Source of the DNA: Clostridia bacterium
GTDB taxonomy: Bacteria > Bacillota > Clostridia > Oscillospirales > Acutalibacteraceae
Assembly (NCBI GenBank): GCA_017521925.1
Contig: JAFXBG010000019.1
Span: 1 to 42,713 of the forward strand
DNA length: 42,713 bases
Direction of reading: 5' to 3'
Below are positions 1 to 42,713 of the stretch, piece after piece (position 1 is the first letter of the stretch; every line of letters begins with the position of its first letter). Below the pieces are notes generated by a model. The model was not told the origin of the DNA, ran no database searches, and saw nothing but the letters and a program-made list of their open reading frames with translations. The translations under genes and the position numbers were made by a program.

Positions 1-30
1 GCATCGCCATCGTTTAGTATAAAGCTTCAT

Positions 31-310
31 AAAAAAATCAGTCCTTGACAGATAAATTTCTGTCAAGGACGAATAAACTTATTATCCGCGGTGCCACCTT
101 GATTTACGGCAAGCCGTACACTTTAAGGAATACTTACATACTCCCGACAACTGACGTATGTCACACGTTGCAGAATACTCTGGGTAAATCCCATTTGACT
201 GCACCCTCAGCGGTCCATTTGACAACCTGTTTCTTATTCGGCTTTCAGCTACCCGAACTCTCTGTAAAGGCATAATTGCCGTTATCTCCGCGTCAACGGT
301 TTAAATATTA
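31..310 (-). promoter_or_regulatory. T-box riboswitch leader, probably tRNA-Trp responsive
   Basis: The minus strand carries the T-box signature AAGGUGGCACCGCGG at 100-86, followed by a terminator at 70-41 with a U-run at 37-31. UCAAGG (102-97), overlapping the T-box, can pair with CCUUGA of the terminator's 5' arm (68-63), giving the alternative antiterminator. Upstream are typical Stem I elements: AGAGAG, then an apical UUCGG/CCGAA stem whose loop contains GCUG. I fold GCGG against CCGC as the lower stem, which leaves an internal loop with AGAUAAC on one side and AAAUGGA on the other. The codon in that loop, followed by a purine, is UGG (217-215), which specifies Trp. The T-box UGGC expects a tRNA with discriminator base G, and tRNA-Trp fits. 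The regulated gene lies beyond the left edge and is probably trpS, a trp gene or a tryptophan transporter. The T-box call is firm; the Trp assignment is a hand fold. Confidence 0.92.
41..70 (-). terminator. Terminator of the T-box leader
   Basis: An 11-bp perfect stem (41-51 with 60-70) and an 8-nt loop are followed on the minus strand by seven Us (37-31). It is the conditional terminator that the T-box antiterminator competes with. Confidence 0.92.
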
Positions 311-316
311 TAATTT

Positions 317-345
317 ATATTACTACAACAACAAATCTTTGTCAA
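317..345 (-). promoter_or_regulatory. Promoter of the T-box transcript
   Basis: The minus strand shows TTGACA (345-340), a 17-bp spacer and TAATAT (322-317). Transcription would start near 310, just upstream of T-box Stem I. The promoter sits immediately downstream of the tex stop codon. Confidence 0.65.
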
Positions 346-356
346 CAAAAAGTTTC

Positions 357-2504
357 TTAAAAACCTTTCATAGTAAGAGAAATTCTCTGCTTTTTGGCGT
401 CTACGGCAATTACCTTAACCTTAACAATATCGCCTACCTTAAGGGCTTCAGAGGGGTGCTTGATAAACTTGTCGCTAATCTGGGATATATGAACTAAACC
501 GTCCTGATGCACACCAATATCAACAAATGCACCGAAATCTATTACATTACGTACTGTACCTGTAAGCTCCATACCCTCTTTAAGGTCGTCAATACCCATA
601 ACGTCGGTTCGAAGCTGAGGCTGAGGTAAGCTTTCTCGGGGGTCACGGCCGGGCTGAGTAAGCTCGTCGAGTATATCCTCAAGGGTAGGCACACCGATAC
701 CCAGGCTCTCGGCAATTTCATTTTTATTCACTGCCTTTTCCTTAATGCCCTTTATACCGCCGTTTTCAATATCCTTGGAGGTAAAACCAAGAAGCTTTAA
801 AAGTTCCTTGGCGGCTTTGTAGCTTTCGGGATGAACTGCAGTATTATCCAGTGCTTCTTTGCTGTCGGCAACACGTAAGAAGCCTGCACACTGCTCAAAG
901 GCTTTGGGGCCAAGTTTGGGCACCTTTTTAAGCTCACTTCTGCTCTTGAATTTGCCGTTTTCCTCGCGGTAAGCAACGATATTTTTGCAAACTGTACCGT
1001 TTAAACCTGCAATTCGGGAAAGAAGTGCAGGAGAAGCTGTGTTAAGGTCGGCACCAACACTGTTTACACAGTCCTCAACAACACCGTCAAGGGTTTCGCC
1101 AAGGCGTTTCTGGGGCATATCGTGCTGATACTGACCGATACCTATGGACTTGGGGTCGATTTTAACAAGCTCGGCAAGGGGGTCCTGAAGCCTTCTTGCA
1201 ATTGATACCGCACTTCTTAAAGTAAGGTCAAGCTCAGGAAGCTCGTCAGCCGCAAGCTTTGATGCCGAATAAATAGAAGCTCCTGCTTCGTTTACCATCA
1301 TATATGCAAGATCTGCCTTATTAAGCTCGCCGATAACCTCGGCGGCAAAAATCTCAGTTTCCTTACTTGCAGTACCATTGCCGATAGAAAGCACTGTTGC
1401 GTCGTGCTTTAAGATTAAAGCCTTTAATTTTTCTTTGCTTTCCTTAATTTTTGATTCGCTGTGAGTGGGGTAAATTACGGTAGTATCAAGAACTCTGCCT
1501 GTGCCGTCAACAACTGCAACCTTGCAGCCTGTGCGGTAACCGGGGTCAAGACCGACAACCACCCTGTCCTTTACAGGAGGCTGCATCAGAAGCTGATGCA
1601 GATTTGTGCCAAACAGCTTCATTGCCGCAACATCGGCATTTTCTGTAAGGGTAGCCCTTACCTCTCGCTCGATTGAAGGCAAAAGTAGCCTTGTGTAAGC
1701 ATCCTCACACGCTGTCATTACAGCTTCGCTGCTGGGAGAGTCGCCCTTAACCATAAGCTTTTTAATCATATTAAGAGGTCTGTCAGAGTCCATCTCAACG
1801 CTTACCTTAAGGAATTTTTCCCTCTCGCCTCTGTTTACGGCAAGCACACGGTGACCGCTTATTTTCTTAACGGCTTCAGAAAATTTATAGTAACCTGTAT
1901 AAACAGAATCAGCCTCTTCGTCTACAGCCTCGCTTACCACTGTACCGTTTAACCACATAAGATTGAAAAGTCGCTTTCTGATATCTGCATTGTCAGAGCA
2001 GATTTCAGCGATGATATCAAGGGCACCCTGCAAGGCATCCTCGGCGGTTTCAACACCCTTTTCTGCATCTACATAAGCCTCTGCCAATTCTATGGGCAAA
2101 GACTTTTCGTCTTCCTGATTCAATATGTACTCGGCTAAAGGCTCCAGACCCTTTTCCTTAGCAACTGATGCTCTGGTCTTTCTCTTGGGTCTGAAGGGTC
2201 TGTAAATATTTTCCAAATCCGCCATAGTTTCTGCCTTTTCTATGGCGGCAGTAATATCTTCTGTTAATTTCCCCTGAGCATCAATAAGCTCAGAAATTTC
2301 TTTTGCTCTTGCCTCGAAATTTCTGAGGTAATCAAGACGCTCTGAAACCTCTCGGATAAGCTGGTCATCCATAGAGCCGTGAAGCTCCTTACGGTAACGG
2401 GCAATAAAGGGAATTGTGTTGCCCTCGTCAAGAAGGGTGATAATATTCCCTGCATATTCAGGCTTAATGTTAAATTCCTGTGATAATTTTGCGATAAAAT
2501 CCAT
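357..2504 (-). CDS. tex: Tex/YhgF family S1 RNA-binding protein
   Basis: This is a full-length Tex protein (715 aa; family members are usually 700-780). The N-terminal helical region opens with an HTH-like segment ending at the sequence IPFIARYRKE. The central YqgF/RuvX-like nuclease-fold domain contains VVGLDPGYRTGCKVAVVD at about residues 320-340. Helix-hairpin-helix repeats follow (around LNTASPALLSRIAGLNGTVC and SRSELKKVPKLGPKAF). A C-terminal S1 domain (about 640-712) carries GMELTGTVRNVIDFGAFVDIG. Tex proteins bind nucleic acid and are linked to transcription and RNA processing; the exact substrate is unsettled. The start is supported by AAAGGAA about 8 nt before the ATG. It has its own promoter right after the terminator of the upstream ATP-grasp gene, so it is probably monocistronic. 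Confidence 0.96.
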   Translation of the reverse strand: MDFIAKLSQEFNIKPEYAGNIITLLDEGNTIPFIARYRKELHGSMDDQLIREVSERLDYLRNFEARAKEISELIDAQGKLTEDITAAIEKAETMADLENIYRPFRPKRKTRASVAKEKGLEPLAEYILNQEDEKSLPIELAEAYVDAEKGVETAEDALQGALDIIAEICSDNADIRKRLFNLMWLNGTVVSEAVDEEADSVYTGYYKFSEAVKKISGHRVLAVNRGEREKFLKVSVEMDSDRPLNMIKKLMVKGDSPSSEAVMTACEDAYTRLLLPSIEREVRATLTENADVAAMKLFGTNLHQLLMQPPVKDRVVVGLDPGYRTGCKVAVVDGTGRVLDTTVIYPTHSESKIKESKEKLKALILKHDATVLSIGNGTASKETEIFAAEVIGELNKADLAYMMVNEAGASIYSASKLAADELPELDLTLRSAVSIARRLQDPLAELVKIDPKSIGIGQYQHDMPQKRLGETLDGVVEDCVNSVGADLNTASPALLSRIAGLNGTVCKNIVAYREENGKFKSRSELKKVPKLGPKAFEQCAGFLRVADSKEALDNTAVHPESYKAAKELLKLLGFTSKDIENGGIKGIKEKAVNKNEIAESLGIGVPTLEDILDELTQPGRDPRESLPQPQLRTDVMGIDDLKEGMELTGTVRNVIDFGAFVDIGVHQDGLVHISQISDKFIKHPSEALKVGDIVKVKVIAVDAKKQRISLTMKGF

Positions 2505-2543
2505 AATAAAAGTTCCTTTTCAACTGATTTGCATAACAGGGTT

Positions 2544-2572
2544 ATTATACCATATCCCATATTTATTTACAA
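2544..2572 (-). promoter_or_regulatory. tex promoter
   Basis: TTGTAA (2572-2567), a 17-bp spacer and TATAAT (2549-2544) lie on the minus strand. The -35 abuts the U-run of the preceding terminator, so one unit ends and the next begins within about 10 bp. Confidence 0.75.
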
Positions 2573-2609
2573 CAAAAAACTGCTGTCCGACATCAATCAA
2601 ACAGCAGTT
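2572..2609 (-). terminator. Terminator after the ATP-grasp gene
   Basis: The stem AACTGCTGT/ACAGCAGTT (2578-2586 with 2601-2609) is followed on the minus strand by a T-run. It ends the ATP-grasp transcript a few bases after its stop codon. Confidence 0.88.
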
Positions 2610-2613
2610 AATA

Positions 2614-3618
2614 TTAGTTTTTCTCGGCAAATTCAAAAGCAGACTTCAATCCCTCACCTGAGTCGTGAAAGCGGTGATTCTGAGGCATATCGTAACCGGG
2701 CAGGTTGTTACCCTCTACCAGCACAGGGCCCTCAGGGGTAATTGCCACATCCCAACCGACATAACGCATACGCTTTTCTACCTTTGCGGCTTTCTTACAA
2801 AGTTCAATGGCTTCTTTAAAATAAGGCACCTTAAAGCCAATAAACTTAAAACCGCTGTGAGGATGCTCGGTATAATAAGAAACGGTTTTATCACAGAAAG
2901 CAGGGTGGGTAATTTCACCTTCTTTTGAAAGTAGAGTATACATACCGCCGCTTGTAACGTTGTCAACGTCGTTCTTACCGCTGCCTACACGGATAAGGGC
3001 ATATACAAAGTTTGCATTACCCTTGTCGCTGAGCAAAGTAACAATTCGGATTGTGTTAACACAGCGGTCACAAAGCTTGTTCATATCATCGTGCTGAACA
3101 ATAGCCTCCTCAGCAAGGAACAGCTTTTTGGATAAAAGTTCACTGTACACATCTTTAAGATTTTTGCCTTCAAGAGAAACCTTCATAACACCCAGACCGC
3201 CGAACGACTCAGGCTCCTTGGCAAAGAAGCAAGCCTTGCCCTGACAAAACTTTTCGAAAGCCTCAAAGCCTTCGTTTAGGTCAACAAAATCTCTTTTAAG
3301 ATAATCCTTAAATGTGCGATTAAATTTCAGCTTGTCCGTAAATGTAGGATTAGCCTCAGGGTTATTTAGCCTTCTGGCTAAGTTAAGGTTATCGTCCATT
3401 GTCATAAAAGTTCTGCGTTTGTCCTTTTTGATAAAGGCAAAACCAAAGGTCATATAATCAAGGTAGCCAATACCGTATCTGAACATACAAAAAACCATAC
3501 TGAAGAAAAGCCACACACGGTTTTTGCCCGAATCCTTGTGGACTATATTAAGATTTCTGAAAAAACGCTTGAAGCTGCCTGAGGCAACACGTCTGAAAAA
3601 AGTAGATATTTTTCTCAT
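2614..3618 (-). CDS. Sugar-transfer-associated ATP-grasp protein
   Basis: The 334-aa protein resembles the ATP-grasp family found near polysaccharide and sugar-transfer genes (ATPgrasp_ST type). Residues 1-60 are basic and hydrophobic (VWLFFSMVFCMFRYGIGYLDY) and may associate with the membrane. The ATP-grasp core runs from about 95 to the end: a glycine-rich segment FFAKEPESFGGLGVMK, then EEAIVQHDDM, then NTIRIVTLL. The C-terminal magnesium/ATP-binding strand is VGWDVAITPEGPVLVEGNN, in which the D, E and N are the expected ligands. The substrate is unknown; ATP-grasp enzymes join a carboxylate to an amine or thiol. GAGGAA precedes the ATG. The gene is divergent from the LytTR two-component pair, with candidate LytTR boxes between them, so it may be a target of that system. 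Confidence 0.85.
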   Translation of the reverse strand: MRKISTFFRRVASGSFKRFFRNLNIVHKDSGKNRVWLFFSMVFCMFRYGIGYLDYMTFGFAFIKKDKRRTFMTMDDNLNLARRLNNPEANPTFTDKLKFNRTFKDYLKRDFVDLNEGFEAFEKFCQGKACFFAKEPESFGGLGVMKVSLEGKNLKDVYSELLSKKLFLAEEAIVQHDDMNKLCDRCVNTIRIVTLLSDKGNANFVYALIRVGSGKNDVDNVTSGGMYTLLSKEGEITHPAFCDKTVSYYTEHPHSGFKFIGFKVPYFKEAIELCKKAAKVEKRMRYVGWDVAITPEGPVLVEGNNLPGYDMPQNHRFHDSGEGLKSAFEFAEKN

Positions 3619-3657
3619 TATAAATTCCTCTTTTTCTGAATACCTGAATCTTTGATT

Positions 3658-3685
3658 ATTATAGCATTTATACAGGAAAAAGCAA
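3658..3685 (-). promoter_or_regulatory. Promoter of the ATP-grasp gene
   Basis: TTGCTT (3685-3680), a 16-bp spacer and TATAAT (3663-3658) lie on the minus strand. The direct repeats at 3698-3725 begin 12 bp upstream of this -35. Confidence 0.6.
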
Positions 3686-3697
3686 GTATACCCAAAC

Positions 3698-3725
3698 TCA
3701 GGGATAAAAAGACCGTTTCAGGGAC
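3698..3725. promoter_or_regulatory. Direct repeat TCAGGGA x2, candidate LytTR operator
   Basis: TCAGGGAT starts at 3698 and TCAGGGAC at 3718, exactly 20 bp apart, roughly two helical turns. LytTR-domain regulators typically bind pairs of short direct repeats spaced about two turns apart. The pair sits about 30 bp upstream of the TATAAT used by the two-component operon, and next to the -35 of the divergent ATP-grasp gene. The assignment to this regulator is an inference. Confidence 0.5.
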
Positions 3726-3756
3726 AAACAGGTGTGGCTACCCCAAAAAATTATTG

Positions 3757-3762
3757 TATAAT
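3757..3762 (+). promoter_or_regulatory. -10 element of the two-component operon promoter
   Basis: A perfect TATAAT lies 82 bp before the start codon. The position 17 bp upstream (GTGGCT) is a poor -35. That is what an activator-dependent promoter looks like, with the TCAGGGA repeats in the usual activator position. A second TATAAT at 3815-3820 also lacks a convincing -35. Confidence 0.5.
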
Positions 3763-3843
3763 AAATATCGCAAGCTTAGTATTGAACACCTGATAGCTTT
3801 TATGTTATATTATATATAATACATTTAATAAAGGGTGTTATAT

Positions 3844-4569
3844 ATGAAAGTCGCCATTGTTGATGATATCAAAGATTATCGTGAAAGTGCAGGCAAAGCT
3901 GTATTTGAGTGGGCAAAAGACCGTAAAGAGGTTGTAACTATAAAAGGCTACAAAAGCGGAGAAAGCTTTTTAGCTGCTTTGACCGCTGAAAGCTTTGATA
4001 TCGTATTAATGGATATATATATGGACGGTCTTACAGGTATTGAGGCCGCCACAAAGCTCAGAGAAATAAGCCTTGACACCATACTTATTTTTATGACCAC
4101 CAGTGTGGACCATATGGCAGAGGCTTTCCCCTGCAGGGCTTTTGACTATATTATGAAACCCGTAGATACCTTAAGACTTTACAAAGCTTTGGATGAGGCT
4201 GTAAAAGTATTACCCGAAAATCAGCCCTACATCACCATAAGCGTTGAAAAGCAGGATATTAACATACTTGTGTCTGACATTATGTACGTTCTGTCAGACC
4301 TTAACTACTGCCTTGTTTACACCAAACAGGGTGAGTACCGCACACGTTCACAGTTCAGCAAATTTATGGAAAACTTAAGTGAGTTTCCTCAGTTTTACGT
4401 TATTAACCGAGGTGTAGCCGTAAATCTTGACAACGTACTTGATATAAAAGGCTCAGACTGCGAGCTTGCTGACAAAACTATTCTTCCTGTAAGCAAAAAG
4501 AAAAAACTCAGTGCCGAACAAGCACTGGTTGACCGACGCTTTCAGGTAAGAAGAAAGACAGGCAATTAA
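3844..4569 (+). CDS. LytTR-family response regulator
   Basis: The 241-aa protein has a receiver domain (about 1-120) and a LytTR DNA-binding domain (about 135-235). The receiver domain shows acidic residues D7/D8, phospho-acceptor D57 in VLMDIYMDG, a conserved T in MTTS, and K in YIMKPVD. This matches AgrA/VirR/LytR-type regulators, which bind direct repeats upstream of targets. I chose the ATG at 3844 because AAAGGG (3830-3835) lies 8 nt upstream; an in-frame GTG at 3835 overlaps that ribosome binding site. The stop codon is directly followed by the kinase ATG at 4570, so the two proteins are co-translated. Confidence 0.94.
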   Translation: MKVAIVDDIKDYRESAGKAVFEWAKDRKEVVTIKGYKSGESFLAALTAESFDIVLMDIYMDGLTGIEAATKLREISLDTILIFMTTSVDHMAEAFPCRAFDYIMKPVDTLRLYKALDEAVKVLPENQPYITISVEKQDINILVSDIMYVLSDLNYCLVYTKQGEYRTRSQFSKFMENLSEFPQFYVINRGVAVNLDNVLDIKGSDCELADKTILPVSKKKKLSAEQALVDRRFQVRRKTGN

Positions 4570-5895
4570 ATGAACATTAATGAAATTCTGTTATCTGTTA
4601 TCGAAATAGTGGCAATAGTCCCTATAGGACTTATATGTCTGCTGATTTTTGACAAGGATTCTATTATCCCCAGACCTCAGTCAATATTTATTTACACAGG
4701 GGTTTTTACGCTGTTGGCATGTATAGGAGGATATCTGAGAACCATATTTGAACTTAATATAAATCTGGTTATCCTTTCTGTATTTTTCCCCATGGTAATA
4801 TATATAATACTTACGGTAAAAGTCAATAAATTCAAAATACTGTATGTATTCGCTTCCTGTGGGGCAATTTCATCATCAATAAGGCTTTACAGTTATTTTT
4901 TGGAAACACAAACAAACAGCAACCACACTTTCCGCGATACTCAGCATTGGGGACTTTTGCTTAAATGGATTCTGATTATTATAGCAGTAATTTTCTTTGC
5001 TTTATCAGTAAAAAAAATCCGTTGGCTTATGTACGAAAGCAGCCTTGACAACCTGTGGAAGTTTCTGTGGCTTATTCCGGTAGCCCAGGACACTGCCAAT
5101 ATGATGACCATTCCGCACGATTACTCCTTGATGCAAATGGGCAGAGTAGCACAGATTTATGTTACCGTTGTCACAGCTCTTACATTAATGGAAGTTGTTT
5201 TTCAGGTAATGATATATGTTATTGCAAAAACAATCACAGAAAAAACCAAACTTGACAAACAGGCTCAGATGCTTTCTATACAGGCATCCCAGTACGAAGG
5301 TCTTCAAAGACATATTGAGGCAACATCAAAACTCAGACACGATTTCAAACACACGGTGCGTACTGCAGCCTCCCTTGCTCAGGAAGGTAAAAACGACGAA
5401 CTTATAAAGCTTCTTTCAGATTACGGTGTAGTAACCGAAAGCACCGACAAACGCAGTGTTTTTACCAAAAACAGCACCTTAAATGCCCTTATCTGCTACT
5501 ATTATGAGCAGGCTTTAAGCAAAAATATTTTCTGCAACTGGAAGGTAAGCCTTCCCGAAAAATTAGGTGTTGAGGATATAGACCTTTTCGGTATAATTGG
5601 CAACCTTCTTGAAAACGCAATTCACGCATCTGAAAACGAACATCCTGAAAACCGCTACATAAACCTCAAGGCAGATGTTGAGGATAACGGCGATATTTAC
5701 ATAGTAACCACTAATGGTTTTTCAGGCAAAATCCAAAAAGACCACGACAAATATCTGTCAACAAAAAAAGACGGGTCGGGAATTGGAATTGAGTCAATAA
5801 AGTCCACCGTAAAACGCTACAACGGTATTGCAAGCTTTTACAATGACCCCAAAACATTTTATGCAGATATTATGCTTAAACAAAATCCGCAATAA
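4570..5895 (+). CDS. GHKL sensor histidine kinase (AgrC-like)
   Basis: The 441-aa kinase has about six N-terminal membrane segments (up to about residue 220), a linker helix, and a C-terminal ATPase of the HATPase_c_5 type. The phospho-acceptor region is SKLRHDFKH, with H257 as the likely phosphorylated histidine. The N-box is NLLENAIHAS and the G-box is GSGIGIESIKST. This architecture is shared with AgrC, VirS and other peptide-sensing kinases paired with LytTR regulators. No agrB/agrD-type peptide gene is seen nearby, so the signal is unknown. The gene ends 22 bp before a strong terminator. Confidence 0.92.
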   Translation: MNINEILLSVIEIVAIVPIGLICLLIFDKDSIIPRPQSIFIYTGVFTLLACIGGYLRTIFELNINLVILSVFFPMVIYIILTVKVNKFKILYVFASCGAISSSIRLYSYFLETQTNSNHTFRDTQHWGLLLKWILIIIAVIFFALSVKKIRWLMYESSLDNLWKFLWLIPVAQDTANMMTIPHDYSLMQMGRVAQIYVTVVTALTLMEVVFQVMIYVIAKTITEKTKLDKQAQMLSIQASQYEGLQRHIEATSKLRHDFKHTVRTAASLAQEGKNDELIKLLSDYGVVTESTDKRSVFTKNSTLNALICYYYEQALSKNIFCNWKVSLPEKLGVEDIDLFGIIGNLLENAIHASENEHPENRYINLKADVEDNGDIYIVTTNGFSGKIQKDHDKYLSTKKDGSGIGIESIKSTVKRYNGIASFYNDPKTFYADIMLKQNPQ

Positions 5896-5908
5896 CTCTT
5901 ATTTCTCC

Positions 5909-5937
5909 TTGACTTTAACCTTTCTATGAAGTACCAT
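5909..5937 (+). promoter_or_regulatory. Possible promoter inside the kinase terminator
   Basis: TTGACT (5909-5914), a 17-bp spacer and TACCAT (5932-5937). The predicted start near 5944 falls in the 3' arm of the terminator hairpin, so its RNA could not form that terminator. This would explain how the AI-2E gene is expressed although the terminator lies directly before its ribosome binding site. The -10 is weak. Confidence 0.3.
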
Positions 5938-5966
5938 TACTTCATAGGAAGGTTTTTTATTTTTTT
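5917..5966 (+). terminator. Terminator of the two-component operon
   Basis: A 17-bp stem with one internal mismatch (5917-5933 with 5938-5954) and a 4-nt loop is followed by a T-rich run to 5966. The next ribosome binding site, AAGGAG, begins immediately after the T-run. Confidence 0.93.
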
Positions 5967-5979
5967 AAGGAGTGTGTAT

Positions 5980-7179
5980 ATGAATAATAAAAAAGAAAAA
6001 GCAAAACTTATTTTAAAACAGTACTCCAAATGGATTATCGGCATAGGAGCTATACTGATACTTCTGTTTCTTGGAGTTGCTAATCTGAGCTCTGTTACAG
6101 ATGCATTAAAGTGGTTTGCGGGACTTTTTACTCCCCTTACCATTGGCTTCTTTGTTGCTCTTATCCTGAATGTGCCTATGAGATTTTTTGAATCTCACCT
6201 GTGGCCAAAAACGAAAAAGAAATTTCCAAATAAGCTCAGGCGTCCAACGGCTTTTATTTTAAGCCTTGTGCTTATCTTAGGCATACTGACAGGTGTAATG
6301 CTTCTGGTTGTACCTGAAGTTGCAGGTGCAATCAGACTTGTGGCACAGCATACCATGAACATAGTAAACGAGCTTGCTCAGCTTAAGAAGGCTGAAGACC
6401 TTGAAGCTCTGCCGTTTGGCCATATTTTGTCCCGAATCAACTGGGGCGAAATTGCCGACAATGTAGAAAAATGGGTAAAACAGCAGAGCTCGACCATTGT
6501 AAACGGTGCTATGGACACAGTTGTTTCGCTGGTAGGCGGAATTATTGACTTTGCCTTTGCAATTATCTTTTCTATTTACATTCTGTTCAGCAAAGAAACT
6601 CTTAAGCTTCAGGCCAAGCGTCTTGTGCGTGCATGGCTTCCCGAAAAAAGCGGAAACTACCTTGTTCACGCAACCTCTGTTGCAAATGTTAACTTCCGCA
6701 ATTTTGTAGCAGGTCAGACCATTGAGGCTTTTATATTGGGTTCTCTGTGTGCTTTGGGTATGTTCATTCTGCGTATCCCCTATGCACCTATGGTTGGCGC
6801 ACTGGTTGGTGTTTGTGCTCTTATTCCCGTTGTGGGTGCATTTATTGCAGGCGGTGTGGGTGCGTTTATGATATGCACCGAATCCCCTGTAAAAGCAGTT
6901 GTGTTTGTTATTTTCCTTATAGTTTTACAACAGCTTGAGGGAAATCTTATTTACCCCAAGGTGGTAGGAAGCCAGGTAAAACTGCCCGCTATATGGGTGC
7001 TTGCGGCTGTTACCGTAGGTGGCGCATTGGCGGGACCTCTGGGTATTCTTTTAGGTATTCCCATTGCTTCTACCGCTTATGTGCTTGTACGCGAAGCAAC
7101 CGAAAAACGCGAACAAAAGCAGGGTATTGCAAAAGCAGCTGAAAATCCCCGGGAAGAAATCAAAAACGAAGAAAAATAA
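5980..7179 (+). CDS. AI-2E family transporter (TqsA/YdiK/PerM-like membrane protein)
   Basis: The 399-aa protein has the AI-2E exporter family pattern: two N-terminal membrane helices (WIIGIGAILILLFLGVANL; FAGLFTPLTIGFFVALILN), a third near residue 80, a soluble middle segment (about 110-180), and a C-terminal bundle. The bundle includes LGSLCALGMFILRIPYAPMV, ALIPVVGAFIAGGVGAFMI and the family motif QLEGNLIYPKVVG. Members export diverse small molecules or act as antiporters; autoinducer-2 transport should not be assumed. The start at 5980 is preceded by AAGGAG (spacing about 7); an upstream in-frame ATG at 5926 lies inside the terminator hairpin and is rejected. The charged C-terminal tail is rich in K and E. 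Confidence 0.88.
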   Translation: MNNKKEKAKLILKQYSKWIIGIGAILILLFLGVANLSSVTDALKWFAGLFTPLTIGFFVALILNVPMRFFESHLWPKTKKKFPNKLRRPTAFILSLVLILGILTGVMLLVVPEVAGAIRLVAQHTMNIVNELAQLKKAEDLEALPFGHILSRINWGEIADNVEKWVKQQSSTIVNGAMDTVVSLVGGIIDFAFAIIFSIYILFSKETLKLQAKRLVRAWLPEKSGNYLVHATSVANVNFRNFVAGQTIEAFILGSLCALGMFILRIPYAPMVGALVGVCALIPVVGAFIAGGVGAFMICTESPVKAVVFVIFLIVLQQLEGNLIYPKVVGSQVKLPAIWVLAAVTVGGALAGPLGILLGIPIASTAYVLVREATEKREQKQGIAKAAENPREEIKNEEK

Positions 7180-7182
7180 GTA

Positions 7183-7214
7183 AAAGCAGGTTCACTTTAA
7201 AGTGAACCTGCTTT
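7183..7214. terminator. Bidirectional terminator
   Basis: This is a perfect 32-bp palindrome (AAAGCAGGTTCACTTT and its complement) with T-rich sequence on both sides. It separates the convergent AI-2E gene and the secreted cohesin-like gene and can serve both. Confidence 0.93.
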
Positions 7215-7224
7215 ATTATTAATA

Positions 7225-9003
7225 TTAATATAAATCCGCCTCTGAGTTATATACACACAAAGCTTTCATTACGTTTTTAAGGCTTGTGTTACCGCCTGAC
7301 ATTACAAGCTGTGCGTAGCTTAATGCATTATAATCAAGAGTCAGACCGCCTACCTTTACAATAATCTTTTCATCAAGCTCCTGGGCAAGTATGCCTGTAA
7401 TCTTAATCTCGTAGTATCCATCCTTTTTCTGTGCAGTTACCACCTCATCATTTACTGTAATTACAGGAATATTTTCCTCATCATCAATAAAGAAGCGGTG
7501 TTTAAGGGTGGTTTCGCTTTCAAGGCTTAACTTTGAGCCGTAATATGTTACGCCATCCTCCTTGCCCTCAAGCTTATAGCTATATTCAGAAAGGTCGGTT
7601 TCTTTAAGCTGCTTTTCGCTTTCGCTGAGGCCTTCGTTGGCAAGAATGCCTGTATTATAGCCGAAGTATTCCTGAGCATATGCTCCGTAGTTAAGCATAG
7701 CCTTTACAAGAGGAGCCGCTTTGGAATATTCGCTTTCCTGTATATTTCCACAACTGCCTGAATTACCGATATTGCCGCCACCGCCTACAATACCGCCGGC
7801 ATTTTGTGCGTTTTCAAGGATATATTCTGCGTACTCCTTAACAGAATACTTATAAACCTTGCTTCTGTCTGTGGATGTAAAGAGCTGAACTTTTACATCA
7901 GATGCCATCTCTTTAGCCGCAAGACAGCAAGTAAACATATAAAGCCCCTCTTCTGTAGGTGTTACATCTTTAACGTAAACAGAACTTTTACTGCCGTCGG
8001 GATGTGTAAACACAACCTTTGATTTAGAATCAGACACAGCTTTGTCAGAAAGCTTCATATAAAAATTAAGTGCAATATGTCCGCTGAGAACCACTCTGTA
8101 ACGGTCCATTTCAGCAACAGGCGGAACAATTTCCATAGTTTCTCTTACATTGGCACCCTCTGAAACCTGATTGCTGAAAGTAAAGTAATCAGTACCATCA
8201 ACGGCAGTCATTTCCTGAACTATAAACTCAAGGGAAGTTTCACCGCCTGCAACAACAGTAAACTCAAGATTAACAAGCACCTTTTCCTCGGTAAAATCAT
8301 AACCGTAAATATCGGAAGCATTAACCGCTACTGCACCCGGATGCTCTGAGTTATAAACCGCATCAGAAATATTGGGACAACATTCTAATGCCTCTGCCTC
8401 TGAATCGGCAACCTCTGCATTATCAGACAAAACCTTCTTGAGACTAAGCTTGTCGCTGTTATAGTTTAATATAGACTGAATATCTTCAAAAAGCTTGTCA
8501 GCAGAAAGGTAAACGCTGTAAGCCACTGTATCGCCTACTTTTGCAGAAAAGGAACCTGAACCGAAATTTACTTTGAGTGTATCGCCGTCTGTGTCGGGAG
8601 TATCGAAGTTATCCTTAATAACCTTAAGCTTGTGTGTTTCGGTGTCAAAGCTGAAAGTGTAGTTGCCGCCTGTAGCAACAAGAGTACACTTGGCATTAAC
8701 CAAATCGCTTAACTTAAAACCATTCGTCGAAACATTTGCAGTGGTATCCTTTACTGTTCCAGGGTGGCCAAACTCTGTGTCCCCTGTTTTTATCTTAAAA
8801 AGGTAGTTGCCTGCTTCAAGCTTAATAGTTGCTTTGTACACAGTGCCGTCTGCGGTCTCCATTTCTGTTCCTTTCCAACCATTGAAGGAACCTAAAAGTT
8901 TAACAGTTCCATCAGTTTGCTCTGCCGCAAAAGCAGAAACACACTGAAAAGAAAAAATCAAGATTAAAGCAAGTGCAAGGGACAAAGTACGTCTGAAATT
9001 CAT
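7225..9003 (-). CDS. Secreted protein with starch-binding-like and cohesin-like modules
   Basis: The 592-aa protein starts with a signal peptide (FRRTLSLALALILIFSFQ then SAFA-A). Residues of about 30-130 resemble the small beta-sandwich seen in pullulanases and starch-binding proteins (LLGSFNGWKG; LEAGNYLFKIKTG). Residues of about 140-285 look like a cohesin-type fold: GDTVAYSVYLSADKLFEDIQ, LNYNSDKLSL, and VAVNASDIYGYDFTEEKVLVNLEFTV (motifs given in parts). The C-terminal half (about 300-592) matches a domain of unknown function in clostridial surface proteins, with the signature LSGHIALNFYMKL and AMLNYGAYAQEYFGYN. A Gly-rich linker (VGGGGNIGNSGSCGN) interrupts it. No LPXTG, SLH or dockerin is seen. 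ATG 9003 has AGGAG 10 nt upstream; the ATG at 9030 precedes that site. Module names are judged by eye. Confidence 0.75.
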   Translation of the reverse strand: MNFRRTLSLALALILIFSFQCVSAFAAEQTDGTVKLLGSFNGWKGTEMETADGTVYKATIKLEAGNYLFKIKTGDTEFGHPGTVKDTTANVSTNGFKLSDLVNAKCTLVATGGNYTFSFDTETHKLKVIKDNFDTPDTDGDTLKVNFGSGSFSAKVGDTVAYSVYLSADKLFEDIQSILNYNSDKLSLKKVLSDNAEVADSEAEALECCPNISDAVYNSEHPGAVAVNASDIYGYDFTEEKVLVNLEFTVVAGGETSLEFIVQEMTAVDGTDYFTFSNQVSEGANVRETMEIVPPVAEMDRYRVVLSGHIALNFYMKLSDKAVSDSKSKVVFTHPDGSKSSVYVKDVTPTEEGLYMFTCCLAAKEMASDVKVQLFTSTDRSKVYKYSVKEYAEYILENAQNAGGIVGGGGNIGNSGSCGNIQESEYSKAAPLVKAMLNYGAYAQEYFGYNTGILANEGLSESEKQLKETDLSEYSYKLEGKEDGVTYYGSKLSLESETTLKHRFFIDDEENIPVITVNDEVVTAQKKDGYYEIKITGILAQELDEKIIVKVGGLTLDYNALSYAQLVMSGGNTSLKNVMKALCVYNSEADLY

Positions 9004-9044
9004 AACGTTACCACTCCTGTAAACTTCCATAATATTCTTATTTT

Positions 9045-9073
9045 ATCATAACATCTTTGAAATAAAAATACAA
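9045..9073 (-). promoter_or_regulatory. Promoter of the secreted cohesin-like gene
   Basis: TTGTAT (9073-9068), a 17-bp spacer and TATGAT (9050-9045) lie on the minus strand, about 40 bp upstream of the start codon. Confidence 0.55.
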
Positions 9074-9135
9074 TTGTTTATTTAGATAAATACTGTTTGT
9101 CATATATGGTCAGTTTGTATATAAGAATATCTGCA

Positions 9136-9167
9136 AAATAAAACTGCCCCGTATTAAACGAGGCAGT
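9136..9167 (-). terminator. Terminator of the first ABC importer operon
   Basis: The stem ACTGCCcCGT/ACGaGGCAGT (9143-9152 with 9158-9167), with a 5-nt loop, is followed on the minus strand by TTTTATTTT. It lies 40 bp after the last permease gene. Confidence 0.85.
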
Positions 9168-9206
9168 AATTTTTTGTTCAATGTTTCAAAAATCTTTATT
9201 TTGTGC

Positions 9207-10076
9207 TTAACCCTTAACCGCACCTGCAGCAACACCCTTGATGATATGCTTCTGACAAGTAAGGTAGAACACGATAACGGGAATAATGCTCAGTAAGATA
9301 AGTGCCATAGTTGCACCTAAGTCAACTGTGCCGTAGCTTCCCTTGAGGTACTGGATATGAATGGGAATTGTCATATACTTGGTTCTGTCCAGTACAAGGT
9401 AAGGCAGGAGGTAGTCGTTCCATACCCACATAATCTCAAGAATAGCAACAGAGATTATTGTAGGCTTAAGCATAGGAAGAACAACCTTGAAGTAGGTTCT
9501 GAAGGGACCGCAACCGTCAATAGCAGCGGCTTCTTCAATTTCAAGAGGAATACTCTTAACAAAACCTGTAAACATAAATACCGCAAGTCCTGCACCAAAT
9601 CCCAGATAGATAACAGGAATAGTCCAGGGAGTATTAAGCTTTAAGGTATCTGCTGTTTTCGAAAGGGTAAACATAACCATCTGGAAAGGAATAACCATTG
9701 AGAAAACACAGCCATAGTAAACAATCTTACAAAATACAGAGTTTACTCTGGAAATAAACCAGGCAGCCATGGATGTAAAGAAAATAATCAGGAAGGTTGA
9801 AAGCAGGGTAATAACCAAGCTCCAGATTACTGACTGCCAGAAAGGATAACCGCCAAAGGTCATACCCTTGGTAAAGTTATCAATTCCTGCCCAGCTTTCA
9901 GCATTGGGAAGTGCAAATGTGTCAGTCTTTACGAATGTGTTCTTCTTAAAGGAGTTGAGCACAACCATAAAAACAGGCATAACGTAGAAAATGGATACTA
10001 AGGTGAAAAGTACTGTAAGCCACAGCTTTTTAGGCTTTGCTTTTAAGGGCTTTACTTTCTTCTGTTTAGTAGTCAT
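9207..10076 (-). CDS. Carbohydrate ABC transporter permease (MalG/LacG type)
   Basis: The 289-aa inner-membrane protein has about six transmembrane helices. The cytoplasmic EAA loop (LEIEEAAAIDGCGPFRTYFK, followed by VVLPMLKP) is where the ATPase docks. The C-terminal end, VAAGAVKG, is typical of the MalG family. It overlaps the upstream permease gene by one base (TAATG), with AAGGAGGTG ahead of the start. Together with the adjacent permease and binding protein it forms a CUT1-family sugar importer. No ATPase gene is present, so a shared MsmK/MalK-type ATPase elsewhere is expected. The sugar cannot be read from the sequence. Confidence 0.93.
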   Translation of the reverse strand: MTTKQKKVKPLKAKPKKLWLTVLFTLVSIFYVMPVFMVVLNSFKKNTFVKTDTFALPNAESWAGIDNFTKGMTFGGYPFWQSVIWSLVITLLSTFLIIFFTSMAAWFISRVNSVFCKIVYYGCVFSMVIPFQMVMFTLSKTADTLKLNTPWTIPVIYLGFGAGLAVFMFTGFVKSIPLEIEEAAAIDGCGPFRTYFKVVLPMLKPTIISVAILEIMWVWNDYLLPYLVLDRTKYMTIPIHIQYLKGSYGTVDLGATMALILLSIIPVIVFYLTCQKHIIKGVAAGAVKG

Positions 10077-11008
10077 TACTGCTGCACCTCCTTGTCACGG
10101 GTAGATTTAAGCTGAATAAGTCCGATACATGCAACAAGAATAAAGAACATAACAGCCTTAGCCTGTGCAACACCGCGGGAGGTTGATGCCTGGCCGTAGA
10201 AGGTGTTGTAAATATTTAGGGCAAGCATCTCTGTTGTATGGACCGAAGAACCGTCGGGGTTGATAATATAAGGTAAACCGCCTGTAAGGGCTAAGTTCTG
10301 GTCAAAGAGCTTGAAGCCGTTTGTAAGAGAAAGGAATGTACAAATTGTAATGGAAGGCATTACATTGGGGATAGTAATTCTTGTTAAGGTCTGCCAGGAG
10401 GTCGCACCGTCAATCTTTGCAGCCTCTATCATATCCTCAGGCACTGCCTGTAAACCGGCAACGTAGATAATCATCATATAACCTACCTGCTGCCAGCACA
10501 TAAGGATAATAAGTCCCCAGAAGCCCCATGTCTTGTTAAGAAGAATAGATGTACCGTATGCACCTAAGATACCGTCAAAAATCATACTCCAGATATAACC
10601 CAGAACAATACCGCCGATAAGGTTAGGCATAAAGAATACAGTACGGAAAATATTTGTGCCCTTAATGCCCTGTGTAAGTGCGTACGCTACCACAAAGGCA
10701 AGGACGTTGATAAGTATAACGGAAACTACCGCAAACAGTGCAGTGAAACCGAAGGAGTAACGGAAGCTTTCGTCAGCAAAAGCCTTCACATAGTTGGAAA
10801 AACCAACCCACTGCCAGTTACTTGTTGTTTTAAATTTACAGAATGAAAGGAACATTCCGTGTAAAAAAGGCCACACAAAACCAATGCAGAAAGCCGCAAC
10901 CATAGGAAGCAGGAAGAACCAACCCTGGCGTCTTATGGGTCTTCTTAAAAGCTTACTGTTTACCGCAGCACCGCTGTATGCCTTTTTCTTTTTCTTGGTT
11001 TTTGTCAT
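10076..11008 (-). CDS. Carbohydrate ABC transporter permease (MalF/LacF type)
   Basis: The 310-aa protein has a basic N-terminus (KTKKKKK) and about six membrane helices. Its EAA loop, EDMIEAAKIDGATSWQTLTR followed by ITIPNVMP, is canonical for the MalF-side permease. The start is supported by GGAGGTG about 5 nt upstream. It lies downstream of the solute-binding protein gene, but a strong hairpin with a U-run separates the two, so permease mRNA is probably less abundant than binding-protein mRNA. Confidence 0.94.
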   Translation of the reverse strand: MTKTKKKKKAYSGAAVNSKLLRRPIRRQGWFFLLPMVAAFCIGFVWPFLHGMFLSFCKFKTTSNWQWVGFSNYVKAFADESFRYSFGFTALFAVVSVILINVLAFVVAYALTQGIKGTNIFRTVFFMPNLIGGIVLGYIWSMIFDGILGAYGTSILLNKTWGFWGLIILMCWQQVGYMMIIYVAGLQAVPEDMIEAAKIDGATSWQTLTRITIPNVMPSITICTFLSLTNGFKLFDQNLALTGGLPYIINPDGSSVHTTEMLALNIYNTFYGQASTSRGVAQAKAVMFFILVACIGLIQLKSTRDKEVQQ

Positions 11009-11031
11009 TTTTACACCTCCGTGGTGTTATC

Positions 11032-11064
11032 AAAAAACGGGGCGAGTTTAGGGCTCGCCCCGTT
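11032..11064 (-). terminator. Intra-operon terminator between binding protein and permeases
   Basis: The GC-rich 11-bp stem AACGGGGCGAG/CTCGCCCCGTT (11036-11046 with 11054-11064) is followed by TTTTTT on the minus strand. Partial read-through would give high binding-protein and low permease expression, a common arrangement for sugar importers. Confidence 0.88.
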
Positions 11065-11102
11065 TGTTAGCAACAAATTAAGTTACTCTGTGTTAACAGA
11101 AA

Positions 11103-12386
11103 TTACTGATTTGCAGCAGCGTACTGAGTTGCCCAACCGCCTACGAAAGCAGCCTCAACCTTCTCCCAGTTTGCATCTGTGGGATCTGCGTTGTAGTCGT
11201 TAAGAGCTGCAACGAGAGCTGCACGGTATGCATCAACATTGGGCTGGAAGTTTGTAACCCAAGGCATTGTGTAGTTGCCTGCAGCTGCATAAGCGTTAGC
11301 CTGTGCAAGGAAGGGGTTAGTGGACTTAGCAGCATTTGTGTAAGGCATAACACCGAATGTAGCAACAGCTTTCTCAGAAGCCTCAGCATCTGTTACGAGC
11401 CAGTACATGAAGTCGAGAGTAGCCTTGATGTCAGCTTCAGAAGCCTCTGCGTTAACTGCCCAGTAGTTCTCTGTACCGCAGTTAAGACCAGCCTTCTCTT
11501 CGCCTTCAACGCCACAGTAGTAGGGAATCATTGTGAGGTCTTCAGCCTTCATACCAGCTTCTGCAAGACCGGACCACTCCCAGTTACCGTTTGCATAGAA
11601 GAGAGCCTGCTCTGTCTTAAACTGGTTAGCAGCATCGTGACCGCCTGTTGCGAGCTCACCACGGGGTGTAGCGGAGTTTACGCACATAAGGTCATAGAGA
11701 GCCTTGTAGTTGTCCATGTATGTACCCTTGATTTCTGCAGGGCAAGATGTCCAAGCAGCGGGATCGTCAACGGACTCATAGTAGTACTCGAGGTTTGCAA
11801 GGTGACCTGTGAATCTCCAAGAAGAAGAATCATCCATGTCAGCTGCGGAGAAAGCGTCAAAGCCGAGCTCAGCTGCACGAGCGTGAACGTCCTCAGCAAC
11901 TTCCTTAAGTGTAGCAAAGTTCTTGATGTAATCTCTTGCATAACCTGCAGCCTCAAGAAGCTTTGTGTTTACGATGATACCATAGCACTCGTAGCAGTAG
12001 CCGATGGAGCAGAGCTTGCCGTCAGCATCTTTGAGCTGGTAAGAGGGATCAGAAAGCTCTTTAGCAATAGCTGTATCTGTAAGGTCGTAGCAGTACTCGC
12101 CCCACTGATCAACAGCAGCTGCGTTACCAACAACGAAGATTGTGGGAACCTTTGTCTTATCCATCTCAGCTGTGAGAGTCTCATTGTATGTACCGGAAGC
12201 AGCTGTAACGATCTGAACGTCTACACCTGTCTCTTCTGTATACATAGCTGCGATCTCTTTAAGAGCCTCGTCAGACTCGGGCTTAAAGTTAAGCCAGTAA
12301 ACGGAACCTTTTTCCTCTGTGCCGCCGCAAGCTACTAAAGAGATAGCTAACAAAGCAACAAGAAGAAGTGCAAAAAACTTTTTCAT
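11103..12386 (-). CDS. Extracellular sugar-binding lipoprotein of the ABC importer
   Basis: The 427-aa precursor has a lipoprotein signal (MKKFFALLLVALLAISLVAC), so it is anchored at the outer face of the membrane. The mature part has the two-lobe family 1 binding protein pattern: VYWLNFKPESDEALKEIAAMY near the N-terminus, FVVGNAAAVDQWGEY, FYANGNWEWSGLAEAGM, and an aromatic-rich C-terminal lobe. The start at 12386 is set by AAGGAAG 8 nt upstream; the longer open frame to 12473 runs into the 5' untranslated region. It is first in the operon. The ligand is unknown; aromatic residues (EYYYESVD, NWEWSG) are consistent with an oligosaccharide. Confidence 0.93.
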   Translation of the reverse strand: MKKFFALLLVALLAISLVACGGTEEKGSVYWLNFKPESDEALKEIAAMYTEETGVDVQIVTAASGTYNETLTAEMDKTKVPTIFVVGNAAAVDQWGEYCYDLTDTAIAKELSDPSYQLKDADGKLCSIGYCYECYGIIVNTKLLEAAGYARDYIKNFATLKEVAEDVHARAAELGFDAFSAADMDDSSSWRFTGHLANLEYYYESVDDPAAWTSCPAEIKGTYMDNYKALYDLMCVNSATPRGELATGGHDAANQFKTEQALFYANGNWEWSGLAEAGMKAEDLTMIPYYCGVEGEEKAGLNCGTENYWAVNAEASEADIKATLDFMYWLVTDAEASEKAVATFGVMPYTNAAKSTNPFLAQANAYAAAGNYTMPWVTNFQPNVDAYRAALVAALNDYNADPTDANWEKVEAAFVGGWATQYAAANQ

Positions 12387-12424
12387 TTGTGTTTCTTCCT
12401 TTCTTAATATAAAATGAAAATTTT

Positions 12425-12450
12425 GATATCCCACACATCTGTGGAATATC
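12425..12450 (-). other. Stem-loop in the 5' untranslated region of the binding-protein gene
   Basis: An 11-bp stem with one wobble (12425-12435 with 12440-12450) and a 4-nt loop sits about 40 nt before the start codon in a leader of roughly 130 nt. No U-run follows, so it is not a terminator. It could be an mRNA-stability element or a DNA operator palindrome. Confidence 0.45.
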
Positions 12451-12524
12451 GTAACCGCAGGAGCTTTCGACAAAATTCATAATATTTAGGAACTTGCAGA
12501 AAACTTCCCTATAATTACACTCAT

Positions 12525-12553
12525 ATAATACATTGCACTGTGTCAAATGTCAA
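12525..12553 (-). promoter_or_regulatory. Promoter of the first ABC importer operon
   Basis: TTGACA (12553-12548), a 17-bp spacer and TATTAT (12530-12525) lie on the minus strand. The start would be near 12518, giving a 5' leader of about 130 nt. Confidence 0.75.
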
Positions 12554-12641
12554 TAATATATTAATAAAATGTAATCGTTTTTTATGAAAAGTCAATAACC
12601 AACTCACCTTGTGGCAATTTTTAGCCAAAGCAAAAAATCCT

Positions 12642-12683
12642 TTCAAAAATTAAAATCAGACCTGCGAAATCACAGGTCTGATT
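12642..12683 (-). terminator. glnA terminator
   Basis: The stem AATCAGACCTG/CAGGTCTGATT (12654-12664 with 12673-12683) is followed by TTTTAATTTTT on the minus strand. Between it and the glnA stop lie two weaker hairpins (about 12723-12742 and 12750-12769). The rest of the 12387-12770 gap holds the promoter and leader of the binding-protein gene. Confidence 0.88.
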
Positions 12684-12770
12684 ACTTATTAATATTTATT
12701 GATATATGCTTTTGGATACTTCATAAATCCTTGAGAGGATTTATTTCATTGCAAAAATCGAAGATTTTGC

Positions 12771-14207
12771 TTACAGGTCGTAATACTGACCGAACTCAGC
12801 GGGATGAGGAATCTGATTAATCTTGGAAGCCTCTGCACGCTTATTCTTAATCCAGAGTTTAAGAAGTCTCTCGGGGAATACACCGCCTGCGGTTAAGTAC
12901 TCGTAGTCAGCCTCAAGAGCATCTAAAGCCTCATCAAGTGTCTTGGGAAGACCCTGGAGCTTTGCCTTTTCCTCGTCAGAGAGGTTGTAAAGGTTGTAGT
13001 CGTAGGGACCCCAGCCGTTCTTTTCAGGGTCAATCTTATTCTTAACGCCGTCAAGACCTGCCATAAGAATAGCAGCATATGCATAGTAGGGGTTGCAGGT
13101 TGCATCGGGGTTTCTAAGTTCAAAACGCTTTGTTTCAGGGCTCTTTGCGTATGCAGGGATACGGATAACAGCACTTCTGTTAGAAGTAGCGTAGCCGATA
13201 GTAACAGGAGCCTCATAACCGGGAACAAGACGCTTGTAGGAGTTTGTAGAGGGGTTAGTAATTGCACAAAGGGATGCGGCGTGCTTTAAGAGACCGCCCA
13301 TAAACCAATGAGCAACATCGGAAAGACCGGAGTAACCCTTCTCATCAAAGAACAGGGGCTTGCCGTCTTTGAAAAGGAGCATATGAACATGCATACCGTT
13401 ACCTGCCTCGCCGAAAATGGGCTTGGGCATAAATGTAGCAGTTTTACCGTTCTTAACAGCTTCATTCTTAACAACGTATTTGATAATCATGGTCTTGTCG
13501 GCCATTTCGAGCATATCGCCAAGCTCTACCTCGATTTCAACCTGACCTGAACCGCCAACCTCGTGGTGGTGGTACTTAACCTTAACGCCCCACTCCTCTA
13601 AAAGTAAGCACATCTTGCTTCTGAGGTCATATGTAATATCCTGGGGTGCAGCAATGTGATAACCGCCGTGCTGGGGAACCTGATAGCCGAAGTTCTGAAC
13701 CTCGTTCTCGCCTGTGTTCCACTGTGCCTGGTCTGTGTCTACCTCGTAAGCAACCTTGTTGGACTTGCACTCATAGCTTACGTGGTCAAGAAGGTGGAAC
13801 TCAAACTCGGGGCCGATAATCATCTGGTCAGCAATACCTGTTTCCTTCATATACTCCTGAGCACGGATAGCAACGTTTCTGGGGTACTGGTCAAAGGGAC
13901 GATTGGGCTCACCAACGTTACCGATAATGCAAACATCACCTGTCATTGTAAGTGTGTTGTCAACGAAGGGGTCAACCTTTGCAGATGCAAGGTTAGGAAT
14001 AAACACCATATCGCTCTTCTCAACTGCGGCAAAGCCGTAGTTGGAACCGTCAAAGCCGATACCATAAGTCATAGTATCCTCGGTAAGACGTGCTGTGGGG
14101 ATTGTGATGTGTCTCCAACGGCCGTTGATATCAATCATCTTGAAATCAATCATCTTGATGGAGTTTTCTTTGCAGAAAGCCTGAACTTCTGCTACTGTTT
14201 TAAACAT
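12771..14207 (-). CDS. glnA: Glutamine synthetase, type I
   Basis: The 478-aa enzyme condenses ammonia and glutamate to glutamine using ATP. The N-terminal beta-grasp domain is followed by GIGFDGSNYGFA, which corresponds to the family's DGSS loop with N in place of the second S. Catalytic-domain landmarks are GPEFEFHLLD, HHHEVGGSGQVEIE, GNGMHVHMLLF, NPSTNSYKRLVPGYEAP and SAVIRIPAY with the substrate-binding arginines in RFELRNPD. The length and the C-terminal YNLYNLSDEE, aligned to the NLYDLPPEE adenylylation region of the enterobacterial GSI-beta type, place it nearer that type than the shorter Bacillus enzyme. Whether the tyrosine is modified is not known. TAGGAGG precedes the start. It has its own promoter. 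Confidence 0.97.
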   Translation of the reverse strand: MFKTVAEVQAFCKENSIKMIDFKMIDINGRWRHITIPTARLTEDTMTYGIGFDGSNYGFAAVEKSDMVFIPNLASAKVDPFVDNTLTMTGDVCIIGNVGEPNRPFDQYPRNVAIRAQEYMKETGIADQMIIGPEFEFHLLDHVSYECKSNKVAYEVDTDQAQWNTGENEVQNFGYQVPQHGGYHIAAPQDITYDLRSKMCLLLEEWGVKVKYHHHEVGGSGQVEIEVELGDMLEMADKTMIIKYVVKNEAVKNGKTATFMPKPIFGEAGNGMHVHMLLFKDGKPLFFDEKGYSGLSDVAHWFMGGLLKHAASLCAITNPSTNSYKRLVPGYEAPVTIGYATSNRSAVIRIPAYAKSPETKRFELRNPDATCNPYYAYAAILMAGLDGVKNKIDPEKNGWGPYDYNLYNLSDEEKAKLQGLPKTLDEALDALEADYEYLTAGGVFPERLLKLWIKNKRAEASKINQIPHPAEFGQYYDL

Positions 14208-14242
14208 ATATATTCCTCCTAAATAGAATGGATTACACTACG

Positions 14243-14272
14243 AATATATCACAAAAAGCGATACTTCGTCAA
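14243..14272 (-). promoter_or_regulatory. glnA promoter
   Basis: TTGACG (14272-14267), an 18-bp spacer and TATATT (14248-14243) lie on the minus strand. The -35 is only about 9 bp from the stop codon of the upstream ACT gene, and no terminator lies between. Confidence 0.7.
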
Positions 14273-14280
14273 TAATTTTT

Positions 14281-14712
14281 TTAAATCTCAGAAACCTGCT
14301 CCTGAGTAATGCATTTGATGCCCTCTTTTAAGAGGAGTTCTGCAACACGCTCGTTGTCGTCAACACGAAGAACAACATAGGCATGGTGAGGGGTTGCACC
14401 GTTGAAAGCATACATATACTCAACATTTATATCACCCTCAGAAAGCACCCTTACAACTGTAGCCAATGCACCGGGCTCGTTTCTCAGCCTTGCGCCGATA
14501 ACCGCAGTTTCGGTAACAATACAGTTTTTGCTTCTTAAAACCGCAAGCGCCTTGTCGGTGTCGGAAACAATAAGTCTTAAAATACCGAAATCCTGAGTAT
14601 CGGCAATTGACATTGCTCTTAAGTCGATATTCTCTTTAGCAAGGGTATCTGTAATTTCTACAAGCGAACCCTTTTTATTTTCAACGAAAACTGAAATCTG
14701 GCGGATAGACAT
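14281..14712 (-). CDS. Tandem ACT-domain protein
   Basis: The 143-aa protein consists of two ACT domains: residues 1-65 (QISVFVENKKGSLVEITDTL; IADTQDFGILRLIVSD) and 68-143 (VIGARLRNEPGALATVVRVL; INVEYMYAF). ACT domains bind amino acids at dimer interfaces. The gene overlaps the phenylacetate-CoA ligase gene by one base (TAATG) and is last in the symporter-iorAB-paaK operon. An amino-acid sensor for the aromatic pathway is a reasonable inference; no enzyme domain is attached. Stand-alone tandem ACT proteins next to paaK and ior are a recurring arrangement in anaerobes. Confidence 0.9.
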   Translation of the reverse strand: MSIRQISVFVENKKGSLVEITDTLAKENIDLRAMSIADTQDFGILRLIVSDTDKALAVLRSKNCIVTETAVIGARLRNEPGALATVVRVLSEGDINVEYMYAFNGATPHHAYVVLRVDDNERVAELLLKEGIKCITQEQVSEI

Positions 14713-16031
14713 TATTTTTTACCCCCTAATAATTTTCTCTTGTCCTCAACACGAACTGCCTTGCCCATACTTCTTTCAATAGAACCCGGAGCAACAAGCT
14801 TAACATTTGCGGAAATACCAAGGAGTGAGCGAAGCTCAGCCTCAAGCTTTGCTTCGTTAGCCTTAATAACGGCAATTGTATCAGAGAACATATCCTCGTT
14901 CATCTCAACGTGAACATCGAGGGTATCGGTGTTATTAACACGGTCAACGTAAATCTTGTAGTTGGGAGAGTAACCCATCTTAAGAAGAACTGTCTCAATC
15001 TGTGAGGGGAACACATTTACACCGCGGATAATCATCATATCGTCGCTTCTGCCCATGGGTTTGGACATTCTTACAAAGGTTCTGCCGCAAGCACAGGGCT
15101 CGGTATTTACTACGCCGATATCCCTTGTGCGGTAACGGATAAAGGGACAGCACTCTTTGGTAATACAGGTGAACACCAGCTCGCCAACCTCGCCGTTGGG
15201 GATAACCTCACCTGTATCGGGGTTGATTGTTTCGATAATAAAATGGTCCTCGTTTACATGCATACCGCTCTGCTGAGAACATTCGTAAGAAACGCAAGGG
15301 CCCATAATCTCGGTTAAGCCGTAAACATCAAAAGCCTTAATATCCAAAAGCTCCTCTATCTGCTGTCGCATTTCCTCTGTCCAGGGCTCTGCACCGAAGA
15401 TACCTGCTTTAAGCGACAATGTTTTGGGGTCGATGCCCTTTTTCTTAAGGGTTTCGCCGATGTACATTGCGTAAGAAGGAGTACAGCAAAGAACTGTAGA
15501 ACCAAAATCCTGAAGAATTGTAACCTGTCTGTCGGTATTACCTGAGGAAACAGGGATAGCAGTAGCACCAAGCTTTGTAGCACCGCCGTGAAGTCCGAAG
15601 CCGCCTGTGAAAAGTCCGTAGCCGTAAGAAACGTGAACAAAGTCATTTTCGTCTGCACCAACAGCACAAAGCTGACGTGCGGCAATGTCGTCCCATACGT
15701 CAAGGTCGTTTCTGGTGTAGCCTACAACAATCTGCTTACCTGTAGTACCACTTGATGCGTGAAGTCTTACAACATCCTTGGTAGGAACAGCAAAAAGACC
15801 GTAGGGATAGTAATCCCTCAAATCCTGCTTTACTGTAAAGGGAAGCTTATGTAAGTCCTCTACACCCTTGATATCATCAGGTGTAAGTCCTGCTTCTTCC
15901 ATTCTTTTGCGGTAAGGCTCAACGTTTTCAAAAACGCGCTTCACGGTTTTCTTAAGTCGCTCATCCTGAATAGCCTTAATCTCTTCCCGTGAGGCAGTTT
16001 CAATCTCCTTTTGCCAATACTTTTCTGCCAT
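14712..16031 (-). CDS. paaK: Phenylacetate-CoA ligase (AMP-forming)
   Basis: The 439-aa adenylate-forming enzyme converts phenylacetate (or related aryl acids), CoA and ATP to the aryl-acetyl-CoA, AMP and diphosphate. The ATP-binding motif is LHASSGTTGKQIVVGYT, and the family signature VYGLTEIMGPCVSYEC follows. A Cys cluster (TKECCPFIRYRTRDIG; EPCACGRTF) is typical of PaaK. The C-terminal lid begins near GRSDDMMIIRGVNVFPSQIE. I place the start at 16031 (MAEKYWQKE), with AAGGTG 7 nt upstream; an ATG at 16052 precedes that ribosome binding site. It follows iorB closely and produces or consumes the aryl-acetyl-CoA that IorAB handles. Confidence 0.94.
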   Translation of the reverse strand: MAEKYWQKEIETASREEIKAIQDERLKKTVKRVFENVEPYRKRMEEAGLTPDDIKGVEDLHKLPFTVKQDLRDYYPYGLFAVPTKDVVRLHASSGTTGKQIVVGYTRNDLDVWDDIAARQLCAVGADENDFVHVSYGYGLFTGGFGLHGGATKLGATAIPVSSGNTDRQVTILQDFGSTVLCCTPSYAMYIGETLKKKGIDPKTLSLKAGIFGAEPWTEEMRQQIEELLDIKAFDVYGLTEIMGPCVSYECSQQSGMHVNEDHFIIETINPDTGEVIPNGEVGELVFTCITKECCPFIRYRTRDIGVVNTEPCACGRTFVRMSKPMGRSDDMMIIRGVNVFPSQIETVLLKMGYSPNYKIYVDRVNNTDTLDVHVEMNEDMFSDTIAVIKANEAKLEAELRSLLGISANVKLVAPGSIERSMGKAVRVEDKRKLLGGKK

Positions 16032-16079
16032 TTTAAAGCACCTTGCTTTCATTTTATAAAATTATAATAGGATTACTTA

Positions 16080-16649
16080 TTAATAATTATAGCCAAGCTC
16101 AAAAGCCTTTTTATTAAGCTCAACAAATTTAGGAGCAACAGTGGTTTCGATAGCATTTATCCATTTATCATAGGAAATATCGAAATACTTTGCAAGTCTG
16201 CCCATAAGCACAATGTTAACAGCCTTGGCAGAGCCTGCCTCTGTAGCTAAATAAAGTGCATCAAGTGCATCTACCTTTACCTTGGTCTGAAGCTCATCTA
16301 AAATATTTTCGGGATACTCAGCGGCACCTGTAATAACAGGCATAGGGTCAATTTGCTGAGTATTTGTAATAATAACGCCGTCTTTCTTAAGGTATTCTAC
16401 CCATCTTGCAGCCTCAAGCTTTTCAAAGGAAACAATGCAATCAGCACCGCCCTTGTCAATAACAGGAGAGTAAACCTTTTCACCGCATCTTACATATGTA
16501 ACAACAGAACCGCCGCGCTGGCTCATTCCGTGAACTTCGCTAACCTTAACATCCAAGCCTTCGTTCATAAGAAGCTTGCCTAAAAGCTTACTGGCTAAAA
16601 GCGAACCCTGTCCGCCAACGCCGACAATCATAATACTTTTATTCATCAA
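16080..16649 (-). CDS. iorB: Indolepyruvate:ferredoxin oxidoreductase, beta subunit
   Basis: The 189-aa subunit carries the gamma-type pyruvate oxidoreductase domain: SIMIVGVGGQGSLLASKLLG at the N-terminus and SEVHGMSQRGGSVVTYVRCG. It pairs with IorA to interconvert aryl-pyruvates and aryl-acetyl-CoA with ferredoxin as electron carrier. It overlaps iorA by four bases (ATGA), and GGAGGTG lies within the end of iorA, so the two are translationally coupled. Confidence 0.95.
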   Translation of the reverse strand: MMNKSIMIVGVGGQGSLLASKLLGKLLMNEGLDVKVSEVHGMSQRGGSVVTYVRCGEKVYSPVIDKGGADCIVSFEKLEAARWVEYLKKDGVIITNTQQIDPMPVITGAAEYPENILDELQTKVKVDALDALYLATEAGSAKAVNIVLMGRLAKYFDISYDKWINAIETTVAPKFVELNKKAFELGYNY

Positions 16650-18385
16650 AGGGCACCTCCGTCCTTGATAGCATCAAATTTACAAAGCTGCTCACATACA
16701 CCACAGCCAACACAAAGTGTTACGTCAATTTCAGCCTTACCGCCGTGCATACTGATTGCAGGACAACCAAGCTTCATACACATTTTGCAGGACTTACACT
16801 TGTCTCTGTCAACCTTTACAGGGGGAAGAAGTTTAACACTCTTTAAGAGTACACAAGGTCTGCGGGAAATAATTACAGAAGGCTCCTCTGCCTTAAGCTC
16901 TTCCTTAACAGCCTCTTCACATTCTTTAAGGTTATAAGGGTCAACCACTCTTACTCTGTTAATACCTACTGCCTTACATAAGGTTTCAAGGTCAATTTTA
17001 GCAGCAGGGTCGCCCTTAATGTTGTAGCCTGTTGTGGGATTCTGCTGATGGCCTGTCATACCTGTAATGGAGTTGTCAAGGATAATAACAGTAGAGTTTG
17101 AGCCGTTGTAGGCAATATTAATAAGACCTGTAACACCTGAGTGCATAAAGGTGGAATCGCCGATTACGCAAACACTCTTGCCCTCTGTTTCTTTACCGCC
17201 TGCCTTGTTAAAGCCGTGAAGACCTGACACGGAAGCACCCATACAAAGGGTGGAGTCAAGTGCACTTAAGGGAGCCTGAGCACCTAAAGTATAACAGCCG
17301 ATATCACCTAAAACTGTAATCTTGTTCTTGGAAAGTACGTAGTACATTCCTCTGTGGGGACAACCTGCACACATAACAGGAGGACGCATAGGAACAGCCG
17401 TCTCGATAGACTCAAATGCAGGAACTTCCTTGCCGAAAGCCTCTGCCACCATGCTTTGGCTAAACTCGCCGATATTTGAGAACATCTCCTTGCCCTCAAC
17501 CTCTAAGCCAAGATTCTTAACGTGGCTTTCAATTACGCCGTCAAGCTCTTCTACAATGTAAAGCTTCTTTACCTTAGAAGCAAAATTCTTGATTCTATCT
17601 ACAGGAAGAGGATTAATCATACCGATTTTAAGAACACTTGCTTCGTTACCGAAAACTTCCTTAACATACTGATATGAAGTAGAGCTTGTGATAATACCAA
17701 TGTCACCTGTGCCCCACTCCTCACGGTTAAGGTCAGTAGTCTCTGCAAGCTCAGTAAGCTTCTTTGTTCTTTCTTCAACAAAGGGGTGACGTTTCTTGGC
17801 CATTGCAGGCATCATTATGTATTTCTGCATATTCTTCTCATATGCTTTAAGCTCGGGAACAACACGCTCGGAAAGCTCTACAACACTCTGTGAATGTGCA
17901 ACTCTGGTGCACATCTTGATAATTACGGGAGTGTCAAACTCCTCAGAAAGCTCAAAGGCTTTCTTTGTAAACTCAAGTGCTTCCTTGGAATCTGCAGGCT
18001 CAAGCATAGGAACCTTTGCGGCAATTGCATAGTGACGGGAATCCTGCTCGTTCTGAGAAGAATGCATACCGGGGTCGTCTGCAACACAGATTACAAGACC
18101 GCCTGTAACACCTGTGTAAGAAAGTGTAAATAAGGGGTCAGCGGCTACGTTAAGACCTACGTGCTTCATTGCACAGCAGGCACGCTTGCCTCTTAAGGAT
18201 GCACCAAAGGCAACCTCCATAGCTACCTTTTCGTTAGGTGCCCACTCACAGTAAATATCGTCAAATTTTGCGGCAAGCTCAGTAATTTCTGTACTGGGAG
18301 TACCGGGGTAAGAGGATACGATTTCGCATCCTGCCTCGTAAAGGCCGCGGGCAATGGCACCGTTGCCAATAAGTAATTCTTTCAT
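16646..18385 (-). CDS. iorA: Indolepyruvate:ferredoxin oxidoreductase, alpha subunit
   Basis: The 579-aa subunit has an N-terminal pyrimidine-binding domain (LLIGNGAIARGLYEAG; SSYPGTPSTEI), a central domain II, and a thiamine-diphosphate domain (GDIGCYTLGAQAPLSAL; CVIGDSTFMHSGVTGL; ILDNSITGMTGHQQNP). The C-terminus has two ferredoxin-type clusters, CKSCKMCMKLGCP and CVGCGVCEQLCKF, each for a 4Fe-4S cluster. The enzyme is cytoplasmic and oxygen-sensitive and works on indole-, phenyl- and hydroxyphenyl-pyruvate. The reaction is reversible; in some anaerobes it runs toward aryl-pyruvate for amino-acid synthesis. TAGGAG precedes the ATG; it lies 39 bp after the symporter gene. Confidence 0.96.
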   Translation of the reverse strand: MKELLIGNGAIARGLYEAGCEIVSSYPGTPSTEITELAAKFDDIYCEWAPNEKVAMEVAFGASLRGKRACCAMKHVGLNVAADPLFTLSYTGVTGGLVICVADDPGMHSSQNEQDSRHYAIAAKVPMLEPADSKEALEFTKKAFELSEEFDTPVIIKMCTRVAHSQSVVELSERVVPELKAYEKNMQKYIMMPAMAKKRHPFVEERTKKLTELAETTDLNREEWGTGDIGIITSSTSYQYVKEVFGNEASVLKIGMINPLPVDRIKNFASKVKKLYIVEELDGVIESHVKNLGLEVEGKEMFSNIGEFSQSMVAEAFGKEVPAFESIETAVPMRPPVMCAGCPHRGMYYVLSKNKITVLGDIGCYTLGAQAPLSALDSTLCMGASVSGLHGFNKAGGKETEGKSVCVIGDSTFMHSGVTGLINIAYNGSNSTVIILDNSITGMTGHQQNPTTGYNIKGDPAAKIDLETLCKAVGINRVRVVDPYNLKECEEAVKEELKAEEPSVIISRRPCVLLKSVKLLPPVKVDRDKCKSCKMCMKLGCPAISMHGGKAEIDVTLCVGCGVCEQLCKFDAIKDGGAL

Positions 18386-18424
18386 TTTAAAATCTCCTAT
18401 AGAGTTATTTTTATATGTAAAACC

Positions 18425-19972
18425 TTAGTCTTCAAGGCTGGTTTTTGCTTTAACCGTAACGGTTTTCTCATAACAGGCAAATTTTGCGTTTACAGCATCC
18501 TCGTCAGGCTTCTTGGTAAGTAAGCTTATAACAATTACAAGCACAATACCCATAAGCATTGCAATAACGCCTACATTTGAAGATGCCTGCAAAAGCTTGG
18601 GAAGAACAGTAATATTGCCCGAAAGCTTTAAAGCCATAAAGGTTACATTAATAAGCACACTGAAAATAAAACTTGACCAGACTGCAGGCTTTGTGGCACG
18701 CTTCCAATAAAGACCAAGCATAAAGGGGCCAAGGAAAGCACCGCTCATTGTACCCCAGGAAATACCCATAAGGTCGGTAATAAATGCAACCTTTGAGTTA
18801 GCCTGAATAATTGCAATACCTGCGGAAACCACAATAAAGAAAACAATAAATAAACGCATCCAACGCATCTTGCTTTTTTCAGACATCTTGTCTTTTCTGA
18901 CAGGATTCAAAAAGTCAAGGGTAAGAGTTGAGCTTGAGGTAAGCACCAGACTTGAAAGTGTAGACATAGAAGCCGCAAGCACAAGCATAATTACAAGTGC
19001 GATAACTACGTCTGAAAGCTGTGAAAGCATAGCAGGAATAATCGAGTCAAAGCCGTTTTCAGCTACCTGCTCAGGTGTCATAAAGAGTCTGCCGAAACCG
19101 CCCAGGAAATAACAACCGCCTGCAACAATAACAGCAAAAACCGTGGAAACAACAGTGCCTGTTTTAATAGCTTTTTCGTCCTTAATGGCATAGAACTTAC
19201 CAATCATCTGAGGAAGTCCCCAGGTGCCAAGGGATGTAAGAAGCACAACACCGATAAGTGCCAATGGGTCAGGGCCGAAGAAGGAGGTAAAACCGCCCTC
19301 TGAAACCGTGTCGGTAGTAACCTTCGAAAGAAGGTTTACGCTTTCAGCAAAGCCACCGTTTACATTAAGCACCGAAAACACAACCACAACAATACCCACA
19401 AGCATAATTACGCCCTGCACCGCACTGTTTAAGGCTGTGCCCATATAACCTGAAAGCACAACGTACATTGCAGTAACCAAAGCCATAACAACAACGCAAA
19501 CCCAGTAAGGAATGTTAAAGCTCATCTCAAAAAGACGGGAAAGACCATTGTAAAGAGATGCTGTGTAAGGAATCATAAAGATAAACACAATGGCGGAAGC
19601 CACTATCTTAAGAGACTTGCTGTCATATCTTTTCTCAAAAAAGTCGGGCATCGTAGCACTCTGAAGATGCTGAGTCATAACCCTTGTACGTCTTCCTAAA
19701 ATTTTCCAGGCAAGGTAAGAGCCGATTAAAGCATTACCAAGACCAATCCACGTAGAGGCTAAACCGAAGTTCCAACCGAACTGACCTGCATAGCCTACAA
19801 AAATAACGGCAGAAAAATAAGATGTACCAAAGGAAAACGCCGTAAGCCAAGGTCCGACTGCTCTTCCGCCCAGTACAAATCCGTTTACATCCGTTGCTTT
19901 TTTTCTGGAGTATACACCGATACCGATAGTAATTACCAGAAAAAGCAGGATAAACAGGATTTTGATTACCAT
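18425..19972 (-). CDS. Sodium:solute symporter (SSS family)
   Basis: The 515-aa integral membrane protein has about 13 helices and the SSS family pattern. It begins with ILFILLFLVITIGIGVYSRK, then FVLGGRAVGPWLTAFSFGTS and FSAVIFVGYAG, and includes GLPQMIGKFYAIKDEKAIKT and LAASMSTLSSLVLTSSSTL, which holds sodium-site serines and threonines. It is the first gene of the ior-paaK operon, so an aryl acid such as phenylacetate or indoleacetate is a good candidate substrate; relatives carry proline, pantothenate or carboxylates. The ribosome binding site is weak. The divergent promoter region carries an inverted repeat. Confidence 0.9.
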   Translation of the reverse strand: MVIKILFILLFLVITIGIGVYSRKKATDVNGFVLGGRAVGPWLTAFSFGTSYFSAVIFVGYAGQFGWNFGLASTWIGLGNALIGSYLAWKILGRRTRVMTQHLQSATMPDFFEKRYDSKSLKIVASAIVFIFMIPYTASLYNGLSRLFEMSFNIPYWVCVVVMALVTAMYVVLSGYMGTALNSAVQGVIMLVGIVVVVFSVLNVNGGFAESVNLLSKVTTDTVSEGGFTSFFGPDPLALIGVVLLTSLGTWGLPQMIGKFYAIKDEKAIKTGTVVSTVFAVIVAGGCYFLGGFGRLFMTPEQVAENGFDSIIPAMLSQLSDVVIALVIMLVLAASMSTLSSLVLTSSSTLTLDFLNPVRKDKMSEKSKMRWMRLFIVFFIVVSAGIAIIQANSKVAFITDLMGISWGTMSGAFLGPFMLGLYWKRATKPAVWSSFIFSVLINVTFMALKLSGNITVLPKLLQASSNVGVIAMLMGIVLVIVISLLTKKPDEDAVNAKFACYEKTVTVKAKTSLED

Positions 19973-20033
19973 AAATATCCACTTCTTTCAAAAAATTGCA
20001 AAAAATACCGCATTTTCATAAAAATGATATTTT

Positions 20034-20062
20034 ATTATACCAAAATTAAACTATGAGTACAA
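20034..20062 (-). promoter_or_regulatory. Promoter of the symporter-iorAB-paaK operon
   Basis: TTGTAC (20062-20057), a 17-bp spacer and TATAAT (20039-20034) lie on the minus strand, about 60 bp before the symporter start codon. Confidence 0.75.
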
Positions 20063-20064
20063 GT

Positions 20065-20101
20065 ATTTTTGCAGGATTTATCCTATAATTTTGCAAAAAA
20101 T
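20065..20101. promoter_or_regulatory. Inverted repeat in the symporter/met intergenic region
   Basis: ATTTTTGCA (from 20065) is mirrored by TGCAAAAAAT (to 20101), and the inner part holds the palindrome AGGATTTATCCT. A further copy of TTGCAAAAAAT lies at 19996-20006, between the symporter promoter and its start codon. This is a candidate operator just upstream of the symporter -35 and 30-65 bp upstream of the met -35. No regulator can be named. Confidence 0.4.
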
Positions 20102-20131
20102 GCACTGTAAATCCTTTCCTTTTAAAAAAAG

Positions 20132-20160
20132 TTGACATAGATTGCAAGTTGGTTTATAAT
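20132..20160 (+). promoter_or_regulatory. Consensus promoter of the met leader and metYA
   Basis: TTGACA (20132-20137), exactly 17 bp, and TATAAT (20155-20160) match the sigma-70/SigA consensus at all twelve positions. Such a strong promoter suits control by downstream attenuation. The transcript should begin near 20167. Confidence 0.92.
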
Positions 20161-20189
20161 GGGCTTAAGTTTTACAGGAGGACATTTTT

Positions 20190-20249
20190 ATGAAAAGTTT
20201 ATACGTAAACTACAATATGATGATGTGCACCTGTGCCTTCAAAAACTGA
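20190..20249 (+). CDS. Leader peptide with Met-Met-Met-Cys-Thr-Cys, met operon
   Basis: A 19-residue open frame, MKSLYVNYNMMMCTCAFKN, has an excellent ribosome binding site (AGGAGG at 20176-20181, spacing 8) and begins about 23 nt after the predicted transcription start. Residues 10-15 are three Met codons, Cys, Thr, Cys. A terminator begins about 32 nt after its stop codon, and the first structural genes make methionine. The layout is that of amino-acid attenuator peptides such as trpL or hisL. Ribosome slowing at Met or Cys codons would be read out by RNA folding. The frame is certain; translation and function are inferred. Confidence 0.8.
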   Translation: MKSLYVNYNMMMCTCAFKN

Positions 20250-20312
20250 TTGAATCTTTTTGGTTTTATCTGATTTTTGAGGGCAGATACCCATTTGGGT
20301 TTCTGCCTTTTC
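20236..20312 (+). promoter_or_regulatory. Attenuator region: alternative pairings and terminator of the met leader
   Basis: The terminator hairpin is GGCAGAtACCC/GGGTtTCTGCC (20282-20292 with 20297-20307), loop ATTT, followed by TTTTCTTATTT. Two competing helices use its 5' arm. TATCTG (20267-20272) pairs with CAGATA (20284-20289). CCTTCAAAAA (20236-20245, inside the leader peptide just after the Met/Cys codons) pairs with TTTTTGAGGG (20274-20283) as 10 bp with one G-U. The second segment would be exposed or covered according to where the ribosome stands. These pairings were found by eye and not energy-minimised. No S-box or T-box signature is seen in this leader. Confidence 0.72.
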
Positions 20313-20341
20313 TTATTTAATTTTCAAGGAGGAAGATACTT

Positions 20342-21625
20342 ATGAAGAATTTCAGTATCGACACCAAATGCGTTCAGGGCGGTTACACCCCCTCAAACGG
20401 TGAACCACGCCAGATTCCCATTGTACAAAGTACTACATTTAAATATGCAACGAGCGAAGCAATGGGAAAGCTTTTTGACTTAGAGGCTGAGGGCTATTTT
20501 TACACAAGACTTCAGAACCCCACCAACGACACAGTTGCAAAGAAAATTTGCGAGCTTGAAGGCGGCAGTGCCGCTATGCTTACCTCCTCAGGTCAGGCGG
20601 CAAGCTTCTTCAGCGTTTTCAACATTGCCTCTGCAGGAGACCACGTTGTAGCATCTTCTGCAATTTACGGCGGCACATATAATCTTTTTGCAGTTACAAT
20701 GAAGCGAATGGGTATTGACTTTACCTTCGTTGCTCCCGACTGCTCAGAGGAAGAGCTTAATGCTGCTTTCAAGCCTAACACAAAGGCACTTTTCGGCGAA
20801 ACTATCGCAAATCCTGCTCTTGTGGTTCTTGATATTGAAAAATTCGCAAATGCTGCACACAGCCACGGTGTTCCCCTTATTATCGACAACACCTTTGCAA
20901 CACCTGTTAACTGCCGTCCTATTGAATGGGGTGCTGACATTGTTATCCACTCCACAACAAAATATATCGACGGACACGGTGTTTCTGTCGGCGGATGTAT
21001 TGTTGACTCAGGTAATTTTGACTGGACAAAATATCCCGACAAATTCCCCGGTCTTTGTACTCCTGACGAAAGCTATCACGGCGTAACATATACAGAAAGA
21101 TTCGGTCTTGCAGGTGCATATATCACAAAGGCTACCGCTCAGTTAATGAGAGATTTTGGATGTATCCAGTCGCCTCAGCACGCTTTCTACATCAATATGG
21201 GTCTTGAGAGCCTTCACGTAAGAATGCGTCAGCACTGTGCAAACGGTCTTGCTGTTGCAACATATCTTAAGAACCACCCCAAGGTAGCCTGGGTACGTTT
21301 CCCCCATTTAGAAGGCGACGACAGCTTTGAGCTTGCTAAGAAGTATATGCCTCAGGGCGGTTGCGGTGTTGTTTCTTTCGGTGTTAAGGGCGGAAGAGCT
21401 GCTGCAGAAACATTTATGAAAAATCTTAAGATTGCCGCTATTGAAACCCACGTTGCAGATGCCCGCACCTGTTGCCTGCACCCTGCAAGTGCTACTCACA
21501 GACAAATGAACGACGATGAGCTTGCGGCTGCAGGTATTTCTCCTGATTTAGTTCGCTTCTCATGCGGTATTGAAGGTGCTGACGACCTTATTGCAGACAT
21601 CGAAAACGCATTATCACAAATCTGA
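20342..21625 (+). CDS. metY: O-acetylhomoserine sulfhydrylase / aminocarboxypropyltransferase
   Basis: The 427-aa PLP enzyme of the Cys/Met metabolism family makes homocysteine from O-acetylhomoserine and sulfide, or methionine with methanethiol. Landmarks are the [16 protein letters not shown] motif, SSGQAA for phosphate binding, DNTFATP with the PLP-ring Asp, and the Schiff-base lysine K207 in [11 protein letters not shown]. The extra insertions and length of about 430 fit MetY rather than the shorter MetB/MetC (about 380). AAGGAGG lies 9-10 nt before the ATG. It is 17 bp ahead of metA, whose product supplies its substrate. Confidence 0.96.
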
Positions 21626-21642
21626 TTTCAGGAGGTGTTTTA

Positions 21643-22569
21643 ATGCCAATTAAAATCCCTAACGAGCTTCCTGCTACAAAAACGTTATATGAAGAAAACA
21701 TCTTTGCCATTACGGAAACAAGAGCCCTGACTCAGGATATCCGTCCTTTGCAGATTGTTGTTCTTAACTTAATGCCCACAAAGATTGAAACCGAAACCCA
21801 GCTTGCCAGACTCCTGGGAAACACTCCCTTGCAGGTTGATTTGGAGCTTATCCACACAGCTACTCACAAGTCAAAGAATGTGGACTCTGACCACCTTTTA
21901 AGCTTTTACAAAACCTTTGACGAAATCAAACACCGCAAGTTTGACGGTATGATTATCACAGGTGCACCTGTTGAGCATCTTGAGTTTGAGGATGTGGAGT
22001 ACTGGGATGAGCTTTGTGAGATTATGGAGTGGACAAAAACCAACGTAACCTCTACTTTTCACATTTGCTGGGGTGCTCAGGCAGGTCTTTATTACCACTA
22101 CGGTATTAAAAAGTACCCCCTGGATAAAAAGCTTTTCGGTATTTTCAAGCATACACTCGATTACAAGCGTTCTATGCTTTTCAGAGGTTCTGACGATGAA
22201 TTCTGGGTTCCTCAGTCGCGTCACACTACTGTAAAGCGTGAGGATATTGAGAATGTTCCTGAGCTTAAAATTCTTTCTTCTTCCGAAGAAACAGGGGTGT
22301 ATGCCATTGCTACCGATAAAGGCAGACAGATTTTCATTACAGGCCATTCAGAGTATGACAGAGATACTCTTAAAAAAGAGTATTTAAGGGATAAAAACTT
22401 AGGCAAGCCTATCGAGCTTCCTAAAAACTACTTCCCCGACGACGACGACACAAAGGACCCCATTATAAAGTGGCGTAGCCACTCAAGCCTCTTGTACTCC
22501 AACTGGCTCAACTACTTTGTGTATCAGACAACTCCATACAACATCAATGAAATTAAATCTATAAAATAA
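21643..22569 (+). CDS. metA: Homoserine O-acetyltransferase, MetA family
   Basis: The 308-aa protein belongs to the MetA (HTS) family, which transfers an acyl group to homoserine at the entry to methionine synthesis. The nucleophile is C142 in [15 protein letters not shown]; the catalytic His and Glu lie in [10 protein letters not shown]. Residue 111 is Glu (TGAPVE). In this family Glu at 111 marks acetyl-CoA use while Gly, as in the E. coli enzyme, marks succinyl-CoA. Acetyl specificity agrees with the neighbouring MetY. AGGAGGTG precedes the start. It is the last gene of the met unit and is followed by a terminator. Confidence 0.95.
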
Positions 22570-22573
22570 GCAA

Positions 22574-22611
22574 ACCGCCTTACCTTTATGCTCGGGTAAG
22601 GCGGTATTTTT
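22574..22611 (+). terminator. metYA terminator
   Basis: The perfect 11-bp stem ACCGCCTTACC/GGTAAGGCGGT (22574-22584 with 22595-22605), with a 10-nt loop, is followed by ATTTTTTATTT on the plus strand. In the other orientation it lies just past the LuxR-type gene but has a poor U-run. Confidence 0.92.
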
Positions 22612-23774
22612 TATTTAAGCAGGAAACGTCCCAACTCTTCTCGGTTAGAAACATCCAGTTTTTCGTAAATTACCGACAGGTGGTGCTTGACCATTCGGGG
22701 TGAAATATCCATATGCTGAGAAATTTCTTTAACCGACCAGTTTCGGTTAAACAGCATAGCAATGGCAAACTCAGTGGTAGTAAGACTAATTGTAACAGAA
22801 CTTTTTGTAAGCTCGTTGTGAACCGTGCTCCAGCCTGTGCTGAAATTCTTAACCATAGCCACTATCTCGCGATATGCTTCGGGGTGGGTTTTCTTTATCT
22901 GAGATTCAATTATTCCCTGCAACAGCCCGTGATGCTCTGCAAAGGGCTGAAAAATCTCTTCCTCCAGAGCAATGCGGTTAATATCATTGAAAGCTGACTT
23001 TGCTCTCTGAGAATCCTTAAGATTCATAAGACATACACACCGCATAAGTTTTAAGTAAAGGGAGGGCACAGGATAAGGCGCACCCTTAAACGTAAGTACT
23101 CCCTCTGCAATACCCACAGCACGGCTATAATCCTTTTCAAGGTAAACCTTGTGAGCCATAATATAGGACGCAAACACCCTAAGCCCTGCGGGTAAGTCGT
23201 TCATTACCGTCTGCAAAGGCGGAAGCTCATCTGTATCCTGATGCAAAAGCACCAACGTTGCCGTGCCGATAAATACGGCACTTGCCCTGAAATCAGGGTC
23301 ATCCTTACTCAAAGCTTTCATAACAAAACGCTTTATATTTTCAAATCCCAACTCTGTCAGATTAAGCTTGCCTGAGCTTAAATTTGCAAAGGCGTAAATA
23401 AAGCTTGCCGAAAGAGCTGTATTATAGTCCGCGTGATTAAGGTAAAGCTCGGCAATCTCTATTGCCTGCTGAGTTTTGCCTTTGTAGTAATACAATTCTG
23501 CGGTTGCAATCGCCTTATCCGTCTCATCTGCAAGACCTGCAATCATATCATTGCAATAACCCGGCACAAAGTCATTTGATAAAACAGGCAAAAGCTGATG
23601 AACAGTGGTTTTTTCATCACAAGAATTGTTATCAGGGGTTGCATTTTGCGGGATAAGCCATTCTCTGCCCAGCTTTTTTGCACCATTGAATTTGTTTTCT
23701 TTTGCCCATTTCTGCACAGTTCGGATGTTAACACCAAGACGAACTGCCGTTTCCTTGGCAGACTCAAATTCCAC
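22611..23774 (-). CDS. LuxR-type transcriptional regulator with an additional N-terminal HTH
   Basis: The 387-aa protein has DNA-binding motifs at both ends. Residues 1-45 look like an excisionase/MerR-type helix-turn-helix (SAKETAVRLGVNIRTVQKWA; LGREWLIP). Residues of about 70-300 form a helical, TPR-like region (AIATAELYYYKGKTQQAIEI; AVGIAEGVL). Residues of about 325-387 are a LuxR/GerE HTH (LTTTEFAIAMLF; SVKEISQHMDISPRMVKHHL; KLDVSNREEL). No receiver or autoinducer domain is seen. The start is a GTG with GGGAGGG 6-7 nt upstream. It lies just downstream of the amylase/maltodextrin operon with its own promoter, so control of that operon is plausible but unproven. Confidence 0.85.
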   Translation of the reverse strand: MEFESAKETAVRLGVNIRTVQKWAKENKFNGAKKLGREWLIPQNATPDNNSCDEKTTVHQLLPVLSNDFVPGYCNDMIAGLADETDKAIATAELYYYKGKTQQAIEIAELYLNHADYNTALSASFIYAFANLSSGKLNLTELGFENIKRFVMKALSKDDPDFRASAVFIGTATLVLLHQDTDELPPLQTVMNDLPAGLRVFASYIMAHKVYLEKDYSRAVGIAEGVLTFKGAPYPVPSLYLKLMRCVCLMNLKDSQRAKSAFNDINRIALEEEIFQPFAEHHGLLQGIIESQIKKTHPEAYREIVAMVKNFSTGWSTVHNELTKSSVTISLTTTEFAIAMLFNRNWSVKEISQHMDISPRMVKHHLSVIYEKLDVSNREELGRFLLK

Positions 23775-23804
23775 AGTACTCCCTCCCCACTACTTTATAA
23801 ATCA

Positions 23805-23833
23805 ATTATATTCCCGCAAAAATTAAAATGCAA
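23805..23833 (-). promoter_or_regulatory. Promoter of the LuxR-type regulator
   Basis: TTGCAT (23833-23828), a 17-bp spacer and TATAAT (23810-23805) lie on the minus strand, about 30 bp before the GTG start and just past the amylase terminator. Confidence 0.72.
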
Positions 23834-23846
23834 GATTTTATTTATA

Positions 23847-23877
23847 GCAAAAAACGCTTCCTCAAAAGGAAGCGTTT
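23847..23877 (-). terminator. Amylase terminator
   Basis: The perfect stem AAACGCTTCCT/AGGAAGCGTTT (23852-23862 with 23867-23877), with a 4-nt loop, is followed by TTTTTT on the minus strand. Confidence 0.92.
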
Positions 23878-23883
23878 AAGGCT

Positions 23884-25584
23884 TTATTTAGAGCTTTTCA
23901 GAACCACAGAGCTTCTGGGGGGAAGCACAAGCTTGCTGTTTGTAATATATGCAAACTCAGGAAGCTCTTCCTCTGTTGCAGGCTGAGTTTCGCCTCTTAC
24001 AGCAGGGGTTTTGCTTACTTCATCAGCACCTGCGTAAAGGTCGCCGACAATTTCAGCATCCTTAAGCATATCGTCAGTAATCTCGATTTCAGAGGCCTTT
24101 GCGCCGTTTACATTATGAACAATAATAACTGCACTGTCATCATATTCAATCTTAAAAGCACAAATGCCGATATCACCCTCAACTTCATATGTTTCTGTAA
24201 TTCTGCCACGGGCAATTTCAGGGTTCTGGCCTTTGATTTTAAGGGCTCTCTTGTAGAAATTCAGGAGAGAGTTCTCGTCCTCAGTCTGCTGTTTTACACC
24301 GCCGAAATCAAGCTCGCAAAAAGCATCGGCAGTACACCAGATGTCAGGCTCTACATCTGAATCCCAAATCATGGGAGAACGGAAGAACGCATCATTCTGA
24401 TGGTAGTTACCGGGAGTCTTCATACCGATTTCTTCGCCATAGTAGGTAAAGGAGTTACCCGGTGTAAGGATATAAAGAGCCGCAGCGTTCTTCATAACGT
24501 TAACACCCTTGCTGAAATATGAACCGCTTCGAACCTGGTCGTGGTTAGAAAGGAACATAGCATTGATTACATCGGGATTAGCTTCTCTGGAACCTCTATC
24601 AAACTTTTCAAGCTGAGTAACAAGGCTATCGCCGTCGCCTGAGTTTGCAGTAATGGCAAAGTTACCTGTAGAACCTGCAAAAGAGAATGCAAACTGGCTA
24701 TCGATGCCTGACTCGTAGATATCATAAAGATAGGAATTACTCTGCCAGTTTTCGCCTACCATATAAACATCAGGGTTATATTTCTGAGCAGTGTCATAGA
24801 ACCAACCCAGGAACTCTGCACCGTCGGTAGTTTCATCTGTCATATACTTAACCGCGTCAAGTCTGAATCCTGCAACACCGCGTTCAAGCCAGAACTTTGC
24901 GATTTCTTCAAAATAATCTCTTGTACCGTCATAGGCTAAGTTCCACTCGGGCATTTCTGTAGAAAACTGACCCTCGTACCAAACACCGGATGCACCGATT
25001 ACCTGACGCCATCCTTCGCCGGGGCTTGCAAAGCCTGAAGCCTGAAAACGGTAATATTTTGCAAAACCGTCAAGGTTACCGTCTGCAACTTCCTTAAGGG
25101 CTTTCTGATAAAACTCATGGCCTGTACCGCAATGGTTAAGCACCAGGTCAAGAATAACATCAATACCGCGTTTGTCGCACTCTTCAATAAGCTTGTCGAA
25201 GGTAGCAAGGTCGCCAAATTCGGGGTCGATGTCCATATAATCGTCAACATCATATTTATGATAAGAATCCGAAGGCATAATGGGAGACAGCCATATGCCT
25301 GTCATACCAAGGTCCGTATCGGTTTCAGGATTTCCGTCGTTAATGTAGTCAAGGTTGTCAATAATACCCTGTAAGTCGCCTGTTTCATCATTGTTGCTGT
25401 CAGCAAAAGCACAAACCCAGATGTGATAATAGTTGCGGTATTTGTCATCAATATCTGCAACTTTTCTTTCTGCTACGGGGTCCTTGTATTCTGTGGGGAT
25501 TTCTTCGGTTTTTTCACAACCTGCAAAAACCACACAGGAAAGGGAAAGTGCAATTATAAGAAATAAAGCTATAATTTTTTTCAT
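23884..25584 (-). CDS. Alpha-amylase family (GH13) lipoprotein
   Basis: The 566-aa precursor has a lipoprotein signal with C23 in VVFAGC, so the enzyme is probably tethered outside the cell. The GH13 barrel begins near residue 53 (YHIWVCAFADSNND). It shows all conserved regions: DLVLNH (146-151), nucleophile D243 in GFRLDAVKY, acid/base E278 in VGENW, and D349 in FLSNHDQ. A beta-sandwich C-terminal domain follows (about 470-566). Members hydrolyse alpha-1,4-glucans such as starch or maltodextrin. It lies behind the importer genes after an intra-operon terminator, so hydrolysis products would feed that transporter. AAGGTG precedes the start. Confidence 0.95.
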   Translation of the reverse strand: MKKIIALFLIIALSLSCVVFAGCEKTEEIPTEYKDPVAERKVADIDDKYRNYYHIWVCAFADSNNDETGDLQGIIDNLDYINDGNPETDTDLGMTGIWLSPIMPSDSYHKYDVDDYMDIDPEFGDLATFDKLIEECDKRGIDVILDLVLNHCGTGHEFYQKALKEVADGNLDGFAKYYRFQASGFASPGEGWRQVIGASGVWYEGQFSTEMPEWNLAYDGTRDYFEEIAKFWLERGVAGFRLDAVKYMTDETTDGAEFLGWFYDTAQKYNPDVYMVGENWQSNSYLYDIYESGIDSQFAFSFAGSTGNFAITANSGDGDSLVTQLEKFDRGSREANPDVINAMFLSNHDQVRSGSYFSKGVNVMKNAAALYILTPGNSFTYYGEEIGMKTPGNYHQNDAFFRSPMIWDSDVEPDIWCTADAFCELDFGGVKQQTEDENSLLNFYKRALKIKGQNPEIARGRITETYEVEGDIGICAFKIEYDDSAVIIVHNVNGAKASEIEITDDMLKDAEIVGDLYAGADEVSKTPAVRGETQPATEEELPEFAYITNSKLVLPPRSSVVLKSSK

Positions 25585-25613
25585 TTTTAAAACACCTTCT
25601 GCTTTTTTCTTTT

Positions 25614-25644
25614 AAAAAGGGCGGCTGTCATACGGCAGCCGCCC
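25614..25644 (-). terminator. Terminator between permease and amylase genes
   Basis: The GC-rich stem GGGCGGCTG/CAGCCGCCC (25619-25627 with 25636-25644), extended by further pairs around an ATAC loop, is followed by TTTTT on the minus strand. No separate amylase promoter was recognised in the remaining 30 bp, so the amylase probably depends on read-through. Confidence 0.88.
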
Positions 25645-25659
25645 ATATAGTAGGAGTTA

Positions 25660-26526
25660 TTAGCCCTTAACGCCGCCGGCTGTTACGCCTTCAACGTAGT
25701 ACTTCTGCATGTAGAGGAAGAGAGCTGTAATGGGGATAGAAACAACAACTGAACCTGAGAGGAAGTATCTGTAGAATTCAGTCTTGTACTCCTGCTCTGT
25801 CCATCTCCAAAGACCTCTGGCAACTGTGTAACCATCAGAGTTATCCATCATAACAAGACGAACAAGAATGAAGTCGCACCAGGGACCGATGAAAGATGTA
25901 AGAATCTGGTAGATAACCATGGGCTTTGCCATGGGAAGGATAATCTTCCAGAATACCTGGAACTGGTTAGCACCGTCGATGGTAGCAGCCTCATCAAGAG
26001 CATGAGGAATTGTATCCAGGTAACCCTTCATTACAAGATAACCAAGACCTGAACCAGCACTGTAGCAAAGGATAAGACCAAGCATTGTCTGGTCTAAGCT
26101 CATCATCTTTAAGATGTAATAAAGAGCGATCATTGTCATAAAGCCGGGGAACATACCCATAATCATACCAACGTTTATGAGGGGCTTTCTGGCTTTAAAT
26201 CTCAGACGGCTGAATGCATAAGCAACAACCAGAACTGAAAGAGTTGAAATAATACAACAAATTACTGCAATGATAAATGTATTCTTGAACCAAAGCATAA
26301 AGTCAGTTTTTGTAAAAAGACCAATGTAGTTGTCAAAACCAAGCTCGTTCAGATAGGGGAACAAGTGGTCAACATTTACTGCAGGTGTACCGCCGTTGGG
26401 GTCGATACGGAATGAGTGAAGTATAAGCCATACCAGAGGGAAAATCCAGATAAGACCTAACACTGCAAGCAAGATGTAGATGAAGGTATTGGCAAGGCCT
26501 CTTCTCAATTTATAACTTTTTATCAT
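25660..26526 (-). CDS. Maltodextrin-type ABC permease (MalG-like)
   Basis: The 288-aa membrane protein has about six helices. The EAA loop is HALDEAATIDGANQFQVFWK followed by IILPMAKP, and the C-terminus YYVEGVTAGGVKG is the MalG signature. The extracellular loop NLWRW-like segment here reads GLWRWTEQEYKTEFYRYF. It overlaps the MalF gene by four bases (ATGA), implying translational coupling. Amylase, maltose-type binding protein and this permease pair point to malto-oligosaccharide uptake. No ATPase is encoded nearby. Confidence 0.94.
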   Translation of the reverse strand: MIKSYKLRRGLANTFIYILLAVLGLIWIFPLVWLILHSFRIDPNGGTPAVNVDHLFPYLNELGFDNYIGLFTKTDFMLWFKNTFIIAVICCIISTLSVLVVAYAFSRLRFKARKPLINVGMIMGMFPGFMTMIALYYILKMMSLDQTMLGLILCYSAGSGLGYLVMKGYLDTIPHALDEAATIDGANQFQVFWKIILPMAKPMVIYQILTSFIGPWCDFILVRLVMMDNSDGYTVARGLWRWTEQEYKTEFYRYFLSGSVVVSIPITALFLYMQKYYVEGVTAGGVKG

Positions 26527-28043
26527 GAGAACGCCTCCTCATCCTTAGCTGATTTTGTCATGTTGAATGTAACAAGTGACAATGTAGCACAAACTATAAA
26601 TACAAGAATACCGATAGCCGCACCTAAACCGTACTTCTGCTGGTCAACTGAAAGTTTGTAGAGAAGTGTAATAAGAAGGTCGGTCTTACCTGCACCGTAT
26701 TTATATTCATTAACTTTGGGACCGCCGCCTGTAAGGAGGTAAATAACGTTAAAGTTATTTACGTTACCGATAAAGGTTGTAATCAGGTGGGGAGTTGTAA
26801 CGAAGAGCATATAAGGTAATGTAATCTTAGTAAAGCTCTTAACAGGACCTGCACCGTCGATACGTGCACTTTCGTAAAGGTCCTCGGGAATGTTCATAAG
26901 GATACCTGTTGTCATAAGGATTGTGTAAGGAATACCAATCCAGATATTGATAATGATAACAGTAGCTCTTGCAATCCAACCGTCATAGTTCTGAGTAAGA
27001 ACGTCAAACTGAGAAGGCTCGCCTGTGAACATTGATATAAACAGATTGAGAGGGCTATCCTGAGATGAGCCGATCATCTGTGCGATAAGAAGAAGTGTAA
27101 CGAACTGGGGAACAGCAATTGTCATAACGAAAAGTGTTCTCCATAACTTCTTAAGCTTGATTCCTTTTTTATTAATCATCAGGGCAACAACCATACCTAA
27201 GATATAGTTACTGAATGTAGCTGCAACTGCCCAGATGAGTGTCCAAAGCACGATGTTACCAAAGGTGTAACCCATGGATGCACCGCCAACGGAACTGCCG
27301 CTGAAGATTTCAGCGAAGTTTGCCATTCCAACCCACTGGAATGAGAAGTAGTTCTTGTCACTGTAGTTTGTAAATGCCATAAGAATCATAAAGATAAGAG
27401 GCAGAAGTACAAATACACAAATAAGAATTACGGGAACTGAAAGTAATGTAATGTGGAACTTAGAATCAAGGAGTTCCTTGATTTCATTAACGAATGTTTC
27501 AGGCTTTTTGCCTGCTTTCTTAAGCTGCTCGCACTTTCTTGCGGACTTTGTGCTTGCAAGATAAATTGCTACAAATGCAAGTGTAGCCATAATGGCCAGA
27601 ATACCGTAAATAAGAATCTGGTTACTGTAGGTGTCGTATACTAATGTCTGGCTTGTACCACCACGACCGCCGGATACTGTCTCGTAATGAGTCTGAGCTT
27701 CAAGGGTAAAGAACTGGCCTAAATATGTGCCGCCGAAGAACACCATAAATGCTATGTAAGCAACTTCAAGCGAGAAGAATATTATGCCTTTGATAACCTG
27801 TCCTCTTGTAACATTACCAAGACCCATAATAAGGTAAGAAAGCTTGGTAATGATGTCACCCTGAGCAAATCCAACAGCGAAATCCTTTATGCCTAAAGCA
27901 AGCTTTAACACAAAGTTCTTGATGGCCTTACCGATGGCACAGAAGAAAGCCTTGAGTGTGTTAGGTAAGTTCTTGATAGCTTCCTTGAACTTATACCAGA
28001 AACGCTCAAAGGGGTTCAGCTGTATATAATCGATATATTTCAC
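26523..28043 (-). CDS. Maltodextrin-type ABC permease (MalF-like)
   Basis: The 506-aa permease is longer than generic sugar permeases (about 300). An N-terminal extension of about 200 residues contains two extra membrane helices (VIKGIIFFSLEVAYIAFMVF; ILIYGILAIMATLAFVAIYL) and an exposed loop between them, as in many Firmicutes MalF proteins. The conserved core has six helices and the EAA loop EDLYESARIDGAGPVKSFTK followed by ITLPYML. The segment NNFNVIYLLTGGGP is also typical of MalF. It lies between the binding-protein and MalG genes. Confidence 0.94.
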   Translation of the reverse strand: MKYIDYIQLNPFERFWYKFKEAIKNLPNTLKAFFCAIGKAIKNFVLKLALGIKDFAVGFAQGDIITKLSYLIMGLGNVTRGQVIKGIIFFSLEVAYIAFMVFFGGTYLGQFFTLEAQTHYETVSGGRGGTSQTLVYDTYSNQILIYGILAIMATLAFVAIYLASTKSARKCEQLKKAGKKPETFVNEIKELLDSKFHITLLSVPVILICVFVLLPLIFMILMAFTNYSDKNYFSFQWVGMANFAEIFSGSSVGGASMGYTFGNIVLWTLIWAVAATFSNYILGMVVALMINKKGIKLKKLWRTLFVMTIAVPQFVTLLLIAQMIGSSQDSPLNLFISMFTGEPSQFDVLTQNYDGWIARATVIIINIWIGIPYTILMTTGILMNIPEDLYESARIDGAGPVKSFTKITLPYMLFVTTPHLITTFIGNVNNFNVIYLLTGGGPKVNEYKYGAGKTDLLITLLYKLSVDQQKYGLGAAIGILVFIVCATLSLVTFNMTKSAKDEEAFS

Positions 28044-28108
28044 TCTTGTTCACTCCCCTTTATCCTGATATTGCAGAATAATTAGCGTAATTTAGCGTAA
28101 TAAAAGCA

Positions 28109-28139
28109 TCACAGCCCGAAGCCCTGCTCCGGGCTGTGA
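28109..28139 (-). terminator. Hairpin between binding protein and MalF genes
   Basis: The 10-bp stem TCACAGCCCG/CGGGCTGTGA (28109-28118 with 28130-28139) is followed on the minus strand by TGCTTTTATTA, a weak and displaced U-run. It probably acts as a partial terminator or as an mRNA-protecting hairpin that raises binding-protein expression. Two direct copies of TTAGCGTAA (28082-28090, 28092-28100) lie just beyond it. Confidence 0.65.
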
Positions 28140-28194
28140 AAAAATCAGATTAAGTTAATTTCAAAAAAACTGATATATCCTTATCCTTTAAAAA

Positions 28195-29538
28195 TTAAAG
28201 GTCGAGGATGTTGTTGATGCACTTCTCAACCTCAGCCTTAACAGCCTCTGTTGTGAAGTCGTTGTTTGTCTCTGCTACATAGCCGCCGAGAGCTGCACAG
28301 GGATCCCAGAATGTACCAACGATGATTGTCTGGGGTACGGAGAACTCGGACTGAGCAAGGATAGCGGACATGGACTCATTGTTCTTAACGAAGTCGCTGT
28401 TAGCAACGTTAACGTTAGAGGGACCCCACTCGAGCTGCTCAGCTCTTTCCTTCTGGCACTCCTCGTTGGAGAGGTAGTATGCAAGAGCCTGAGATGTGTA
28501 GGGGAACTTGGACTGGCTGTTAACACCGATAAACTTGTAACCGAACATGTTGATGATCTGTGTGTCTGTGCCGTCAATGTTAATTGTGGGAAGAATTGCG
28601 AAACCTGCGTTGTCGCCGAGAGCTGCCTTAGCGGAAGCTACGTCCCAGGAGCCGATAACACCAGCTGCTGTTGTGCCGTTCTTGAAGCCGTCAACTACTG
28701 CAGATGTTGTGTTGTTCTCAAAGTTCTTGGAGTACTTTTTGAAGAGGTCAGCAAAAGCCTTAACGGAAGCTGTTACCTTGTCGATATCATACTCGTTGAA
28801 GTGCTGTGTCTCGCCGTCTTCCTCAAGACCTTCTGTTGCAAGACCGCCTGTGAAGAGGTACATGCAAGAGAAGTAACCGTTGCCAGCATCCATGATGAAT
28901 CTCTTGTCTGCTGCTTCGCAAGCTGCGAAGATAGCCTCAAGGCTCTTAGCCTGATCAGCTGTTACGAGAGACTTATCATAGCAGAGGAAGTAAGAGTTGT
29001 CGCCAACTTCGGGGTAAGCAACGAGCTTGCCGTCGTAAGTTGCAGCAGAGATAGAAGCCTCTGTGTTCATGGAAGTAACTTCGTTGGGGAACATAACCTC
29101 AGCAACTGCACCGGGCTTTGCGAGCTTCATGATCTGGTCAGAAGCGAAGCCGAATACGTCAGCAGCTGTGTTGGGGTCGGAAAGTACGTTAGCACCAGCG
29201 TCGCCCTCGCCCTGGATTGCAACTTCGATTTCGATCTCAGCATAATCCTTGAAGATCTCGATGAAGTCAGCTACCTGAGCCTTGAATACGTCCTGAGCTG
29301 CCTCAGGCTGCCATACTTTAAGTGTGATCTTGTTGCCTGCAGCTTCTTTCTGGATGTTTGCGCCGAGGTCAGCGATATCTTCTGCGGACCAGGGAACAAA
29401 TGTTGTCTGACCGCCAGTTGCGGGCTGTGTGCCTACGGGGTCTGTGCCTGCGGGTGTGTTGCCGTTATCGCAAGCTGCAAGACAGCCTACTACCATAAGA
29501 ACAGCAAACACAAGAGCAAGAATTCTCTTTGCGTTCAT
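28195..29538 (-). CDS. Maltodextrin-type extracellular binding lipoprotein (MalE-like)
   Basis: The 447-aa precursor carries a lipoprotein signal (LVFAVLMVVGCLAAC) and a Thr/Pro/Gly-rich linker. The mature protein has the MalE-type two-lobe fold: KITLKVWQPEAAQDVFKAQV, DVFGFASDQIMKLAKPGAVA, FIMDAGNGYFSCMYLFTGG and NGTTAAGVIGSWDVASAKAAL. It is the first gene of the importer-amylase operon. Malto-oligosaccharide binding is inferred from the GH13 enzyme and MalF/MalG-like partners. GGAGTTATCC precedes the ATG. Confidence 0.94.
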   Translation of the reverse strand: MNAKRILALVFAVLMVVGCLAACDNGNTPAGTDPVGTQPATGGQTTFVPWSAEDIADLGANIQKEAAGNKITLKVWQPEAAQDVFKAQVADFIEIFKDYAEIEIEVAIQGEGDAGANVLSDPNTAADVFGFASDQIMKLAKPGAVAEVMFPNEVTSMNTEASISAATYDGKLVAYPEVGDNSYFLCYDKSLVTADQAKSLEAIFAACEAADKRFIMDAGNGYFSCMYLFTGGLATEGLEEDGETQHFNEYDIDKVTASVKAFADLFKKYSKNFENNTTSAVVDGFKNGTTAAGVIGSWDVASAKAALGDNAGFAILPTINIDGTDTQIINMFGYKFIGVNSQSKFPYTSQALAYYLSNEECQKERAEQLEWGPSNVNVANSDFVKNNESMSAILAQSEFSVPQTIIVGTFWDPCAALGGYVAETNNDFTTEAVKAEVEKCINNILDL

Positions 29539-29609
29539 TTTGGATAACTCCTTTTTAAAATATTTTTTATTGTGTCAGTGCGTAAAAGGGGCACTGTTTC
29601 ACTGTGATA

Positions 29610-29639
29610 ATAATACCATAATTCAGGTCGTGATTTCAA
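29610..29639 (-). promoter_or_regulatory. Promoter of the maltodextrin importer-amylase operon
   Basis: TTGAAA (29639-29634), an 18-bp spacer and TATTAT (29615-29610) lie on the minus strand, about 70 bp before the start codon. A second overlapping TATTAT (29612-29607) is 3 bp further on. Confidence 0.6.
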
Positions 29640-29983
29640 CTCCCTTTGTACTTTTTATCTAAAATAATAAATAAGAGCTTGTATTTTGGTCATTTTGACA
29701 AGTGGTTTTTATTTTTATTATCATTTTGTACAAATGCACTATATCTGATTTGGTGTTAATGACAGTGTTTGCTTTGTGCATCTTGCCAGGCTACGCCCTG
29801 CAAATAAATGCAATTTGACATATACTAAACCCGCTCACCCCCATTTTTACCCATTTGTAACCAATTTTTCGTCAAAATTACTTTCTCTTGTGGAATTTTT
29901 AAAAAAACACCTGTATTTACCACAAAATAAGGGGTCGACACGGTTTTCATTGACTTTTCTGCAAAAAAGTTGTAACTTAAGAA
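29640..29983. other. AT-rich intergenic region without a recognised gene
   Basis: Between the divergent maltodextrin operon and the MurE-like gene I see no supported coding frame. A small imperfect hairpin with a bulged C occurs at 29783-29803. A TATACT at 29984-29989 is a possible -10 for the MurE-like gene but lacks a good -35 at 17 bp. Operators for sugar regulation may lie here, but I cannot assign one. Confidence 0.5.
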
Positions 29984-30014
29984 TATACTATTATGTACGG
30001 AGGCGATTTTGCTT

Positions 30015-31502
30015 ATGAAGCTTGAAAAGCTACTTTCTTCACTTTCTTATGAAATTATCAAGGGTACTGCCGACATTGAAATAGAGGATATTATTTACGA
30101 CTCCCGAAAGGCTATCAAAGGCACTGCGTTTGTATGCCTTAAGGGATTTAACACCGACGGCCACAAATATGCTCAGGACGCCATAGAAAAAGGTGTTTCT
30201 GCTTTAATTGTCAGCGACGAAGTAAAGACAGATGCCGACATTACCATTATAAAGGTAGAAAATACAAGAAGTGCACTGGCACAGATGAGCACAGAACTTT
30301 TCGGAAATCCTGCAAAGGAGCTTACCACAATAGCCATAACAGGCACCAAAGGAAAAACCACAACTGTAGCTATGATTCGCTCAATTTTGGAATGTGCAGG
30401 CATAAAAACAGGCACCATAGGCACCCTTGGCATTGTTATCGGCGACAAAATCTACAAAACCGCCAATACCACACCCGAGTCTTACGAAATCCAACAGGCT
30501 ATGCGTAAAATGGTTAAAAAGGGATGCACCGCAATGGTTATTGAGGCATCTTCCTTAGGACTTAAGAACCACCGTACAGACTGCATCAACTTTGACTACG
30601 GTATTTTTACAAACTTTTCCCACGACCATATCGGCGAAAGCGAGCATCCCGATATGCAGGATTATTTAGAAAGCAAAGCTATCCTCTTTAAAAACTGCAA
30701 AAAGGGCATTATCAATATTGACGATGAAGCAACTGCTGAACTTTTAAAGGACAGTGTCTGCGACGTAGTGACCTACGGCTTTAACGAAAATGCAGATTTT
30801 TGTGCATCAAACGACAAGCTTCTGGCACGTCAGGGCTTTATCGGCGTACATTTTGACGTTAAAGGTAAAAAAGAGCTTTCTGCAGATGTTGCAATCCCCG
30901 GCAGATTCAGCGTTTACAATGCCTTGGCGGCAACGGCTCTCTGCTCTTCTATGGGCATACGTGATGAATATATATTAAAAGGTCTTGAAACCGTAAAGGT
31001 TAAGGGCAGAGTTGAGGTTTACCCCGTCAAGAGTAACTACACCCTGCTTATTGACTATGCACACAATGCAGTTTCTATGGAAAACGTGCTGACCACACTC
31101 CGTGAATACAAGCCTCACCGCCTTATTACAATGTTCGGAGCAGGCGGTAACCGTCCCAAGGCACGCCGTTATGAAATGGGCGAAGTTTCGGGCAGACTTT
31201 CTGATTTATCGGTAATTACAGAGGATAACTCACGTTTCGAAGATGTAAACGACATTATTGCCGATATCAAAGTGGGCATTGATAAGACCGACGGCAAGTA
31301 CGTTATTGTGCCTAACCGTGTGGATGCTATCCGTTATTGTATTGAAAACGCCCAGCCCGGCGACATAATCGTTCTGGCAGGCAAAGGCCATGAGGATTAT
31401 CAGGAAATCAAGGGTGTTAAGTACCACCTTGACGAAAGAGAAGTTATCGCCGATATCTTAAAACCTCAGAAGGACGAAGATATTATTGTAACAGAAGATT
31501 AA
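30015..31502 (+). CDS. murE: MurE-like UDP-MurNAc-tripeptide ligase
   Basis: The 495-aa Mur ligase adds the third amino acid (usually meso-diaminopimelate or lysine) to UDP-MurNAc-Ala-Glu in the cytoplasm. Domain 1 includes IYDSRKAIKGTAFVCLKG, which binds the nucleotide sugar. Domain 2 has the P-loop TGTKGKTTT (109-117), with K where most MurE enzymes have N, and the catalytic region ending in FTNFSHDHIGESEHPDMQDY. Domain 3 holds DYAHNAVSMENVL and GAGGNRPKARRYEMG. The substrate motif is D-N-S-R (404-407), close to the D-N-P-R of diaminopimelate enzymes. The gene is not in a dcw cluster and sits next to a phosphonate locus, so a paralogue with another role is possible. ATG 30015 is preferred over TTG 30009; GGAGG is at 29999-30003. 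Confidence 0.88.
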   Translation: MKLEKLLSSLSYEIIKGTADIEIEDIIYDSRKAIKGTAFVCLKGFNTDGHKYAQDAIEKGVSALIVSDEVKTDADITIIKVENTRSALAQMSTELFGNPAKELTTIAITGTKGKTTTVAMIRSILECAGIKTGTIGTLGIVIGDKIYKTANTTPESYEIQQAMRKMVKKGCTAMVIEASSLGLKNHRTDCINFDYGIFTNFSHDHIGESEHPDMQDYLESKAILFKNCKKGIINIDDEATAELLKDSVCDVVTYGFNENADFCASNDKLLARQGFIGVHFDVKGKKELSADVAIPGRFSVYNALAATALCSSMGIRDEYILKGLETVKVKGRVEVYPVKSNYTLLIDYAHNAVSMENVLTTLREYKPHRLITMFGAGGNRPKARRYEMGEVSGRLSDLSVITEDNSRFEDVNDIIADIKVGIDKTDGKYVIVPNRVDAIRYCIENAQPGDIIVLAGKGHEDYQEIKGVKYHLDEREVIADILKPQKDEDIIVTED

Positions 31503-31553
31503 CTCCCCCTATAAATATCATAAAACCGAATTGTGCAGATTCCGTGAATTTTC

Positions 31554-31586
31554 AAAAGCCTGACAGCAAAATGTCAGGCTTTTTTC
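31554..31586 (+). terminator. Terminator after the MurE-like gene
   Basis: The perfect 12-bp stem AAAAGCCTGACA/TGTCAGGCTTTT (31554-31565 with 31572-31583), with a 6-nt loop, is followed by Ts. It separates the MurE-like gene from the phosphonate operon. Confidence 0.93.
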
Positions 31587-31608
31587 AGCAATAATACATA
31601 AAAAACTG

Positions 31609-31637
31609 TTGAAATATATGGCGGTTGAATGTATAAT
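31609..31637 (+). promoter_or_regulatory. Promoter of the phosphonate operon
   Basis: TTGAAA (31609-31614), a 17-bp spacer and TATAAT (31632-31637). The start would be near 31644, about 30 nt before the first codon. Confidence 0.85.
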
Positions 31638-31673
31638 TACGGTGTATATTTATATCTGCAAGGAGCTAATAGA

Positions 31674-33680
31674 ATGAAAGCTTTGATTTTAAATTCGGGT
31701 CTGGGTCACAGAATGGGCGATATCACCAAAAACCACCCCAAGTGTATGACCGAAATATCCCCCGCCGACACCATACTCAGCCGTCAGCTTAAGCTGTGTG
31801 CAAATATGGGAATAGCCGACGTTGTAATGACCACAGGATACTTTGACAAGGTACTTACAGATTACTGCGAAAGTCTTAATCTGCCCTTAAACATAACCTT
31901 TGTCAACAACCCGGTTTACGACACCACCAATTACATATATTCAATCTACTGTGCCAAGGATTATCTTGATGACGAAATTGTTCTTATGCACGGCGATCTG
32001 GTTTTTGAAGGCAGTGTTTTCGATAAAATTGTAAAAAGCGACAAAAGCGTTATGACCGTAAGCTCTACCCTGCCTGTTCCCGAAAAGGATTTTAAGGCTG
32101 TTATCGCAGACGGCAAAATAGAAAAGGTAGGCGTTGAGTTTTTTGAAAATGTTATGGCTGCTCAGCCTCTTTACAAGCTTACCAAAAAAGACTGGAAACT
32201 ATGGCTTGACAAAATAGTTGAATTCTGCGAAAGTGACAACCGCAAATGTTACGCAGAAAATGCTTTTAACGAAATAAGTGATGACTGCTTAATTTATCCC
32301 CTTGATTTTAAGGATGCTCTTTGCGCAGAAATTGATACACCGGAGGATTTGAAAATGGTAAGTGATATGCTTAAAAACGCAGAAGACCGTACAGTTTACA
32401 TGTGCTTCTCTACCGATATTATTCATTCGGGCCATATTGCAATCATCAACAAAGCCCAGTCTTTGGGAAAACTCATTGTAGGCGTGCTTTCAGACGAGGC
32501 TGTGGCAAGCTACAAACGCTTTCCCCTGCTTCCTTTTGAGGAAAGAAAAACTATTGTAGAAAACATCAGCGGTGTTTACAAGGTTGTAGAGCAGAAAGAA
32601 TTAAGCTATGCTGAAAACCTTAAGGCATTAAAGCCTGACTTTGTTGTGCACGGTGACGATTGGAAAGAAGGTTTCCAGAAATCAATCCGCTCAGAGGTTA
32701 TTGACATACTCTCCGCTCAGGGCGGCGAGCTTGTGGAATACCCCTACAACAAAGACCAGAAATATGCCGAGCTTGAAGCAAGTGCAAGAGCAGAGCTTGC
32801 TATGCCTGACAAAAGACGTGCAAGACTTAAAAAGCTTATTAATATGAAAGGTCTTGTAACCGCTATTGAGGCTCACTCAGGCATTACAGGTCTTATTGCA
32901 GAAAAAACCACTGTTCTGCAGGACGGCAAAACCTATCAGTTTGATGCTATGTGGGTTTCAAGCCTTTGCGACAGTACCGCCAAGGGCAAGCCCGACATTG
33001 AGCTTGTTGATATGACATCCCGCTTCAGAACCATTGACGATATTATGGAGGTTACAACAAAACCCATTATCTTTGACGGTGACACAGGCGGACTTACAGA
33101 ACACTTTGTTTACACCGTAAAGAGCCTTGAGCGTATGGGTGTTTCTATGGTAATTATCGAGGACAAAACAGGTCTTAAGAAAAACTCCCTGTTCGGCACC
33201 GAGGTAGCCCAGACCCAGGACTCCATTGAGAATTTCTGCGAAAAAATCAAGGCAGGCAAAAAAGCTCAGAAAACCAAGGACTTTATGATTTGTGCAAGAA
33301 TCGAAAGCCTTATTCTTGAGCAGGGTATGGAGGACGCACTCACTCGTGCATTTGCTTTCTCAAAGGCAGGTGCAGATGCAATTATGATTCACTCCCGAAA
33401 GAAAGACCCCGCAGAGATTTTTGAGTTTGTTGAAAAATTCCGCAAGGAAAATGCAACAACCCCCGTTGTAGTTGTGCCTACTTCCTTTAACTCTGTTACA
33501 GAGCAAGAGTTCAAAGACAGAGGCGTTAACGTTGTAATTTACGCAAACCAGCTTACCCGAAGCGGTTTCCCTGCAATGCAGAACGTGGCAAAAACCATTC
33601 TTACCAACCACAGAGCAAAAGAAGCTGACGATATGTGTATGTCCATTAAAGAAATCATCACTCTTATTCCGGAGGAATAA
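31674..33680 (+). CDS. pepM: Three-domain fusion: LicC/PntC-like nucleotidyltransferase, cytidylyltransferase, PEP mutase
   Basis: This 668-aa protein joins three enzymes. Residues 1-235 are a LicC/PntC-like nucleotidyltransferase (LILNSGLGHRMGDITKNHPK; DEIVLMHGDLVF). Residues 238-365 are a second, Rossmann-type cytidylyltransferase with the HxGH motif at 251-254 (HSGH) and GVLSDEAVASYKR. Residues 385-668 are phosphoenolpyruvate mutase of the isocitrate-lyase superfamily, with DGDTGG (468-473) and the diagnostic EDKxxxxxNS motif at 496-505, which makes phosphonopyruvate. The order suggests that the C-P bond is formed and a downstream phosphonate is then activated with CTP. ATG 31674 has AAGGAG 8 nt upstream; an ATG at 31629 precedes that site. 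The ADH and decarboxylase genes follow without gaps. Confidence 0.92.
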   Translation: MKALILNSGLGHRMGDITKNHPKCMTEISPADTILSRQLKLCANMGIADVVMTTGYFDKVLTDYCESLNLPLNITFVNNPVYDTTNYIYSIYCAKDYLDDEIVLMHGDLVFEGSVFDKIVKSDKSVMTVSSTLPVPEKDFKAVIADGKIEKVGVEFFENVMAAQPLYKLTKKDWKLWLDKIVEFCESDNRKCYAENAFNEISDDCLIYPLDFKDALCAEIDTPEDLKMVSDMLKNAEDRTVYMCFSTDIIHSGHIAIINKAQSLGKLIVGVLSDEAVASYKRFPLLPFEERKTIVENISGVYKVVEQKELSYAENLKALKPDFVVHGDDWKEGFQKSIRSEVIDILSAQGGELVEYPYNKDQKYAELEASARAELAMPDKRRARLKKLINMKGLVTAIEAHSGITGLIAEKTTVLQDGKTYQFDAMWVSSLCDSTAKGKPDIELVDMTSRFRTIDDIMEVTTKPIIFDGDTGGLTEHFVYTVKSLERMGVSMVIIEDKTGLKKNSLFGTEVAQTQDSIENFCEKIKAGKKAQKTKDFMICARIESLILEQGMEDALTRAFAFSKAGADAIMIHSRKKDPAEIFEFVEKFRKENATTPVVVVPTSFNSVTEQEFKDRGVNVVIYANQLTRSGFPAMQNVAKTILTNHRAKEADDMCMSIKEIITLIPEE

Positions 33681-33682
33681 TT

Positions 33683-34789
33683 TTGAGCCAGATTATAATC
33701 GGCGGCAAAAACGCCATAAAAAACCTTAACGATGTCCTTAATAATCTTAATGCCAAAAAGCTTCTTCTGGTATGCGACAGCTCCTTTGATTTTCTTAATA
33801 TCAAAGAGGATATTTTAAGCCTTAATGTTCCTATGATTACGTTTTCTGACTTTACTCCCAATCCTCTTTATGAAGATGTCAAAAAGGGCGTAGAGCTTTT
33901 TCGCAGCGAAAACTGCGACGTTATTTTAGCGGTTGGCGGAGGTTCAAGCATAGACGTTGCCAAATGCATTAAGCTTTTTTCAAAAATGAATGACTCTGAC
34001 ATTTATCTTAATCAGGAATTTAAAGACACAAAAGTGCCTCTTATAGCAATTCCCACAACTGCAGGCACAGGAAGCGAGTCCACCCGATACGCCGTAATTT
34101 ATTACAAAGGACAAAAACAGTCCGTAACCCACCAAAGCATTATTCCCGATGTGGCTCTGCTTCATTTTGAGGTATTAAAAACCCTGCCCCTGTATCAGAA
34201 AAAATGCACCCTTTTGGATGCACTGTGCCAGGGTGTTGAGTCCTGGTGGTCGGTAAACTCTACTGACGAGAGTAAAAAAATATCAGAAAAAGCCGTTAAA
34301 GCTATAATTAAATATACAAAACCATATTTAGAGGGTGACAAGGATGCTGCCGAGCAGATTATGCTGGCATCTAACCTGGCAGGTCAGGCTATAAACATTA
34401 CCCAGACCACCGCCGCCCACGCAATGAGCTATAAGCTTACATCTCTTTACAAAATCCCCCACGGCCACGCGGCGGCTGTTTGTCTGCCTGAAGTATGGCA
34501 ATATATGATAGAAAACAGCGGACTCTGCATAGACCCCAGAGGAAAAGCTTACCTTGAAAGCATTTTTGCAGAAATAGCCTGCGCTTTGGGTTTTGAATCT
34601 CCGGCAGACGCAGTAAAAGGCATAAAAGCTTTTCTTAAAGAGCTTGAAATCTTTTTGCCTGCTGCCAACAATCGTACAGAGGAGCTTGAACTTCTTGCTA
34701 AGTCCGTCAACCCCGTACGCCTTGGCAACAACCCCGTAAAGCTTACTGAAGATGTGCTTTACAGCTTATATGAAAGGATTGTAAACTAA
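33683..34789 (+). CDS. Iron-type alcohol dehydrogenase, probable phosphonoacetaldehyde reductase
   Basis: The 368-aa protein belongs to the iron-containing (group III) alcohol dehydrogenases: GGGSSIDVAKCIK binds the nucleotide and TAGTGSE is conserved. Of the four usual metal ligands, D179, H246 and H260 (in IPHGHAA) are present, but the position four residues after the Asp is Gln183 (DALCQ) instead of His. Between PEP mutase and phosphonopyruvate decarboxylase, the likely reaction is reduction of phosphonoacetaldehyde to 2-hydroxyethylphosphonate, as for PhpC. The start is TTG at 33683, supported by GGAGG 7 nt upstream. It overlaps the next gene by one base (TAATG). Confidence 0.88.
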   Translation: MSQIIIGGKNAIKNLNDVLNNLNAKKLLLVCDSSFDFLNIKEDILSLNVPMITFSDFTPNPLYEDVKKGVELFRSENCDVILAVGGGSSIDVAKCIKLFSKMNDSDIYLNQEFKDTKVPLIAIPTTAGTGSESTRYAVIYYKGQKQSVTHQSIIPDVALLHFEVLKTLPLYQKKCTLLDALCQGVESWWSVNSTDESKKISEKAVKAIIKYTKPYLEGDKDAAEQIMLASNLAGQAINITQTTAAHAMSYKLTSLYKIPHGHAAAVCLPEVWQYMIENSGLCIDPRGKAYLESIFAEIACALGFESPADAVKGIKAFLKELEIFLPAANNRTEELELLAKSVNPVRLGNNPVKLTEDVLYSLYERIVN

Positions 34790-35895
34790 TGAAACTTGAC
34801 TTTCTTAATGAATTTGAATTTTTTACAGGTGTCCCTGATTCTCAGCTTAAACCCCTTTGCAACTATCTTATGGACACCTACGGAATTTCCGATAAACATA
34901 TAATTGCCGCTAATGAGGGAAACGCAGTAGCACTTGCCGCAGGCTATCACCTTGCAACAGGCAAAACACCTGTGGTTTATATGCAGAACAGCGGTATAGG
35001 CAATATAATAAACCCTGTGGCATCTCTTATGAACGACAAGGTTTACGGTATTCCCTGCGTGTTTATTGTAGGCTGGAGAGGTGAGCCCGGTGTTAAAGAC
35101 GAGCCTCAGCACATTTATCAGGGCGAAGTTACAGTTAAGCTTTTGGAGGATATGGACATCCGCACCTTTATTATAGGCAAAGATACCACCGAAGAAGAGC
35201 TTAATACCAAAATGGCAGAGTTCAGGGAGCTTCTGAGCATTGGCAAGCAAGTTGCCTTTATCGTTCGCAAAGGCGCTTTAGAGTGCGACGCAAATGTTAA
35301 ATACGAAAATTCAAACACAATGGTGCGTGAGGATATTATCCGCCATATTACAGATGTTACCGGCGAGGATATTATAGTTTCCACCACAGGCAAGGCGTCA
35401 CGCGAGCTTTTTGAAATAAGAGAAGCAAAAGCTCAGCCTCACGGCAGCGACTTTCTTACAGTTGGCTCAATGGGCCATTCTTCCTCCATTGCCCTTGGAA
35501 TTGCACTTCAGAAACCTGAGAAAAAAATCTGGATTATTGACGGCGACGGTGCAGCACTTATGCACTTGGGATCTATGGCGGTGCTTGGTGCAAATGCTCC
35601 CACAAACGTTGTACATATCATAATCAACAACAGCGCCCACGAAACCGTAGGCGGTATGCCAACAGTTGCCGAAAAGCTTGATTTGGTAAAAATCGCAGAG
35701 GGTTCAGGCTATCCAAAAGCTATTAGTGTTGACTCTTTCGAGGCTCTGGACAATGCTCTCAAGGAAGCAAAAAACACCGACTGCCTCAGCCTTATAGAAG
35801 TTAAATGCTCTATAGGCGCAAGAGATGACTTAGGCAGACCCACCACCACCGCAATGGATAATAAAATAAACTTTATGAACTGGCTCAAAAAATAA
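34789..35895 (+). CDS. ppd: Phosphonopyruvate decarboxylase
   Basis: The 368-aa thiamine-diphosphate enzyme converts phosphonopyruvate to phosphonoacetaldehyde and CO2, pulling the unfavourable PEP mutase step forward. The N-terminal domain carries the catalytic Glu (E43 in AANEGNAVALAAGY). The C-terminal TPP domain has the GDG motif in IWIIDGDGAALMHLGSMAVL and the NNSAHETVGG segment that follows it. The length matches Ppd proteins in phosphonate clusters (about 370-400), shorter than generic acetolactate synthase relatives. The start overlaps the ADH stop codon. The gene ends just before a bidirectional terminator. Confidence 0.95.
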   Translation: MKLDFLNEFEFFTGVPDSQLKPLCNYLMDTYGISDKHIIAANEGNAVALAAGYHLATGKTPVVYMQNSGIGNIINPVASLMNDKVYGIPCVFIVGWRGEPGVKDEPQHIYQGEVTVKLLEDMDIRTFIIGKDTTEEELNTKMAEFRELLSIGKQVAFIVRKGALECDANVKYENSNTMVREDIIRHITDVTGEDIIVSTTGKASRELFEIREAKAQPHGSDFLTVGSMGHSSSIALGIALQKPEKKIWIIDGDGAALMHLGSMAVLGANAPTNVVHIIINNSAHETVGGMPTVAEKLDLVKIAEGSGYPKAISVDSFEALDNALKEAKNTDCLSLIEVKCSIGARDDLGRPTTTAMDNKINFMNWLKK

Positions 35896-35910
35896 ACAGA
35901 CATAAAATAA

Positions 35911-35948
35911 CGGCTCCCTTTTATTTAGCTAAAGGGAGCCGATTTTTA
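35911..35948. terminator. Bidirectional terminator between converging operons
   Basis: The perfect 11-bp stem CGGCTCCCTTT/AAAGGGAGCCG (35911-35921 with 35931-35941) has T-rich sequence on the plus side (ATTTTTATT) and a weaker run on the minus side. It ends both the phosphonate operon and the YidC-TagF transcript. Confidence 0.9.
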
Positions 35949-38042
35949 TTATTTCTTTTTCTGTTTTTCAACAATGCGGTTGTAGATGTACTTAGCACCC
36001 TCAAGACCGCTGTGACCGATGTTAAAGATATTGCGGTTAAGTGCCTCTGTGATTTTTTCGCTGTATTTCTCAGGATTTCCCAGAAGCTCAGCCACGGTTT
36101 CTCCTGTTTTGCCAACTTCATCCATCTCAAGAGAAACACCAACCTGGTCTTTCCAAGATATTTCTACAGGAACGCAGGAAAGTATTTTATAATTGGGATT
36201 AAGCACCTTCATGGTGGTGTTTATAAACAAAGTAGGCTTTTTGGTAGCATATGAAAATTCGTAAGCAATACCCGACCAGTCGGTAATAAGCAGGTCGGAT
36301 TCCCAGATTGTGCGGTTTGATGAAAAATCAAGCTCAATCTCAAAATCCTCGCCCACTTCGTTTTTATACTTCTCTACAATGGCATCCATCTTACCCTTGA
36401 AACGCTTAACGTATTCAGGGTGGGGACGGATAATAACCTTGTTGCCCTTGTGTAAAAGCTGAGGGAGAATTTCGTCTAAGCAGGAATCAAAGATATTATC
36501 CTCCTGCCAGGACGGAGCAATAAGAATCTGCTTTTGAGGTTTCTCGGTTTTCTCCATTTTGCCGTACATATCAATAAGGTTATCAATAACACCAAATCCC
36601 ACGGGTACAAGGTTCTTTTCCTTAAGATTTCTTACCTTTTCGGCTTCTCTTATCTCATCTACCTGATGAGGACCAACACAGAAAATTGTATCAAAGTTAT
36701 CGTGAGCATCCTCTTTAACGCACATATGTGTGCTTGTAGGAGCATGGAAGGTATAAATATACTCAATATCCTTCTTGACGTAAGAACGCTTGATATGCAG
36801 AGAGTCAAGCTCAGGAGTAGTCATAACCACAATATCGGCATCCATCTTCATCATAAATGTAATGATTTTCTTGGGACCGATGTAATAAGCTTTAATCTTA
36901 GGCTCTTTTTCTGCCTTCTCAAAAATTTTATCGTTGGGGTCGTTGGTTACATAGTGTATTGTAACATTTGTATTTTTAAGGAGAGCCTCGATAATATTCT
37001 CAAAATACTTGTAAAAACCGCTTTTCTCAGAAAAGAAAACAAGGTGTTTGTTTGTAATTGAGAAGAAACGCTTGTAGTCAGCCTTTTCGCGTTTGGCGTT
37101 GGGGTCTTTTGCAAAAAGTCCCTTTTTCTCACCGCCAAGGGCATTAAGAGCCGCAAGTTCTTTACGGCTTGCCTCAAGTTCTTCATAGTCAACGTAATTT
37201 TTAGGGGGGATAACCGCGTTAAGCAACAGAATCTGCAACACACCGAAAAGGTTGCTTGCCATCCAGTAAAGAGCAACACCGGCAGGAACAAAGAAACCAA
37301 GGTAAAGCGAAAGCACAACAGAAAAAATCATTGTGCCGTATTTGTTTGCCTTGCTCTGCTCTGACTGAAGAACATTGATTTTGTTCTGCATATGGCACAA
37401 GAACCAGGAGGAAAGACCTGCAAGCAACGGAGCTAAAATTGCTACAAAATCGGTTTTCATAGCCTCTGCAGGGGTCCAGGAAAGGTCAAACCCGAAAAAG
37501 TCAAGGTCAAAGTCCCTGGCGTTATTAACTGCAAGATTAGCCTCATCGCTCTTACCTGCAAAATCTGCATATTGCTGAGGATTTTCCTGCACTGCATTAA
37601 CAAGATAAATTTCTGCGTAGTTGCTTTCGGTATCTACATCTGCAACCTCGTACATTTCGTTTACAACCTCATCAGGTGTATGGAAAACATACTGGAAGGG
37701 GTGATAAATTACAGCTACCACACCTAAAAGCAGAACAATCTGAATTGCAAGGGGTACCAGACTTGCCATAGGGCGGTACTTCTGCTCTTTAAAAAGCTTT
37801 GACTGCTCCTCTGCAATTCTTTCGCTGTCGCCAAAGAATTTTGCCTTAAGCCTGTTGATGGCAGGCTGAATTTTCACCATTTTGATAGAGTTCTTATGAA
37901 CCCAGATACCTACAGGCAAAATAACAATTTTAGTAAGCAGTGTAAACAGCAGAATTGCCAGTCCGTAATCTGAGAAAAGAAAATGGCACAACTGCATTAT
38001 GTACCCAAGAGGCACACCTAAAATATCAGTTAAAAATTCCAT
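35949..38042 (-). CDS. Fusion of YidC/Oxa1 membrane domain with CDP-glycerol glycerophosphotransferase (TagF-like)
   Basis: The 697-aa protein begins with a YidC/Oxa1-type membrane domain (about 1-290). Its first helix segment is YGLAILLFTLLTKIVILPVG, followed by KIQPAINRLKAKFFGD in the cytoplasmic hairpin and further helices near 95-120, 185-210 and 230-275, including AGVALYWMASNLFGVLQILL. A charged linker (about 290-330) leads to a GT-B glycerophosphotransferase domain (about 330-690), with IYTFHAPTSTHM, PSWQEDNIFDS, IIRPHPEYVKRF and LITDWSGIAYEFSYATKKP, matching TagB/TagF enzymes that polymerise glycerol phosphate from CDP-glycerol. No frameshift separates the halves, so the fusion is real in this sequence. 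It lies 18 bp after the LTA-synthase-like gene. Confidence 0.93.
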   Translation of the reverse strand: MEFLTDILGVPLGYIMQLCHFLFSDYGLAILLFTLLTKIVILPVGIWVHKNSIKMVKIQPAINRLKAKFFGDSERIAEEQSKLFKEQKYRPMASLVPLAIQIVLLLGVVAVIYHPFQYVFHTPDEVVNEMYEVADVDTESNYAEIYLVNAVQENPQQYADFAGKSDEANLAVNNARDFDLDFFGFDLSWTPAEAMKTDFVAILAPLLAGLSSWFLCHMQNKINVLQSEQSKANKYGTMIFSVVLSLYLGFFVPAGVALYWMASNLFGVLQILLLNAVIPPKNYVDYEELEASRKELAALNALGGEKKGLFAKDPNAKREKADYKRFFSITNKHLVFFSEKSGFYKYFENIIEALLKNTNVTIHYVTNDPNDKIFEKAEKEPKIKAYYIGPKKIITFMMKMDADIVVMTTPELDSLHIKRSYVKKDIEYIYTFHAPTSTHMCVKEDAHDNFDTIFCVGPHQVDEIREAEKVRNLKEKNLVPVGFGVIDNLIDMYGKMEKTEKPQKQILIAPSWQEDNIFDSCLDEILPQLLHKGNKVIIRPHPEYVKRFKGKMDAIVEKYKNEVGEDFEIELDFSSNRTIWESDLLITDWSGIAYEFSYATKKPTLFINTTMKVLNPNYKILSCVPVEISWKDQVGVSLEMDEVGKTGETVAELLGNPEKYSEKITEALNRNIFNIGHSGLEGAKYIYNRIVEKQKKK

Positions 38043-38060
38043 TATGTAACCTTCTTAACT

Positions 38061-39842
38061 TTATTTGTAAATATATCCGATGGGGTGTCTTTCCTTAATC
38101 TGCCAGTTTGCAAAATCAGAGGCAGGACCTGTAATTTCGTATTCAACAATTTCGTCCTGATTTTCTTCGTTAACCTTAATAGATTTTTCGAAGAGATATT
38201 TACGGGTAAGCACCTCGTTCTCACCGATTTCGGAGTATGCTCTGCCGTAATCTGTGTCAGTAGCAATGCCTGCAGACTTAATGATAGTGGGCATAAGGTT
38301 TGCCTGGCATACAGGAGCCTTTGACTCAACCATAGGAGTACCTGACTTGCCCTTTTCCTTAACCATAAGGCTTGTAATTCTGGGTGAGGGTACGTCCTTT
38401 GTATCATAAAGGGCAGACGCGTGGTCGCCTGTGATGATAATTGTAGCATCCTCATAAAGTCCCTTTGCCTTAAGCTCGGCAATGTACTCTTTGATAATCT
38501 TGAAGATAGCTCTTGTCTGCTGCAGGGATGTTGCGTTACCGTCGCCTACATTCTCTACATTCTCATTAAGATTAAAGGGAGAGTGACAACCTCTTAAATG
38601 GATAAATGAGAAATTCTTGTCACCCTTTGCAGTAAGTCCGCCTGCCTCTTTGAAAGCATTATAGAAAGCTGCATCATCGTGGCTGTAAAGCTCTGCCGCA
38701 CCTTCCTGTGCTGCCAGACCGACAAAAGAATTTGTAGATATACCTACTGCATATTTTGTAATATCGGGACCAAAGTTATATGCTGAATAACTTATCATAG
38801 CACTTACAAGACCCATGGGATTTGTAAGCTTTGCAGAATCACTGGCAGAAGCCTTGTTGTCAACAAAGTCACCGATATCATTTGCGTCATCGTAAACATA
38901 GAAATTGGTTGTATAAAGGTTTACATCATACCCTGCGTCTGCAACATCCTTAAGGAAGGTACCCTCTGTATATGCTTTTTTAAGGTACTCTGTACGTGTG
39001 GCTGAAAAATCGTTTTCAACTCCTGTAAGAATAGATGTAACTGCGGGATATGTACGTGCATAAAGAGAAATGTTGTCTGTGTAAGATGTAAAGCCGTCAA
39101 AATCCGCAAAGAAGTTGGAGTCAAAGGCTTTGTACTCGTTGTAGTAGCTTATGTCAAAGCGGTCTACAATAAATACAATTATGTTGTCCTTCTTTGAAAC
39201 ACTGAACATATTTTTTGTAGAAAGATATGCTTTGCCTGATGTTTCTTCGGGGGCGTTGAGGATAGTTTCCAGAAGGCCTGCACCCTGCATTGCAAACACC
39301 AATACCAAAAGGTAAACAACAACCATTTTGGCAATACCGCCTACTTTTTTAAGCTTACCCTTTGTAAGCAAAGGAGCGCCGATAATAACAACACCCAGTA
39401 AGAGCCATACAATCAGATTGGGAATACCTGCACCGGGCATGGTGCCTGTTTCGTTACCATCGCCGATAAGACCGTTTGTCCAGCCGTTGAAGAAAAGCAC
39501 CTGCAAATATCCGCAAACCAGAAGCCAGGTAATGACACTTACCATAACAGTGTGGATTTTGCCTGTAGCCAGCAGAAGAATTGCACCAATGATTACAAAG
39601 AATATTGCTGCGGCAATAATCATTGCAGGTACTACCATCTGAGCATAAAGGCTGTTGTTCTCAAAAAAGCCTCTGTTGGACTCTGAAAAATAAAATCCCA
39701 AAGGTCCTACAATAAAAAAGCTGAATGAAAAAGCAAAGCTTGCCAGAAGCGAAATAATAATATGCGACTTTGACATTGTGTTTTTCTTTACCTGTGCCTC
39801 ATTCTTTTTGGAGGCAGGCTTTTTGTTAGCCTTTTTAGACAT
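38061..39842 (-). CDS. LTA synthase/sulfatase-like membrane phosphotransferase
   Basis: The 593-aa protein has a Lys-rich cytoplasmic N-terminus, about five membrane helices (residues 27-190) and a large extracellular alkaline-phosphatase-superfamily domain (about 220-593). Active-site features are NIIVFIVDRFD with D227, the likely nucleophile T264 in ARTYPAVTS, HLRGCHSPF, and the metal-binding TGDHAS. Relatives include lipoteichoic acid synthase and the phosphoethanolamine and phosphoglycerol transferases. The gene precedes the YidC-TagF fusion in one operon and converges on the phosphonate genes, so transfer of a glycerol-phosphate or phosphonate unit to a surface polymer is plausible. GGGAGAG precedes the ATG. 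Confidence 0.87.
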   Translation of the reverse strand: MSKKANKKPASKKNEAQVKKNTMSKSHIIISLLASFAFSFSFFIVGPLGFYFSESNRGFFENNSLYAQMVVPAMIIAAAIFFVIIGAILLLATGKIHTVMVSVITWLLVCGYLQVLFFNGWTNGLIGDGNETGTMPGAGIPNLIVWLLLGVVIIGAPLLTKGKLKKVGGIAKMVVVYLLVLVFAMQGAGLLETILNAPEETSGKAYLSTKNMFSVSKKDNIIVFIVDRFDISYYNEYKAFDSNFFADFDGFTSYTDNISLYARTYPAVTSILTGVENDFSATRTEYLKKAYTEGTFLKDVADAGYDVNLYTTNFYVYDDANDIGDFVDNKASASDSAKLTNPMGLVSAMISYSAYNFGPDITKYAVGISTNSFVGLAAQEGAAELYSHDDAAFYNAFKEAGGLTAKGDKNFSFIHLRGCHSPFNLNENVENVGDGNATSLQQTRAIFKIIKEYIAELKAKGLYEDATIIITGDHASALYDTKDVPSPRITSLMVKEKGKSGTPMVESKAPVCQANLMPTIIKSAGIATDTDYGRAYSEIGENEVLTRKYLFEKSIKVNEENQDEIVEYEITGPASDFANWQIKERHPIGYIYK

Positions 39843-39900
39843 TTCACATCTCTCCCTGTTAAAATCATATTTTCGGCATACTATGCCAATTTTACCTTAT

Positions 39901-39929
39901 ATATTAACATATATCACGGAAAAAAACAA
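39901..39929 (-). promoter_or_regulatory. Promoter of the surface-polymer operon
   Basis: TTGTTT (39929-39924), a 17-bp spacer and TAATAT (39906-39901) lie on the minus strand, about 60 bp before the start codon and just beyond the feo terminator. Confidence 0.55.
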
Positions 39930-39930
39930 G

Positions 39931-39974
39931 TAAAAATAAAGCTCCGCTCAGAGATACGAAACTCAGAGCAGAGC
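39931..39974 (-). terminator. feo operon terminator
   Basis: The stem GCTCcGCTCaGAG/CTCaGAGCaGAGC (39941-39953 with 39962-39974), with two mismatches, is followed by TTTATTTTT on the minus strand. Confidence 0.82.
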
Positions 39975-39993
39975 AAAATTTAAAATTAAAGTA

Positions 39994-40149
39994 TTATTTG
40001 GCTTTATGACAGGCATCCTTCATCGCACAGCCTGAACATCCGCAGGAGCAAGAATGCTTGCCTTTTTTCTTATTTATAATTCCTGTAATTACAACGGCAA
40101 GAAAAATCACCGCTATTACACCCAGAACCACCCAGGTCTGCCAATTCAT
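39994..40149 (-). CDS. FeoB-associated Cys-rich membrane protein
   Basis: The 51-aa protein has one N-terminal membrane helix (WVVLGVIAVIFLAVVITGII), a basic stretch NKKKGKHS, and a Cys-rich tail with C34, C36, C38, C41 and C47 (CSCGCSGC then AMKDAC). This is the pattern of the small FeoB-associated proteins found after feoB in Firmicutes, thought to act like FeoC in iron handling; the biochemical role is not established. GGGAGG lies 7 nt before the ATG, and the gene is 15 bp downstream of feoB. Confidence 0.9.
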   Translation of the reverse strand: MNWQTWVVLGVIAVIFLAVVITGIINKKKGKHSCSCGCSGCAMKDACHKAK

Positions 40150-40164
40150 AGGAGAACCTCCCTA

Positions 40165-42351
40165 TTATTTAAGTTTTTTCTGAGCATATTTATTGGGTCT
40201 TAAAACCATATATGCCAGAAAAGCAAGTGAAAGCACTGCAAAGATAAGTCCCACTACATTTACATTTCCTGTAAACAGAAGTCCGAACTGATAAATAATC
40301 AGCGAAACAACATAAGCAAACACGCACATATAGCCGATTGCAAATGCTGTCCATTTGAAATTGTTCATTTCCCTCTTGATTGCACCCATTGCGGCAAAAC
40401 AAGGAGCACAAAGAAGGTTGAACACAAGGAAGCTAAAGCCTGCAAGACCTGAACCGCCGAAAATAGCACTTGCAACAGTTGCACCCTCTCCGCTCATAGC
40501 AGCAAGCTCTTCAAGAACGCTTACTACCTCTTCCTTAGCTACAAGACCCATAATTGTAGCAACGGCTGACTGCCAGTTGCCAAACCCAAGGGGGATAAAA
40601 ATCCAGGAAATCGCCGAACCAACCATTTCAAGTATGGACGCTCCGCCTACACCCTCGTCGATATAATGGAAACCGCCCTCAAAGCTTAAGGAGTTAAGCA
40701 CCCAAATAACAACAGATGCGGCAAAAATAACTGTACCTGCACGTTTAATGAAAGACCAACCTCTTTCCCAGGTAGCCCTGAGGAAGTTTTTGGGAACAGG
40801 TGCGTGGTAAGCAGGAAGCTCCATAACAAAGGGAGCAGGGTCACCTGCAAAGGCTTTAAGCTTTTTAAGAAGCACACCTGAAATTACCACTGCAGAAATA
40901 CCTAAGAAGTACGCCGCCGTTGCAACCCAGGCAGAACCGCCGAAAAGTGCACTTGCAATAAGTCCGACAACGGGCATTTTTGCACCGCAGGGAATAAAAC
41001 TTGTGGTCATAATGGTAATTTTTCGGTCACGGTCGCTTTCAATGGTACGGCTTGCCATAATACCCGGCACACTGCAGCCTGTACCAACAAGCATAGGAAT
41101 AAAGGACTTACCCGAAAGTCCGAACTTTCTGAAGAGCCTGTCCATAATAAAGGCAACACGTGCCATATATCCGCAGTCCTCAAGAAGTGAGAGTAAAAGG
41201 AAAAGTATGAGCATCTGAGGCACAAAACCTAAAATTGCACCTACACCTGCCACAATACCATCCATAATAAGGCTGTAGAGCCAATGGGCAATTACAGGGT
41301 TGCCTGCACTGTCAAGAAGGAAAGTATCAAGAAATTCAGGCACACTTACCCAGGACCCCATAAACGCAGGCAAGTCACCTGCTGCAACACACTCAGAGAA
41401 CGAGCCGAAAAGTCCGTCGTTCATAAATGTAACTGTCCAGTTGCCTACTGTACCAATGGAAATCATATATACAAAAAGCATTGCTACAATAAAAATCGGA
41501 ATAGCAAGCACACGGTTGGTTACTATTCTGTCGATTTTATCTGTAACTGTAAGTCTGCCGATGCTTTTCTTAACGTAGCAGCCCTTAAGAATTTTGTCTA
41601 TGTAAAGGTAACGCTCGTTGGTAATAACTGCCTCGGCATCATCGTCAAGCTCTTCTTCTACAGCTTTTATGTCGTTTTCCATATGCTCTACGATTTTGCC
41701 CTCAAGCTTAAGCTTGCAAAGCACGTGGCGATCCCTTTCAAAAAGCTTGATAGCAAAAAATCTCTGCTGTTCTTCGGGCATATTGTGAATAGCCGCTTCT
41801 TCAATATGAGCTATAGCATGCTCTACGGTACCTGAGAAAATATGCTGAGGCACAGCTCTGCCCTTTTTTGCTGCCTCAATAGCAAGCTGAGCGGCTTCTT
41901 CAATACCGTCATTTTTAAGAGCTGAAATCTCAACCACAGGGCATTTAAGTCTTTTGCCTAAAAGCTCTGTATCAATTTTGTCACCCTGTTTTCTTACAAC
42001 GTCCATCATATTAATGGCTACAACTACGGGAATACCGATTTCCATAAGCTGAGTCGTAAGGTAAAGGTTACGCTCTAAATTTGTACCGTCTACAATATTA
42101 AGAATAGCATCAGGTCTTTCCTCAATAAGGTAGCTTCTGGCTACAACTTCCTCCAGAGTATAGGGAGAAAGGCTGTAAATACCGGGAAGGTCTGTAAGTA
42201 CAACATCCTCGTGCTTTTTTAATCTACCCTCTTTTTTCTCAACGGTTACTCCGGGCCAGTTTCCAACATATTGGTTTGAGCCTGTAAGAGTATTAAAAAG
42301 GGTTGTTTTGCCCGAATTAGGGTTACCCGCCAGGGCAATTCTTATCTGCAT
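40165..42351 (-). CDS. feoB: Ferrous iron transporter FeoB
   Basis: The 728-aa protein has an N-terminal G domain (G1 GNPNSGKTT, G3 DLPGIYSL, G4 NMMD) followed by a helical guanine-dissociation-inhibitor-like segment (about 170-260). The membrane domain has two Gate regions, including GTGCSVPGIMASRTIESDRDRK and PCGAKMPVVGL, and the end segment LLCAPCFAAMGAIKREM; its Cys residues are conserved. The length is normal for bacterial FeoB. The start at 42351 is supported by GAGAGG 6 nt upstream; an earlier ATG at 42390 overlaps the operator palindrome at 42371-42384. It imports Fe(II) together with FeoA. Confidence 0.97.
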   Translation of the reverse strand: MQIRIALAGNPNSGKTTLFNTLTGSNQYVGNWPGVTVEKKEGRLKKHEDVVLTDLPGIYSLSPYTLEEVVARSYLIEERPDAILNIVDGTNLERNLYLTTQLMEIGIPVVVAINMMDVVRKQGDKIDTELLGKRLKCPVVEISALKNDGIEEAAQLAIEAAKKGRAVPQHIFSGTVEHAIAHIEEAAIHNMPEEQQRFFAIKLFERDRHVLCKLKLEGKIVEHMENDIKAVEEELDDDAEAVITNERYLYIDKILKGCYVKKSIGRLTVTDKIDRIVTNRVLAIPIFIVAMLFVYMISIGTVGNWTVTFMNDGLFGSFSECVAAGDLPAFMGSWVSVPEFLDTFLLDSAGNPVIAHWLYSLIMDGIVAGVGAILGFVPQMLILFLLLSLLEDCGYMARVAFIMDRLFRKFGLSGKSFIPMLVGTGCSVPGIMASRTIESDRDRKITIMTTSFIPCGAKMPVVGLIASALFGGSAWVATAAYFLGISAVVISGVLLKKLKAFAGDPAPFVMELPAYHAPVPKNFLRATWERGWSFIKRAGTVIFAASVVIWVLNSLSFEGGFHYIDEGVGGASILEMVGSAISWIFIPLGFGNWQSAVATIMGLVAKEEVVSVLEELAAMSGEGATVASAIFGGSGLAGFSFLVFNLLCAPCFAAMGAIKREMNNFKWTAFAIGYMCVFAYVVSLIIYQFGLLFTGNVNVVGLIFAVLSLAFLAYMVLRPNKYAQKKLK

Positions 42352-42370
42352 ATATGGCCTCTCTTTCAGA

Positions 42371-42384
42371 TTAGCATTTGCTAA
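42371..42384. promoter_or_regulatory. Iron-box-like palindrome between feoA and feoB
   Basis: TTAGCATTTGCTAA is a near-perfect 14-bp palindrome (TTAGC-4-GCTAA). Two related copies lie upstream of feoA. The shape resembles DtxR/IdeR-family operators. Confidence 0.6.
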
Positions 42385-42423
42385 CCGCATATTTAAGCAA
42401 AAGGGACTTTACGCCCCTTAAAA

Positions 42424-42645
42424 TCACTCTATTTCAATCATCGCGGCATCTGCCTTACGAAGGGACAAAGCATATCCTCTTACGTTAAGCTCCATAGGGT
42501 CGCCTAAAGGAGCCATCTTGCGGATGTAAATCTCAACGCCCTTTGTAATGCCCATATCCATAATTCTTCGCTTAACAGGACCTTCGCCGTGAAGCTTCTT
42601 AACCTTTACGGTGTGTCCGATTTTTGCATCTCTTAAAGTGTTCAT
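42424..42645 (-). CDS. feoA: FeoA family SH3-like protein
   Basis: The 73-aa protein has the FeoA beta-barrel pattern: LRDAKIGHTVKVKKLHGEG, VKRRIMDMGITKGVEIYIRK, APLGDPMELNVRGYALSLRK. It is a small cytoplasmic partner of FeoB in Fe(II) uptake. It lies 72 bp upstream of feoB, with an iron-box-like palindrome in the gap. AGGAGAAGTATAAAT precedes the start codon. Confidence 0.95.
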   Translation of the reverse strand: MNTLRDAKIGHTVKVKKLHGEGPVKRRIMDMGITKGVEIYIRKMAPLGDPMELNVRGYALSLRKADAAMIEIE

Positions 42646-42665
42646 ATTTATACTTCTCCTGGCGG

Positions 42666-42713
42666 TTAGCCTAAGGTAACCGCACCTTCTAAAAATAAGT
42701 TAGCCTTTGCTAA
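42666..42713. promoter_or_regulatory. Two iron-box-like palindromes upstream of feoA
   Basis: TTAGCCTAAGGTAA (42666-42679) and TTAGCCTTTGCTAA (42700-42713) lie 20-70 bp upstream of feoA and match the copy at 42371-42384. They are best explained as binding sites for an iron-dependent repressor of the DtxR/IdeR type. The promoter itself is at or beyond the right edge. Confidence 0.65.

Follow-up and report, generated by a model that had tools for sequence, protein, structure and literature searches.

How does a bacterium of the Clostridia adjust the expression of a methionine operon that lies behind neither an S-box nor a T-box? In Firmicutes, methionine genes are controlled by the S-box (SAM-I), the Met T-box, or the MET-box/MtaR repressor. 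Leader-peptide attenuation is also long known, and is classical in the enteric trp, his, leu, thr, phe, and ilv operons. The question is raised by the DNA preceding metY-metA in a 42,713-nucleotide contig of a gut Clostridia bacterium, the whole of which is called the window here. A sequence-only reading had proposed a Met/Cys leader peptide and attenuator controlling metYA, and had noticed no S-box or T-box. The Rfam search agrees, as at gathering thresholds it finds neither element in the leader. The SAM-I model (RF00162) has no match in the window, and the only Rfam match there is a T-box on the minus strand (62-305, 100.9 bits), whose gene is not on the contig but past its end. Six sub-threshold Rfam matches around the leader are taken as chance, for instance L20_leader with 22.5 bits where 58.7 are required. 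The leader and its operon consist of the following parts:

20132..20160, plus strand: sigma-70 type promoter, TTGACA-17 nt-TATAAT, matching the consensus at 12 of 12 positions.
20176..20181, plus strand: ribosome-binding site AGGAGG of the leader ORF, from sequence; a Shine-Dalgarno (SD)-like match is present in 10 of 10 window-type leaders.
20190..20249, plus strand: leader peptide ORF of 19 codons, translated as MKSLYVNYNMMMCTCAFKN* and kept in nine further metY loci.
20217..20225, plus strand: putative control codons Met10-Met11-Met12, a Met run present in 10 of 10 window-type leaders and the place of the modelled stall.
20234..20245, plus strand: antiterminator 5' arm TGCCTTCAAAAA in a 12-bp helix, running from the third base of the Cys15 codon to within Asn19.
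20274..20285, plus strand: antiterminator 3' arm TTTTTGAGGGCA of the same 12-bp helix, with 7 nt in common with the terminator 5' arm.
20279..20310, plus strand: predicted intrinsic terminator hairpin, dG -20.0 kcal/mol, with a T-rich tail to about 20319.
20342..21625, plus strand: metY, O-acetylhomoserine aminocarboxypropyltransferase/cysteine synthase (TIGR01326, 558.1 bits, cut-off 495.1).
21643..22569, plus strand: metA, homoserine O-acetyltransferase (NF047918 MetA_acetyl, 501.3 bits, cut-off 460.5).
22574..22605, plus strand: terminator-like hairpin 3' of metA, a 12-pair stem with 7 GC followed by a T run, the likely end of the operon.

Every leader element described in the sequence-only reading is thus confirmed in the sequence: the perfect consensus promoter, the strong ribosome-binding site with its 19-codon Met-Met-Met-Cys-Thr-Cys frame, the terminator followed by metY-metA (both genes identified by NCBIfam matches), and the competing pairing that reaches back into the peptide-coding region. 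Judging by its two genes, the operon makes methionine precursors. Nine promoter-like sites were found in a scan of 19000-24500, where shuffled sequence yields 9.1 of any score; the one at 20132-20160 is the sole site to score 12/12, and on the plus strand of this interval there is no second promoter with at least 10 of 12 matches. The leader terminator was missed by a simple consensus scan and found by folding. Folding of the 175-nt leader gives -50 kcal/mol, where shuffled versions average -32.4 (z -4.65) and none of 200 does as well, so the folding check that had been suggested comes out in favor of a structured leader. In its minimum-energy fold, CCUGU just before the antiterminator arm pairs with part of the ribosome site. 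In this model, that is the arrangement expected against read-through if translation does not start. When 20,000 random 330-nt segments are searched for a comparable ORF (10-45 codons, starting at an ATG behind an SD, with four or more internal Met+Cys), 174 of them (0.9%) hold one. Because of this low random rate and of its recurrence at the same place in relatives, the leader ORF exceeds chance.

That recurrence is seen among 110 metY loci, taken from two sets of 30 and 80 contigs with some loci common to both; many of the 80 contigs are gut MAGs of Clostridia, Ruminococcus, or Oscillospiraceae. A leader of the window's type precedes metY in 10 of the 110 loci, including the window's own (L002), and hence in 9 of the 109 others (L032-L035, L037, L039-L041, and L050). 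Both promoter hexamers are recognizable by eye in all ten, and the SD-like match, also found in all ten, was a precondition of the ORF scan behind that count. The peptides read MKSLY[VL]NYNMMMCTCAFKN in L002 and L032-L035, MYANYEKTHMMMCSSAFKSHR in L037, MYINYEKTHMMMCNSAFRNH in L039, MYINYEKTHMMMCGSAFRSH in L040, MYTNFKTIYMMCRSAFRSITE in L041, and MYATLKNTYMMMRRSAFKNT in L050. While their N-termini vary (KSLYVNYN, YINYEKTH, YATLKNTY), the Met run, the Ala-Phe, and the pairing are constant. The run is MMM in nine of the ten leaders and MM in L041, and Ala-Phe-Lys/Arg is conserved 3' of it. The sequence-only reading had asked whether relatives keep these features, and the nine do: start codon, SD, ORF, Met run, terminator, and the antiterminator pairing that competes with it. 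The five closest sequences also drift like coding DNA, their codon differences falling 6/0/12 on positions 1/2/3, with 12 synonymous versus 6 nonsynonymous (pairwise sums). The pattern is less clear in L037, L039, and L040 (positions 4/8/13, 11 synonymous versus 9 nonsynonymous, again as pairwise sums).

The leader is present in eight of the ten named loci with the most similar MetY (L032-L041), and its ORF is missing from the other two (L036 and L038). About 70 nt upstream of metY, these two keep a perfect promoter and a terminator-like hairpin, the Met leader being absent, and about 10 nt past the -10 box an ATG is followed by Phe-Cys or Cys-Leu-Cys codons, possibly a leaderless mini-ORF. 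Within the genus, 3 of the 13 metY loci fetched have a leader of this type; these copies (in G821, G815, and G805) look the same as L033, L041, and L050, and for that reason are not counted as new. Among the ten other loci of the genus, one was not placed and one has no upstream sequence. In the reading of 19 loci, the script left five unplaced (L274, then read by eye, and L279, L280, L281, and L284), and L289 has no upstream sequence. A covariance model, R1, matches 27 of 398 family genomes at E<=0.01; of the 31 matches listed, 18 cover part of the model, for the most part the end with the terminator, and none of the five other genomes of the genus has a full-length match. A two-strand scan of 30 fetched loci finds ORFs with at least three internal Met in the window leader, in G269, and in L130. 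The L130 ORF (G259) was not taken as a leader in view of its LTG start. The 14 minus-strand loci in the set of 30 metY contigs show no Met leader. A Met/Cys score of at least 4 is reached in 11 of 96 plus-strand metY loci: eight of the window's type, L089, and two (L082 and L108) that were not taken as leaders. True cases also escape this score, with L041, L050, and L091 falling below 4.

At the RNA level, the Ala-Phe codons GCCUUC (20235-20240) pair with GAGGGC in the terminator 5' arm. On an attenuator reading this pairing at the terminator foot explains why the GCCUUC core is invariant in all ten leaders. Across these ten, 97.3% of the cells in the antiterminator helix are paired, versus 31.5-76.2% when one partner is slid along the other, and the terminator helix reaches 97.7%. 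Nine of the 11 pairs in the antiterminator are the same in every leader, and the observed covariation values are attained by 148 of 500 shuffles. With so little variation, covariation speaks neither for nor against the pairings. Of the alignment check proposed earlier, the conservation of the Met codons stands and covariation finds no support.

The switch was modelled with a codon in the ribosomal A-site and the RNA free from 12 nt past the codon's first base, a 12-nt ribosome footprint. The read-out is the probability that the 7 nt at the start of the terminator 5' arm are paired with upstream sequence in the nascent RNA. In the window, this modelled engagement is 0.99 at Met10, 0.99 at Met11, and 0.86 at Met12, then falls to 0.28 at Cys13 and 0.11 at Thr14. 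The same model gives 0.86 at Met10-Met12 and 0.28 at codon 13 in L037, L040, and L050. With a +15 footprint, the step comes one codon earlier, between Met11 and Met12, and the antiterminator is free at Met10-Met11. As the modelled step falls at the Met codons, the run appears to be placed just where a stall would free the antiterminator. In all four window-type leaders scanned codon by codon, the antiterminator is exclusive, free at the control codons, and masked at the stop. The window leader leaves a residue in the model, its terminator arm staying about 0.5 paired from Phe17 to the stop (0.50 at the stop itself) in a weak fold of -5.4 to -4.5 kcal/mol. In all seven window-type leaders computed, the nascent fold has -18.3 to -28.5 kcal/mol in the stalled state versus -2.5 to -5.0 at the stop, and the terminator dG is -19.5 to -22.5. 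For the full-length RNA of the same seven at equilibrium, the mean probability of the terminator pairs is 0.70-0.89 stalled and 0.92-0.98 at the stop, so that the terminator is the favored fold in every ribosome state. Given how modest this shift is, the switch must be kinetic, working through cotranscriptional folding, which other attenuators need too. The parts of the leader, their conservation, the two mutually exclusive pairings, and the codon at which masking sets in within the model are direct results of sequence and computation.

From these we infer that the promoter is used, that the ORF is translated, that ribosomes stall and transcription reads through, and that the signal is the charging of Met-tRNA and not some other cause of a stall. 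It is very probable that a classical ribosome-mediated transcription attenuator, sensing charged Met-tRNA, controls metYA; the nine relatives and the modelled switch at the Met codons both support the Met-codon leader peptide and attenuator first proposed from the window. RNA polymerase would start past the 20132-20160 promoter, and a ribosome would translate the 19-codon leader. When Met-tRNA is plentiful, the ribosome would reach the stop codon and cover GCCUUC, allowing the 20279-20310 terminator to form and transcription to end. When Met-tRNA is short, the ribosome would stall at Met10-Met12, leaving GCCUUCAAAAA free. This segment would then pair with UUUUUGAGGGC, taking the terminator 5' arm, and metY-metA would be transcribed. 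Methionine is a special case for attenuation, as its shortage should also slow initiation. By folding, an untranslated leader is mostly in the terminator form (0.61 in the window, 0.88-0.97 in six relatives).

Comparable leaders stand before other genes. Taking a MetN protein of the same order as query, 87 genomes of that protein's family, a different one from the window's, were searched; 47 matched, the best 30 loci were fetched, and of the weaker matches G737 alone was read. The query's best NCBIfam model is MetN, with 353 bits, below the 499.7 cut-off, and its NIL domain is above the Pfam cut-off. Leader ORFs such as MLSIRMDMCMMCGFARFSAMQR precede metN in 25 of these best 30 loci. Of these, 24 score at least 4 Met+Cys (0.87% of random segments do), and the last (L260) was found by a separate reading. 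The 25 are not independent, since 23 of the 30 loci belong to one genus (22 of the 23 with a leader); L265 comes from a second genus, and L269 and L270 from a third. The five loci without a leader are L244 (with just 100 nt upstream), L266, L271, L267, and L268. In L266 and L271, both of this family, the metN homologue is preceded by a T-box instead of a Met/Cys leader, while upstream of metN in L267 and L268 the tests run find neither leader ORF nor T-box; by eye, L267 looks T-box-like. In the metN leaders, the Ala-Arg-Phe-Ser codons GCUCGUUUUUC find their partner, GGAAAACGAGC, at the foot of the terminator. This pairing holds in 97.9% of cells over 19 distinct rows and in 55-65% when slid; no two-sided changes are seen in those rows, and covariation does not surpass its shuffle control. 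Modelled engagement in L223 is 0.93-0.99 up to Met10, 0.27 at Cys12, and 0.77 at Gly13, then falls again, so that this switch, like that of L240, is non-monotonic along the ORF in the nascent-RNA model. Among four genomes with a window-type leader, a NIL-domain MetN is found in G805 alone, and no Met leader is seen by eye upstream of it.

Pattern searches extend the list. The pattern AGGAG..ATG..ATGATGATG matches in 112 of 398 family genomes. Among 45 matches picked by eye and frame-tested, 35 places besides the window are in frame; 27 were fetched, and ten are ORFs of at most 60 codons. Five of these ten precede metG, metG (both of one genus), cysK, metY, and metY, and the other five short Met-run ORFs are not before sulfur-amino-acid genes. 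The metG leaders are MKRAFVCNSMMMRTRT... and MNKTLKCGSMMMCTRT... (L173 and L174), the cysK leader is MNSTFSNRNRMMMCNVSCFCMMRTCACSCRC (L176), and the further metY leaders, of unlike sequence, are those of L191 (MNAVSLKNKDMMMCGMMMCHAYFCFR), L181, L089, and L091; the genes downstream in L173 and L091 are named by likeness, not by profile. The pattern GGAG..ATG..ATGATGTGY matches in at least 273 of 394 genomes of the order, many matches looking like what we take to be copper-chaperone GMMCxxC starts. The 19 places picked by eye among the matches listed comprise nine leaders before metN (the gene in L226 being recognized by likeness only), one other short ORF, and nine longer genes. A class-wide pattern, ..ATGATGATGTGY, matches in 11 of 381 genomes and, judging from the matched letters only, none of the matches is leader-like except the window's own. 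The terminators of all these other leaders were found by script or by eye, those of L174 and L240 being chosen by eye. Their antiterminators differ in clarity. That of L191 is clear in the model (0.87-0.95 at the Met codons, 0.19 at the stop), and loss of the antiterminator at the stop is plausible in the modelled L089, L091, and L240. L173 forms an 11-bp antiterminator helix that in the model does not discriminate stall from stop; folding gives weak or unclear antiterminators in L174, L176, L181, and L269; and in L230 an 8-bp pairing lies 3' of the stop codon and persists with a ribosome there. Within the loci examined, a second Met/Cys leader was seen in none of the genomes. We would give an even chance to the broader proposal that Met/Cys leader attenuators are spread over one Clostridia order and control, each in different genomes, methionine synthesis (metYA), import (metN), tRNA charging (metG), and cysteine synthesis (cysK). 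They would stand in for T-boxes and S-boxes one gene at a time, with unlike sequences that apparently arose repeatedly and a Met:Cys codon mix tuned to the gene. It is from the unlike sequences, and not from a tree, that the origins appear to be independent.

What else might the leader sense? The sequence-only reading had suggested that its Cys codons also report on sulfur supply, and this suggestion finds no support for the window leader, where both lie past the masking codon (modelled engagement 0.28 at Cys13 and 0.16 at Cys15) and are not conserved: in L050 an Arg follows the Met run, and the place of Cys15 is taken by Ser in five of the ten leaders (L037, L039, L040, L050, and, at the aligned position given its one Met fewer, L041). 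A dual sensor, in which a shortage of Cys-tRNA would also relieve metYA attenuation through the adjacent Cys codons, is therefore unlikely, even though Cys adjoins Met in most of the leaders listed; such adjacency was itself required by the GGAG..ATG..ATGATGTGY and class-wide patterns, and not by the AGGAG pattern or the MetN search. Sensing of Cys is possible for the metN and cysK leaders. In the metN leader of L223, Cys9 lies inside the sensing zone (0.93-0.95 antiterminator engagement), and the cysK leader of L176 has, counted by eye, 7 Cys against 5 internal Met.

The stall could also have a cause other than tRNA, the nascent chain itself sensing SAM or methionine and arresting the ribosome without any tRNA shortage, as TnaC does as an arrest peptide for tryptophan. 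Any stall at codons 10-12 would work in the model, and the conserved Ala-Phe-Lys/Arg after the Met run could be read in this way, but RNA pairing already accounts for GCCUUC, the upstream residues expected in the exit tunnel differ among subgroups, and the same codons recur in different peptides before metN, metG, and other metY genes, all of which makes an arrest peptide very unlikely. An RNA that binds a ligand or a protein, a new riboswitch with an incidental ORF, would suit the strong leader structure (z -4.65) and the helix adjoining the SD. Against it stand the lack of any Rfam match at gathering thresholds, an antiterminator loop variable in length and sequence, the coding-type drift in the ORF, and the recurrence of the design with unlike RNA sequence, and we consider it highly improbable. 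Finally, the ORF might encode a small protein with a function of its own, the terminator behind it being an ordinary one and metYA being expressed by read-through or from another promoter. Short Met/Cys peptides could bind metals, which makes such a role conceivable, and half of the ten short in-frame Met-run ORFs are not before sulfur-amino-acid genes. Yet the antiterminator arm lies inside the ORF, the modelled switch falls at its Met codons, and 19000-24500 offers no other strong plus-strand promoter, so this explanation is scarcely credible.

An attenuator reading Met-tRNA would act beside a sensor of SAM. In the window's genome (1.4 Mb, 72.6% complete), a single SAM-I was found, before metK (G000:C12:32910-33005, L298); as read from sequence, metK-like proteins also lie behind the SAM-I sites in G821 and in G815 and behind one of the two in G805. 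This coexistence of SAM-I on metK with the metYA leader suggests that methionine and SAM supply are sensed separately; the cell may thus monitor SAM and Met-tRNA apart. Other elements were seen near metY in relatives. In 5 of 20 scanned relatives (L044 and L046-L049), a SAM-I lies at about 1600-1730, some 1.3 kb upstream of metY, and four of these five have FMN riboswitches near 700-925. Upstream of metY in L062, L076, L092, L098, L101, and L104, the sequence is T-box-like by eye, with a GGTACCGCGG core.

Set against known systems, the leader shares with the enteric attenuators a promoter, an SD, a short ORF holding several cognate codons in a row, a terminator, and an antiterminator that a stall at these codons frees and a ribosome at the stop masks. 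It differs from them in its amino acid, methionine, and in its host, a member of the Clostridia, the likeness drawn here being one of design. The S-box, Met T-box, and MtaR also regulate Firmicutes methionine genes, but through an RNA that senses SAM or uncharged tRNA, or through a DNA-binding protein. Attenuation for methionine had been expected to be new in this group, and a search of open-licence papers indeed found no methionine leader-peptide attenuator for Firmicutes. The mechanism is not wholly without precedent there, as leader-peptide attenuation by predicted His leader peptides replaces the T-box before Bacillus hisS/hisZ; those leaders concern histidine, tRNA synthetase genes, and Bacilli (passages of PMC2965389). 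In Mycobacterium and other Actinobacteria, Cys leader peptides are short ORFs of sulfur-amino-acid codons before the cys operons, here with Cys runs; the relevant passages of that source report no conserved terminator hairpins for them, and no conserved RNA structures upstream of actinobacterial methionine operons (PMC1262725). The nearest published case found is the leader peptide metL (MSTTSDRTPATEATTTPGARCMCRRMCAF), predicted before metNIQ in Streptomyces lividans TK24 (PMC8079986). According to the portions of that paper dealing with it, metL likewise mixes Met and Cys and precedes a methionine transporter, but it is actinobacterial and leaderless and misses a typical Rho-independent terminator; these portions describe no antiterminator (PMC8079986). 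The window leader, unlike metL, has an SD, a 5' UTR (by the position of its promoter), and a terminator. The metL peptide ends in CMCRRMCAF (PMC8079986). Its resemblance to the window's MMMCTCAF is a likely coincidence or convergence.

What is new here is apparently the use of a known mechanism with a Met-codon sensor, in Clostridia, exchanged with T-boxes and, as the sequences suggest, of several origins. Such a leader-peptide sensor would read the supply of Met-tRNA to translating ribosomes, apart from SAM. It raises the question of how a Met leader works if methionine shortage hits both initiation and elongation. Leader ORFs of the Met/Cys kind could be sought in gut metagenomes, and the metN homologues of one family, some behind a T-box and others behind a leader peptide, would provide a natural series for following the evolution of RNA regulators.
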